Shown: positions 1-39,806 of the stretch, piece after piece | How the letters are laid out: each line of letters opens with the position of its first letter | How positions within the stretch are numbered: position 1 is the first letter of the stretch | Origin: an uncultured Verrucomicrobia subdivision 3 bacterium | GTDB taxonomy: Bacteria; Verrucomicrobiota; Verrucomicrobiia; Limisphaerales; UBA11358 | Direction of reading: 5' to 3' | Assembly (NCBI GenBank): GCA_903833055.1 | Contig: CAILDU010000075.1 | Location: 1 to 39,806 of the forward strand | Length of the DNA: 39,806 nt | The notes under the pieces: model-generated | The model's input: the letters and a program-made list of their open reading frames with translations, nothing else | Told to the model about the DNA's origin: nothing | Databases searched by the model: none | Translations under genes and position numbers: made by a program

Positions 1-546
1 CGGCGCGATTTCGGTGATGACCTTGCCTTCGCAAGTGCCGCTGTAATTGACCACGGCGATGTCGCCGCTCGCGAGTGGGCGGGCAACCGTGTTGTAAGCC
101 GCGTGCTGACCGCGCAACAAATCGAGCGCCTTTTCGACATCCGCATCCGTCACGGATTTTGTTTCAATCGTGGCGGACAAACCTTTGTATTCCGGCAATT
201 GAAATTCCGGCGCGGTTTCAATCGTCGCCGTGAACTGCAAACTTTGACCGCGACCAAATTGCACTTCCTCGATGTCGGGAAAACCAACGACCTGAAGTTT
301 TTGTTCGTCAATCGCCTTGCGATAAGCATCGCCGATGAGCTTACGCTTGGCCTCGTCCTTGATTTCCGTGTCGTATTTTTTGATCACCATGTCGCGTGGC
401 GCTTTGCCCGGACGGAAGCCCGGCAGCGCGGCCTGCTTCTGATAATCTTTCGTGACCGCGTCAAACGCAGTGTTCACGGCGGTTACGTCGAGTTCCACCC
501 GCACGAGCTTTTTGCACGGGGCCAAATTTTCAACAGATATATTCAC
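1..546 (-). CDS. tig: Trigger factor, N-terminal part (runs off the window)
   Basis: Ribosome-associated chaperone and peptidyl-prolyl isomerase that meets nascent chains at the exit tunnel. The minus strand from a GTG at 546 reads MNISVENLAPCKKLVRVELD and carries the ribosome-binding signature GFRPGKAP near residues 42-49, which is diagnostic of the family. The visible 182 residues cover the N-terminal ribosome-binding domain and the start of the FKBP-like PPIase domain (VNYSGTCEGKVI). An in-frame TAA lies 15 bases upstream of the GTG, so no longer start is possible. There is no clear Shine-Dalgarno site. The C-terminal part lies beyond base 1. It is divergent from bioD across about 100 bases. 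Confidence 0.93.
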   Translation of the reverse strand, partial: MNISVENLAPCKKLVRVELDVTAVNTAFDAVTKDYQKQAALPGFRPGKAPRDMVIKKYDTEIKDEAKRKLIGDAYRKAIDEQKLQVVGFPDIEEVQFGRGQSLQFTATIETAPEFQLPEYKGLSATIETKSVTDADVEKALDLLRGQHAAYNTVARPLASGDIAVVNYSGTCEGKVITEIAP

Positions 547-553
547 AGTAAAA

Positions 554-581
554 TTGAGTTAAACGAGCCGCGCAGCATAAA
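554..581 (+). promoter_or_regulatory. Possible sigma-70-type promoter for bioD
   Basis: A TTGAGT hexamer at 554-559 and a CATAAA hexamer at 576-581 are separated by 16 bases in the gap between divergent tig and bioD. Each matches four of six consensus positions. The spacing would give a leader of roughly 60 bases before the GTG of bioD. This is a weak match; sigma-70 consensus is only loosely followed in this phylum. Confidence 0.25.
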
Positions 582-650
582 TAATCATCGGCACAATGGC
601 AAATTGTTTTGGTGGCGCAAAACGGATGATTCCGCTTTCATGTCTGCCAA

Positions 651-1325
651 GTGAAGCCAACTTACTTCATCACCGGCACGGACACCGGCGTGGGCAAAAC
701 CGTTTTAACCACGCTACTGGCAAATTTTTTACGCGCGCGCGGCGTGAAAGTTGCCGCGCTTAAACCGATTTGCTCCGGCAACCGCGACGACGCAGTGTTG
801 CTTTACGACGCGCTGAATGGCGCGTTAACACTGGATGAAATCAATCCGTGGCATTTCCGCGCCGCCATCGCGCCCGCGCTTGCGGCGAAGTTAGAAAAAA
901 AATCCGTCACGCGCGCGCAATTGCTCACGCACATCCGCGCGACGCAAAAAAATTTCGACGTGACACTGGTCGAAGGCGCGGGTGGTTTGCTGAGTCCGCT
1001 CGGAAAAGATTTTAACTCGCGCGATTTAATTACCGATTTACGCGCGACGCCAATCGTTGTCGCGCAAAATAAACTTGGCGTTGTAAATCACATTTTGTTG
1101 ACGCTGGAAGCTTTGCCGAAAAATCTGCGCGCCAAAACAAAAGTGGTTTTAATGTCGCCGCCCAAACCGGACGCAGCGACAAAATCGAACGCAAAATTGC
1201 TGGAACAATTTTTAGCGCCGGAAAAAATCTTTGCGCTGCCGTGGCTCGGCAAAAAATTCCAACTTAAAGCGGCACTGAAAAATCCACAGGTGCGGCAGAC
1301 TTTGGATGATGTCTTAACTGGGTAG
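651..1325 (+). CDS. bioD: Dethiobiotin synthetase
   Basis: ATP-dependent ring closure of 7,8-diaminopelargonate with CO2 to dethiobiotin, the penultimate step of biotin synthesis, in the cytoplasm. The 224-residue protein begins at a GTG. It shows the family P-loop GTDTGVGKT (residues 9-17), the conserved KPI(C)SG segment (38-43) and VEGAGG (residues 108-113), and its length is normal for BioD. No other biotin genes are in the window, so bioD stands alone here. The TAG stop at 1323-1325 lies within the outer end of a 34-base inverted-repeat arm starting at 1321, so the C-terminus may have been set by repeat insertion. Confidence 0.93.
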   Translation: MKPTYFITGTDTGVGKTVLTTLLANFLRARGVKVAALKPICSGNRDDAVLLYDALNGALTLDEINPWHFRAAIAPALAAKLEKKSVTRAQLLTHIRATQKNFDVTLVEGAGGLLSPLGKDFNSRDLITDLRATPIVVAQNKLGVVNHILLTLEALPKNLRAKTKVVLMSPPKPDAATKSNAKLLEQFLAPEKIFALPWLGKKFQLKAALKNPQVRQTLDDVLTG

Positions 1326-1472
1326 GGATGGCGCGCTGCGCCGTCCCCGTCCGCAGCGGAGCGCAGGGCGGAACGGATGTGGCAAGGCGAAGTTTCTTTT
1401 GTGCGTTCGCTGCGTCGCCTGACGCTGCGCTCGGCGACGCGGACGGGGACGGCGCAGCGCGCCATCCCTACC
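1321..1472. repeat. Large palindromic element with perfect 34-base arms
   Basis: The arm at 1321-1354 (GGTAGGGATGGCGCGCTGCG and onward) is the exact reverse complement of 1439-1472. The arm is itself palindromic around GGCGCGCTGCGCC, and the interior holds a further 8-base perfect pair (GCGTCGCC/GGCGACGC, near 1412-1440). It fills the space between bioD and the convergent TPR gene, so it could act as a bidirectional transcription barrier. There is no transposase or other ORF of substance in it, so it resembles a MITE- or REP/BIME-like non-autonomous element. The left arm contains the stop codon of bioD. Confidence 0.85.
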
Positions 1473-1480
1473 ACGCATGG

Positions 1481-3493
1481 CTACGGCGCATTGGTTGCGC
1501 CAAAAGATTCGCGCCACGGCTGATGGTTTTTGTAGAGTTCCAACCGCTGTTGAATCGGTTCAAGATTTTTTAATTTCAGCGCGTTGGCGGTGTCGAGCGC
1601 GGTTTGCGCGGCCATTTGTGCGTCGTCAAATTTTCCCAGTTCGGCGCAGGCCATGCCGAGCACGTCGAGCACGGTCGGCTGGCGCCCGTTGGCGAGCGCA
1701 TTGGCTTTGGCCGCGAGCAGAAAAGCGTTGTGTCCATCGCGCGTGGCAGGATTTTCCGACGCGGCCAAAACTTGCGCGGTGAAGGTGAGAATCTCAATGT
1801 TGTTTTGGTTAATTCGCAGTGCGGCGCGCAGTTCGTCGAGCGCATTAGTGTCGCGATTTTGGCGGAGATAAATCTTTGCGATTTCAACGTGCGGCCACGG
1901 ATAATGCGGATCGAGTCGCGCGGCTTCGGAAAATTCTTTTAGGGCTTCATCATCCTTGCCAGCGGTGACGAGGGTGAGTCCGAGAACGTGATGCAGCGTT
2001 TGTTTTTGTGGTTCCAAGCGCACCGCTTCACGATGCGCGGCGAGGGCTTCCGTCGGGCGACCAAGCCGGTCCAGCACGCTAGCGAGATTGTGAAAAGGTA
2101 TATAACGGTTGGGTTCGAGGTGCGTGGCGGCGCGATATTGTTCGGCGGCTTCGGGGAGGCGGCCTTGCAGTTCCAGCGCGACGCCGAGATTGTCGCGGGC
2201 GACGTCATTATCGGTGGTCACGGCGAGCGCGTGCTGGAACAGCGTAACGCTGTTTCGCCAATGGCGAAGCTGGTTTTCTGTTGTAATGATGCAGGCGGCG
2301 AGTATGAAAATGGCAGTTCCTGCGAGCAGGAAACTTGGAATTTTAAATCGCGCAGCCAAGTCGCATACGGCAAAAGTGATGGCGATAAAAATGCCGATGG
2401 CGGGCAGATAACTGTAGCGGTCGGCGAACGCGGCACCGCCGACTTGCACAAAACCGATGACGGGAACGAGCATTCCGAGAAACCAAAACCAGCCAGTGAA
2501 TAGATATGGCCGTGTGCGATAAAACCAAATTGCGCCGAGCGAAATGAAAACCAAAAGCGCGACCGGAATCACGACGCTGCTGCCGGGAATTTTTTCTTGG
2601 AGCGGATAAAAAATGGCGAGCTTGGTCGGCCAGAAAGTTTTTTCCAAATACTCGACGTAGGCGAGCGGCACGTTTTTGAGCCGGTAATGTAACGGGACGG
2701 TTGTCAGCGAGACGACCGCGCTGCCGCCGCGCTGCGACTGCGCGAGAAACGTGATGGCGCACGAAGCGGCGGTGACGAGAAAGAATGGGATTTTTTCGAG
2801 GAGTAATTGAAGGTTGAAGGTTGAAGGTTGAAAGTTGCGCGGCTCCGAACCTGCAACTTGCAACTTGCAACTTGCAACCCGCTTGAGCGGCCAGAAGTCC
2901 AGCAGCAGCAGAACGCACGGCAGCGTGACCAACATCGGTTTTGCCATCAGGCCGAGCGCGAATGTTACGAGGCTCCATGCGAAATAAATTTTAGCGCGTG
3001 GATTTTTAGCTGCGGATTCCTCGACGTAACGCGCGTAATTTAGCAAGGCAATCAGCGCGAAAAAAGTGCTCAAGACATCTTTGCGCTCGGCAATCCAAGC
3101 GACGGATTCGACGTGCAGCGGATGCCAAGCAAACAGCGCGGCGATGAACGCAGACGGCCAGATTTTTTTTTTAATCCGAATTAGCAGCGTGAAGAGCAAC
3201 GCCGTATTCGCTGCGTGAAATAAGGCGTTCACGAGATGCGGCCCGGCGGGGTTCAGGCCGAAAACGCCGCAGTCAATCATGTGCGAGAGCCACGTCAGCG
3301 GATGCCAGTTGCTCGCGGCCATCGTGGTGAACGCCCATTTCACGCCCGCCCACGTCACACCGTTTTGCACGATGGATTGGTCGGTGACGTAAAGGCCGTC
3401 GTCATAGACGCAAAAGCTGAACCACGCCACCGGCAGATAGAGCGCGAAGGTGGCGACGGCGAGCAGCAAAGCGATACGGCGCGGCAGCGACAT
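1481..3493 (-). CDS. Multi-TM protein with C-terminal TPR repeats
   Basis: A 670-residue membrane protein with about ten predicted transmembrane segments, then about five tetratricopeptide repeats in the last ~220 residues (for example DNLGVALELQGRLPEAAEQY). The N-terminal part resembles the TMTC/PMT-type glycosyltransferase-like fold (YDDGLYVTDQSIVQNG, HPLHVESVAWIAERKDV), a pattern common in Verrucomicrobia and Planctomycetes proteins named only as TPR proteins. A role in protein O-glycosylation or envelope assembly is an inference. I start at ATG 3493 (MSLPRRIALLLAV), where the first TM segment begins; a longer frame up to 3649 lacks a plausible N-terminus. The gene carries an in-frame repeat at 2807-2877 between two TM segments, encoding a Q/N/S-rich loop. 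Confidence 0.75.
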   Translation of the reverse strand: MSLPRRIALLLAVATFALYLPVAWFSFCVYDDGLYVTDQSIVQNGVTWAGVKWAFTTMAASNWHPLTWLSHMIDCGVFGLNPAGPHLVNALFHAANTALLFTLLIRIKKKIWPSAFIAALFAWHPLHVESVAWIAERKDVLSTFFALIALLNYARYVEESAAKNPRAKIYFAWSLVTFALGLMAKPMLVTLPCVLLLLDFWPLKRVASCKLQVAGSEPRNFQPSTFNLQLLLEKIPFFLVTAASCAITFLAQSQRGGSAVVSLTTVPLHYRLKNVPLAYVEYLEKTFWPTKLAIFYPLQEKIPGSSVVIPVALLVFISLGAIWFYRTRPYLFTGWFWFLGMLVPVIGFVQVGGAAFADRYSYLPAIGIFIAITFAVCDLAARFKIPSFLLAGTAIFILAACIITTENQLRHWRNSVTLFQHALAVTTDNDVARDNLGVALELQGRLPEAAEQYRAATHLEPNRYIPFHNLASVLDRLGRPTEALAAHREAVRLEPQKQTLHHVLGLTLVTAGKDDEALKEFSEAARLDPHYPWPHVEIAKIYLRQNRDTNALDELRAALRINQNNIEILTFTAQVLAASENPATRDGHNAFLLAAKANALANGRQPTVLDVLGMACAELGKFDDAQMAAQTALDTANALKLKNLEPIQQRLELYKNHQPWRESFGATNAP
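2807..2877. repeat. In-frame heptad palindromic repeat inside the TPR gene
   Basis: Four tandem heptamers of the type TTGAAGG (2807-2834) face four of the type CTTGCAA/CCTGCAA (2850-2877) as an imperfect inverted repeat around a 15-base centre. The whole is kept in frame in the minus-strand TPR gene and encodes a loop containing ASCKLQVAGSEP and FQPSTFNLQ. The loop falls between WPLKR and LLLEKIPFF, which normally lie close together in related proteins. It is similar in style to elements at 21700, 24921 and 35632. Confidence 0.75.
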
Positions 3494-3663
3494 GGGATTC
3501 TTGTAAGCGATTTTGGCGGCGGGGCAAAGCGCGATTCGATTATTCACGCAAAAAGTTTTTGCAATTTCCGCCGCTGGCAATGATAATTCGCGCGGCGGAA
3601 AAATGCTCACGCAACCGCCGCTTGGCCAAAACCGGTTCCTCACCACCAAGTTTTTTGAATTTT

Positions 3664-4392
3664 ATGAGCGGGTTACCATTTGCAATCATTGGCGCGGCCA
3701 CCAAACAGGTGGAACTGCTTTACGTTTGGGATCAGGCGAGACCGGAAGCCAAGGTCATCATCGTCCTGCTGTTTTTTTCCTCCATCGCCGTCTGGTGGAT
3801 GATGATTTTCAAAGTCATCCAGATGCGGCGCGCGCGGAAACTGGATTCGCTTTTCGGCGACGAATTTACCGCGCAGAAAAACGTGCTGGAAATGTTCGAC
3901 CGCAAATTGCAGGTGGACGGCTGTCCGCTCTACGCTGTCTATCAGGCTGGCTGTGTGCAACTCGACGCGCGTTTGCGCGGGCCGAGCGGCGAACGCGCCA
4001 AGCAGCAGATTACGCTCAAAAATATGGAGCACATTAAACGCGCCATCGAAAACGTCGTGGCGAAAGAAAGTTTGAAGCTGGAATCCGGCTTGATTCTATT
4101 GGCGATTGCGGTGAGCGGTGCGCCGTTCATGGGTTTGCTCGGCACGGTCTGGGGCGTGATGAGCACATTCGCCGGCATCGCGCAATCGCCGCAGGGCGCG
4201 ACGCTCGCGGTGATGGCGCCGGGCGTTTCCGCCGCGCTCGTCACGACCGTCGCGGGCTTGCTCGTCGCGATTCCCTCGATGTTCGGTTACAACTGGCTCG
4301 TCCATAATCTGCGCGCCTTCACCGTCGAGCTGGACAACTTCGCGCAGGAACTTGTTTCCAAAATGGAAACGGAATTTTTGGGTGAGGAATGA
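3664..4392 (+). CDS. tolQ: TolQ/ExbB-family proton channel subunit
   Basis: Inner-membrane stator subunit that, with TolR, uses the proton-motive force to energise TolA and the Tol-Pal envelope-constriction system. The 242-residue protein has an N-terminal TM (VIIVLLFFSSIAVWWMMIF) and two C-terminal TMs containing the MotA/TolQ/ExbB signature (GLLGTVWGVMSTFAGIA, then VSAALVTTVAGLLVAIP). ATG 3664 (MSGLPFAIIG) gives a normal-length TolQ; an upstream in-frame ATG at 3559 would add a 35-residue tail without features. First gene of tolQ-R-A-B-pal. It is separated from tolR by a palindromic repeat at 4393-4502, unlike the tightly overlapped later genes. Confidence 0.9.
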   Translation: MSGLPFAIIGAATKQVELLYVWDQARPEAKVIIVLLFFSSIAVWWMMIFKVIQMRRARKLDSLFGDEFTAQKNVLEMFDRKLQVDGCPLYAVYQAGCVQLDARLRGPSGERAKQQITLKNMEHIKRAIENVVAKESLKLESGLILLAIAVSGAPFMGLLGTVWGVMSTFAGIAQSPQGATLAVMAPGVSAALVTTVAGLLVAIPSMFGYNWLVHNLRAFTVELDNFAQELVSKMETEFLGEE

Positions 4393-4502
4393 AACCACAG
4401 ATGGACACAGATAAACACAGATTGAAAACCGGTGCGGATTTTTGCCGTGGCGTTTTCATTTGTTTTGAAGCCATCCGTGTTCATCTGTGTCCATCCGTGG
4501 TT
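4393..4502. repeat. Inverted repeat of the CACAGAT type between tolQ and tolR
   Basis: The arm at 4393-4422 consists of three ten-base units (AACCACAGATGG, ACACAGATAA, ACACAGAT). It pairs with 4473-4502 at 27 of 30 positions, across a 50-base spacer. It begins directly after the tolQ stop and ends 11 bases before the tolR ATG. It has no ORF. As RNA it would form a long stem inside the tol operon mRNA. Confidence 0.8.
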
Positions 4503-4513
4503 GAATAAAAATC

Positions 4514-4930
4514 ATGCGCCGATTCTCACAACGCAATTCGCTGGTGACGTTGAGTGACATCAACATCACGCCGCTGCTGGACTTGGCGTTCGTGCTGCTG
4601 ATCATTTTTATCATCACCACGCCGTTGCTGACGCAGAGCATCGAATTAAAATTGCCGAAGGGCGGCGCGCCGGACAAGCGACTGAACAAAAATGATATTC
4701 GCACGGTGGAAATTTCTAGCGCTGGCTACTATAAGTTCGAGTCTCGGCAAATGGCGATGCCGCAGATTGTCTCGCAACTGGTCCGAGAATCGCGGGCGAA
4801 TCCAAATCTTGTCTTGTATGTCCGCATGGACAAGGACAGCCGTTACGAGCTTTTTGCGGCGCTGTTGGACATCTGTCAGAAAAACAGCATCAAGATTTCA
4901 TTCCGCACCGACCCGACGCCTGTAAAATGA
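4514..4930 (+). CDS. tolR: TolR/ExbD-family protein
   Basis: Partner of TolQ in the proton channel; one TM anchor plus a periplasmic domain. The 138-residue product has the family pattern SDINITPLLDLAFVLLIIFI, with the essential TM aspartate in PLLD (about residue 23), then a periplasmic domain ending in KNSIKISFRTDP. The length is normal. The stop overlaps the next start (ATGA at 4927-4930), which implies translational coupling to tolA. Confidence 0.92.
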   Translation: MRRFSQRNSLVTLSDINITPLLDLAFVLLIIFIITTPLLTQSIELKLPKGGAPDKRLNKNDIRTVEISSAGYYKFESRQMAMPQIVSQLVRESRANPNLVLYVRMDKDSRYELFAALLDICQKNSIKISFRTDPTPVK

Positions 4931-5805
4931 ATCGGCTGCAAAAAAAATGTCTCATCGCCACGGCGGGTTTTCACCTGCTGCTGGTGTTGGTCATTCTTTT
5001 TGGCGCTGCGTTTTTTACGAGCCACGAAAAGCCGGATGAGACAACGCTGCTCACGGTGATACCAGCGAACCTGATTGATGCGGCGTTCAACAGCGGTGTG
5101 AAAGCCGCACAACCGCCCGCGCCCACGCCGCCGCAACCGGTTCAACCACCGCAGCCGCCGCAGCCAAAACCTGAACTGGTAAAGCAGCCTGACCCGGAAC
5201 CTGTGAAGCCTGCGCCGACGTTGGTGGAACGCGTGAAGGAAATTTTCACGCCGACGCCGGAAAAACTTCCGCCGGATGATTTGACGCCGAAGGAAACGAC
5301 TCCCAAGCCGAAGCCGCACGTTGTTAAAGTGGACTTAAAACAAGTTACGCACATTGCGCCGAAAGTCACGGACACCAGCGATGCAGATGCGCGTGAAGCG
5401 GCAAAAGAGGCGAAAGCTGCCGCGCGGCGCGCGAAGCTGATTGCGGCCGCTGCTCATGCCATTGAAAGCAACGCATCTTCCGCCACGACAGTTGATATGC
5501 CTGGCGCGAGCAGCGTTTCGTATGCGAGTTACAAAGACGCGCTCGCCAGTATTTATTACAACGCGTGGACGCCGCCGGATGACACCGCAAATGATGATGC
5601 CATAACCAAAGTTCGTGTTACGATTGCGCGCGATGGCACGGTGATCTCGGCGGAAATCATTGGAGCTTCCAGCGACGCGCGTGTTGATTCCAGTGTTCAA
5701 AAAGCAATTGACCGTGTCACTTCCGTGCCGGCGTTGCCAGGTGGTGAAAGTCAACGCTCAATAATTCTCAATTTTAACCTCAAAACCAAAAGAATGATCG
5801 GATGA
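4927..5805 (+). CDS. tolA: TolA/TonB-like energy-transducing protein
   Basis: Spans the periplasm and links the TolQR motor to TolB-Pal. The 292 residues comprise one N-terminal TM (about 9-33), a proline-rich stretch with PPAPTPPQPVQPPQPPQPKP (near 60-79), a charged Ala/Lys segment typical of TolA (about 155-180: AREAAKEAKAAARRAK) and a C-terminal TonB/TolA domain (YYNAWTPPDD, then VTIARDGTVISAEIIGASSD). It mixes TonB-like proline richness with a TolA-like alanine-lysine helix; position between tolR and tolB supports TolA. It overlaps both neighbours by four bases. Confidence 0.85.
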   Translation: MNRLQKKCLIATAGFHLLLVLVILFGAAFFTSHEKPDETTLLTVIPANLIDAAFNSGVKAAQPPAPTPPQPVQPPQPPQPKPELVKQPDPEPVKPAPTLVERVKEIFTPTPEKLPPDDLTPKETTPKPKPHVVKVDLKQVTHIAPKVTDTSDADAREAAKEAKAAARRAKLIAAAAHAIESNASSATTVDMPGASSVSYASYKDALASIYYNAWTPPDDTANDDAITKVRVTIARDGTVISAEIIGASSDARVDSSVQKAIDRVTSVPALPGGESQRSIILNFNLKTKRMIG

Positions 5806-6983
5806 AAAAATTATTTTACACACTCGCGGCTGTTGGCTTCGTCATCGTTACGGCAAATTCTGCGCGCAGTCAGGAAGACGTAGTGGACATTCACAAACAA
5901 ATTGAAACGCTTGGTAACACCAAGCCCATTCCCGTTGCCTTGAGCGGTTTCACCGGCGAGGGCGCGGAGGTTTTGAAATTTGATTTGACCGTTCAAGGTT
6001 TTAGTTTTGTCGCGCCGGATGCGGCGCAGTATCTCATCAGCGGCAGCGATGCGGGCGTCGTCACCGGCAGTTTGACGGACAAGTTTGCCAAGCGCGTGCT
6101 GCTCTCGCGCAGTTACAATGGCGCGAGTTTGCGGCGGCAGGCGCACGCGTTTGCGGACGACATCGTGTTCGCAATTACGGGTAAAAAAGGAATTGGCCAG
6201 ACTAAGATTGCTTACAAGTCGCAGCCAGCAGGCTATGGCGTGGGCGAAATTTATGTTTCTGATTTTGATGGTGCGAACGCGCAGCGCATCACGAAAGACA
6301 ACGCCATTGTCGCCAAGCCCGCGTGGGCGCCGGGCAAGTTGGCGCTCTATTACACGTCCTACGCGCTGGATAATCCGGACATTTTTTATCACAGCCTGAC
6401 GACGGGACAACGCAGCAAAATTGCGGCGTATTCCGGTTTGAACACGAGCGCGGCGGTGTCGCCGGACGGATCGAAAATCGCGATGGTGTTGAGCAAATCC
6501 GGCAGCGCGAACATCTGGGTGTGTAACGCGGACGGCTCGAATTTGAAACAGATTTCGCACGGCGATGAAGATTCTTCGCCGACGTGGTCGCCGGATGGAA
6601 GCTGGATTTGTTTCGCGACGAAGCACAGTGAGCGTCGTCGGCTCGCGAAAGTTCCCGCAGGCGGCGGCACGGTGCAATATCTCAACACCACCGGCGCGCC
6701 GAATCCCACGGAGCCGGATTGGTCGCCGGACGGCAAATGGATCGCATTCACTTCGCAGATGCACGATTTCAATCTCTGCGTGATGCCGGTGGACGGCACC
6801 AACACGCCGGCGGTGCTGGTAGAAGGCCAAAATCCATCGTGGTCGCCGAACTCGCGGACGCTCGTTTTTAACCGCTCAATGGGCTACCGGCAGGTGCTGT
6901 CTGTGCTTGACGTTTTCACCAAACAATACAAGGATTGTGCGCGAGCGACCGGAAGTAGTTCCCAGCCCGCTTGGGCGAAATGA
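5802..6983 (+). CDS. tolB: Tol-Pal system beta-propeller protein
   Basis: Periplasmic partner of Pal and TolA. The 393-residue product has a Sec signal peptide (MKKLFYTLAAVGFVIVTANS), a small N-terminal alpha/beta domain (VALSGFTGEG, then DFTV-like segments) and a C-terminal beta-propeller with WD40-like PD40 repeats: SPDGSKIAM, WSPDGSWICF, WSPDGKWIAF, WSPNSRTLVF. The length is slightly below the roughly 430 of E. coli TolB. The start overlaps the tolA stop (ATGA). Confidence 0.93.
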   Translation: MKKLFYTLAAVGFVIVTANSARSQEDVVDIHKQIETLGNTKPIPVALSGFTGEGAEVLKFDLTVQGFSFVAPDAAQYLISGSDAGVVTGSLTDKFAKRVLLSRSYNGASLRRQAHAFADDIVFAITGKKGIGQTKIAYKSQPAGYGVGEIYVSDFDGANAQRITKDNAIVAKPAWAPGKLALYYTSYALDNPDIFYHSLTTGQRSKIAAYSGLNTSAAVSPDGSKIAMVLSKSGSANIWVCNADGSNLKQISHGDEDSSPTWSPDGSWICFATKHSERRRLAKVPAGGGTVQYLNTTGAPNPTEPDWSPDGKWIAFTSQMHDFNLCVMPVDGTNTPAVLVEGQNPSWSPNSRTLVFNRSMGYRQVLSVLDVFTKQYKDCARATGSSSQPAWAK

Positions 6984-7059
6984 TTTTCTTTTTCGTCATG
7001 GAGTTTTAACCGCAGCTTTTTAACCAAAAATTTTAACCGAATTAACTGATAAAAAAATT

Positions 7060-7668
7060 ATGAAAATGAACCAGATTGTTTTTCCGCTCGCCCTCGCGCT
7101 CGCCGCGACGCTGGCCACCACCGGCTGCAAACACACGCCGATGAAAGTCACGCCGATTTACGGATCGCAGGCACCGAATGTCGGCGGCGAGAATGGTGGA
7201 CCGACTATTGGTGGTGGCGGCGTGATGGGTGGCGACGGCGGTGGCACTGGCATCAACACCTCGCAAGGTGGCGGCAATACAACTGGCCTCGATGAATTCG
7301 AAGGCATGATCAAAGACCCGGCGGCGCTCGCTGCTCACACGATTCATTTTGCGTTCGACAGCGCGGCCATCAAGAAGAGCGAAGACTCAAATGTTTCCGC
7401 CGTCGCTTCTGCCTTGTCTGGCAGCGCGAATGACAAATTGCTCATCGAAGGCAACTGCGATGAACGCGGCACGGAAGAATACAACCGCGCCCTCGGTGAA
7501 CGTCGCGCGCTCGCCGCGCGCGAAGCGCTCGCCAAACGCGGCGTCAGCCCTGATCGCATTCGCACCATCAGCTACGGCAAAGACAAGCCCACCGACCCCG
7601 GCCACGATGACGCCGCGTGGAGCAAAAATCGCCGCGCTGATTTCATCCTGTTGCATCCGAAACCTTAA
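7060..7668 (+). CDS. pal: Peptidoglycan-associated lipoprotein
   Basis: Outer-membrane lipoprotein that binds peptidoglycan through an OmpA-like domain. The 202-residue precursor has a lipobox ending TTGC (Cys about residue 23), a glycine-rich linker (GGGGVMGGDGGGTGI, about 48-62) and an OmpA C-terminal domain from about 98. That domain includes HFAFDSAAIKKSE, EGNCDERGTEEYNRALGERR and the C-terminal NRRADFILL. Asp and Arg of the diaminopimelate-binding site are present (DERGT...Y; NRRAD). The start may be 7060 or the ATG two codons on. It lies 76 bases after tolB and is followed by a strong terminator. Confidence 0.94.
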   Translation: MKMNQIVFPLALALAATLATTGCKHTPMKVTPIYGSQAPNVGGENGGPTIGGGGVMGGDGGGTGINTSQGGGNTTGLDEFEGMIKDPAALAAHTIHFAFDSAAIKKSEDSNVSAVASALSGSANDKLLIEGNCDERGTEEYNRALGERRALAAREALAKRGVSPDRIRTISYGKDKPTDPGHDDAAWSKNRRADFILLHPKP

Positions 7669-7693
7669 GTTGGTCGGTTAGGAAATTCACTTT

Positions 7694-7728
7694 AAGGCCG
7701 CGCTTCACCGCGCGGCCTTTTTCTTTTT
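7694..7728 (+). terminator. Rho-independent terminator of the tol-pal operon
   Basis: A nine-base perfect stem (AAGGCCGCG at 7694-7702 with CGCGGCCTT at 7711-7719) around an eight-base loop, followed by a T-rich tail through 7728. It lies 26 bases after the pal stop and separates the operon from tatA. Confidence 0.9.
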
Positions 7729-7777
7729 GCGGCTTTACTTAATCAGCCTGCGGGCGTAAGGTAAATTCAGTTATATT

Positions 7778-8047
7778 ATGAACGCCATGTTAGCCATTCT
7801 CGGTTTGAGCGGAACGGAACTCATCATCGTGCTGGTCGCGATTCTCGTGCTGTTCGGTGCCAAACGCATCCCTGAATTTGCCAAAGGTCTCGGCAAAGGC
7901 ATCAATGAATTCAAGAAAGCTTCCCGCGAAGTAACCGACTCAATGGAGAATGAATCTGCCGCCGCTGCCGCGCCCAAAACGCCGCCGGCCAATACCACCG
8001 CGCAGTCGCCCGCGCATCCCGCGCCGCCGGAAACCAAAGTGATTTAA
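7778..8047 (+). CDS. tatA: Sec-independent translocase subunit TatA
   Basis: Pore-forming component of the twin-arginine translocase. The 89-residue protein has a short N-terminal TM (LSGTELIIVLVAILVLFGAK), the conserved hinge and amphipathic helix (FGAKRIPEFAKGLGKGINEF, about 28-47) and an acidic then Ala/Pro-rich tail. Translation may start at the fourth codon (ATG 7787). TatB is not separately encoded nearby; with only tatA and tatC present this is a minimal-type Tat pair. tatC follows 30 bases later. Confidence 0.92.
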   Translation: MNAMLAILGLSGTELIIVLVAILVLFGAKRIPEFAKGLGKGINEFKKASREVTDSMENESAAAAAPKTPPANTTAQSPAHPAPPETKVI

Positions 8048-8077
8048 TCGCGTTGGCCGGATTCCGCGCCGCTTTTC

Positions 8078-9088
8078 ATGGCCGAATTTTCCAAAGCCCC
8101 GCCGCCGGAAGAACCGGAGGAAGTCGGCGGCCCCGTCAAAAGTTTTCTCGAACACCTCGAAGATTTTCGCTGGCTCGTCATCAAGACTGGTGCGGCGCTT
8201 TTGGTCTGTCTGATTGTCTGTCTTTACGCCGTCCCCGAAATCGTCGCCGTTCTGAAATGGCCGCTGTCGCGCGCCGCGCTCGTGCGCGTGAATGACGAAC
8301 GCAAAGCGCTAATCTGCATCGGCACCAACACCGTCGCCACGCTGGATTTGACGACGAACCGGATTGGCGGTCTCGACCTTGGCACCAACTGGTTTACCGT
8401 GCTGCGCATTGAGCCGGTGCAAGTCGGCAGCAACATTCTTTTGGCGCTGCAATTGGAAAAAAATCCAGCAGATGCGACGATGACCGCCGCCGCCACGGAC
8501 TTGGTTTATTTCGATCCCGCCGCGCCGTTTTATTCCTCTATGCAATTGGCGTTTTACGGCGGAATTTTATTGTCCTCGCCGGTCATTTTCTTTTTCGTCG
8601 CGCAATTTATTTTACCCGCGCTAAAAATCCGCGAGAAGAAATATGTCCTGCGCGCCGCATTTATCGGCGTCGGATTATTTTTGGCGGGCGTGGCATTCTG
8701 TTATTTCTTTGTGTTGGCGCGCGCACTGAAATTCGCCGTCTGGTGGGCGGTTTGGATGGGCGTGAAAGTTCCCGAATGGCGCGCGGAAACATATTTCAGT
8801 TTCGTCACCAAATTTTTGCTCGGCATGGGACTCGGTTTTGAACTGCCCGTCGTATTGCTCGCGCTCGTGAAAATCGGCGTGCTGGATTACAAAAAATTGA
8901 CCGCGCTGCGCCGCTACATGATCGTCATCAATCTCGTGCTGGGCGCGCTGTTGACCACGCCGGAACCGTTCACGCAATTGGTCATGGCCGTGGTGCTGCA
9001 ATTTCTTTTTGAAGTCAGTGTGTGGATTGCTTGGTATTGGGAATGGCGCGACCGAAAACGCGCTTTACAAGCGGGCGATTCGGCGTAA
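8078..9088 (+). CDS. tatC: Sec-independent translocase subunit TatC, long form
   Basis: Receptor for twin-arginine signal peptides. The 336-residue protein starts with the cytoplasmic SFLEHLEDFRWLVIK segment (the conserved Glu-His-Leu-x-Glu/Asp motif) and has six TM segments. The family landmark LLTTPEPFTQLVMAVVLQF lies near 289-307 and FEVSVW follows. Typical TatC is about 250 residues. The excess is mostly in the first periplasmic loop, about residues 65-150, which is Asn/Thr-rich and predicted soluble (LDLTTNRIGGLDLGTNWF). The usual loop-1 region just before TM2 is recognisable as FDPAAPFYSSMQLAFYGG. Confidence 0.92.
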   Translation: MAEFSKAPPPEEPEEVGGPVKSFLEHLEDFRWLVIKTGAALLVCLIVCLYAVPEIVAVLKWPLSRAALVRVNDERKALICIGTNTVATLDLTTNRIGGLDLGTNWFTVLRIEPVQVGSNILLALQLEKNPADATMTAAATDLVYFDPAAPFYSSMQLAFYGGILLSSPVIFFFVAQFILPALKIREKKYVLRAAFIGVGLFLAGVAFCYFFVLARALKFAVWWAVWMGVKVPEWRAETYFSFVTKFLLGMGLGFELPVVLLALVKIGVLDYKKLTALRRYMIVINLVLGALLTTPEPFTQLVMAVVLQFLFEVSVWIAWYWEWRDRKRALQAGDSA

Positions 9089-9111
9089 GCTCAAATCATA
9101 ATCTCAATCGT

Positions 9112-9549
9112 ATGCGCAAAATATTTTTTCTTTTCGCTGCCGCCGTGGTTGCCTTTGGCATGACCGGTTGCGCTGGCCCCGAACGCAAACTGGCGCGTGG
9201 CTTTGACAACACCATGGAACTCGTCCGTTGGGGTGATATGCGCCGCAGCGTTGAGCAGAACGCCGTATTCTCTGCGCCCGATGTCAGCTATTCTTACGGC
9301 GTGGTTCACGGCTTTGATCAATCCATCTGCCGCGCCGGTCTGGGCATCTACGAAGTCGTCACCTTTCCCATCCCGTCCTACAATCCCGTTTGCACCAACA
9401 AAGTTTCGGTCACACCCCAGTATCCGGCCAGCTACCGCCCCGGTTTGATTTCCGGCTCGACCTTTGAGACCGACACTTACACCGGCTACTCCGGCGGCGA
9501 CATTGCGCCGTTCGTGCCCGGCAGCCGGTTCAATATTTACGACAACTGA
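9112..9549 (+). CDS. Lipoprotein resembling the TIGR04073 exosortase-associated family
   Basis: A 145-residue secreted protein with a lipobox (FGMTGC, Cys at about residue 20). It then shows a pattern I associate with the exosortase system-associated TIGR04073 family: KLARGFDNTMELV..., a glycine-containing middle (HGFDQSICRAGLGIYEVVTF) and PIPSYNPVC. Function is unknown; the family co-occurs with PEP-CTERM/exosortase genomes. ATG 9112 is chosen because it begins the signal peptide (MRKIFFLFAAAVVAFG); an in-frame ATG at 9022 inside tatC has no such features. A terminator follows. The family assignment is from memory of its pattern. Confidence 0.65.
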   Translation: MRKIFFLFAAAVVAFGMTGCAGPERKLARGFDNTMELVRWGDMRRSVEQNAVFSAPDVSYSYGVVHGFDQSICRAGLGIYEVVTFPIPSYNPVCTNKVSVTPQYPASYRPGLISGSTFETDTYTGYSGGDIAPFVPGSRFNIYDN

Positions 9550-9571
9550 AGTGAAATTATTTTCCGCACCG

Positions 9572-9605
9572 CGCGCCAACAAAAATTGTTGGCGCGTTTT
9601 GCTTT
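9572..9605 (+). terminator. Rho-independent terminator after the TIGR04073-like gene
   Basis: An 11-base stem (CGCGCCAACAA at 9572-9582 with TTGTTGGCGCG at 9586-9596) around a three-base loop, followed by TTTTGCTTT. It ends just before ispE, so ispE presumably has its own promoter or relies on read-through. Confidence 0.85.
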
Positions 9606-9611
9606 CCTGAA

Positions 9612-10490
9612 ATGTCCATGCGCCTCGAAAAAAAAACGCCCTGCAAGGTCAACCTCATCCTAAACATCCTCGGCAAACGCGCCGACGGCTTTCACGAACT
9701 CGAAACCGTCATGCAGCCGGTGAACCTCTGTGACGAGATGACGTTTGAGCGCGCGGGCGCGAGTTTGCAACTGACTTGCAGCAATCCCGAACTACCGACT
9801 GATTCAAAAAATCTGGTTCATCGCGCCGCAACTTCATTTCTTGCCGCCGCAAAAATTTCCGATGGCTTAAAAATCCATTTGCAAAAAAATCTGCCGCTCG
9901 CGGGCGGCATTGGCGGCGGCAGCGCGAACGCGGCGGTGACTTTTGCCGCGTTAAATCAACTCTTTGACGAACCGCTGTCGCCAGAAAAATTGCACGAACT
10001 CGCGGCGGCACTCGGCTCGGACGTGCCATTTTTCCTTTACGACCGACCCGCGCTTGCGACCGGACGCGGCGAAAAAGTTCAGACGCTGGAAAATTTTCCA
10101 GCGCTCAAAGGTAAGGCATTCTTCCTCGTCCATCCCGGATTTGGAATTTCAACGCCATGGTCATATCAAAATCTCGCGCGGTTTCCAAAAGATCAAAACG
10201 GGACGGCTGGCCGCGCGCAAAAACTGGTTTCACTTTTGCAAGCCGGCGATTTGAAAACGGCGGCGGCGGAAATTTACAATTCGCTCGAAGCACCGGCGTT
10301 CGACAAATTTCCCGTGCTGCAACTCTACAAAGAATTTTTGCACGAGAACGGCGCGCTCGTCTCGCTCATGTCCGGCAGCGGCTCGACGACCTTTGCCATC
10401 GCGGAAAATCTCGCAGCGGCGGAAAACTTGTCGGAGAAATTCAAATCGCAGTTCGGCGACAACGGTTGGACGGCGACGGTGGCTATTTGA
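9612..10490 (+). CDS. ispE: 4-diphosphocytidyl-2-C-methyl-D-erythritol kinase
   Basis: ATP-dependent GHMP-family kinase of the non-mevalonate (MEP) isoprenoid pathway. The 292-residue protein shows the N-terminal CKVNLILNILGKRADGFHEL (about 11-30), the GHMP glycine motif LPLAGGIGGGSANAA (about 95-109) and the C-terminal MSGSGSTTFAI (about 253-263). The length is normal. Start could be ATG 9612 or the third codon. The 3' end overlaps that of the convergent murJ by eight bases. Confidence 0.95.
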   Translation: MSMRLEKKTPCKVNLILNILGKRADGFHELETVMQPVNLCDEMTFERAGASLQLTCSNPELPTDSKNLVHRAATSFLAAAKISDGLKIHLQKNLPLAGGIGGGSANAAVTFAALNQLFDEPLSPEKLHELAAALGSDVPFFLYDRPALATGRGEKVQTLENFPALKGKAFFLVHPGFGISTPWSYQNLARFPKDQNGTAGRAQKLVSLLQAGDLKTAAAEIYNSLEAPAFDKFPVLQLYKEFLHENGALVSLMSGSGSTTFAIAENLAAAENLSEKFKSQFGDNGWTATVAI

Positions 10491-12048
10491 AGCGCTTGAA
10501 TTTCGTTAGTGCGAATTCGGTCATTTCGTTTGCCGCTGGAATTTTGCAGAGCAGGGCGATGAGCCAGTAAATGGTTCCCGCAATTCCCGCCGGCACAAAT
10601 ACCGCGCCGATTTTCAATGCGATGGTGGCGTGACCTAAAGTTAGTTCCCAAAAATTCCAGCCGCCCCACGCGATGACGCCAGCTAGAATTGTGGCGAGCA
10701 GCAACGGACGCAGCGTTTCGCGCAATGATTGCATTTCCAGCTTTCCAAGTTTTTTCCGCAGCACAAACAGCAGTAGGCCGACATTGATGAGCGAGGTGAA
10801 AGTGTTGGCGATGCCGGGACCGCCTTCTTGCAGCGGTTTCATCAAAATGCAGGCAGCGGTGAAATTGATGGTCAGGCAGAAAAGGCTTATTTTCATTGGC
10901 GTTTTGGTGTCGCCGAGCGCGTAAAAGGCGCGCGCCAAAATGTTGACGGTGGAAAAGGCGACGAGTCCGGGCGCGAGGCACATGAGCGCGAACGATACGC
11001 GCGCGGTCGCGACGGCGGTGAATTTGTCGCCGTGTTCAAAGAGCAGCCGCACGATGGGTTCAGCCAGCACGACGAGCAAAACGGACGCGATTAAATTTAG
11101 AAACATCAGCGAGGCGAGGCCGTGTTTCAGCGTGGTGCGGAATTCAGGATAATTTTTATCCGTCGCGAGTCCCGAAAGTGTCGGCAGCAAATACGTCGCG
11201 AGCGAGATGCCGAACATTCCCTGCGGCAATTCCATCAGCCGCACCGCGCCGTTGAACGAGGACACGATGCCCGCGCCGGCGAACAGGCCGACGCCTTGCA
11301 CGAGCGCGACGTTGATCTGAAATGCCGCGACGCCAATCGTGCCGGGGATCATCTGCCGCACGACGCGTTGCACGGTTTCATTTTTCCACGGCGCGACCCA
11401 GCGGTAGCGGAAGCCATCGCGCCAGAGCGTTGGCATTTGAAACGCGGCTTGTGCCGCGCCCGCCGCCAGCACGCCGATGGCGAGTGCAAAAACTTGTTGT
11501 GACAGTTCGTGACCCATGTGCGGCGCGAGAAAATAAACGGACGAAATCATCACGATGTTGAGCATCGTCGCGCCCATCGCAGGAATAAAAAAATGCCCGC
11601 GCGCATTGAGCATTCCCATCATGGCTGCTGCGAGACAGACGAGCAGCATATACGGAAACATCACACGCAGCAGTCGCAACGTGAGTTCGCGGCTCTCGCT
11701 GAATTGATGCACTTCGAGCGCGAGAGAAATACCAATCATCACGACCGCAATGACGACGCTCGCGGCGATGATTAATCCGGAAATCACCGCGTTCGCCGCG
11801 CGCCACATTTCAATTTCGCCGTGCGTTTTTTCCTTCTCCTTAAAAATTGGAATGAACGCCGCCGTCAACGCACCTTCGCCGAGCAGCCGCCGAAATAAAT
11901 TTGGAATCGTGAAGGCATATTGAAACGCATCGTTGACCCAGCCGATGCCCATGAAATGGTAATAGACCATCTCGCGCACCATGCCGAGCACGCGGCTGGT
12001 GAGCGTCGCGGCGGCCATCGCGCCGGAGGCTTTCAACATTTTTGACAC
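10483..12048 (-). CDS. murJ: Lipid II flippase MurJ
   Basis: Flips lipid II across the inner membrane for peptidoglycan synthesis (MOP superfamily). The product is about 521 residues with 14 predicted TM segments, beginning MSKMLKASGAMAAATLTSRV and containing SRVLGMVREMVYYHFMGIG, NLFRRLLGEGALTAAFIPIF and ARAFYALGDTKTPM. I choose GTG 12048. An earlier TTG at 12066 lies inside a repeat arm and adds an unlikely RENPP leader; ATG 12039 is a further option. Its 3' end overlaps ispE. The gene lies just downstream of the repeat at 12059-12118. Confidence 0.92.
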   Translation of the reverse strand: MSKMLKASGAMAAATLTSRVLGMVREMVYYHFMGIGWVNDAFQYAFTIPNLFRRLLGEGALTAAFIPIFKEKEKTHGEIEMWRAANAVISGLIIAASVVIAVVMIGISLALEVHQFSESRELTLRLLRVMFPYMLLVCLAAAMMGMLNARGHFFIPAMGATMLNIVMISSVYFLAPHMGHELSQQVFALAIGVLAAGAAQAAFQMPTLWRDGFRYRWVAPWKNETVQRVVRQMIPGTIGVAAFQINVALVQGVGLFAGAGIVSSFNGAVRLMELPQGMFGISLATYLLPTLSGLATDKNYPEFRTTLKHGLASLMFLNLIASVLLVVLAEPIVRLLFEHGDKFTAVATARVSFALMCLAPGLVAFSTVNILARAFYALGDTKTPMKISLFCLTINFTAACILMKPLQEGGPGIANTFTSLINVGLLLFVLRKKLGKLEMQSLRETLRPLLLATILAGVIAWGGWNFWELTLGHATIALKIGAVFVPAGIAGTIYWLIALLCKIPAANEMTEFALTKFKRFK

Positions 12049-12058
12049 CGGCGGATTC

Positions 12059-12118
12059 TCACGCAAAGTCGCGAAGTCGCAAAGTTAAATTCCTTCGCGT
12101 CTTTGCGCCTTTGCGTGA
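12059..12118. repeat. CGCAAAG-type inverted repeat between murJ and tyrS
   Basis: The arm at 12059-12084 (TCACGCAAAGTCGCGAAGTC onward) pairs with 12093-12118 at 22 of 26 positions across an eight-base centre. Each arm is built from eight-base units of the type CGCRAAGN. A second copy of the same family lies at 29944-30030; one of its arms differs from this left arm at a single position. It sits between divergent murJ and tyrS. Confidence 0.8.
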
Positions 12119-12177
12119 TGCTTGCCGGCGCTGAATTGGAAATTGGCATTTCGGTTCCGACAATTTAACCTGCCTGC

Positions 12178-13464
12178 GTGAGCATCATTGATGAACTAAA
12201 GTGGCGCGGTCTCGTGGCCGATTGCACGGACGCGGCGGAATTGGAAAAGAAAATCGCCGCGCCCATCACGCTGTATTGCGGCTTCGACCCAACGGCGGAT
12301 TCGTTGCACGTCGGCAATCTCGTGCCGCTGCTCGCGCTGCGCCGGTTTCAATTGCTCGGACATTTTCCAATCGCCGTTGCGGGCGGCGCGACTGGCAGCA
12401 TTGGCGATCCGAGCGGTAAAACTGCCGAGCGACAGCTTCTCACGCAGGAAATTCTTGACCACAACATCGCCAGCGTAAAGGTTCAGTTGGCGAAGTTGCT
12501 CGATTTTGAAACGAAACAAAATCCCGCGCGGCTCGTGGACAATGCCTCATGGACAAAGGGGATTTCGTTTCTCGATTTTTTGCGCGACATCGGAAAACAT
12601 TTTTCCGTCAACCAGATGGTCGCCAAGGAATCCGTCCGCGCGCGCATGGAAGACCGCGACGTCGGCATCAGCTACACCGAGTTTAGTTATATGCTGTTGC
12701 AGGCATTTGATTTCATGGTTTTGTGCCGCGATGCGAATTGCGAATTGCAAATCGGCGGCAGCGACCAGTGGGGCAACATCACGGCGGGCATCGAACTCAC
12801 GCGCAAGAAATTGGGAAAACACGTCTTCGGCCTGACGCTGCCGCTCATCACAAATACCGACGGTTCCAAGTTTGGCAAGACGGCGGCGGGCGCCATCTGG
12901 CTCGATCCGAAGCGCACGAGTGTTTACAAATTTTACCAGTTCTGGATTAACACGGATGACCGCGATGTGATTCGGTATTTAAAATACTTCACGCTGCCGG
13001 AAATCATTTCACGCGAAGAAATTGAATCGCTTGGAAAAAAGCACATCGAAAATCCTGAAGCACGCAGCGCGCACAAGAAATTGGCGGCGGCAATGACGCT
13101 TTTGATTCATGGCAGTAATGCAATGTTAAGCTGCCAAATAGCTAGTGAAATTCTTTTTGGCGGGAGCGTTGAGAAAATTTCCGAAGAAGATTTTAGCGAG
13201 ATTGTCGGCGAAGTGCCGACGAAGGAAATCGAGAAATTAAAATTGGATGGCGCGGGCATTCCGTTGGTCGAACTTTTGGTTCATGCCGGTTTGTCGCCGT
13301 CCAAAGGTCAGGCGCGAAAAGACATAGAAGGCGGCGGCGTGAACATCAACAATGTCCGCGAAGTAAATGTGGCGCGCGCCGTGACTTCAAGCGATTTGCT
13401 TTTCGGCAAACACATTCTTCTCCGCAAAGGCAAAAAGAATTACGTCGTCGTGACGGCGAAGTGA
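12178..13464 (+). CDS. tyrS: Tyrosyl-tRNA synthetase
   Basis: Charges tRNA-Tyr in the cytoplasm. The 428-residue class I synthetase starts at GTG 12178. It shows the HIGH-like HVGN (44-47) within GFDPTADSLHVGNL, the tyrosine-binding YMLLQAFDFM (171-180) with QIGGSDQWGN (191-200), and the KMSKS-equivalent KFGKT (231-235). A C-terminal S4 RNA-binding domain is seen as SKGQARKDIEGGGVNINN. The length is typical of bacterial TyrRS. Its cognate tRNA-Tyr gene is about 8 kb away on the minus strand. A palindromic element that could terminate transcription lies immediately downstream. Confidence 0.96.
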   Translation: MSIIDELKWRGLVADCTDAAELEKKIAAPITLYCGFDPTADSLHVGNLVPLLALRRFQLLGHFPIAVAGGATGSIGDPSGKTAERQLLTQEILDHNIASVKVQLAKLLDFETKQNPARLVDNASWTKGISFLDFLRDIGKHFSVNQMVAKESVRARMEDRDVGISYTEFSYMLLQAFDFMVLCRDANCELQIGGSDQWGNITAGIELTRKKLGKHVFGLTLPLITNTDGSKFGKTAAGAIWLDPKRTSVYKFYQFWINTDDRDVIRYLKYFTLPEIISREEIESLGKKHIENPEARSAHKKLAAAMTLLIHGSNAMLSCQIASEILFGGSVEKISEEDFSEIVGEVPTKEIEKLKLDGAGIPLVELLVHAGLSPSKGQARKDIEGGGVNINNVREVNVARAVTSSDLLFGKHILLRKGKKNYVVVTAK

Positions 13465-13468
13465 AAAT

Positions 13469-13536
13469 GTAGCGGCGACTCGGCAGAGCGCCGTATTCAA
13501 AATTATTTCAGCGGCGGTCTGCCGACACGCCGCTAC
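13469..13536. repeat. GTAGCGGCG palindromic element between tyrS and the astacin gene
   Basis: The arm at 13469-13493 (GTAGCGGCGACTCGGCAGAG onward) pairs with 13512-13536 at 22 of 25 positions. It lies five bases after the tyrS stop and extends into the convergent protease gene. The right arm (minus-strand GTAGCGG) supplies the TAG stop of that gene at 13533-13535. It may serve as a bidirectional terminator. Confidence 0.8.
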
Positions 13537-14315
13537 TTCTTTTTGACGCCGTAAACCAGCCGCACTTTTTCTGCATCCAGCGCGCTGATGCCGTTGTCCG
13601 TCCATTGACCGATGACGCCGCCGTATTTTTTATCTTTTGGCGAAAGCACGGCGCAGGGACTGTCGCCGTCGCCGGCCGTGCAATCGTTTTCACACGCACC
13701 CGCCCAGCAGACGCGGTAGTGCATGATGGATTTGTAATCGTAGGGCAGGGTGGTGACGAGCCAGTTGGTCTGGGCAATCCAGTCGCAGTCATGCGCGCGA
13801 CCGGGCTTGATGTTTTCGTAGTGGACGGTGACGAACTGGTCGCGATCCCAGCGTTCGTGCTCGTGAAAAAATCCGAGGACATGACCGAGTTCGTGCGCGG
13901 GCATCCATTCGAGATCGCGCCACCAGAACGCGGTGATGTTGATGTCAGTGCGCTCGCCTTTTTTGAAACCGACGTGGCTGGTGTTGTTGCCCGCATCGGT
14001 TTTGCCGGTGAAATTGACGTATTCAATCTCGTTTGTGCGCGGAATGAATTTAATTTTCGCGCCGGTGTCCACCCAGCGCTGCATCGCGCGCAAGGCGATG
14101 GTTTGTTGCGGCGGCGTCAGCTTGGAAATGTCATACGGAATAATGCCATTCGGCCACGGCTGCGGCTTTTCAATGTTCACAGCTTCATGTGCGGGGTCAG
14201 AAGCGACGGCGGAAAAAATCGGCAATAGTGCGAACACGAGCGTTGCCAGCCAACACCAACGGACGGACGATAAAATATTTTTTATAGCGCCGGTCGCAAA
14301 ACAGATTTTCTGCAT
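13533..14315 (-). CDS. Secreted astacin-type (M12A) zinc metalloprotease
   Basis: A 260-residue exported protease. A signal peptide is predicted (hydrophobic about 20-38, after a longer basic N-region). The extended zinc motif HELGHVLGFFHEHERWDRD is at residues 141-159: HExxH at 141-145, third His at 151, and the family Glu-x-x-Arg-x-Asp-Arg-Asp tail. The Met-turn SIMHY is at 196-200, with the Tyr that serves as fifth ligand in astacins. Cysteines near 177-215 could form disulfides. Substrate is unknown. The propeptide is very short or absent. The stop codon falls in a palindromic repeat, so the basic KKK C-terminus may be recent. Confidence 0.9.
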   Translation of the reverse strand: MQKICFATGAIKNILSSVRWCWLATLVFALLPIFSAVASDPAHEAVNIEKPQPWPNGIIPYDISKLTPPQQTIALRAMQRWVDTGAKIKFIPRTNEIEYVNFTGKTDAGNNTSHVGFKKGERTDINITAFWWRDLEWMPAHELGHVLGFFHEHERWDRDQFVTVHYENIKPGRAHDCDWIAQTNWLVTTLPYDYKSIMHYRVCWAGACENDCTAGDGDSPCAVLSPKDKKYGGVIGQWTDNGISALDAEKVRLVYGVKKK

Positions 14316-14398
14316 GGGTTTATTAAAGCTGGTTCCGGCGGGTGCGGCCAGAAAATCACAGTGGACTTTCCGTTTTGATTGGCTAGATTTTGCTACCT

Positions 14399-14656
14399 AT
14401 GAAATGCGACACAACCACGACCGTCTTGAATTTTATTCTCGCCGTGCTGGTGCTGCTCGGCGTGGTCTTCGCCCTGTTGAGCATCACGCGCACGCGCGAG
14501 TTCCGGCAGTTGACCACCAACGCCACGCTCGCCAACAACGCGCTCATGCGCGCGCAGGGTTTGGCGAACGACACCGCCGCTTACAACGTTTCGGCCAAAA
14601 GCCCGGAGCTGACGCGCATTCTCCAATCCATCCAACCCAAAACCGCCGCCAAATAA
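14399..14656 (+). CDS. Small single-TM protein, function unknown
   Basis: An 85-residue protein starting at ATG 14399 with one TM segment (VLNFILAVLVLLGVVFALL, about 8-26). A soluble, probably periplasmic, helix follows (TREFRQLTTNATLANNALM, then RAQGLANDTAAYNVSAKSP). I do not recognise the family. The next gene begins one base after its stop and has the same architecture, so the two are probably coexpressed and may interact. The start at 14399 is preferred to a TTG three codons earlier. Confidence 0.65.
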   Translation: MKCDTTTTVLNFILAVLVLLGVVFALLSITRTREFRQLTTNATLANNALMRAQGLANDTAAYNVSAKSPELTRILQSIQPKTAAK

Positions 14657-14657
14657 T

Positions 14658-14969
14658 ATGAACGCCGATTCCAATCCCGAAATTTGTGCATTGAAACGTC
14701 AGGTGTTCACGCTGCTCGTCGCGCTGGTCGTGGTCAGTGGCACGTTGACGGTTTATCTTTATCGTCAGGCGAGCATCACGGGCAAAGACATCGCCGCGAT
14801 TCAACCGCAGGCGCAACAGCTCATCGGCGCGTTCAATCAAAACCAATCATTGATGATTGGCTTTGTGAATCAGCTCGTCGCCTATGGTCAGGCGCATCCG
14901 GATTTTCGTCCGGTGCTGTTGAAATACGGCATCCAGCCGCCGCCGCCCGGCACGCCTTTGCCGAAATAA
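14658..14969 (+). CDS. Small single-TM protein, function unknown
   Basis: A 103-residue protein with a short cytoplasmic start, one TM (QVFTLLVALVVVSGTLTVYL, about 15-34) and a periplasmic helical region with conserved-looking Gln/Asn positions (AIQPQAQQLIGAFNQNQSL). It ends in a proline-rich tail (GIQPPPPGTPLPK). Function is not recognised. It lies one base after the preceding small gene and converges on the LAB_N gene, with stops three bases apart. The pattern of TM plus helix resembles small envelope scaffolding proteins, but no homologue can be named from sequence alone. Confidence 0.65.
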   Translation: MNADSNPEICALKRQVFTLLVALVVVSGTLTVYLYRQASITGKDIAAIQPQAQQLIGAFNQNQSLMIGFVNQLVAYGQAHPDFRPVLLKYGIQPPPPGTPLPK

Positions 14970-14972
14970 ATT

Positions 14973-15383
14973 TTATTTCGTCAGCTTTCCGCCGCAGTTC
15001 GGACAGAAGTTCGACTGCGGCGGATTTTTTTGTCCGCAACCGGCGCAGGTGATGCGCGCGGCCTTGTGCTGCCGATGAATCATCAGGCTGCGGATGTAAG
15101 GAATCCAAGTGAAGGCGTAGGCGAAAATGACCACGGAATCATGCAGGTAAAACAGTCCGTAGCACAGCAGCGTGACCGAACCGATGAGGCTCAACCACCA
15201 GAACGCCTGCGGAATGACGACTTGTTTCTTTTTTTCCGTGGCATACCACTGCACGAAAAAACGTGAAAAGAAAATCGCGTTGCCGAGCCAGCCGACGATT
15301 TTCCAGGCGCTCCACGCGACGCCAAGAAACTTGTCGTTGTGCCAGATTAAATCGTGCCAGATGAAATGAATGATGGAATCCAC
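14973..15383 (-). CDS. LAB_N-domain membrane protein with C-terminal zinc ribbon
   Basis: The 136-residue protein has three to four TM segments. It matches the lipid-A-disaccharide-synthase N-terminal (LAB_N) domain: GWLGNAIFFSRFFVQWYATE (about 31-50), IPQAFWWLSLIGSVTLLCYG, then FTWIPYIRSLMI. LAB_N proteins are often linked with LpxB or with membrane glycolipid handling; their role is not well established. The C-terminus adds a zinc-ribbon-like motif with two CxxC pairs (CAGCGQKNPPQSNFCPNCGG, about 113-132). I do not expect that on a stand-alone LAB_N protein. Start at ATG 15383. Confidence 0.75.
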   Translation of the reverse strand: MDSIIHFIWHDLIWHNDKFLGVAWSAWKIVGWLGNAIFFSRFFVQWYATEKKKQVVIPQAFWWLSLIGSVTLLCYGLFYLHDSVVIFAYAFTWIPYIRSLMIHRQHKAARITCAGCGQKNPPQSNFCPNCGGKLTK

Positions 15384-15419
15384 CGTTGAATTAAGCCGCA
15401 GCCGGAGCGCGACGGCAAA

Positions 15420-16697
15420 TCATTTTCCCGCCTCGGTCTTGAGATAAATTGTCTGCGACGGAAAGGCGAACTCGATTTTCTCCGCATCGAAACGCGACTT
15501 GATTTGCAGATTCAACGCCTGCATCTCCGCGAAGTGTTGCTTGGCGTCCGTGCCGTTCCAAACGTGGACGACAAAAATGTTCAGCGCCGAGTCCGCGAAT
15601 TTGTTGAAGCTGATGATGAGATCGGCGGTCTTCGGGTTCGTGCCAAAAATTTCTTCCAGCAATAAAGTCGCGCGCTTCACTTTTTCCGACGGCGTGTCGT
15701 AGGTCAGGCCGATGTTCATTTCCGTTTTAATCGTCGGACGGCGCGTGATGTTCGTGATGATGGCGTTGCCCATCAATTTATTTGGAATCGTCACATGATG
15801 GCCGTCGAGATTGCGGACATTGGTGCTGCGCAAACCGATGGTTTCAACCGTGCCTTCCACACCTTCAACGCGGATGCGGTCGCCGATGTGAAACGGCTTG
15901 TCCAAAAAAATCGCGACCGCGCCAAAGAGATTCGCCACCGTATCCTGCGCCGCGAGACCGAGCGCAAGGCCGCCGACGGACAAACCGGCGAGCAGCGTTT
16001 TAATTTCGATATGCAGATTGTCCGCCGTGAGCAATGTCGCGGCGATGACGATGACGACCTTGGTGCTTTTGCCGACGAGCGGAATCAACTGTTCGGCGAA
16101 TTGTTTGTCCTGTGGCGTCAAGATTTTTCCGCGCCAGAGGCCGAGCAGCAAATCTACAAATTTCAAGATCACATAAGTCGCCGAACAGGCGACCACGATA
16201 ATCAGCGCGTGGGACAAAAATAATTGCGCGTGTTCCGGCCATTCAAAAATGTTCAAGCCGATGTTGAGCAAAACGACGAAGGCGACGACTTTCACCGGCC
16301 CGCGGAGCAGTTCCAAAATCAGGTCGTCGTATTTCGACGACGTTTTCGCCGCTAATTTTTTGAGCCAGACGGTGACGAATAAATCCAGCAGCCACGCCGC
16401 GCAAAACGCCAGCGCGATGTAGATGAGTGATGCGAGATATTTCCACAGCGGTTGACCGAGGATTTCATGTTCAGGCTGGTTCAGGTAATCAATCTTGTCC
16501 AAACCAAACGTCAGCACTGCCAGTTTGTTTGTCCCCGATGCCAAGTCAGGGTTATGCGGCGCGTTAGTGGCGGTGATGGCGCTGGCTGGCAGGTTTAGGT
16601 TGGTGACCGTTTGCGCGCTCGCCCAGACCGACCAGAACGCGATGACAAAAAGCACGGCCAAGCCCAGCCGGTAGCACCATTCAAATCTCCATTTCAT
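15420..16697 (-). CDS. Mechanosensitive ion channel, MscS family
   Basis: Opens under membrane tension to release solutes on osmotic downshock. The 425-residue product has a signal-like N-terminus (RLGLAVLFVIAFWSVWASAQ), a periplasmic stretch, four to five TM segments, the pore-lining TM3 (LLAGLSVGGLALGLAAQDTV) and the beta domain (DKPFHIGDRIRVEGVEGTVE). ATG 16697 (MKWRFEWCYR) is preferred because the longer frame overlaps thiS in another frame. It lies 45 bases after thiS on the same strand, so it may be a distal member of that transcript. Confidence 0.9.
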   Translation of the reverse strand: MKWRFEWCYRLGLAVLFVIAFWSVWASAQTVTNLNLPASAITATNAPHNPDLASGTNKLAVLTFGLDKIDYLNQPEHEILGQPLWKYLASLIYIALAFCAAWLLDLFVTVWLKKLAAKTSSKYDDLILELLRGPVKVVAFVVLLNIGLNIFEWPEHAQLFLSHALIIVVACSATYVILKFVDLLLGLWRGKILTPQDKQFAEQLIPLVGKSTKVVIVIAATLLTADNLHIEIKTLLAGLSVGGLALGLAAQDTVANLFGAVAIFLDKPFHIGDRIRVEGVEGTVETIGLRSTNVRNLDGHHVTIPNKLMGNAIITNITRRPTIKTEMNIGLTYDTPSEKVKRATLLLEEIFGTNPKTADLIISFNKFADSALNIFVVHVWNGTDAKQHFAEMQALNLQIKSRFDAEKIEFAFPSQTIYLKTEAGK

Positions 16698-16741
16698 GTG
16701 TGAAAAATAAAATCCTTTGCGCTGGTTGCCAACGAGATAAT

Positions 16742-16945
16742 TCAGCCGCCCGCGACAATCTTGACGATTTCCAAACGGTCGCCCGCGCGGACTTGCCGTT
16801 GCGAAAATTCCGACGGCGCGACCGCTTCGCCATTGTGTTCTACCACGACGCTGCGCGGCAAAAGATTTTGTGCCACCAGAAATTTCTCCAATGAACACGG
16901 CACTTCCGCCGCAACTGAATTTCCGTTGGCGATGACTGAATCCAT
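16742..16945 (-). CDS. thiS: Sulfur carrier protein ThiS
   Basis: A 67-residue ubiquitin-like carrier for sulfur in thiazole synthesis. It ends in the diagnostic Gly-Gly (VKIVAGG) that is adenylated and thiocarboxylated. It has the ThiS features NGNSVAAEVPCSLEKFL, then VEHNGEAVAPSEF and GDRLEIV. It is the second gene after the MoeB/ThiF-rhodanese gene (18-base gap, same strand). That protein would be its activating enzyme and sulfur donor. ThiG and other thiamine genes are not in this window. Confidence 0.92.
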   Translation of the reverse strand: MDSVIANGNSVAAEVPCSLEKFLVAQNLLPRSVVVEHNGEAVAPSEFSQRQVRAGDRLEIVKIVAGG

Positions 16946-16963
16946 TTTGCCAGTCGCCGCGTT

Positions 16964-18109
16964 TTAGTAACGCGGCACGTTGCGGTCAATTTCGTCCGAC
17001 CATGCGGTGATGCCGCCTTTAACGCTCTTGACGTATTTGAAACCTTGCTGGCGCAAAAACGCGAGCGCCTTCATCGAACGCACGCCGGCCTTGCAATGCA
17101 GATAGTATTGCGTATTCGGATCGAGTTCGGTGAAGCGACTTTGCAATTCGCTCAACGGCAGCAACGGCACGCCCGCGACTTTCGCGATTTCGTATTCGTC
17201 GGCTTCGCGCACGTCCACGACCTTGATGCCGAGGCTCGGATTATCCAAAGCCTTCTTCATGTCCTGCACGGTGACTTCGTCGGGGTTGCCGAGATTTTCC
17301 GGCTCCGGCACGATGCCGCAGAACGTCTCGTAATCAATCAATTCCTTGATCGTCGGATGATCGCCGCAAATCGGGCACGCGGGATCGCGACGCAATTTCA
17401 ATTCGCGAAACTTCATGTCGAGCGCGTTGAACAACAGCAAACGACCGGTGAGCAACGTGCCTTTGCCGAGCGCGAGCTTCAAAATTTCGTTCGCTTGAAT
17501 ACAGCCGATGATGCCGGGCAACACGCCGAGCACGCCGCCTTCCGCGCAACTCGGAACCATTCCCGGCGGCGGCGGTTCGGGATAAAGACAGCGATAGCAC
17601 GGTCCGCCGAGATGCGGCGCGAAGACACTGGCCTGTCCTTCAAAACGGAAAATTGAGCCGTAAACATTGGGTTTTTTGAGCAGCACGCAGGCGTCGTTCG
17701 TGAGGTAGCGCGTCGGAAAATTATCCGTGCCGTCCACGACGATGTCGTAAGGGCGAATCAAATCGAGCGCATTTTCGGACGAGATGCGCGTGTTGTGAAT
17801 GACGACTTCGACATTCGGATTGATGCCGTGAATCGTTTCCTTGGCCGACTCGGCTTTCGAGCGACCGACGTCCGCGTCCGTGTGTAAAATTTGGCGCTGC
17901 AAGTTGGAATAATCCACCGTGTCGAAATCCACGATGCCGATCTTGCCGATGCCGGCGGCGGCGAGATACATGGCGATGGGTGAACCCAAGCCGCCCGCGC
18001 CGATGCACAGGACGCTCGCGGCTTTAATTTTCTTTTGTCCGGCCAGTCCGACTTCCGGCAAAATCAAGTGCCGAGAGTAACGACGGATTTCTTCATTGTT
18101 CAGTTCCAT
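16964..18109 (-). CDS. MoeB/ThiF-like E1 adenylyltransferase with rhodanese domain
   Basis: Activates the C-terminal glycine of ubiquitin-like sulfur carriers and transfers sulfur; here probably ThiS. The 381-residue protein has an E1-like domain (about 1-245). This shows the ATP-binding GAGGLGSP (37-44), the Arg-x-x-Arg region (LQRQIL), DGTDNFPTRYLTN and zinc-binding CYRC and CPIC pairs. The C-terminal rhodanese domain (about 280-380) has the catalytic-cysteine loop HCKAGVRS. The architecture matches MOCS3-type proteins. It is upstream of thiS in an apparent two-gene operon. Confidence 0.92.
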   Translation of the reverse strand: MELNNEEIRRYSRHLILPEVGLAGQKKIKAASVLCIGAGGLGSPIAMYLAAAGIGKIGIVDFDTVDYSNLQRQILHTDADVGRSKAESAKETIHGINPNVEVVIHNTRISSENALDLIRPYDIVVDGTDNFPTRYLTNDACVLLKKPNVYGSIFRFEGQASVFAPHLGGPCYRCLYPEPPPPGMVPSCAEGGVLGVLPGIIGCIQANEILKLALGKGTLLTGRLLLFNALDMKFRELKLRRDPACPICGDHPTIKELIDYETFCGIVPEPENLGNPDEVTVQDMKKALDNPSLGIKVVDVREADEYEIAKVAGVPLLPLSELQSRFTELDPNTQYYLHCKAGVRSMKALAFLRQQGFKYVKSVKGGITAWSDEIDRNVPRY

Positions 18110-18211
18110 AAATCAAGTTGAACACCATATGTCAGATGCGGAATAAATCAAGTCGCGCAATTTGGAACAAAGCAAATTGCCTGCGCGCAACATTTCTGTT
18201 ACTGAATTCGC

Positions 18212-19027
18212 GTGCCTGTTCCCAGCCTGTTGCTCCTCATTCCGGCTTACAACGAAGAAGCGCGCATCGAACCGGTGCTGCGCGAGTTCGCGGATTTTTT
18301 TGAGCACAATTATTTCGGCCCGTTTCAACTGGTCGTCGTCCTCAACGGTTGTCGCGACAACACGCTCGATGTGGTGCAGCGCGTGGCGAAAGAATTTCCG
18401 TGCATCGGCTGGCTGGATTTTCCGGCGGCCATCGGCAAGGGCGGCGCGCTGATCGAAGGTCTCAAGCTCGCCGGTCACGCGGATTTAATCGGCTACGTGG
18501 ACGCGGACGGCGCGACGCCACCGCCCGCGTATCTCGATTTGGTGGCGAAAATTGGCGAAGCCGATTGCGTCATCGGTTCGCGCTGGTTGCCGGGCGCGGT
18601 GATTCATCAATCACAGACGGGCAATCGTCAGTTCGCCAGCCGCGTGTTTCACTTCATCGTGCAGAGTTTATTTTGGCTGAACATTCGCGATACGCAATGT
18701 GGCGCGAAAGTGATGAAGCGCGAAGTGGCGGAAAAAATTCATCCGACGCTGTGCATCGCGGACATGGCGTTCGACATTAATCTGCTCTACTCAATCAATC
18801 GGGCGGGTTTCAAAATTGTCGAAACGCCGACGGAATGGACGGACAAAGCGGGATCGAAAGTTGCGTTGGCGCGTTCGTCGCTGACGATGTTTTTATCCGT
18901 GGTGCGAATCCGGCTGATCTATTCGCCGTTTTATAAATTACTTCGCCCACTGCGTCCGCTGGAAGGTTGGATTTATAAAAAATTGCGCGCGCCCCAACCG
19001 TTGTCCGGTTCAGCTAAAAAAAATTGA
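18212..19027 (+). CDS. Family 2 glycosyltransferase (dolichyl-phosphate-glucosyltransferase-like)
   Basis: A 271-residue GT-A-fold transferase starting at GTG 18212. It has LLLIPAYNEEARIEPVLREF (about 6-25) and the DxD-type metal motif VDADGATPP. The acceptor region is WLPGAVIHQSQTGNRQFAS, then DTQCGAKVMKRE, resembling ALG5/GtrB-like enzymes that make polyprenyl-phosphate-sugar. A C-terminal basic helix may touch the membrane. It probably uses an NDP-hexose and a lipid phosphate; the exact sugar cannot be judged. It converges with the flippase gene. Confidence 0.85.
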   Translation: MPVPSLLLLIPAYNEEARIEPVLREFADFFEHNYFGPFQLVVVLNGCRDNTLDVVQRVAKEFPCIGWLDFPAAIGKGGALIEGLKLAGHADLIGYVDADGATPPPAYLDLVAKIGEADCVIGSRWLPGAVIHQSQTGNRQFASRVFHFIVQSLFWLNIRDTQCGAKVMKREVAEKIHPTLCIADMAFDINLLYSINRAGFKIVETPTEWTDKAGSKVALARSSLTMFLSVVRIRLIYSPFYKLLRPLRPLEGWIYKKLRAPQPLSGSAKKN

Positions 19028-19055
19028 GCCGGTAAAATTCGTTTTCGCCCTCGGC

Positions 19056-20351
19056 TTATTTTACAGCTTCCAGTTTCGATTTTTCCTTCACGCCCCAGAT
19101 GAACCAAGCGCAGATGGCGAACAGCAGGAAGTTAAATACACCCAGCGTTTGCAATACGATTTCGATCCGGCCTGGATAATGATTTAGCATCCACGGCAAC
19201 GTAAAACCGTAGGCCGCCGCCAGCGCCACCATGAATGGCACGACACCAAATCGTCCGCGCGCCAGCAGGTCGTTCACCATCACATTCGCCAGCGCTAGCG
19301 GAACCATTGCGGCCGCATACCACGGAATAAGTTTCATCGTCGCGGCCACGTCACTCGCGTGCGCGACGAAGCGAACAACCAGCGGTCCGACCAACCACAA
19401 ACCCAGCGCGCCACAAACTGACAGCACCGCCGTGCCGAGCACAACGAGATTGAATAAATTATTTTTTTCCGCTTTCGCCCGGCTTTGCACCAGTTTGGGA
19501 AACATCACCGACGCCAGCGGCAGCACCAACCACAGCAGCGCGCGCGACAAGGTTCCCGCTACAACGTAAGGCTTCATTTGCTCGCCGCTAAAATAACTCG
19601 TCGCAAACATCGTGTCGGAAGTGAACATAAACTGGCACGCGCCAAAGCCAAACATCAACGGCAAGACTTGTTGCAACACGCTTTTTCCTTCAAACGGTTC
19701 CGGTTTTTCCCGCCATAAATCCCGCGTTCGCCAAACTGGAATTAGCACCGTGAGCAAGATGCCGATTAGCGCGCCCGCCATCATACCCGCCGCGCCCAGT
19801 CCCAAAGCTATTACGAAAATCACCGCGAAAATTAGTCGCGCGGCACCGCCGATAATGGACGACCAACCCATCCAGAAAAAATCCTGACGACCTTGCAGCA
19901 AACCACCAAACATCGGCGCCCACAACGAAACAAGTAGCAAAGCCAGCGTCACCCACAAGCCCAGTTCGTTCGGCAAATGCCAGCCCGCCTCGATTTTTTT
20001 GCGGAAAATAAAAACCGTCACCGCGCCCAGCGCCCATAAAATAAACGTCCACAAACACGCCAGTCGAATCAGGCTTGCCAGCTGCCGCGTGCGATTGGTC
20101 GCCAGTGCCAGTGCCGATTGCTGCGCGAACACCATCTGCAAAGGCATTGTCGGCAGACAGCCCGCCACCATCAGCAGCACACCAAACGTGGCGTATTCTG
20201 AGTCGGGAATCGCCTTGTTCAAAAAATGCACGCCCCACGTCAGCGCGCCGCCCGCGATGGCCGCAATCATCAGCCAGCCGCTCTGGCGAAAAAACGCCGC
20301 GTGCGGTTTGTGGTCAATCGTCGGAATGGATTCGGTCGTTTCGGTGGACAT
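19056..20351 (-). CDS. Polysaccharide/lipid flippase-like protein (Wzx/MATE fold)
   Basis: A 431-residue membrane protein with 12 or more predicted TM segments in MOP-superfamily style (GWLMIAAIAGGALTWGVHFL, then LLQGRQDFFWMGWSSIIGGA). It probably exports a lipid-linked sugar or glycan precursor. The downstream GT2 is convergent, not co-transcribed, but a functional link in surface glycan synthesis is plausible. It is 30 bases upstream of the M20 peptidase start direction-wise (the peptidase ends at 20382), so a two-gene minus-strand transcript is possible. Confidence 0.75.
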   Translation of the reverse strand: MSTETTESIPTIDHKPHAAFFRQSGWLMIAAIAGGALTWGVHFLNKAIPDSEYATFGVLLMVAGCLPTMPLQMVFAQQSALALATNRTRQLASLIRLACLWTFILWALGAVTVFIFRKKIEAGWHLPNELGLWVTLALLLVSLWAPMFGGLLQGRQDFFWMGWSSIIGGAARLIFAVIFVIALGLGAAGMMAGALIGILLTVLIPVWRTRDLWREKPEPFEGKSVLQQVLPLMFGFGACQFMFTSDTMFATSYFSGEQMKPYVVAGTLSRALLWLVLPLASVMFPKLVQSRAKAEKNNLFNLVVLGTAVLSVCGALGLWLVGPLVVRFVAHASDVAATMKLIPWYAAAMVPLALANVMVNDLLARGRFGVVPFMVALAAAYGFTLPWMLNHYPGRIEIVLQTLGVFNFLLFAICAWFIWGVKEKSKLEAVK

Positions 20352-20381
20352 GAGTTTTGGACAATACGAAAGTGAATCGGT

Positions 20382-21509
20382 TCAGGAAAGTGATTTAAGA
20401 AAATTCAGCAGCAGATTTTTGCCGCGTTCCAGTTCCGCCAGCGAAATCCATTCATCCGCCGTGTGCGCCTGCGCGATGTCGCCCGGCCCGAACACCACGC
20501 TCGGAATGCCGCCCGCCGACAGCACCGCCGCATCGCAAAAATAATCCACGCCGAGCGATTTCGTTTGATTTGCGGCGCGCAAAAAATTTTGGACGAGCGG
20601 CAGTTTGAAATCCGTTTCCAGCGGCAACGCGGGCGCAAGTTTCGCGCTGGAAATTTTTGCGAGCAGCTTTTTCGCCTTTAATAACAAGGTGATTTCACGA
20701 CGAACAGAATTTTCCGTTTCGCCCGGCAATGTGCGCCGGTCAATGGAAATGGTGCAACTGTCCGGCACGATGTTCGGCTGCGTGCCGCCCGAAATTTTCC
20801 CGACGTTCACGGTTCCGTTACCGAGCAGTTTGTGTTTTTTCTTTTTCAACTGCGCCGCGTAATCCGTTTCCAAAACATCCACGATGCGCGCCATTTCGTG
20901 GATCGCATTTTTGCCGAGATGCGGTGTCGCGCCGTGTGCCGCGCGCCCGCGCGTCGCGAGTTCCAGCCACAAACTGCCTTTGTGCGCGGTCACAACTTGC
21001 AACTTGGTCGGTTCGCCGACGATGGCGAGATTCGCCTTGAATTTATTTTTTACCAGCGCGCGCGAACCGGCTTGCGCGTGTTCCTCGTCAATCAATCCGG
21101 CAAAAACAATTTCCGTTTCCAGCGGACGCGATTTGGAATTCGCAAGCTCGCACAACGCAGCGAGCATCGCGGCGACAGAACCTTTCGTATCGCACGCGCC
21201 GCGCCCGTGCAGCCGACCGTTTTTGCGTTGCGGAATAAACTTGGTTCCATCCGCACCCACCGTGTCCATGTGTGGCGCGAGCAAAATAGTTCGCTTGATT
21301 TTACCTCGCGGCAACAAGCGCGCGATGACATTGGCGCGTTCGGGCAAGACGTTTTGAAATTCAACTTCGAGACCGGCGCGCGCGGCGGTGGCGGCGAGAA
21401 AATCGGCGACATTTTTTTCACCGGCGTTGGGATGGCGCGGCGGCAAAAAAGCGGGATTGACGCTCGGCAAAGCGATGAGTTCGGCCAGCAATTTTTCCGT
21501 GCGCGTCAC
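20382..21509 (-). CDS. M20-family metallopeptidase (ArgE/DapE/CPG2-like)
   Basis: A zinc-dependent aminoacylase, deacylase or dipeptidase of the cytoplasm. The 375-residue protein has family metal-site motifs: LLAPHMDTVGAD (first His and Asp), GRGACDTKGSVAAMLAALCE (bridging Asp), LIDEEHAQAGS (catalytic Glu pair) and VGEPTKLQVVTAHKGSLW. A dimerisation insert follows (GRAAHGATPHLGKNAI). Whether the substrate is N-acetylornithine, succinyl-DAP or another amide cannot be told. It starts at GTG 21509, 63 bases downstream of tRNA-Tyr on the same strand. Confidence 0.9.
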   Translation of the reverse strand: MTRTEKLLAELIALPSVNPAFLPPRHPNAGEKNVADFLAATAARAGLEVEFQNVLPERANVIARLLPRGKIKRTILLAPHMDTVGADGTKFIPQRKNGRLHGRGACDTKGSVAAMLAALCELANSKSRPLETEIVFAGLIDEEHAQAGSRALVKNKFKANLAIVGEPTKLQVVTAHKGSLWLELATRGRAAHGATPHLGKNAIHEMARIVDVLETDYAAQLKKKKHKLLGNGTVNVGKISGGTQPNIVPDSCTISIDRRTLPGETENSVRREITLLLKAKKLLAKISSAKLAPALPLETDFKLPLVQNFLRAANQTKSLGVDYFCDAAVLSAGGIPSVVFGPGDIAQAHTADEWISLAELERGKNLLLNFLKSLS

Positions 21510-21572
21510 GGCGGGAGAATGTCACAGCCAGCGCGCGGACGAAAGGGAATTGCACCCGACCCGCAGAAAAAA

Positions 21573-21658
21573 TGGTGGTAGGTAATGGATTCGAACCATT
21601 GAAGGCGTAAGCCGACAGATTTACAGTCTGCACCCTTTAGCCACTTGGATAACCTACC
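21573..21658 (-). tRNA. tRNA-Tyr (anticodon GTA)
   Basis: The minus strand folds as a class II tRNA. The acceptor stem is GGTAGGT (5' end at 21658) with ACCTACC, followed by discriminator A and an encoded CCA ending at 21573. The anticodon loop ACTGTAAA gives anticodon GTA. There is a long variable arm, as in bacterial tRNA-Tyr, and a T-arm with GGTTCGAATCC. The T-arm stem and acceptor are fully paired by eye. A T-run follows the CCA directly. Confidence 0.97.
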
Positions 21659-21699
21659 ACGATTGGGACGACAATTAAGCCAGAGTGCGCCGCGCCGCT

Positions 21700-21772
21700 C
21701 AAGTTCAAAGTTCAATTTTTAGGGTCAAGCGAAGTGCGTGCGAGAGAAACTTTGAACTCCGAACGCTGAACC
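21700..21772. repeat. GTTCAAAG-type repeat pair upstream of ffh
   Basis: A short arm CAAGTTCAAAGTTCAA (21700-21715) faces CTTTGAACTCCGAACGCTGA and onward (21750-21772) in inverted orientation. The pairing is imperfect. The style is the same as the heptad elements inside the TPR gene and the MEKHLA gene. It lies between tRNA-Tyr and ffh, 15 bases before the ffh ATG. Confidence 0.5.
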
Positions 21773-21786
21773 GTTAACCTATCCGG

Positions 21787-23130
21787 ATGTTCGATTCGTT
21801 AAGCACCAAGCTCCAGAATGCGTTTAAGAATTTGCGCGGCCTCGGAAAAATTTCCGAGAGCAACGTCGGCGACGCCTTGCGCGAAGTGCGGATGGCGCTG
21901 CTCGAAGCCGATGTGAATTTCAAAGTCGCGCGCGATTTTATCGAACGCGTCAAAGTAAAATCGCTCGGCGCGGAAGTCATCACGAGCGTCCAACCCGGCC
22001 AGCAAATCATAAAGTTTGTCAGCGACGAACTGACCGATTTGCTCGGTTCGCAAAATGCCGCGCTCAATCTTTCTGGTAATCCAACCTGCCTGATGATGGT
22101 CGGTTTGCACGGCGCAGGCAAAACGACCTCGTCTGGAAAACTCGCAAAACTCCTGAAAAAACAAGGCCGCGCGCCGTTGCTCGTCGCGGCGGATGTGTAT
22201 CGTCCGGCAGCGATGGATCAATTGGAAACATTGGGCAAACAAGTTGACGTTCCGGTTTTTCTGAAACGCGGCGAGACGGACGTTTTGAAAATCGCGCGCG
22301 AGGCGTTGGATTTTGCGAAGCTCAATAATTGCAGCGTCGTCATCTTCGACACGGCTGGCCGTTTGCAAATTGACGAACCGCTCGTGCAGGAGCTTGTGCA
22401 TCTGCGTGACCTCGTGAAGCCGCAGGAAATTTTGCTCGTGCTCGACGCGGCGACTGGTCAAGAAGCGGTCAACGTCGCCACGCATTTCGATTCCGCGCTC
22501 AACATTACAGGTTCAATTTTGACCAAGCTCGACGGCGACGCGCGCGGCGGCGCGGCGTTGAGCATGAAGTCCGTTACCGGCAAACCGATTAAGTTCGCGG
22601 GCGTCGGCGAGAAGCTGGACGAGTTCGAGCCGTTTCATCCAGAGCGAATGGCGTCGCGGATTCTCGGCATGGGCGATGTCGTGAGCCTTGTTGAACGCGC
22701 TGCCGAAACCGTCAACGAAGAAGACGCCAAGCGCATGGAAGAAAAAATGCGTAAAGGCGAATTCTCGCTGGAAGATTTTCTAGAACAGTTGCGCGCGATG
22801 AAGAAGCTCGGCTCTCTGGAAAGCATCATGAAGATGTTGCCCGGCGGCGGCGATGCGCTGAAGCAGATGGACATCGGCAAACAGGAAAAAGAATTCAAGC
22901 GCATGGAAGGCATGGTTTGCGCGATGACGTTGAAAGAACGCCGCAATCCGGTGATTCTTAACGCGAGCCGCCGGCGGCGCATCGCGGCGGGCAGCGGCGT
23001 GACGGTGACGGAGCTAAACACGATGCTGAACAAATTTTTCCAGATGCAGACGATGATGAAAAAGATGGGCAAGATGTCCAAGATGATGGGCAAAATGGGC
23101 GGCGCAATGCCGGGGATGTTTCGGAAATAA
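21787..23130 (+). CDS. ffh: Signal recognition particle GTPase Ffh (SRP54)
   Basis: Binds signal sequences of nascent membrane proteins and targets ribosomes to FtsY. The 447 residues comprise an N domain (1-90), a G domain with P-loop GLHGAGKTT (106-114), AADVYRPAAMDQL, DTAGR (188-192) and TKLDGDARGG (from 246), and a Met-rich M domain (about 300-447: MKKMGKMSKMMGKMGG). The length is normal. A terminator follows. The M-domain helix-turn-helix carries the RRRRIAAGSG SRP-RNA contact region. The SRP RNA gene is not seen in the window. Confidence 0.96.
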   Translation: MFDSLSTKLQNAFKNLRGLGKISESNVGDALREVRMALLEADVNFKVARDFIERVKVKSLGAEVITSVQPGQQIIKFVSDELTDLLGSQNAALNLSGNPTCLMMVGLHGAGKTTSSGKLAKLLKKQGRAPLLVAADVYRPAAMDQLETLGKQVDVPVFLKRGETDVLKIAREALDFAKLNNCSVVIFDTAGRLQIDEPLVQELVHLRDLVKPQEILLVLDAATGQEAVNVATHFDSALNITGSILTKLDGDARGGAALSMKSVTGKPIKFAGVGEKLDEFEPFHPERMASRILGMGDVVSLVERAAETVNEEDAKRMEEKMRKGEFSLEDFLEQLRAMKKLGSLESIMKMLPGGGDALKQMDIGKQEKEFKRMEGMVCAMTLKERRNPVILNASRRRRIAAGSGVTVTELNTMLNKFFQMQTMMKKMGKMSKMMGKMGGAMPGMFRK

Positions 23131-23144
23131 TTTTCCTTTCACAG

Positions 23145-23189
23145 TTGTGCCAACCGTGCCACTCGTAACGGACGTTGGCACAATTTTTT
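23145..23189 (+). terminator. Terminator after ffh
   Basis: A ten-base perfect stem (TTGTGCCAAC at 23145-23154 with GTTGGCACAA at 23174-23183) around a loop with its own small CGT/ACG pairing, followed by six Ts at 23184-23189. It lies 14 bases after the ffh stop. Confidence 0.8.
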
Positions 23190-23244
23190 GTGCCAAAATT
23201 TTCCAGTGCGGATTGGTGCGGGAAAGTTGATTCTTGTAAAACTA

Positions 23245-23295
23245 TTGATTTCTTTGGCTTTCCTGCGGTTTTATCAGTTGGCATTTCGTAAGCTA
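23245..23295 (+). promoter_or_regulatory. Candidate promoter elements upstream of hsp20
   Basis: Two weak candidates in the 155 bases before hsp20. One is TTGATT (23245-23250), 18 bases, TTTTAT (23269-23274), in sigma-70 style. The other is TTGGCATTTCGTAAGCTA (23278-23295), which keeps the sigma-54 GG-N10-GC spacing but has a poor -12 half. No CIRCE element (TTAGCACTC-N9-GAGTGCTAA) is visible. Neither site is decisive. Confidence 0.25.
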
Positions 23296-23330
23296 AAAGG
23301 AAATTGTCCGACAACTTTAACCATTAACCG

Positions 23331-23336
23331 AAAGGA
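23331..23336 (+). promoter_or_regulatory. Strong ribosome binding site of hsp20
   Basis: AAAGGA eight bases before the ATG at 23345. This is one of the few clear Shine-Dalgarno sites in the window, and fits high expression of a small heat-shock protein. It fixes the hsp20 start. Confidence 0.6.
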
Positions 23337-23344
23337 AAATAATT

Positions 23345-23773
23345 ATGAAACTGATTCAATATTCGCGTCCCGTGGCCTGGCCGACGTTCGGCCGGCTGAC
23401 CAACTTGCAAGACGAACTCGACCGCCTGTTTGAAGCGCCGTTGACGGCGTGGGCACCCGCGCTCGATGTGCATGAAGACAAAGATAGCTTCAGCGTGCGC
23501 GTGGAATTGCCCGGCATGAAGCGCGAGGACATCGAGGTCTCGTTGCACGACGGCGCGCTCGTCATCTCTGGCGAACGCACCGCCGAAAAAATCCACGAGG
23601 ACACGGAAGTTCACCGGCAGGAGCGGTATTACGGGAAATTTTCCCGCGCGCTTACGTTGCCAGCGGCGGTTTCCGGTGACAAGGTGAAAGCGCAATACAA
23701 GGACGGCATCCTGACAGTCACGTTGCCCAAGGCCGAGGAAGCCAAGCCGAAAGCCATTACCGTCAGCGAATAA
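23345..23773 (+). CDS. Small heat shock protein, Hsp20/alpha-crystallin family
   Basis: ATP-independent holdase in the cytoplasm. The 142-residue protein has a short N-terminal arm with FGRLTNLQDELDRLFEAPLT, then an alpha-crystallin domain from about residue 38 (PALDVHEDKDSFSVRVELPG). The signature GVLTV-equivalent is DGILTVTLPKAEEAKP near the end. The canonical C-terminal IxI anchor is reduced to an AITV-like tail. It is monocistronic: own RBS upstream, strong terminator downstream. Confidence 0.95.
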   Translation: MKLIQYSRPVAWPTFGRLTNLQDELDRLFEAPLTAWAPALDVHEDKDSFSVRVELPGMKREDIEVSLHDGALVISGERTAEKIHEDTEVHRQERYYGKFSRALTLPAAVSGDKVKAQYKDGILTVTLPKAEEAKPKAITVSE

Positions 23774-23792
23774 TCGTTCGCAGAAAAATCGA

Positions 23793-23829
23793 AAGGCCGG
23801 AACTGAGCCATCAGTTCCGGCCTTATTTT
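23793..23829. terminator. Strong bidirectional-type terminator after hsp20
   Basis: A 14-base perfect stem (AAGGCCGGAACTGA at 23793-23806 with TCAGTTCCGGCCTT at 23811-23824) and four-base loop, followed by ATTTT. It sits between the convergent hsp20 and DUF4337-like genes. An A-run before the left arm lets it work for both. Confidence 0.9.
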
Positions 23830-23839
23830 ACGGCGTGAT

Positions 23840-24727
23840 TTAGACGTAAAGATAAACGTAAACCGAGAATGAAACTGCCGCGAGACCGGCGGCGGCGGCG
23901 AGCGACCACAGAAAACTTTTCTGCCGTGCCGCGATAGAGAATGTCGCGATGATCACTGCCAATTGTGCCGCGAGCATCCCGTAGAAAAATTTCGCGCTGC
24001 GCTTGTGATGCTTCTCGGCGGTGTAATTATTCTGGCGCACCTGCAATTCATAAATGCTCGCGACGGCCTGATTTAATTTCGCCTCGGCATCGTAGCGTGC
24101 TGCCGCGTAGCGCAAACGCGCGGCGGAAAAACTGCGGAACACATTTTTGTCGCCGGTCATCAGCGTGTCGTCCAACTTGTCCACGACCTTGTTGACCGGC
24201 TTGGTTGCGCTGTCAAAAGCATCCGCCGCCGCCTTCGCCGCCGTCAACGAATCCGCCAGCGTTGCCGGTTTAATTTTCACCAGCGCAGCGGTGGTTTCCG
24301 CTTCCGGTGCGTCGCTGGCGACATCCGCAATCGCCGTGTTCACCGCATCGTCAAACTTTGCAGGCGTGGCCGGCGGCAATTCATTTTTCACCAACGCTGT
24401 CACCGTTGACGCGTCAATATTGGGTAAAACCTCCGCTGTCAGCGGCGTGATGTCCACCGTCGCCGCGAGCAAATCGAGCGAATTGCGCGCCGACGCGCTC
24501 CGCAATTTTTTCGCCTGATAAAAACTCCACTGATCGCCCGCCTTCGACTGGAGCTGCGCTGCCGCCGAGCGGTCGTATTGCGCCTTCGTCATTTCGCTCG
24601 ACGCGAGACCGGCGAGCATCGTCGCGATGACCGTCATCACGATGGGCGTTGCACCGAGCGTTTTACCCCATTTATTTTGCGGCAAATCCTGTTTCAGTTC
24701 GTTGGGAATTTCAATTTTGGCAGCCAT
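23840..24727 (-). CDS. DUF4337-like membrane protein
   Basis: A 295-residue protein of unknown function. One TM lies near the N-terminus (ATPIVMTVIATMLAGLAS), with the conserved-looking segment AGDQWSFYQAKKLRSASARN near residues 62-81. A long Ala-rich helical middle (about 95-215) follows, and two TMs end the protein (FFYGMLAAQLAVIIATFSIA, then FLWSLAAAAGLAAVSFSVYV). The N-terminal TM, DQW-x-F/Y-QAK motif and C-terminal TM pair match my memory of DUF4337 proteins. The middle is longer than I would expect, perhaps a coiled coil. Confidence 0.6.
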   Translation of the reverse strand: MAAKIEIPNELKQDLPQNKWGKTLGATPIVMTVIATMLAGLASSEMTKAQYDRSAAAQLQSKAGDQWSFYQAKKLRSASARNSLDLLAATVDITPLTAEVLPNIDASTVTALVKNELPPATPAKFDDAVNTAIADVASDAPEAETTAALVKIKPATLADSLTAAKAAADAFDSATKPVNKVVDKLDDTLMTGDKNVFRSFSAARLRYAAARYDAEAKLNQAVASIYELQVRQNNYTAEKHHKRSAKFFYGMLAAQLAVIIATFSIAARQKSFLWSLAAAAGLAAVSFSVYVYLYV

Positions 24728-24825
24728 AAATTTTTACGATTTCGCGCAATTTACCTGAAAGAAAAATTCTCCGCCAGCCTGCAAAACACATTGCCGCGCG
24801 CGCCGAAAAAATTCACCATCACCGA

Positions 24826-25350
24826 GTGAGCGAAATCTGGCAAAGCGAATCCGTCATCGACCAAACGCAAACCATCGCGCGCAGCCTAAAGCATTTTACC
24901 GGGCGCGAGCTTCTGCCGGAAAGTTCGGAGTTCAGAGTTCCGCGTTCAGAGTTGCCGGACGCTGAACTCGGAACCCTGAACCCTGAACTACGATTGCGTC
25001 TCGCGGAAAAAGTTTTTCACGCGCCGTTCGTGCTCGTTTCGCACGGAACGGAAGCCGACCCCATTTTGAATTACGGGAACGCGAGCGCGCTGGCACTTTG
25101 GGAAATGTCGTGGGCCGAACTCACGCGCACGTCCTCGCGCCTGACCGCCGAAGCGCCCAACCGCGAGGAACGCGCGCGGCTGCTGGAAATGGTAAAAATG
25201 CACGGATTCATTGACGATTATTCCGGCATCCGCATTTCAAAAACCGGCCGCCGTTTCGAAATTTCCCGCGCGACCGTCTGGAATTTGATTTCCGCCAACG
25301 GCCAGCCGTGCGGTCAGGCCGCGCTGTTTTCGCAGTGGGAATTTCTTTGA
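24826..25350 (+). CDS. MEKHLA-domain protein
   Basis: A PAS-like MEKHLA domain of unknown ligand, found alone in bacteria and on plant HD-ZIP III factors. The 174-residue protein starts at GTG 24826. It shows typical family strings: FVLVSHGTEADPILNYGNAS, ALWEMSWAELTRTSSRLTAE, RARLLEMVKMHGFIDDYSGI and FEISRATVWNLI. Between the N-terminal helix (TGRELL) and AEKVFHAP it carries about 25 extra residues encoded by a palindromic repeat at 24921-24990. Role is possibly redox or light/small-molecule sensing, but unproven. Confidence 0.85.
   Translation: MSEIWQSESVIDQTQTIARSLKHFTGRELLPESSEFRVPRSELPDAELGTLNPELRLRLAEKVFHAPFVLVSHGTEADPILNYGNASALALWEMSWAELTRTSSRLTAEAPNREERARLLEMVKMHGFIDDYSGIRISKTGRRFEISRATVWNLISANGQPCGQAALFSQWEFL
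24921..24990. repeat. In-frame GTTCAGAG palindromic repeat inside the MEKHLA gene
   Basis: A 30-base arm at 24921-24950 (AAGTTCGGAGTTCAGAGTTC onward) pairs with 24961-24990 at 24 of 30 positions across a short centre. It is built from seven- to eight-base GTTCAGAG-type units. It lies wholly in the reading frame and encodes EFRVPRSELPDAELGTLNPE, a loop not expected in MEKHLA domains. It resembles the arm inside cusA (35632-35661), which encodes a nearly identical STLNPELA. Confidence 0.8.
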
Positions 25351-25382
25351 GGTCGCCACCTGACGCATTAACCTTCCGGCCA

Positions 25383-26882
25383 GTGAAATTGTCTGTCGTC
25401 CAATCCGAAGTGAGCGAGCGCAAGATTACCTTGCTGCTGTGCTGTATTGCGGTGGTGCATGTTTTCATTTTTTCCGCGGCGTTTCCATTCTTCAGTGTGG
25501 TGGATGAGCAGGCACACTTCGACATGGTGACGCGCTATGCCCAAGCTGCACCACCGCGAACCATGCCGCTTACCAGTGAGGCGGCGTTGCCATACATCGT
25601 CTGGTTCAGCACGTCGGAATACCTGTGGACGCCGGCATCGCAGCCTCACGGAATGTTTGCCCCGCCCCCGTGGCAACTCTCGGCAGAGGACGCCAAAATT
25701 CGGCTGGCACCACGCGAGAAATTTTGGCGGGAAACCGCCGTCAACTACGAGGCTGGCCAACCGCCGCTTTATTATCTGGTTGCGGGCGTTTGGTGGCAGG
25801 CCGGCCAATGGTTGCCGTTGGCGGATGGCGACCGGCTATTATGGCTTCGGCTTTTGAACATGGTGTTGCTCGTGGCGTTGGTCTGGCTCGGTGGCTGTGC
25901 CGCCAAAAAACTTTTTCCGGACAACCGTTTTATCCGGCTGGCCGTGCCGGCGCTAATCGCGTTTTTTCCGCAATCCATCTTTTACGCCATCAACAGCGAT
26001 GTGATGTCACCGCTGGTGTTTGGCGCAGCGTTTGTGCTGTTGTTGGAATTTTGGGAGACGGGAATTCCCGGCCCGCGTCACGCCGTCGCCACCGGACTCG
26101 TGCTGGCTGCAACTTTTCTGACGAAAATCAGCAACCTGCCTTTGCTCGCCGTTGCGGGAGTTTTCATCGCGATAAAATTTTTCCGGCTGGCACGCGCCGG
26201 AAAATTGCCGCTGGCGTCACTATGTATTTTACTTATGTGTGCCGGACTACCAGCGGTCGCGTGGCTGACGTGGTGCAAAGTGCTTTTCGGCGATTTCACC
26301 GGCACGGCGCAAAAAATTCACTTCCTCAATTGGGCGGCCCAGCCGGTTGCAGAATGGTTTCATCACCCGATTTTCACGGCGCAAGGTTTCTGGTTTTTCC
26401 TGAAAGGCAATCTCGCCTCGTTTTGGTTTGGCGAACAATTATGGTATCGCGCGCCATTGGTGGACGCCGACGCCGCATTAGTGATGATCGTCCTCTCGCT
26501 GGGCACACTGATTCTCGTGTTGGCCGCGCTGGTGCGCCAGCCGCCGACCTATTCTGCACCGCAACGCACGGCACTTTGGTTTGGGTTGGCGAGTATCGTG
26601 GCAGCATTTGCGTTCTTCGCACTCCTGTCCGTCAAATACGATTTTAACGACTGCTTTTATCCATCGCGCGCACATCCGTTTTTCATTTCCGGGCGGCTGA
26701 TGCTGGGACTACTGATTCCATTTCTGATTTTGTTTGCGTGCGGCCTTGATCAATTGCTGAAAAAATTTCCTGAGCGCGTGAAATTTTTTGTGCTGACCGC
26801 GCTGCTGGCATTTCTGCTTACGTCGGAAATCACGGCGGACTGGCCGGTTTTTTTTAGCGAATATAACTGGTTTCACTTCTGA
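25383..26882 (+). CDS. Multi-TM glycosyltransferase-like protein (DUF2142/PMT-like)
   Basis: A membrane protein of about 499 residues with 10-12 TM segments. Early in the sequence it has a periplasmic loop with the acidic VVDEQAHFDMVTRYAQA (PMT/GT39-like DE motif, about 40-56), then NYEAGQPPLYYLVAGVWW and a C-terminal loop YDFNDCFYPSRAHPFFISGR. These features resemble DUF2142/ArnT-type lipid-linked sugar transferases, which move sugars from polyprenyl carriers in the periplasm. The exact substrate is unknown. I start at GTG 25383; a longer in-frame start at 25308 would overlap the MEKHLA gene. Confidence 0.65.
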   Translation: MKLSVVQSEVSERKITLLLCCIAVVHVFIFSAAFPFFSVVDEQAHFDMVTRYAQAAPPRTMPLTSEAALPYIVWFSTSEYLWTPASQPHGMFAPPPWQLSAEDAKIRLAPREKFWRETAVNYEAGQPPLYYLVAGVWWQAGQWLPLADGDRLLWLRLLNMVLLVALVWLGGCAAKKLFPDNRFIRLAVPALIAFFPQSIFYAINSDVMSPLVFGAAFVLLLEFWETGIPGPRHAVATGLVLAATFLTKISNLPLLAVAGVFIAIKFFRLARAGKLPLASLCILLMCAGLPAVAWLTWCKVLFGDFTGTAQKIHFLNWAAQPVAEWFHHPIFTAQGFWFFLKGNLASFWFGEQLWYRAPLVDADAALVMIVLSLGTLILVLAALVRQPPTYSAPQRTALWFGLASIVAAFAFFALLSVKYDFNDCFYPSRAHPFFISGRLMLGLLIPFLILFACGLDQLLKKFPERVKFFVLTALLAFLLTSEITADWPVFFSEYNWFHF

Positions 26883-26894
26883 CGCCGCGCGCGG

Positions 26895-27893
26895 TCAGAA
26901 CCATTTCTTCATCTTGAAGTAAAGATATGTTGCCAGCGTGGACGCAATCATGACGCCGGCGGCGATGGGATAAGCATGGGCGTGATCCAGTTCCGGCATG
27001 TCCTTAAAATTCATGCCATACCACGTTCCAATCATCATCAGCGGCGTCGTGATGACGGTGATGAGCGTGAGCAACTTCACGACTTCGCCGGTCTGGTTGG
27101 ACGACATGTTGAGATAAATTTGCAGGATGCCGGTCAATGAATCAGTATAGCCCTGCGCGAGTTCACCAATGTGAAAGAGGGAATCGTAAACGTCGCGGAA
27201 ATACGGCACGAGATGCAGTCGGACGAGTTTGAATTCACCCTGCGCGAAACGGCCCAGCACTTCGCGTTGCGGCCCGATGATCTGGCGTAGGTGCAACACT
27301 TCCTTCTTCACCTGCAAAATTTTATTGAGCGTCTCCTTACTCGGCCTTTGGAACGCCTGCTGTTCCAGGTCGGCAATCTCCAGCGAGAGTTCGTCCAGCG
27401 CGGGCTTGTAATTGTCCACTAGATTATCGAGCAACGAATGCGCCAACCGGTCGGGCGCGCGCGCGATGTTCATCGTGCCGGTCAGCGCGCGATCTTCAAT
27501 GGTCGTCACGCTGCGCAGTGGTTCCTCGTGAAACGTGACCAGAAAATTTTTGCCGAGAAAAAAATTTAATTCACTCGTGCCGAAACAACCATCTTTGCGG
27601 CTGTAATCCACCGCGTGAATCACCATGAAAAGATACGGTGTAAATTTATCTTCCTCTTTCGGTGAATACTCCTCGACCTTCGGCGACGGACTGGGCTGCA
27701 CGCAATCCTCAATGGACAAGGGGTGAAAATGAAAGATTTGCTCCAGCACTTCTTTGTTTTCGAAGGCCGTGGGTTTCTCCAAATCCACCCAGAGAAAAAG
27801 ATTGGTGTCCGCCAGCAGTGTCGGCATCAGGAACGGCTCGATGTCCTTGGTGTGCAGTTTGCCCTGCGTCGTGAATGCAAATGAGCGAATCAT
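26895..27893 (-). CDS. corA: CorA-family divalent cation transporter
   Basis: Homopentameric channel for Mg2+ (also Co2+ or Ni2+ in some members). The 332-residue protein has a long cytoplasmic alpha/beta domain, a stalk helix, two C-terminal TMs and the selectivity motif GMNF (in GTWYGMNFKDMPELD). The second TM ends in a basic cluster (FKMKKWF). I choose ATG 27893 (MIRSFAFTTQGKL), which gives a normal CorA length. It diverges from lysS, with a palindromic element in between. Confidence 0.92.
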   Translation of the reverse strand: MIRSFAFTTQGKLHTKDIEPFLMPTLLADTNLFLWVDLEKPTAFENKEVLEQIFHFHPLSIEDCVQPSPSPKVEEYSPKEEDKFTPYLFMVIHAVDYSRKDGCFGTSELNFFLGKNFLVTFHEEPLRSVTTIEDRALTGTMNIARAPDRLAHSLLDNLVDNYKPALDELSLEIADLEQQAFQRPSKETLNKILQVKKEVLHLRQIIGPQREVLGRFAQGEFKLVRLHLVPYFRDVYDSLFHIGELAQGYTDSLTGILQIYLNMSSNQTGEVVKLLTLITVITTPLMMIGTWYGMNFKDMPELDHAHAYPIAAGVMIASTLATYLYFKMKKWF

Positions 27894-27973
27894 GGAAAAA
27901 ATATTTTCGACCTGCGATTTGGCAAATGCTAGGCGCAACCGCGTTCAAGGCAAGTTTCGTTTATCACGCTCGG

Positions 27974-28050
27974 AGTTGTCGCGCGAAGCCCGCGAAGTCG
28001 GCGAAGGAAGAGTTTCCCCTTCGCATCCTCCGCGTCCTTCGCGCGAAACT
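27974..28050. repeat. CGCGAAG palindromic element between corA and lysS
   Basis: The arm at 27974-28007 pairs with 28018-28050 (about 27 of 33 positions, with one gap) around a ten-base loop. The arms are made of CGCGAAG-like units of eight or nine bases, which are related in style but not identical to the CGCAAAG family at 12059 and 29944. It is compact enough to form a strong cruciform or RNA hairpin, and ends 66 bases before lysS. Confidence 0.75.
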
Positions 28051-28116
28051 GTCTTGCCCGTTTTGCTTCTTGGTTTCTGGTCGCAAAATGTGCTTTAATG
28101 TCCGCCGCACGTTTTT

Positions 28117-29940
28117 ATGGAAGACACGAATTCACTCATCGAACAGCGCAAGGCCAAGCTCAAATCGCTTGAAGCCAAAGGCATTTTTCCGTTCCAAAAT
28201 AAATTTACGCCCGACGCGAAATGCAACGCTGCCCGCAGCGGGTTCGATTCCGGCGCGCTGCCCGAAGGTCACAAGGTTTCCGTCGCCGGCCGCATCACCG
28301 CGCACCGCGACATGGGCAAATCCATGTTCATTGACGTGCGCGACCAGAGCGGACGTATCCAAGTTTACGCGCAGAAAAACACTCTCGGCGACGAGCAGTT
28401 TAACGTTTTTACGCACCTCGACCTCGGCGATTTTGTCGGCGTCACCGGAACTTTGTTTCGCACCAAAACTGGCGAGCCGAGCATCAAGCTGGAAGCGTTC
28501 ACCATTCTGGCAAAATCACTGCGCCCGCCGCCCGCGAAATGGCACGGACTGGAAGACACGGAAATTCGTTACCGTCAGCGTTACCTTGATTTGATTGCGA
28601 ATGATGACGTAAAAAAAGTTTTCAAGCAGCGCAGCGAAATCGTTCACGAGATTCGTAATTTTTTTCACGAGCGCGGTTATATGGAAGTTGAAACGCCCGT
28701 GATGCAGCCGATTCCCGGCGGCGCGGCGGCGCAACCTTTCGTCACCAAACACAACGCGCTCGGCTGCGAATTTTATCTGCGCATCGCGCTGGAGCTTTAC
28801 CACAAGCGGCTGCTCGTCGGCGGCATTGACAAGCTGTTTGAGATCGGAAAAAACTTCCGCAACGAAGGCCTCTCGCGCCGGCACAATCCCGAATTCACGA
28901 TGCTCGAAGCCTACTGCGCGTTCGGCGATTACGCGACGATGATGGAAACGGTGGAGTCGCTCATCACAACCGTGGCGCAGAAAGTTTTGGGAACTTTACA
29001 AATTGAACATTCGCGCAGGAGCGCTTTCGTCGCAGCATTCGACCGAGCCATTCATGAACTGGATGCCGTCTTCGCCAAAACCTCTGTAATTTCACTTAAA
29101 GGTGATACGCAATTAAGACATCAGGAAATTAAGAAATTACGTGAAGAGTTAGTGGCATTTGGCAAGCGAGCTGAATCGGAACCAGTCGAGAAGTTAGCTG
29201 AAGAAGTTTACCAGTCGCATGGCAAATGGAGTTTTAATCTTGATGCCACACTGGATGTTAAAAAAGGCGAATCTGCCGAAGAATTTCTTGAGAAAGTCAA
29301 AGCTTCTACCATTGTCGAACTCAAAGAAATTTTGAGCAAATGGTTGATTTTTTATCATCGGTTCATCGAAGAAATTAAAACTTTCAGAACCACAAAGGTG
29401 ATTGATTTGCGCCAACCTTGGCGTCGCGCGCAATACAACGATCTCGTCAAAGAAAAAGCCGGCGCAGACTGGTTCGGCATTTCGCCTGCCGAACGTCGCC
29501 AACGCGCACACGACATGGGCGCGGAAATCGGCAAGGAGTTCGAAGATTTTGAAGTCACCAACGCCGTGTTCTCTAAATTCATCGAGCCCACTTTGATTCA
29601 GCCCACGTTCGTCACGCATCTGCCCAAGGAACTCGTGCCGCTCGCCAAGCTTTCGCCCGACGACCCGACGACCGTCGAGGTCTTCGAGTGCTGCATCAAC
29701 GGCCAGGAAATTTCGCCCGGCTACACCGAGCAGAACGATCCCATCGCGCAGCGCGCCACGCTGGAACATCAGGCCGGCGGCGAACAGCAGAAGCTGGACG
29801 AGGATTTTCTCGTCGCGCTTGAACACGGCATGCCGCCCGCCGGCGGCATCGGCATCGGCATTGACCGCCTGTGCATGATGCTCCTCGGCCAGGAAAGTAT
29901 TCGTGATGTGATTTTGTTCCCGCAGTTGAAGCCAAAATGA
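28117..29940 (+). CDS. lysS: Lysyl-tRNA synthetase (class II) with an internal insertion
   Basis: Charges tRNA-Lys. The 607-residue protein has the OB-fold anticodon domain (VAGRITAHRDMGKSMFIDVR, then VYAQKNTLG). Class II motifs follow: motif 1 (ERGYMEVETPVMQPIPGGAA), motif 2 (FEIGKNFRNEGLSRRHNPEF) and motif 3 (GIGIGIDRLCMMLLGQ), as well as FECCINGQEISPGYTEQNDP. Normal LysS is about 500 residues. The extra length is one block of about 120 residues (about 299-420, bases 29010-29390), inserted between KVLGTLQIEH and KVIDLRQPW in the catalytic domain. No catalytic motif is disrupted, so it is probably active. Confidence 0.93.
   Translation: MEDTNSLIEQRKAKLKSLEAKGIFPFQNKFTPDAKCNAARSGFDSGALPEGHKVSVAGRITAHRDMGKSMFIDVRDQSGRIQVYAQKNTLGDEQFNVFTHLDLGDFVGVTGTLFRTKTGEPSIKLEAFTILAKSLRPPPAKWHGLEDTEIRYRQRYLDLIANDDVKKVFKQRSEIVHEIRNFFHERGYMEVETPVMQPIPGGAAAQPFVTKHNALGCEFYLRIALELYHKRLLVGGIDKLFEIGKNFRNEGLSRRHNPEFTMLEAYCAFGDYATMMETVESLITTVAQKVLGTLQIEHSRRSAFVAAFDRAIHELDAVFAKTSVISLKGDTQLRHQEIKKLREELVAFGKRAESEPVEKLAEEVYQSHGKWSFNLDATLDVKKGESAEEFLEKVKASTIVELKEILSKWLIFYHRFIEEIKTFRTTKVIDLRQPWRRAQYNDLVKEKAGADWFGISPAERRQRAHDMGAEIGKEFEDFEVTNAVFSKFIEPTLIQPTFVTHLPKELVPLAKLSPDDPTTVEVFECCINGQEISPGYTEQNDPIAQRATLEHQAGGEQQKLDEDFLVALEHGMPPAGGIGIGIDRLCMMLLGQESIRDVILFPQLKPK
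29010..29390 (+). other. AT-rich in-frame insertion within lysS
   Basis: Bases 29041-29400 hand-counted at 143 G+C of 360 (about 40%), against about 67% for 29461-29520 downstream in the same gene. The encoded block is helix-rich and charged (RHQEIKKLREELVAFGKRAE, later AEEFLEKVKASTIVELKEIL), uses no rare stop or start, and has no intein-type termini (no Cys/Ser N-end with HN C-end). Probable horizontally acquired or fast-evolving structural insert of unknown role. Confidence 0.65.
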
Positions 29941-29943
29941 ATC

Positions 29944-30030
29944 TCACGCAAAGTCGCCAAGGCGCGAAGACAGAACTGTCCTTGTTCCACAACTTGAATG
30001 CTAGCTTTGCGACTTCGCGTCTTTGCGTGA
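29944..30030. repeat. CGCAAAG-type inverted repeat between lysS and the ABC-F gene
   Basis: The arm at 29944-29969 (TCACGCAAAGTCGCCAAGGC onward) pairs with 30005-30030 at 22 of 26 positions across 35 bases. It is the same family as 12059-12118. It starts three bases after the lysS stop and ends 10 bases before the ATG of the ABC-F gene; its TTGCGTGA end creates a spurious upstream TTG start at 30023. Confidence 0.8.
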
Positions 30031-30040
30031 AAAAAGAATT

Positions 30041-31897
30041 ATGCTTACCGTAGCCGGACTTTCTAAATCATTTGGTGGCCGCGAATTGTTTGACGACGTT
30101 TCGTTGAACATCATGTCGGGCGACCGCATCGCCATCACCGGGCCGAACGGCGCGGGCAAATCCACGCTCATCAAGATCATCCTCGGCCAGGAGGAGCCGG
30201 ATGGCGGCAGCGTGTCGTTCATTCGCGGCACACGCGTCGGCTATCTGCCGCAGGAAAGCGAGCCGGCGGGAAATGAAACCGTGATGGAAGTCGCCGTGCC
30301 GCACGAGCACGAGCACGACGGCCAGTTCATCGCCAAGGTGAAGCAGATTCTCGCCAGCCTCGGTTTCAAGCAGACGGATCACGATCGTCCGGCGAAGGAA
30401 ATGTCCGGCGGCTGGATCATGCGCGCGCACCTCGCGCGTCTGCTCGCGGAGGAACCGGATCTGTTAATGCTCGATGAGCCGACGAATCATCTCGATCTCG
30501 AAACGCTGATTTGGTTTCAGGATTATCTGAAATATTATCCGGGCGCGATTCTGATGATTTCGCACGATCGTGAATTTTTGAACAATCTTTGCACGCACAT
30601 TGCGGAATTGCGTTCGTCGAAAATCATGCGTTACACGGGCAACTACGACGAGTATCTCGTGCAGCGCGCGGCGATGGAAGCGACGCTGATCGCGACGGCA
30701 AAATCGCAGCAGCGCGAGATTGACCGGCTGCAATTATTCGCCGACCGCTTTGGTGCGAAAGCCAGCAAAGCCTCGCAGGCGCAGAGCAAACGCAAGCAGA
30801 TTGAGCGCATCAAGGAAGACATGATCGAAGTGCCGGACGGCCCGGAATCCACGATGGGTTTTCGTTTTCCGCAACCGCAGCGCAGTGGCCAGCGCGTCAT
30901 CACGCTGGAGAAAATTAAGTTTGGCTACGGCGAAAAAATAATTTACGACGGCATTGATTTTGAAGCAGAACGCGACCAGCGAATTGTTTTGGTCGGGCCA
31001 AACGGCGCGGGAAAATCCACGCTGCTGAAAATTCTCGCGCAAGTGCTCACGCCGCAAGCGGGCGAACACAAGCTCGGTCACAACGCGAAGTTTGGTTACT
31101 TCGCGCAACATCGCGCGGCGATGTTGAATCCCAAGCACACGGTTTTTCAGGAGGCGCTCGATACGCCGCAGCGCATCACGGAGCAGGCCATCCGCACGGT
31201 GCTGGGCAGCTTTCTGTTTCGCGGCGATGATATTTACAAACCGGTCAGCGTCTTGAGCGGTGGTGAAAAAAGCCGGCTCGCGCTGGTAAAATTATTGCTC
31301 GATCCGCCCAATCTTTTGCTGATGGATGAGCCGACAACGCATCTGGATTTAGCCAGTGTTGACGCGCTGATTGTCGCGTTGAAGCAATATCAGGGCACAT
31401 TGGTTTTCATCAGCCACGATGTGCATTTTATTCGTGCGCTTTCCACGCACGTTGTCCGCGTCGAAGCGGGGCAACTCAAACATTTTGGCGGCGGTTACCA
31501 ATATTATTTGGACAAGACCGCGCAGTCCGCGCGCGCGGCGCTGACGAGTTCGAGCTTTGGCAGCGTTGTCAGCCGACCAGCCGCTGTTCCGAAAGTGGAT
31601 CGCAAAGAGCAGAAGCGTTTGGAAGCCGCTGAACGGCAGGCGCGCTCGGACAAAAAAAACGAAATTCCAAAACGCATCGCCGCACTGGAAAAAGAAATTG
31701 CCGACCTCGAAGCGAAGGAACGCGACTACGCGGCGGAATTGGAAAAACCGGAGACGTATCATTCCGGCGGCCGCGCGACGCAGATCAATCGCGAGCTGGT
31801 TCAGGTGACGGATCGCTTGGAAGCGGCCAACGCCGAATGGGAAAAAGCGGTCGCGGACTTGGCGCAGTTCGTAGCGGCGCAATCGACGACGGAATAA
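30041..31897 (+). CDS. ABC-F family ATPase (ribosome-associated, Uup/EttA-like)
   Basis: A cytoplasmic protein with tandem ABC domains and no TM, acting on the ribosome (translation factor or antibiotic protection in this family). The 618 residues have Walker A GPNGAGKST at 34-42 and again near 322, signatures MSGGWIMRAHLARL and LSGGEKSRLALVKLL, and Walker B LLMLDEPTNHLDLETL and LLLMDEPTTHLDLAS. A linker of the P-site tRNA-interacting type (about 230-270) separates the domains. A C-terminal coiled-coil (about 540-618; KEIADLEAKERDYAAELEKP) resembles Uup/YdiF-type proteins. I start at ATG 30041; the TTG at 30023 lies in a repeat. Confidence 0.93.
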   Translation: MLTVAGLSKSFGGRELFDDVSLNIMSGDRIAITGPNGAGKSTLIKIILGQEEPDGGSVSFIRGTRVGYLPQESEPAGNETVMEVAVPHEHEHDGQFIAKVKQILASLGFKQTDHDRPAKEMSGGWIMRAHLARLLAEEPDLLMLDEPTNHLDLETLIWFQDYLKYYPGAILMISHDREFLNNLCTHIAELRSSKIMRYTGNYDEYLVQRAAMEATLIATAKSQQREIDRLQLFADRFGAKASKASQAQSKRKQIERIKEDMIEVPDGPESTMGFRFPQPQRSGQRVITLEKIKFGYGEKIIYDGIDFEAERDQRIVLVGPNGAGKSTLLKILAQVLTPQAGEHKLGHNAKFGYFAQHRAAMLNPKHTVFQEALDTPQRITEQAIRTVLGSFLFRGDDIYKPVSVLSGGEKSRLALVKLLLDPPNLLLMDEPTTHLDLASVDALIVALKQYQGTLVFISHDVHFIRALSTHVVRVEAGQLKHFGGGYQYYLDKTAQSARAALTSSSFGSVVSRPAAVPKVDRKEQKRLEAAERQARSDKKNEIPKRIAALEKEIADLEAKERDYAAELEKPETYHSGGRATQINRELVQVTDRLEAANAEWEKAVADLAQFVAAQSTTE

Positions 31898-31951
31898 TTC
31901 TTCCATTTGCATTTTGAACGCGGTGTGTCATTGTGCCATCAAAACCAAGCC

Positions 31952-32218
31952 ATGAAAAAATTACTCATCATTACTGGAATTGCGCTGGTCGCCGGTCTGG
32001 GCGCGCGCGCCGAAGACACCAAACCCACGCCCGATAAGCTGACGACCTGTCCAGTGTCCGGCGAAAAGCTAGGCGGCGATATGGGCGGACCGTATGTGTT
32101 CACTTATCAAGGTCAGGAAGTGAAATTGTGCTGCAAGAGCTGCAAAAAAGATTTCGACAAAGACCCGAATAAGTTCATCGTCAAGATTCGTCAGGCCGAT
32201 ACGGCTGGCAAAAAGTGA
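31952..32218 (+). CDS. Small secreted metal-binding-type protein (YHS/TRASH-like)
   Basis: An 88-residue protein with a Sec signal peptide (MKKLLIITGIALVAGLGARA) and a domain with CPVSGEKLGGDMGGPYVFTY, then VKLCCKSCKKDF. The pattern CPVSG...G...CCxxC is like small heavy-metal-binding YHS/TRASH-type domains that often lie next to copper efflux genes. I infer periplasmic metal binding. It starts the metal-resistance cluster that runs to 37.4 kb. ATG 31952 begins the signal peptide; a longer frame upstream has no support. Confidence 0.65.
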   Translation: MKKLLIITGIALVAGLGARAEDTKPTPDKLTTCPVSGEKLGGDMGGPYVFTYQGQEVKLCCKSCKKDFDKDPNKFIVKIRQADTAGKK

Positions 32219-32275
32219 CGGTTGAATGCCAAAAAATGTCCGGCAGAAAATTTCCGGACGTGTGATAAGTAGATT

Positions 32276-32611
32276 GTGAAGATGGCGCTGACACTCCTTT
32301 GCAGCCTGTTCCTGATGTTGGGACAGGTAGCGGCGCAGTGCACATTGGTTCCCAGCGCGAGCGTCGCGAAGCATAACTGTGGCTGCGGTGGCAAGATGAG
32401 TTGTTGCGCGGCAAAACAAGCTTCGGTTCCCCAACCGGTTGCGGCCACCGTGCCCGCAGGCGCGCAAAATCAAATCATCTCTTCCATTCCGGTATTAGTA
32501 GTTTGGGTTTTAACGAATACCGAAACGGTTTCCATTTCTCCGATCATCCCTGCTTCATTGTCCGCCAGCGTTGTGCCGGTCTTCGCGCGCAACTGCGTCC
32601 GGCTCATCTGA
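32276..32611 (+). CDS. Exported Cys-rich small protein, function unknown
   Basis: A 111-residue protein from GTG 32276 (ATG 32282 is an alternative) with a signal peptide (LTLLCSLFLMLGQVAAQC). A cysteine cluster KHNCGCGGKMSCCAAKQ (about 32-48) follows, then an Ala/Pro linker and a hydrophobic stretch that may be a TM (SSIPVLVVWVL). It has no recognised family. The Cys spacing C-x-C-x4-CC and its place between the YHS-like and HMBD proteins suggest metal binding. The end of the frame may not be conserved, so confidence is moderate. Confidence 0.5.
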   Translation: MKMALTLLCSLFLMLGQVAAQCTLVPSASVAKHNCGCGGKMSCCAAKQASVPQPVAATVPAGAQNQIISSIPVLVVWVLTNTETVSISPIIPASLSASVVPVFARNCVRLI

Positions 32612-32752
32612 TTCTTCTTGGTTAAAGCCCGTGGTGTGCCCCGAGCAGGCGCGTTGCGGATATTTCCTTTGTTCCACGGATTTTGTGCCCGTGAATTTTC
32701 CCTGAAATTTTCTGTCGCGCACAGACGGCAGTAATATAAAAAATAAATATTT

Positions 32753-33055
32753 ATGAAAATAAAAATTATTCTGACGGTCACGTTGGCGGTGGTTTTAGGC
32801 GGCGGTTTGATGTGGATTGCAACTAAACATGCAATGGCGGCAGACACGGCTCCAGCCAGCCAGAAAATAGCGTATTACACTTGTCCGATGCACCCGTCGG
32901 TCAAGGCAGACAAGCCGGGCGATTGTTCGATTTGCGGCATGCACCTCGTGCCGGTCTATGCCAGCAACACGAGCACCAACGCTTCGTCGGCCAGCGTCGA
33001 AAGCAAAGCCCCCGCGATGATGCCGGGCTGTTGTTCGTCGGGAATGAGTCATTAA
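32753..33055 (+). CDS. HMBD-domain exported protein
   Basis: A 100-residue protein with an N-terminal TM or signal anchor (about 4-22), then a heavy-metal-binding domain (HMBD, as in CusB, CopB and related): YYTCPMHPSVKADKPGDCSI (about 41-60) followed by CGMHLVPVY. Key ligand residues are Cys44, Met46, His47, Cys58, Cys61 and Met63. A Met/Cys tail ends the protein (MMPGCCSSGMSH). Probably a periplasmic metal-binding or delivery protein for the adjacent RND pump. It is 13 bases upstream of the adaptor gene, with 141 bases of free DNA before it that could hold a promoter (AT-rich TAATATAAAAAATAA). Confidence 0.82.
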   Translation: MKIKIILTVTLAVVLGGGLMWIATKHAMAADTAPASQKIAYYTCPMHPSVKADKPGDCSICGMHLVPVYASNTSTNASSASVESKAPAMMPGCCSSGMSH

Positions 33056-33068
33056 CCGAAACAAAATC

Positions 33069-33929
33069 ATGAAGCACAAAATATTTATATTTGTGTTGCT
33101 CGTGGTGTTCGTCGGTGCGGGTGTAGTGTGGATGGCCAAAAGCCATTCGCCCGCATCCGCGACGGCGGCGGCGAGCGGACGCAAAATTCTGTATTACCAG
33201 AGCTCGATGCATCCGTGGATCAAGTCCGACCAACCGGGCAAGTGCCCGATTTGCGGTATGAACCTCGTGCCGGTTTATGAAGGTGATGCGACAGGCGACA
33301 CCAACATGGTTGCGCTCAACGCTGATAGCGTCAGCGCCATCAATGTGCAGACGGAAGCCGTCCAGCGCCGCGCCATCACGCATACGATTCACGTCATCGG
33401 TCGCATCCAGAAAAATTCCGCGACGGCGGCGTGGTTCGCATTCGACGTTTATGAGCGCGATTTGCCTTGGCTCAAGACGGGCCAGAATCTCGAAGTCACG
33501 TTGCCGTCGGTGCCGGACAAAATTTATTCGGCGCAAATTCGGCAGCACAGCTCGCAGACATTTGCCGATCGCAATTTGGACGACATGAGTGACAGCACAA
33601 AAATTCGCGCAGAGATTCTTGACCCGCCGGTGGAAGTGCCCGGCTTTGAGGGAAAAGCATTCTTCAACAATCTTCACGCCGAATCGCACATCGCTGCGAC
33701 GACCCCGGAAGTGTTGTCCGTCCCGCGCAGTGCCGTGATTGCGCGCGACAGCAGTCCGATTGTTTACGTTGAGAAAAGTGCTGGCTACTACACCCCAAAA
33801 AAACTGACGCTCGGTCGCATGGGTGATGAATATGCCGAGGTGCTGGCCGGTCTCGACGACGGTGACAAAGTGGTTATAAACGGCAATTTGCTGATTGATG
33901 CCGAGGCGCAAATCACGAGCGGGAGATAA
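33069..33929 (+). CDS. CusB/CzcB-like periplasmic adaptor, shortened
   Basis: Membrane-fusion protein linking a heavy-metal RND pump to its outer partners. The 286 residues have an N-terminal TM anchor (about 5-22), an HMBD-like module (SSMHPWIKSDQPGKCPICGM, 45-64), a short beta segment (ITHTIHVIGRIQ), then directly the beta-barrel region WFAFDVYERDLPWLKTGQNL (122-141). A membrane-proximal domain (PKKLTLGRMGDEYAEVLAGL) ends the protein. The lipoyl domain and alpha-hairpin, normally about 130 residues before the DVYE segment, are missing between residues about 112 and 122. It is five bases upstream of cusA. CusB-type by HMBD and neighbour. Confidence 0.8.
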   Translation: MKHKIFIFVLLVVFVGAGVVWMAKSHSPASATAAASGRKILYYQSSMHPWIKSDQPGKCPICGMNLVPVYEGDATGDTNMVALNADSVSAINVQTEAVQRRAITHTIHVIGRIQKNSATAAWFAFDVYERDLPWLKTGQNLEVTLPSVPDKIYSAQIRQHSSQTFADRNLDDMSDSTKIRAEILDPPVEVPGFEGKAFFNNLHAESHIAATTPEVLSVPRSAVIARDSSPIVYVEKSAGYYTPKKLTLGRMGDEYAEVLAGLDDGDKVVINGNLLIDAEAQITSGR

Positions 33930-33933
33930 TTTT

Positions 33934-36900
33934 ATGATCAATCGCATCATCGAATGGTCGCTGCGCAACCGTTTCCTCGTCATCTGCGGTGTCGCGCTGC
34001 TCGTTGGTTTTGGCGTGCGCGCGGTCTATCGCACGCCAGTGGATGCGATTCCCGATTTAAGCGAAAACCAGGTTGTCGTTTTCGCCGATTGGCCGGGGCG
34101 CAGTCCGCAGGAAGTCGAAGACCAAGTGACTTATCCGCTGTCGGTGAATTTACAGGGACTCGCCGGTGTGAAAACTGTCCGCGCGAATTCCATGTTCGGC
34201 TTCTCGCTCGTCACGATTATTTTCGATGACAAAATTGACAACTACTTCGCGCGCTCACGCGTGCTTGAACGGCTGAATTATCTTGGCAGCCAACTTCCTA
34301 CCGGCGTCACGCCACAACTCGGCCCGGACGCGACCGGACTCGGCTGGGTCTATCAATACTATCTCGACGTGGATCCAAAAAAATCTCCACACGGCGGCTA
34401 CGACCTCGGCCAGTTGCGCGCAACGCAGGATTGGTTCGTGCGCTATCAACTGAATTCCGTTCACGGCGTCGCGGAAGTCGCGACCGTTGGCGGCTTTGTG
34501 CGGCAGTATCAAATCGAAGTTTCCTCGCTGAAAATGCGCGACCGCAACGTGTCGCTGCAAACGGTCATGGACGCCGTGCGGCAAAGTAATTTGAACGTCG
34601 GTGGAAAAGTGATTGAAGAAAACGGAATGGAATTTGTCGTGCGCGGCATCGGCCTCGTGAAGTCGGCGGGCGATTTGGAAAATATCGTGCTGCAACAAAA
34701 CAGCGGTTTGCCCCTGTATCTAAAGGACATTGCGAATGTGCAGCTCGGCGGTGATTTCCGGCGCGGCGCGCTGGACATTGACGGACACGAAGCCGTCGGC
34801 GGCATCGTCGTGATGCGAACGGGCGAAAATGCGATGCAGGTCATTCGCGATGTGAAGGCCAAGATCGCACAAATCGCGCCGAGCCTGCCGCCGGGCGTCA
34901 GCATCAAATCTTTTTACGACCGCAGCGAATTGATTTCGCGCACGCTCGACACGCTTAAGCACGCGCTCACCGAAGAAATTATTTTAGTGACGCTCGTCAT
35001 CGTCATTTTCCTGTTCCATTTCCGCAGCATCCTCATCGTCACGCTGCCGCTGCCGCTCTCGATTTTATTCTCGTTCATTTTGATGAACCAGTTCGGCATC
35101 ACGTCGAACATCATGTCGCTTGCCGGCATCGCCATTGCCATCGGTGTGCTGGTGGACGCAGGCATTGTCATGGCCGAAAATGCCATCCGCCATTGCGAAC
35201 AGGCGGAAACGAAGAAAGGTTCGCGGTTGAACCAGGCCGAATCGCTACAAGTCACACTCGAAGCGGCGCAACAAGTTGGCCGGCCAATTTTCTTCGCGAT
35301 GGTCATCATCATTCTCGCATTCGTGCCGGTGTTTGCTTTGAGCGGACAGGAAGGGAAACTGTTTCATCCGCTCGCTTTCACAAAAACGTTCGCGATGCTT
35401 GGCTCGACGATTCTTGCCATCACGCTCGTGCCGGCACTGTGCGCGACGTTCATTCGCGGGCCGTTTCACTCGGAAAATTCCAATCCGCTGATGAAAATTC
35501 TGCTGGCGATTTACAATCCACTTTTGGATTTGGCGTTGCGCTTCCGCAAAATTGTCATTGGAATTGCCTTGATTACATTGGTCGTCGCGCTGGTTCTAGC
35601 ATTTGGATTGCCGCAGAAAATTGTTTCTAAACTTTCAACCTTGAACCCTGAACTTGCAACCAAGCTGAACGGCATGGGCAGCGAATTCATGCCGACGCTG
35701 AATGAAGGCAGTTTGTTGTTCATGCCGGTGCTGTTGCCGAGCACGTCGCTGACGGAGGTGAAAAAGATTTTGGCGTGGCAGGACGCGACCATCAAACAGT
35801 TGCCGGAAGTTGCCAGCGTCGGCGGAAAACTTGGTCGGTCCGAAACTGCGACCGATCCTGCGCCGGTGGAAATGATTGAGACGACCATTATGCTCAAGCC
35901 AGAAGCGCAATGGCGCGCGGGCATGACGAAGGAAAAACTCATCGCGGAGCTTGAAGAAAAATTGTCGAAGATGCCCGGCTACGTTCCGGGTTTTTTGCAG
36001 CCGATTGAAAACCGCATTTTGATGATCAGCACCGGCATCCGCGCGCAAGTCGGCATAAAAATTCTCGGTGACAATCTGGACGAACTGCAAAAGAAAGCGT
36101 TCGAGGTTGAGCGCGTGGTGCGCACGATTCCCGGTGCGGTTGGCGTCGCGGCGTCGCGCACGCAGGGCAAGCCGTATCTCGAAATCGAAGTTGACCGCAC
36201 GGCGATGGCGCATCACGGTTTGCGCGCGCAGGATATTTTGGACGTGGTCGAAGCGGGCATCGGTGGTGAAAATATTTCCACGGCGATTTCCGGGCGCGAA
36301 AGAATTCCAATTCAAGTGCGTCTCGAGCGCGGCGACCGCGACGATATCGAACGGCTCGGCGATATTTCAGTTCCCGTTGGTGATGGTAAATTTATTCCGC
36401 TCGCGCAAGTGGCGAAAATCAGCCGCGAAGTTGGTCCGAGCGAAATCGCCAGTGAAAACGGGCGATTGCGCGTATTCGTGCAGGCGAACGTCGAGGGCCG
36501 CGACCTCGCCGGCTTCGTCCGCGAAACGCAGGCGCGCATCGCCAAGGAAGTTTCATTGCCGCCCGGCATGACCATCGAATGGAGTGGCCAATACGAAAAT
36601 CAAATTCGCGCGCAGAAGACATTGCAGGTCATCGTGCCAGCGGCGCTATTCGTGATTTTTATTTTGCTCTTCGTCGTCTATCACAGTTTCAAGGAGGCCG
36701 CGCACGTCATTCTCGCGGTGCCGTTCGCACTGACCGGCGGCGTATTCCTGCAATGGTGGCTCGGCTATAATTTTAGCGTGGCGGTTTGGGTTGGCTACAT
36801 TGCGCTGTTCGGCACGGCAATTCAGACCGGCGTCGTGATGGTCGTCTATCTTGATGAGGCGGTGAAAAAGAAAATGGCCGAGCGCGGCGCAGACTTTTCC

Positions 36901-37194
36901 CGCGCTGATTTGATTAAAGCCGTGAAGGACGGCGCGCGGTTGCGGTTGCGACCGAAGGTGATGACGGTGGCTACGATTGTGGCCGGTCTGCTGCCGATTT
37001 TGTGGAGCACGCGCACGGGCGCAGAAGTCATGAAGCCGCTGGCGACACCGGTGATTGGTGGTATGTTGAGCAGTCTTGTCCACATTCTCATTGTGACACC
37101 GGTGATTTTTTGCTGGCTACGCGAGCGGGAGATGAAAAAACTTTCGACAGCATCCGTGGGTGCTGCCGTCAACCAAACCACCACGGAGAAATAA
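33934..37194 (+). CDS. cusA: Heavy-metal efflux RND pump (CusA/CzcA type)
   Basis: Inner-membrane proton-driven exporter of metal ions. The 1086 residues begin MINRIIEWSLRNRFLVICGV at ATG 33934, with 12 TMs. TM4 carries LVDAGIVMAENA (Asp/Glu for proton relay), and the porter domain has the start of TM7-loop motif GSEFMPTLNEG. Methionines in this domain (for example SLLFMPVL, ENRILMIST) fit a Cu/Ag-type HME-RND. Exact metal is inferred. Slightly longer than E. coli CusA (about 1047), partly from an in-frame repeat-derived segment (STLNPELATKLNG) at 35632-35661. No outer-membrane channel gene (cusC-like) follows. Confidence 0.93.
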   Translation: MINRIIEWSLRNRFLVICGVALLVGFGVRAVYRTPVDAIPDLSENQVVVFADWPGRSPQEVEDQVTYPLSVNLQGLAGVKTVRANSMFGFSLVTIIFDDKIDNYFARSRVLERLNYLGSQLPTGVTPQLGPDATGLGWVYQYYLDVDPKKSPHGGYDLGQLRATQDWFVRYQLNSVHGVAEVATVGGFVRQYQIEVSSLKMRDRNVSLQTVMDAVRQSNLNVGGKVIEENGMEFVVRGIGLVKSAGDLENIVLQQNSGLPLYLKDIANVQLGGDFRRGALDIDGHEAVGGIVVMRTGENAMQVIRDVKAKIAQIAPSLPPGVSIKSFYDRSELISRTLDTLKHALTEEIILVTLVIVIFLFHFRSILIVTLPLPLSILFSFILMNQFGITSNIMSLAGIAIAIGVLVDAGIVMAENAIRHCEQAETKKGSRLNQAESLQVTLEAAQQVGRPIFFAMVIIILAFVPVFALSGQEGKLFHPLAFTKTFAMLGSTILAITLVPALCATFIRGPFHSENSNPLMKILLAIYNPLLDLALRFRKIVIGIALITLVVALVLAFGLPQKIVSKLSTLNPELATKLNGMGSEFMPTLNEGSLLFMPVLLPSTSLTEVKKILAWQDATIKQLPEVASVGGKLGRSETATDPAPVEMIETTIMLKPEAQWRAGMTKEKLIAELEEKLSKMPGYVPGFLQPIENRILMISTGIRAQVGIKILGDNLDELQKKAFEVERVVRTIPGAVGVAASRTQGKPYLEIEVDRTAMAHHGLRAQDILDVVEAGIGGENISTAISGRERIPIQVRLERGDRDDIERLGDISVPVGDGKFIPLAQVAKISREVGPSEIASENGRLRVFVQANVEGRDLAGFVRETQARIAKEVSLPPGMTIEWSGQYENQIRAQKTLQVIVPAALFVIFILLFVVYHSFKEAAHVILAVPFALTGGVFLQWWLGYNFSVAVWVGYIALFGTAIQTGVVMVVYLDEAVKKKMAERGADFSRADLIKAVKDGARLRLRPKVMTVATIVAGLLPILWSTRTGAEVMKPLATPVIGGMLSSLVHILIVTPVIFCWLREREMKKLSTASVGAAVNQTTTEK
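35632..35661. repeat. Single in-frame repeat arm inside cusA
   Basis: CTTTCAACCTTGAACCCTGA and ten more bases, built of seven-base units of the type CCTTGAA/CCCTGAA/CTTGCAA. Unlike the other elements no facing arm is seen nearby. It is in frame, encodes LSTLNPELATK, and lies between a TM end and the GSEFMP motif, where other HME pumps are usually more compact. The same TLNPEL peptide appears in the MEKHLA insertion. Confidence 0.65.
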
Positions 37195-37205
37195 ATACAA
37201 AACCA

Positions 37206-37411
37206 ATGAAACCATAATTATATTGGCTGTTATTGCGGTCGCGGGATTATTCCTGACGACGGGTTGTGCGAGTTGCTGCAAGAAAGATGCTGCCTGTGCC
37301 AAGCCGGCCATGAAATGCGATGGTAGTTGTTGCAAGGACGGTGCGACGTGTGCCAAATGTTGCACGGATGCGGCGGGTTGCGCGACGTGCTGCAAAAATA
37401 ATCGAAGCTAA
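37206..37411 (+). pseudogene. Cys-rich lipoprotein with frameshifted or non-canonical start
   Basis: The frame up to the TAA at 37409-37411 encodes LAVIAVAGLFLTTGC, a clear lipoprotein signal, then 13 cysteines in 62 residues (CASCC, CDGSCC, CAKCC, CATCC). The only ATG (37206-37208) is one base out of frame, reading ATG AAA CCA TAA. One added A in the AAA run would give M-K-T-I-I-I-L-A-V, an ideal start. So either a one-base deletion inactivated it, the sequence has an error, or translation begins at TTG 37223. Placement after cusA suggests a metal-binding lipoprotein. Confidence 0.6.
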
Positions 37412-37417
37412 ATCACC

Positions 37418-37450
37418 TCGCCGGGGCGGAAACGTCCCGGCGATTTTTTT
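37418..37450 (+). terminator. Terminator of the metal-resistance cluster
   Basis: Stem TCGCCGGG (37418-37425) with CCCGGCGA (37436-37443) around a ten-base loop, followed by seven Ts. It lies seven bases after the Cys-rich lipoprotein stop and separates the cluster from pilT. Confidence 0.9.
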
Positions 37451-37515
37451 ATCCACGAAACGAACAGAATAATTTGCGCCGCCACGGATTTCCGATAAGA
37501 ATCAGCGCAACTTAC

Positions 37516-38745
37516 ATGGAAACTATTTCAACGACTGAACTGGATGCGTTATTGACGGCGATGATTAGCAGCGCCGAGGGAATTTCCGATTTGTTATTCG
37601 TGGCCAATCGGCCGCCGCAGATGGAAGTTCATGGCAAGATCAAACCGTTCGTTTCGGACGCAACCGCACCGATTCTGACGAGCGCGCATATCGAGGGACT
37701 CGCCAAGGCCATCATCAATAATAATCTCCGCCTGTTAACGGATTTGGACAACCAAGGTTCTTGCGATTGCAGTTATTCGTTGCAGGACAATTGCCGCTTT
37801 CGCGTCAATGTTTACAAGCAAAACGGCAATTACGCGATGGTGCTGCGGCGGCTGCAATCCAAAATCCCCTCGCTCGCCGCGCTGCAATTGCCGGCAGTTT
37901 TTCGTGAGGTGGTCAAAGAAAAAAACGGAATTATTTTTGTGACCGGCGGCACGGGCAGCGGCAAGACGACCACGCTGGCGGCATTGCTGAACGAGATCAA
38001 TCAGAGCGAGGAAATTCACGTTGTTACACTGGAAGATCCAATTGAATTTTTGCATCCGCACAAAATGGCCACTTTCAGCCAGCGCGAGATGGGCCGGGAT
38101 TTTTTTAATTTTCCTGACGGCCTCCGCGCCGCGCTGCGGCAGGCGCCAAAAATTATTTTCGTCGGCGAAATTCGCGACCGCGACACAATGGAAATCGCGT
38201 TGACGGCGGGCGAAACCGGCCATTTGGTTTTGAGCACGCTGCACACGATTAGTGCGAGCCAGACCATCAACCGCATTCTTGGCATGTTCACGAAAGACGA
38301 GGAACAGCAGGTGCGCGAACGGCTCGTCGGTTCGCTGCGCTACGTCGTCAGCCAGCGGCTCGTGCCGAAAAATGGCGGGGGACGATTGCTCGTGACGGAA
38401 TTGATGGGCAGCAATCTGCGCTCGCGCGAAGCCATCGGGCTGGGTGAAAGCGACAATCGCCGGCTTGCCGACATCATCGAAGCGGGCAGCACCGCCGGCT
38501 GGCACAGCTTTGAGCAATCGCTTGTGCGCGCTTACGAAAATGATCTGGTCACGCAGGAAACGGCGTTGCTGTATTGCATCAATAAATCCGCCATGCACCA
38601 GCGACTCGACACCATCAACAAGCGGCGCGAAACCGTGACTTCTACTTTGGACGGCGTGCGATTAAAAATGGATCATAACGCGACCAAAGCTCCTGTTATT
38701 CCCAAACCAGTAATCAAGCCCGCCGGCGAAAACCCGCCCGCCTAA
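37516..38745 (+). CDS. pilT: PilT-like type IV pilus retraction ATPase
   Basis: Hexameric ATPase that powers pilus retraction (twitching motility). The 409 residues have an N-terminal PAS-like domain (SDLLFVANRPPQMEVHGKIK), Walker A GGTGSGKTTT, the Asp box VTLEDPIEFLHP, Walker B FVGEIRDRDTMEIAL and the His box TGHLVLSTLHT. A C-terminal tail of about 40 residues after the catalytic core is Pro/Lys-rich (VIPKPVIKPAGENPP). I choose ATG 37516. PilT versus PilU cannot be settled by eye. No pilB, pilC or pilin genes are present nearby. Confidence 0.9.
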   Translation: METISTTELDALLTAMISSAEGISDLLFVANRPPQMEVHGKIKPFVSDATAPILTSAHIEGLAKAIINNNLRLLTDLDNQGSCDCSYSLQDNCRFRVNVYKQNGNYAMVLRRLQSKIPSLAALQLPAVFREVVKEKNGIIFVTGGTGSGKTTTLAALLNEINQSEEIHVVTLEDPIEFLHPHKMATFSQREMGRDFFNFPDGLRAALRQAPKIIFVGEIRDRDTMEIALTAGETGHLVLSTLHTISASQTINRILGMFTKDEEQQVRERLVGSLRYVVSQRLVPKNGGGRLLVTELMGSNLRSREAIGLGESDNRRLADIIEAGSTAGWHSFEQSLVRAYENDLVTQETALLYCINKSAMHQRLDTINKRRETVTSTLDGVRLKMDHNATKAPVIPKPVIKPAGENPPA

Positions 38746-38754
38746 CGCGCGCCA

Positions 38755-39735
38755 TCAATCTTTTTTCTGCGTCGGCGTCTTGAGCGGATACAAACCGGGG
38801 CAGCAGCCGAATGTCTCGTGGAACGCGGCGCTGAAATGGCTCAAGCTGTTGTAACCGACTTCGAGCGCCGTTTCAGTGACGTTGTGCTCGCGGGATTTTA
38901 GCAGTTCCGCCGCGCGCTCCATCCGCAGCTCGCGCAAATGTTGCGTGATGGTGTGGCCGGTTTGCGCGGAAAAAATCCGGCTCAAATAAAAATGGCTGCA
39001 ACCGATTTTCTTCCCCAATTCTTCCAAGGTCGGCGGCGTGGCGAGATTTTGCTTCAATAAAAAAATCACCTGTTCGACGCGCTCTTGCGCGACGCGTTGC
39101 TGGCGCGAGCAGAACATTTCCGTTTCTGGCGGCGGCTGGAGAAAAAACGTCACGGCCAGTTCCAGTGCCTTGCATTGATACCACAGCGATTGCGCCGCCG
39201 CATAAACCGGCGGCTGGCGCAGCGTGGAAATGAGTTGTTGTTGCGCCGCTGTAAGTCGCACCGTCGCGCCGGTGGTTGGCGCGGCGCTCGAATTTTCAAT
39301 CGCCGCGCGCACGACCGGATGCAGCATGGTTTCCATGCCAGCAAGATGTTTCGCGAGAAACGCAGTGGAAAATTCCACGGTGAGAAATTGATGCGGCTCG
39401 TTCGCCGCGCGCTTCGCCGTCAGCGGTTCATTTTTGCGATGATAAAATCCCACCGTGCCGGGCGCAAATTCGGCGCGGCTGTTTTTGCTTTCCACGAAAC
39501 CGTTGCCTTCGAGATTCAGGCAAAGCTCGACGCAGCCCGGATGAAAACTTGCGCCCCAATCAAATTCCCGCTTCGCAAAAAAATCGTGCCACTCGATGCT
39601 GTAACCCGCGCCGTGAAAACTGCCGAAGAGCGGTTGCCAGCCTTTACCGACATCGCGCCACGCGTCCGCTTCGGTGAACGGCGCAGCCTGACGGCGAGGA
39701 TTCCCGGCTGAAGCAGCGGATTTCACGGCGGACAA
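38755..39735 (-). CDS. AraC-family transcriptional regulator
   Basis: DNA-binding regulator with an N-terminal cupin-like sensor domain (about 45-130, for example GASFHPGCVELCLNLEGNGF) and a C-terminal pair of helix-turn-helix motifs (about 225-320). These are recognisable as LEELGKKIGCSHFYLSRIFS, then TALEVGYNSLSHFSAAFHET and the AraC signature ending FGCCPGLYP. The 326-residue frame starts at TTG 39735; GTG 39726 is a likely alternative. It starts three bases downstream of the stop of the next minus-strand gene, so it is probably its co-transcribed regulator. Confidence 0.9.
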   Translation of the reverse strand: MSAVKSAASAGNPRRQAAPFTEADAWRDVGKGWQPLFGSFHGAGYSIEWHDFFAKREFDWGASFHPGCVELCLNLEGNGFVESKNSRAEFAPGTVGFYHRKNEPLTAKRAANEPHQFLTVEFSTAFLAKHLAGMETMLHPVVRAAIENSSAAPTTGATVRLTAAQQQLISTLRQPPVYAAAQSLWYQCKALELAVTFFLQPPPETEMFCSRQQRVAQERVEQVIFLLKQNLATPPTLEELGKKIGCSHFYLSRIFSAQTGHTITQHLRELRMERAAELLKSREHNVTETALEVGYNSLSHFSAAFHETFGCCPGLYPLKTPTQKKD

Positions 39736-39738
39736 AAT

Positions 39739-39806
39739 TTATTCGTTCACGCCGAGCTTCTTTTCCCACGCGGCAATTTTTTTGAATAAGTCGGGCAGGC
39801 GTTGCA
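39739..39806 (-). CDS. C-terminal end of an unidentified gene (partial)
   Basis: The minus strand ending at the TAA at 39739-39741 reads RLPDLFKKIAAWEKKLGVNE in the only frame open to the window edge that also meets the AraC start. Only about 22 codons are visible, too few to name the family. The close spacing (three bases) to the AraC regulator suggests one operon. Confidence 0.5.
   Translation of the reverse strand, partial: QRLPDLFKKIAAWEKKLGVNE

Follow-up and report, generated by a model that had tools for sequence, protein, structure and literature searches.

The MEKHLA-domain gene of an uncultured Verrucomicrobia subdivision 3 bacterium contains, in frame, a 68-nt near-palindrome composed of seven-base units (GTTCnG plus one free base), which belongs to a repeat family found both inside and between genes of the same genome. 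The window referred to below is the whole stretch of DNA analysed (39,806 nt, contig CAILDU010000075.1). These observations quite probably reflect a process in Verrucomicrobia subdivision 3 resembling that of the Rickettsia palindromic elements (RPEs), in which the elements are built of heptads and differ between species. In the mechanism proposed here, the sequence at 24922–24989 would belong to a non-autonomous palindromic repeat dispersed through the genome, its copies being about 62–79 nt long with arms of about four seven-base units. Copies would have spread as whole hairpins, landing between and inside genes; the genic copies to survive would be those that keep the frame, contain no stop and lie in a permissive loop, and they would be translated as an extra, probably disordered, peptide. 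The gene and its repeat are as follows.

24826–25350, plus strand: MEKHLA-domain gene, GTG start, 174 amino acids, residues about 33–55 derived from the repeat; PF08670 match with E = 8e-51 (protein residues 13–173 to profile positions 3–143 of 143)
24922–24989, no strand assigned: heptad palindrome of family A (GTTCnG + N), four units per arm, lying in frame within the MEKHLA gene; recognised as an inverted repeat and as tandem arrays of seven-base units; E = 3e-15 with covariance model R1, this sequence being one of the 11 used to build the model; absent from relatives

The two arms (24922–24952 and 24959–24989) are 31 nt each, 84% complementary and 6 nt apart, which bears out an earlier note, made from the sequence alone, of an inverted repeat of nearly 30 bases in this gene; the in-frame palindromic repeat is real. 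The peptide quoted there for the repeat was also correct and sits within the Pfam MEKHLA match, while the periodicity, given as 7–8 bases, is seven. With spacers of 3–11 nt allowed, this is the sole place in the window where at least 26 of 31 arm positions are complementary, and none was found in five block shuffles. The predicted folding energy is −23.1 kcal/mol as DNA (z −5.5) and −41.5 as RNA (z −6.0), with none of 200 shuffles equal or better in either case, and the folded strand consists of six-pair helices separated by a single mismatch at every seventh base. Such fold scores alone are not discriminating, because a few MEKHLA relatives that lack the insert also fold well at this loop (z to −4.5).

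The comparison with relatives was based on tblastn of the MEKHLA protein against loci of related genomes, one search having matched 36 of 59 genomes (30 loci); the 47 rows obtained included 10 duplicate contigs, recognised by their length, and thus represent 37 distinct relatives. The 17 named relatives are all metagenome-assembled genomes, 11 of them assigned to Verrucomicrobia subdivision 3 or Limisphaerales. The site is without insert in 36 of the 37 (44 rows with a 20-residue gap, and two rows from one contig with a gap of 19), as the earlier note had expected of MEKHLA homologues; a loop shared by all relatives in diverged, non-repeat DNA was thus not what the alignment revealed. In the remaining relative, L061, another palindrome (GTTCAAGCTT...AAGCTTGAAC) at this site encodes an insert of 14 residues. 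When the DNA of six relatives was aligned at the site, the flanks matched and the repeat had no counterpart. The loop measures 28 amino acids in this genome against a median of 8 in relatives, a clear net gain, and the repeat accounts for about 20 extra residues in frame. An AlphaFold model of the protein (38-sequence alignment, mean pLDDT 88.6) places residues 31–50 between two helices at a predicted confidence of 53–58; the best solved-structure matches are LOV/PAS domains.

The following further copies and arrays were located in the window.

21702–21772, no strand assigned: degenerate family A copy, intergenic, between tRNA-Tyr (21573–21658, minus strand) and an SRP54-domain gene (21787–23130, plus strand); E = 0.004
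1481–3649, minus strand: TPR protein gene with a family B insert at residues about 260–282; Pfam match confined to the region following the insert
2805–2872, no strand assigned: heptad palindrome of family B (GTTGAAG / GTTGCAA), in frame in the TPR protein, tandem right arm extending to about 2882; E = 4e-5
12731–12754, no strand assigned: minor array of three seven-base units (TGCGAAT) within an ORF; a second arm is not visible

The copy outside genes that had been reported near 21700 is therefore present, though weak. Repeats of the same type had also been claimed for two other genes; one is clear, namely the TPR gene, albeit with a different seven-base unit, while the second could only be the minor array at 12731–12754. 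A TPR gene elsewhere in the genome (L265) resembles that of the window and has a similar family B hairpin in the corresponding loop, which a conserved EKIPFF segment directly follows, and the hairpin may have become common to both genes through gene duplication.

Many additional copies, in and out of genes, were found in the assembly of this organism (2.75 Mb, 86% complete) by the genome search that the earlier note had recommended. The pattern GTTCnGNGTTCnG gave 50 matches, compared with 3 for its reversed form. Covariance model R1, built from 11 hairpins and with a 68-column consensus, gave at least 43 hits at 26 places with E ≤ 1, and at least 19 places with E ≤ 1e-3, the 11 model sequences included; 150 of 547 candidates were scored, and there are perhaps more places. 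Among the 14 hairpin places of family A that were examined, seven fall within Pfam-matched ORFs, encoding MEKHLA, LeuRS, GlyRS, Der, RlmN, DnaG and a putative RecN-like protein (LeuRS, GlyRS, Der and RlmN are named from solved-structure matches, and the RecN-like label interprets a match to SMC_N). None of the remaining seven lies entirely within an ORF of at least 120 amino acids, and four of them touch an ORF edge. One-arm heptad arrays occur in ORFs matching ArgJ, HisA, Sua5, a glycosyltransferase, a phosphodiesterase, a phosphorylase and a GKRP-type protein, Pfam covering only one side of the array in the last two. The genome contains more than one seven-base family: hairpins of the family B unit are found in the window TPR gene, the similar TPR gene, a RecG-type gene, the 5′ end of a Pta-type ORF and the edge of one further ORF. 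The gene list is free of the mixed match at C25:5913 and of those with two units at C4, C29 and C48, and the places examined are those other than C2 and the two R1 places C188 and C47. As Der, RlmN and GlyRS have one match each in the assembly, the only copy found of each gene carries the repeat, while a completeness of 86% leaves room for second gene copies.

The reading frames of the repeat offer a possible explanation of how such insertions are tolerated. A tandem GTTCAGA array encodes the cyclic heptapeptide VQSSEFR in all three frames, because seven is not a multiple of three, whereas the complement of the array contains TGA in every frame. Tolerance would therefore have two components: the heptad array would supply the same heptapeptide in any frame, and a single base change would remove the TGA of the complementary arm only in the unit where it falls in frame. 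Consistent with the second component, all 10 units with a would-be in-frame TGA in 14 ORFs carry another base (nine share one change), compared with the TGA-changing base in 10 of 57 other genic units and 2 of 32 intergenic units; this supports stop avoidance, a result that is partly forced because ORFs cannot hold a stop. The frame is real in Der, RlmN, GlyRS, LeuRS and HisA, since the sequence flanking the repeat is conserved on either side and keeps one frame throughout. No hairpin among the 14 has more than two of its six frames open, and some have none, so that few random landings in genes would presumably be survivable.

The relation of the repeat to the host sequence varies from gene to gene. 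As in MEKHLA, there is net gain in GlyRS (loop of 24 amino acids, 16 in relatives), and in LeuRS and HisA when compared with solved structures. In Der, the loop is not longer than in relatives (28 amino acids versus a median of 35), and in RlmN it is hardly longer (33 versus 31), although the RlmN protein exceeds one solved structure by 19 residues at the repeat. The event in both genes is replacement-like: the repeat occupies a linker that is variable among relatives anyway and, given the loop lengths, may have replaced linker sequence. Sua5 exhibits no net gap at the repeat against solved structures, and ArgJ has a gap against one solved structure and none against another. Clean insertion everywhere was consequently rejected for Der, RlmN and Sua5, on the basis of loop lengths and the missing net gap. 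The solved-structure alignments of DnaG stop before the insert and have no bearing on insertion. In GlyRS, the loop of the closest relative already contains GGTTCCG...CGAACC; native seeds may thus have been the source from which the repeat grew, or partners with which it recombined, and this sequence would also fit growth in place.

Seven-base arrays recur in the same loops of other species. Loops of Der, RlmN and GlyRS from 29 relatives each and of MEKHLA from 30 were cut by alignment columns (121 rows, threshold 12/14) at four sites, which were picked because this genome carries the repeat there. Arrays of period seven were found in 12 of the 117 loops of relatives (14 of 121 with those of this genome), as opposed to none of 1352 background windows taken from other parts of these genes. 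The remaining periods between 4 and 13 were detected in 0–2 of the 121 loops, and in the background windows in one (period 9), six (period 12) and two (period 13) cases. When loops were cut by text anchors, with 31 of 121 rows lost and a threshold of 13/14, period seven was present in 7 of 90 loops and in 1 of 1277 background windows. Examples from another text-anchored set (7 MEKHLA, 7 RlmN and 7 Der rows lost) include AACATTC, AATCCGC, TCTCAAC and AAGTTTC arrays in GlyRS, hairpins of GTGACAA and AGTGCGG in RlmN, and a GTCAGTA hairpin in Der; the AGTGCGG and GTCAGTA hairpins fold well and are below the array threshold of the loop test. In relatives, these loops are recurrently occupied by other heptad sequences.

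The sequence of the repeat itself is not conserved across the group. The strict hairpin pattern of this genome's type was found in 4 of 59 genomes (this one included), while the palindrome AAGCTnnAGCTTGAAC occurs in 21 of 59 related genomes (e.g. L143 and L153) and is absent from this one; a single repeat common to the whole genus was rejected on these counts, and repeat families therefore seem to turn over. L061 carries one copy of AAGCTnnAGCTTGAAC within its MEKHLA gene, in frame. A phylum-wide search of 288 genomes detected a degenerate GTT-headed seven-base triple in 117, counts being high in some genomes where the control was close to nil (98+102 against 0+1 in one of them); the reversed-pattern control was as high as the signal in several genomes, and the counts are a rough guide.

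The position-specific make-up of the hairpins suggests that those of family A are dispersed copies of one ancestor. In the alignment, which covers 11 of the 14 hairpin places, 8 of 11 hairpins have a base other than G at position 6 of unit 2, compared with 0 of 31 in units 1, 3 and 4 (P = 1.4e-6). The search pattern required two neighbouring GTTCnG units, and units 3 and 4 are hence partly forced; unit 1 is not forced, and the comparison with it alone (8/11 versus 0/9) gives P = 0.0014. A signature of this kind would be unexpected if the units had arisen independently at every site, which supports the common descent of the copies. An unlikely alternative is local birth by polymerase slippage, in which units would expand in place from chance GTTC/GAAC seeds, the second arm would arise by template switching, no moving element would be involved and the heptad length would stem from the polymerase footprint. 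Period seven indeed stands far above all others in the loci of relatives (117 loci, 474 kb), with 11 imperfect arrays against 0–2 for every other period, although this count is not independent of the loop test since 10 of the 11 arrays lie in loci already counted for loops. Tandem one-arm arrays exist (in the Sua5, ArgJ and PNP-type ORFs), the native GGTTCCG...CGAACC of the GlyRS loop is present in relatives, and the footprint idea is in print (excerpts of PMC4679880 and PMC4692102). Nevertheless, slippage would not account for hairpins at unrelated loci sharing the unit-2 signature (8/11 versus 0/9 for unit 1) and the 68-column consensus, and slippage alone leaves palindromes of one sequence at many sites unexplained.

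If copies of a common ancestor were dispersed, they would presumably have moved as hairpins, by means of a host or selfish copying machine. No mobilising gene was found in the analysis. Of the features that define MITEs, terminal inverted repeats and target-site duplication, inverted arms are present and no duplication is evident by eye in the printed flanks, the empty sites being too diverged for this comparison. A REP-type element moved by a host Y1 (RAYT-like) transposase is a very improbable source; the genome has six PF01797 matches, and such enzymes have been proposed to move REPs (excerpts of PMC3733652), yet a heptad cluster lies at none of the six Y1 loci (flanks up to 1.5 kb) and the repeat consensus, which ends in AGTTCAG...CTGAACT, is without a GTAG or CGTC end tag. 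The RAYT link was rejected on the absence of heptad clusters beside these genes. A bolder proposal, distinctly doubtful, is that an active machine of the order writes or copies hairpins of seven-base units of any sequence into DNA; its products would be frame-agnostic coding insertions, each species would have its own unit in the manner of telomere repeats, and protein loops would be repeatedly rewritten. Such a machine would need a templated, reverse-transcriptase-like or hairpin-replicating enzyme.

It is highly improbable that a DNA- or RNA-binding protein recognises the heptads as its sites, with selection maintaining them in and out of genes. The conserved unit core with one free position, together with the copies outside ORFs or at their edges, would agree with this function, but units differ between species, the same loops host different units, and genic copies lie in unrelated housekeeping genes. 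Moreover, there is no covariation between the arms: pairing at positions 5 and 7 in 12 hairpins is no better than with shuffled partners (27/48 versus 26.8 and 17/59 versus 21.9) and does not go beyond composition, and fold covariation as proof of a selected hairpin was thus rejected.

The dispersed repeat favoured here combines features of several known systems. The likeness to RPEs suggested in the earlier note is apt as a way of working. RPEs are described as palindromes of 105–146 bp located between genes and in frame in conserved protein genes of Rickettsia, with an ORF through the element (excerpts of PMC2229807 and PMC10969869). Of the family A hairpin places, 7/14 are in Pfam-matched ORFs, encoding unrelated conserved proteins, and 7/14 are not wholly within an ORF; a stem-loop is present, and the length is only 62–79 nt. 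Compared by description, the elements also differ from RPEs in that the arms consist of tandem seven-base units, the unit sequence varies by species and the host belongs to another phylum. An in-frame palindromic insertion process is supported, although the elements would not be filed as RPEs. One RPE-bearing Rickettsia enzyme is active, according to the excerpts of PMC2229807. The repeat-bearing proteins of this genome may be made and working. Counterparts of RPEs in Wolbachia are cited within the same sources.

Heptanucleotide repeats of other bacteria (Calothrix heptamers, the GGGAATC type of Xanthomonas and Nostoc, and TAACTGA of Beggiatoaceae) resemble the present elements, in the literature excerpts consulted, in their seven-base period, several copies per array and patchy distribution. 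According to excerpts of PMC4679880 and PMC4692102, heptanucleotides outnumber all other long simple repeats in the majority of the surveyed genomes and are attributed to polymerase slippage, they are mainly intergenic while coding repeats favour multiples of three, and an inverted heptanucleotide pair has been reported in Xanthomonas. The elements described here likewise consist of tandem seven-base units; unlike the mainly intergenic direct arrays of these LSSR/STRR repeats, they have paired, inverted arms and a common consensus, and many are in frame in conserved genes (7/14 family A hairpin places inside genes). REP/RAYT, ERIC and Correia elements are also small hairpin repeats, some within genes, and REPs inside genes are already known (excerpts of PMC3733652); the GTAG/CGTC tag and the location beside Y1 genes (0/6) set REP/RAYT apart from this repeat.

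No report of seven-base palindromes in Verrucomicrobia coding genes was found among the matches listed in the open-licence literature, which is weak evidence of novelty, and in the excerpts consulted protein-coding palindromes are described chiefly from Rickettsia. The present lineage belongs to another phylum, comprises many species and has several unit families that repeatedly hit the same loops; it would make the entry and tolerance of such repeats testable by comparison of species, and it points to new protein loops whose origin may lie in the copying of DNA and not in selection on the protein.

Repeats of other kinds were also noted in this genome. At L120:6716–7129, two heptad repeats flank a gene of the 23S rRNA intervening-sequence protein family (PF05635). 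A ten-base tandem repeat of the AACACAGATA / ATCTGTGTTC type recurs in the genome (window 4396–4422 and 4471–4499; L120:5054, L126:11071 and L129:1–48), the two window arrays being about 50 bases apart in seemingly opposite orientations. Finally, adjacent eight-base tandem arrays of CGCAAAGT and CCTTTGCG form an apparent inverted pair at 12062–12115 of the window.
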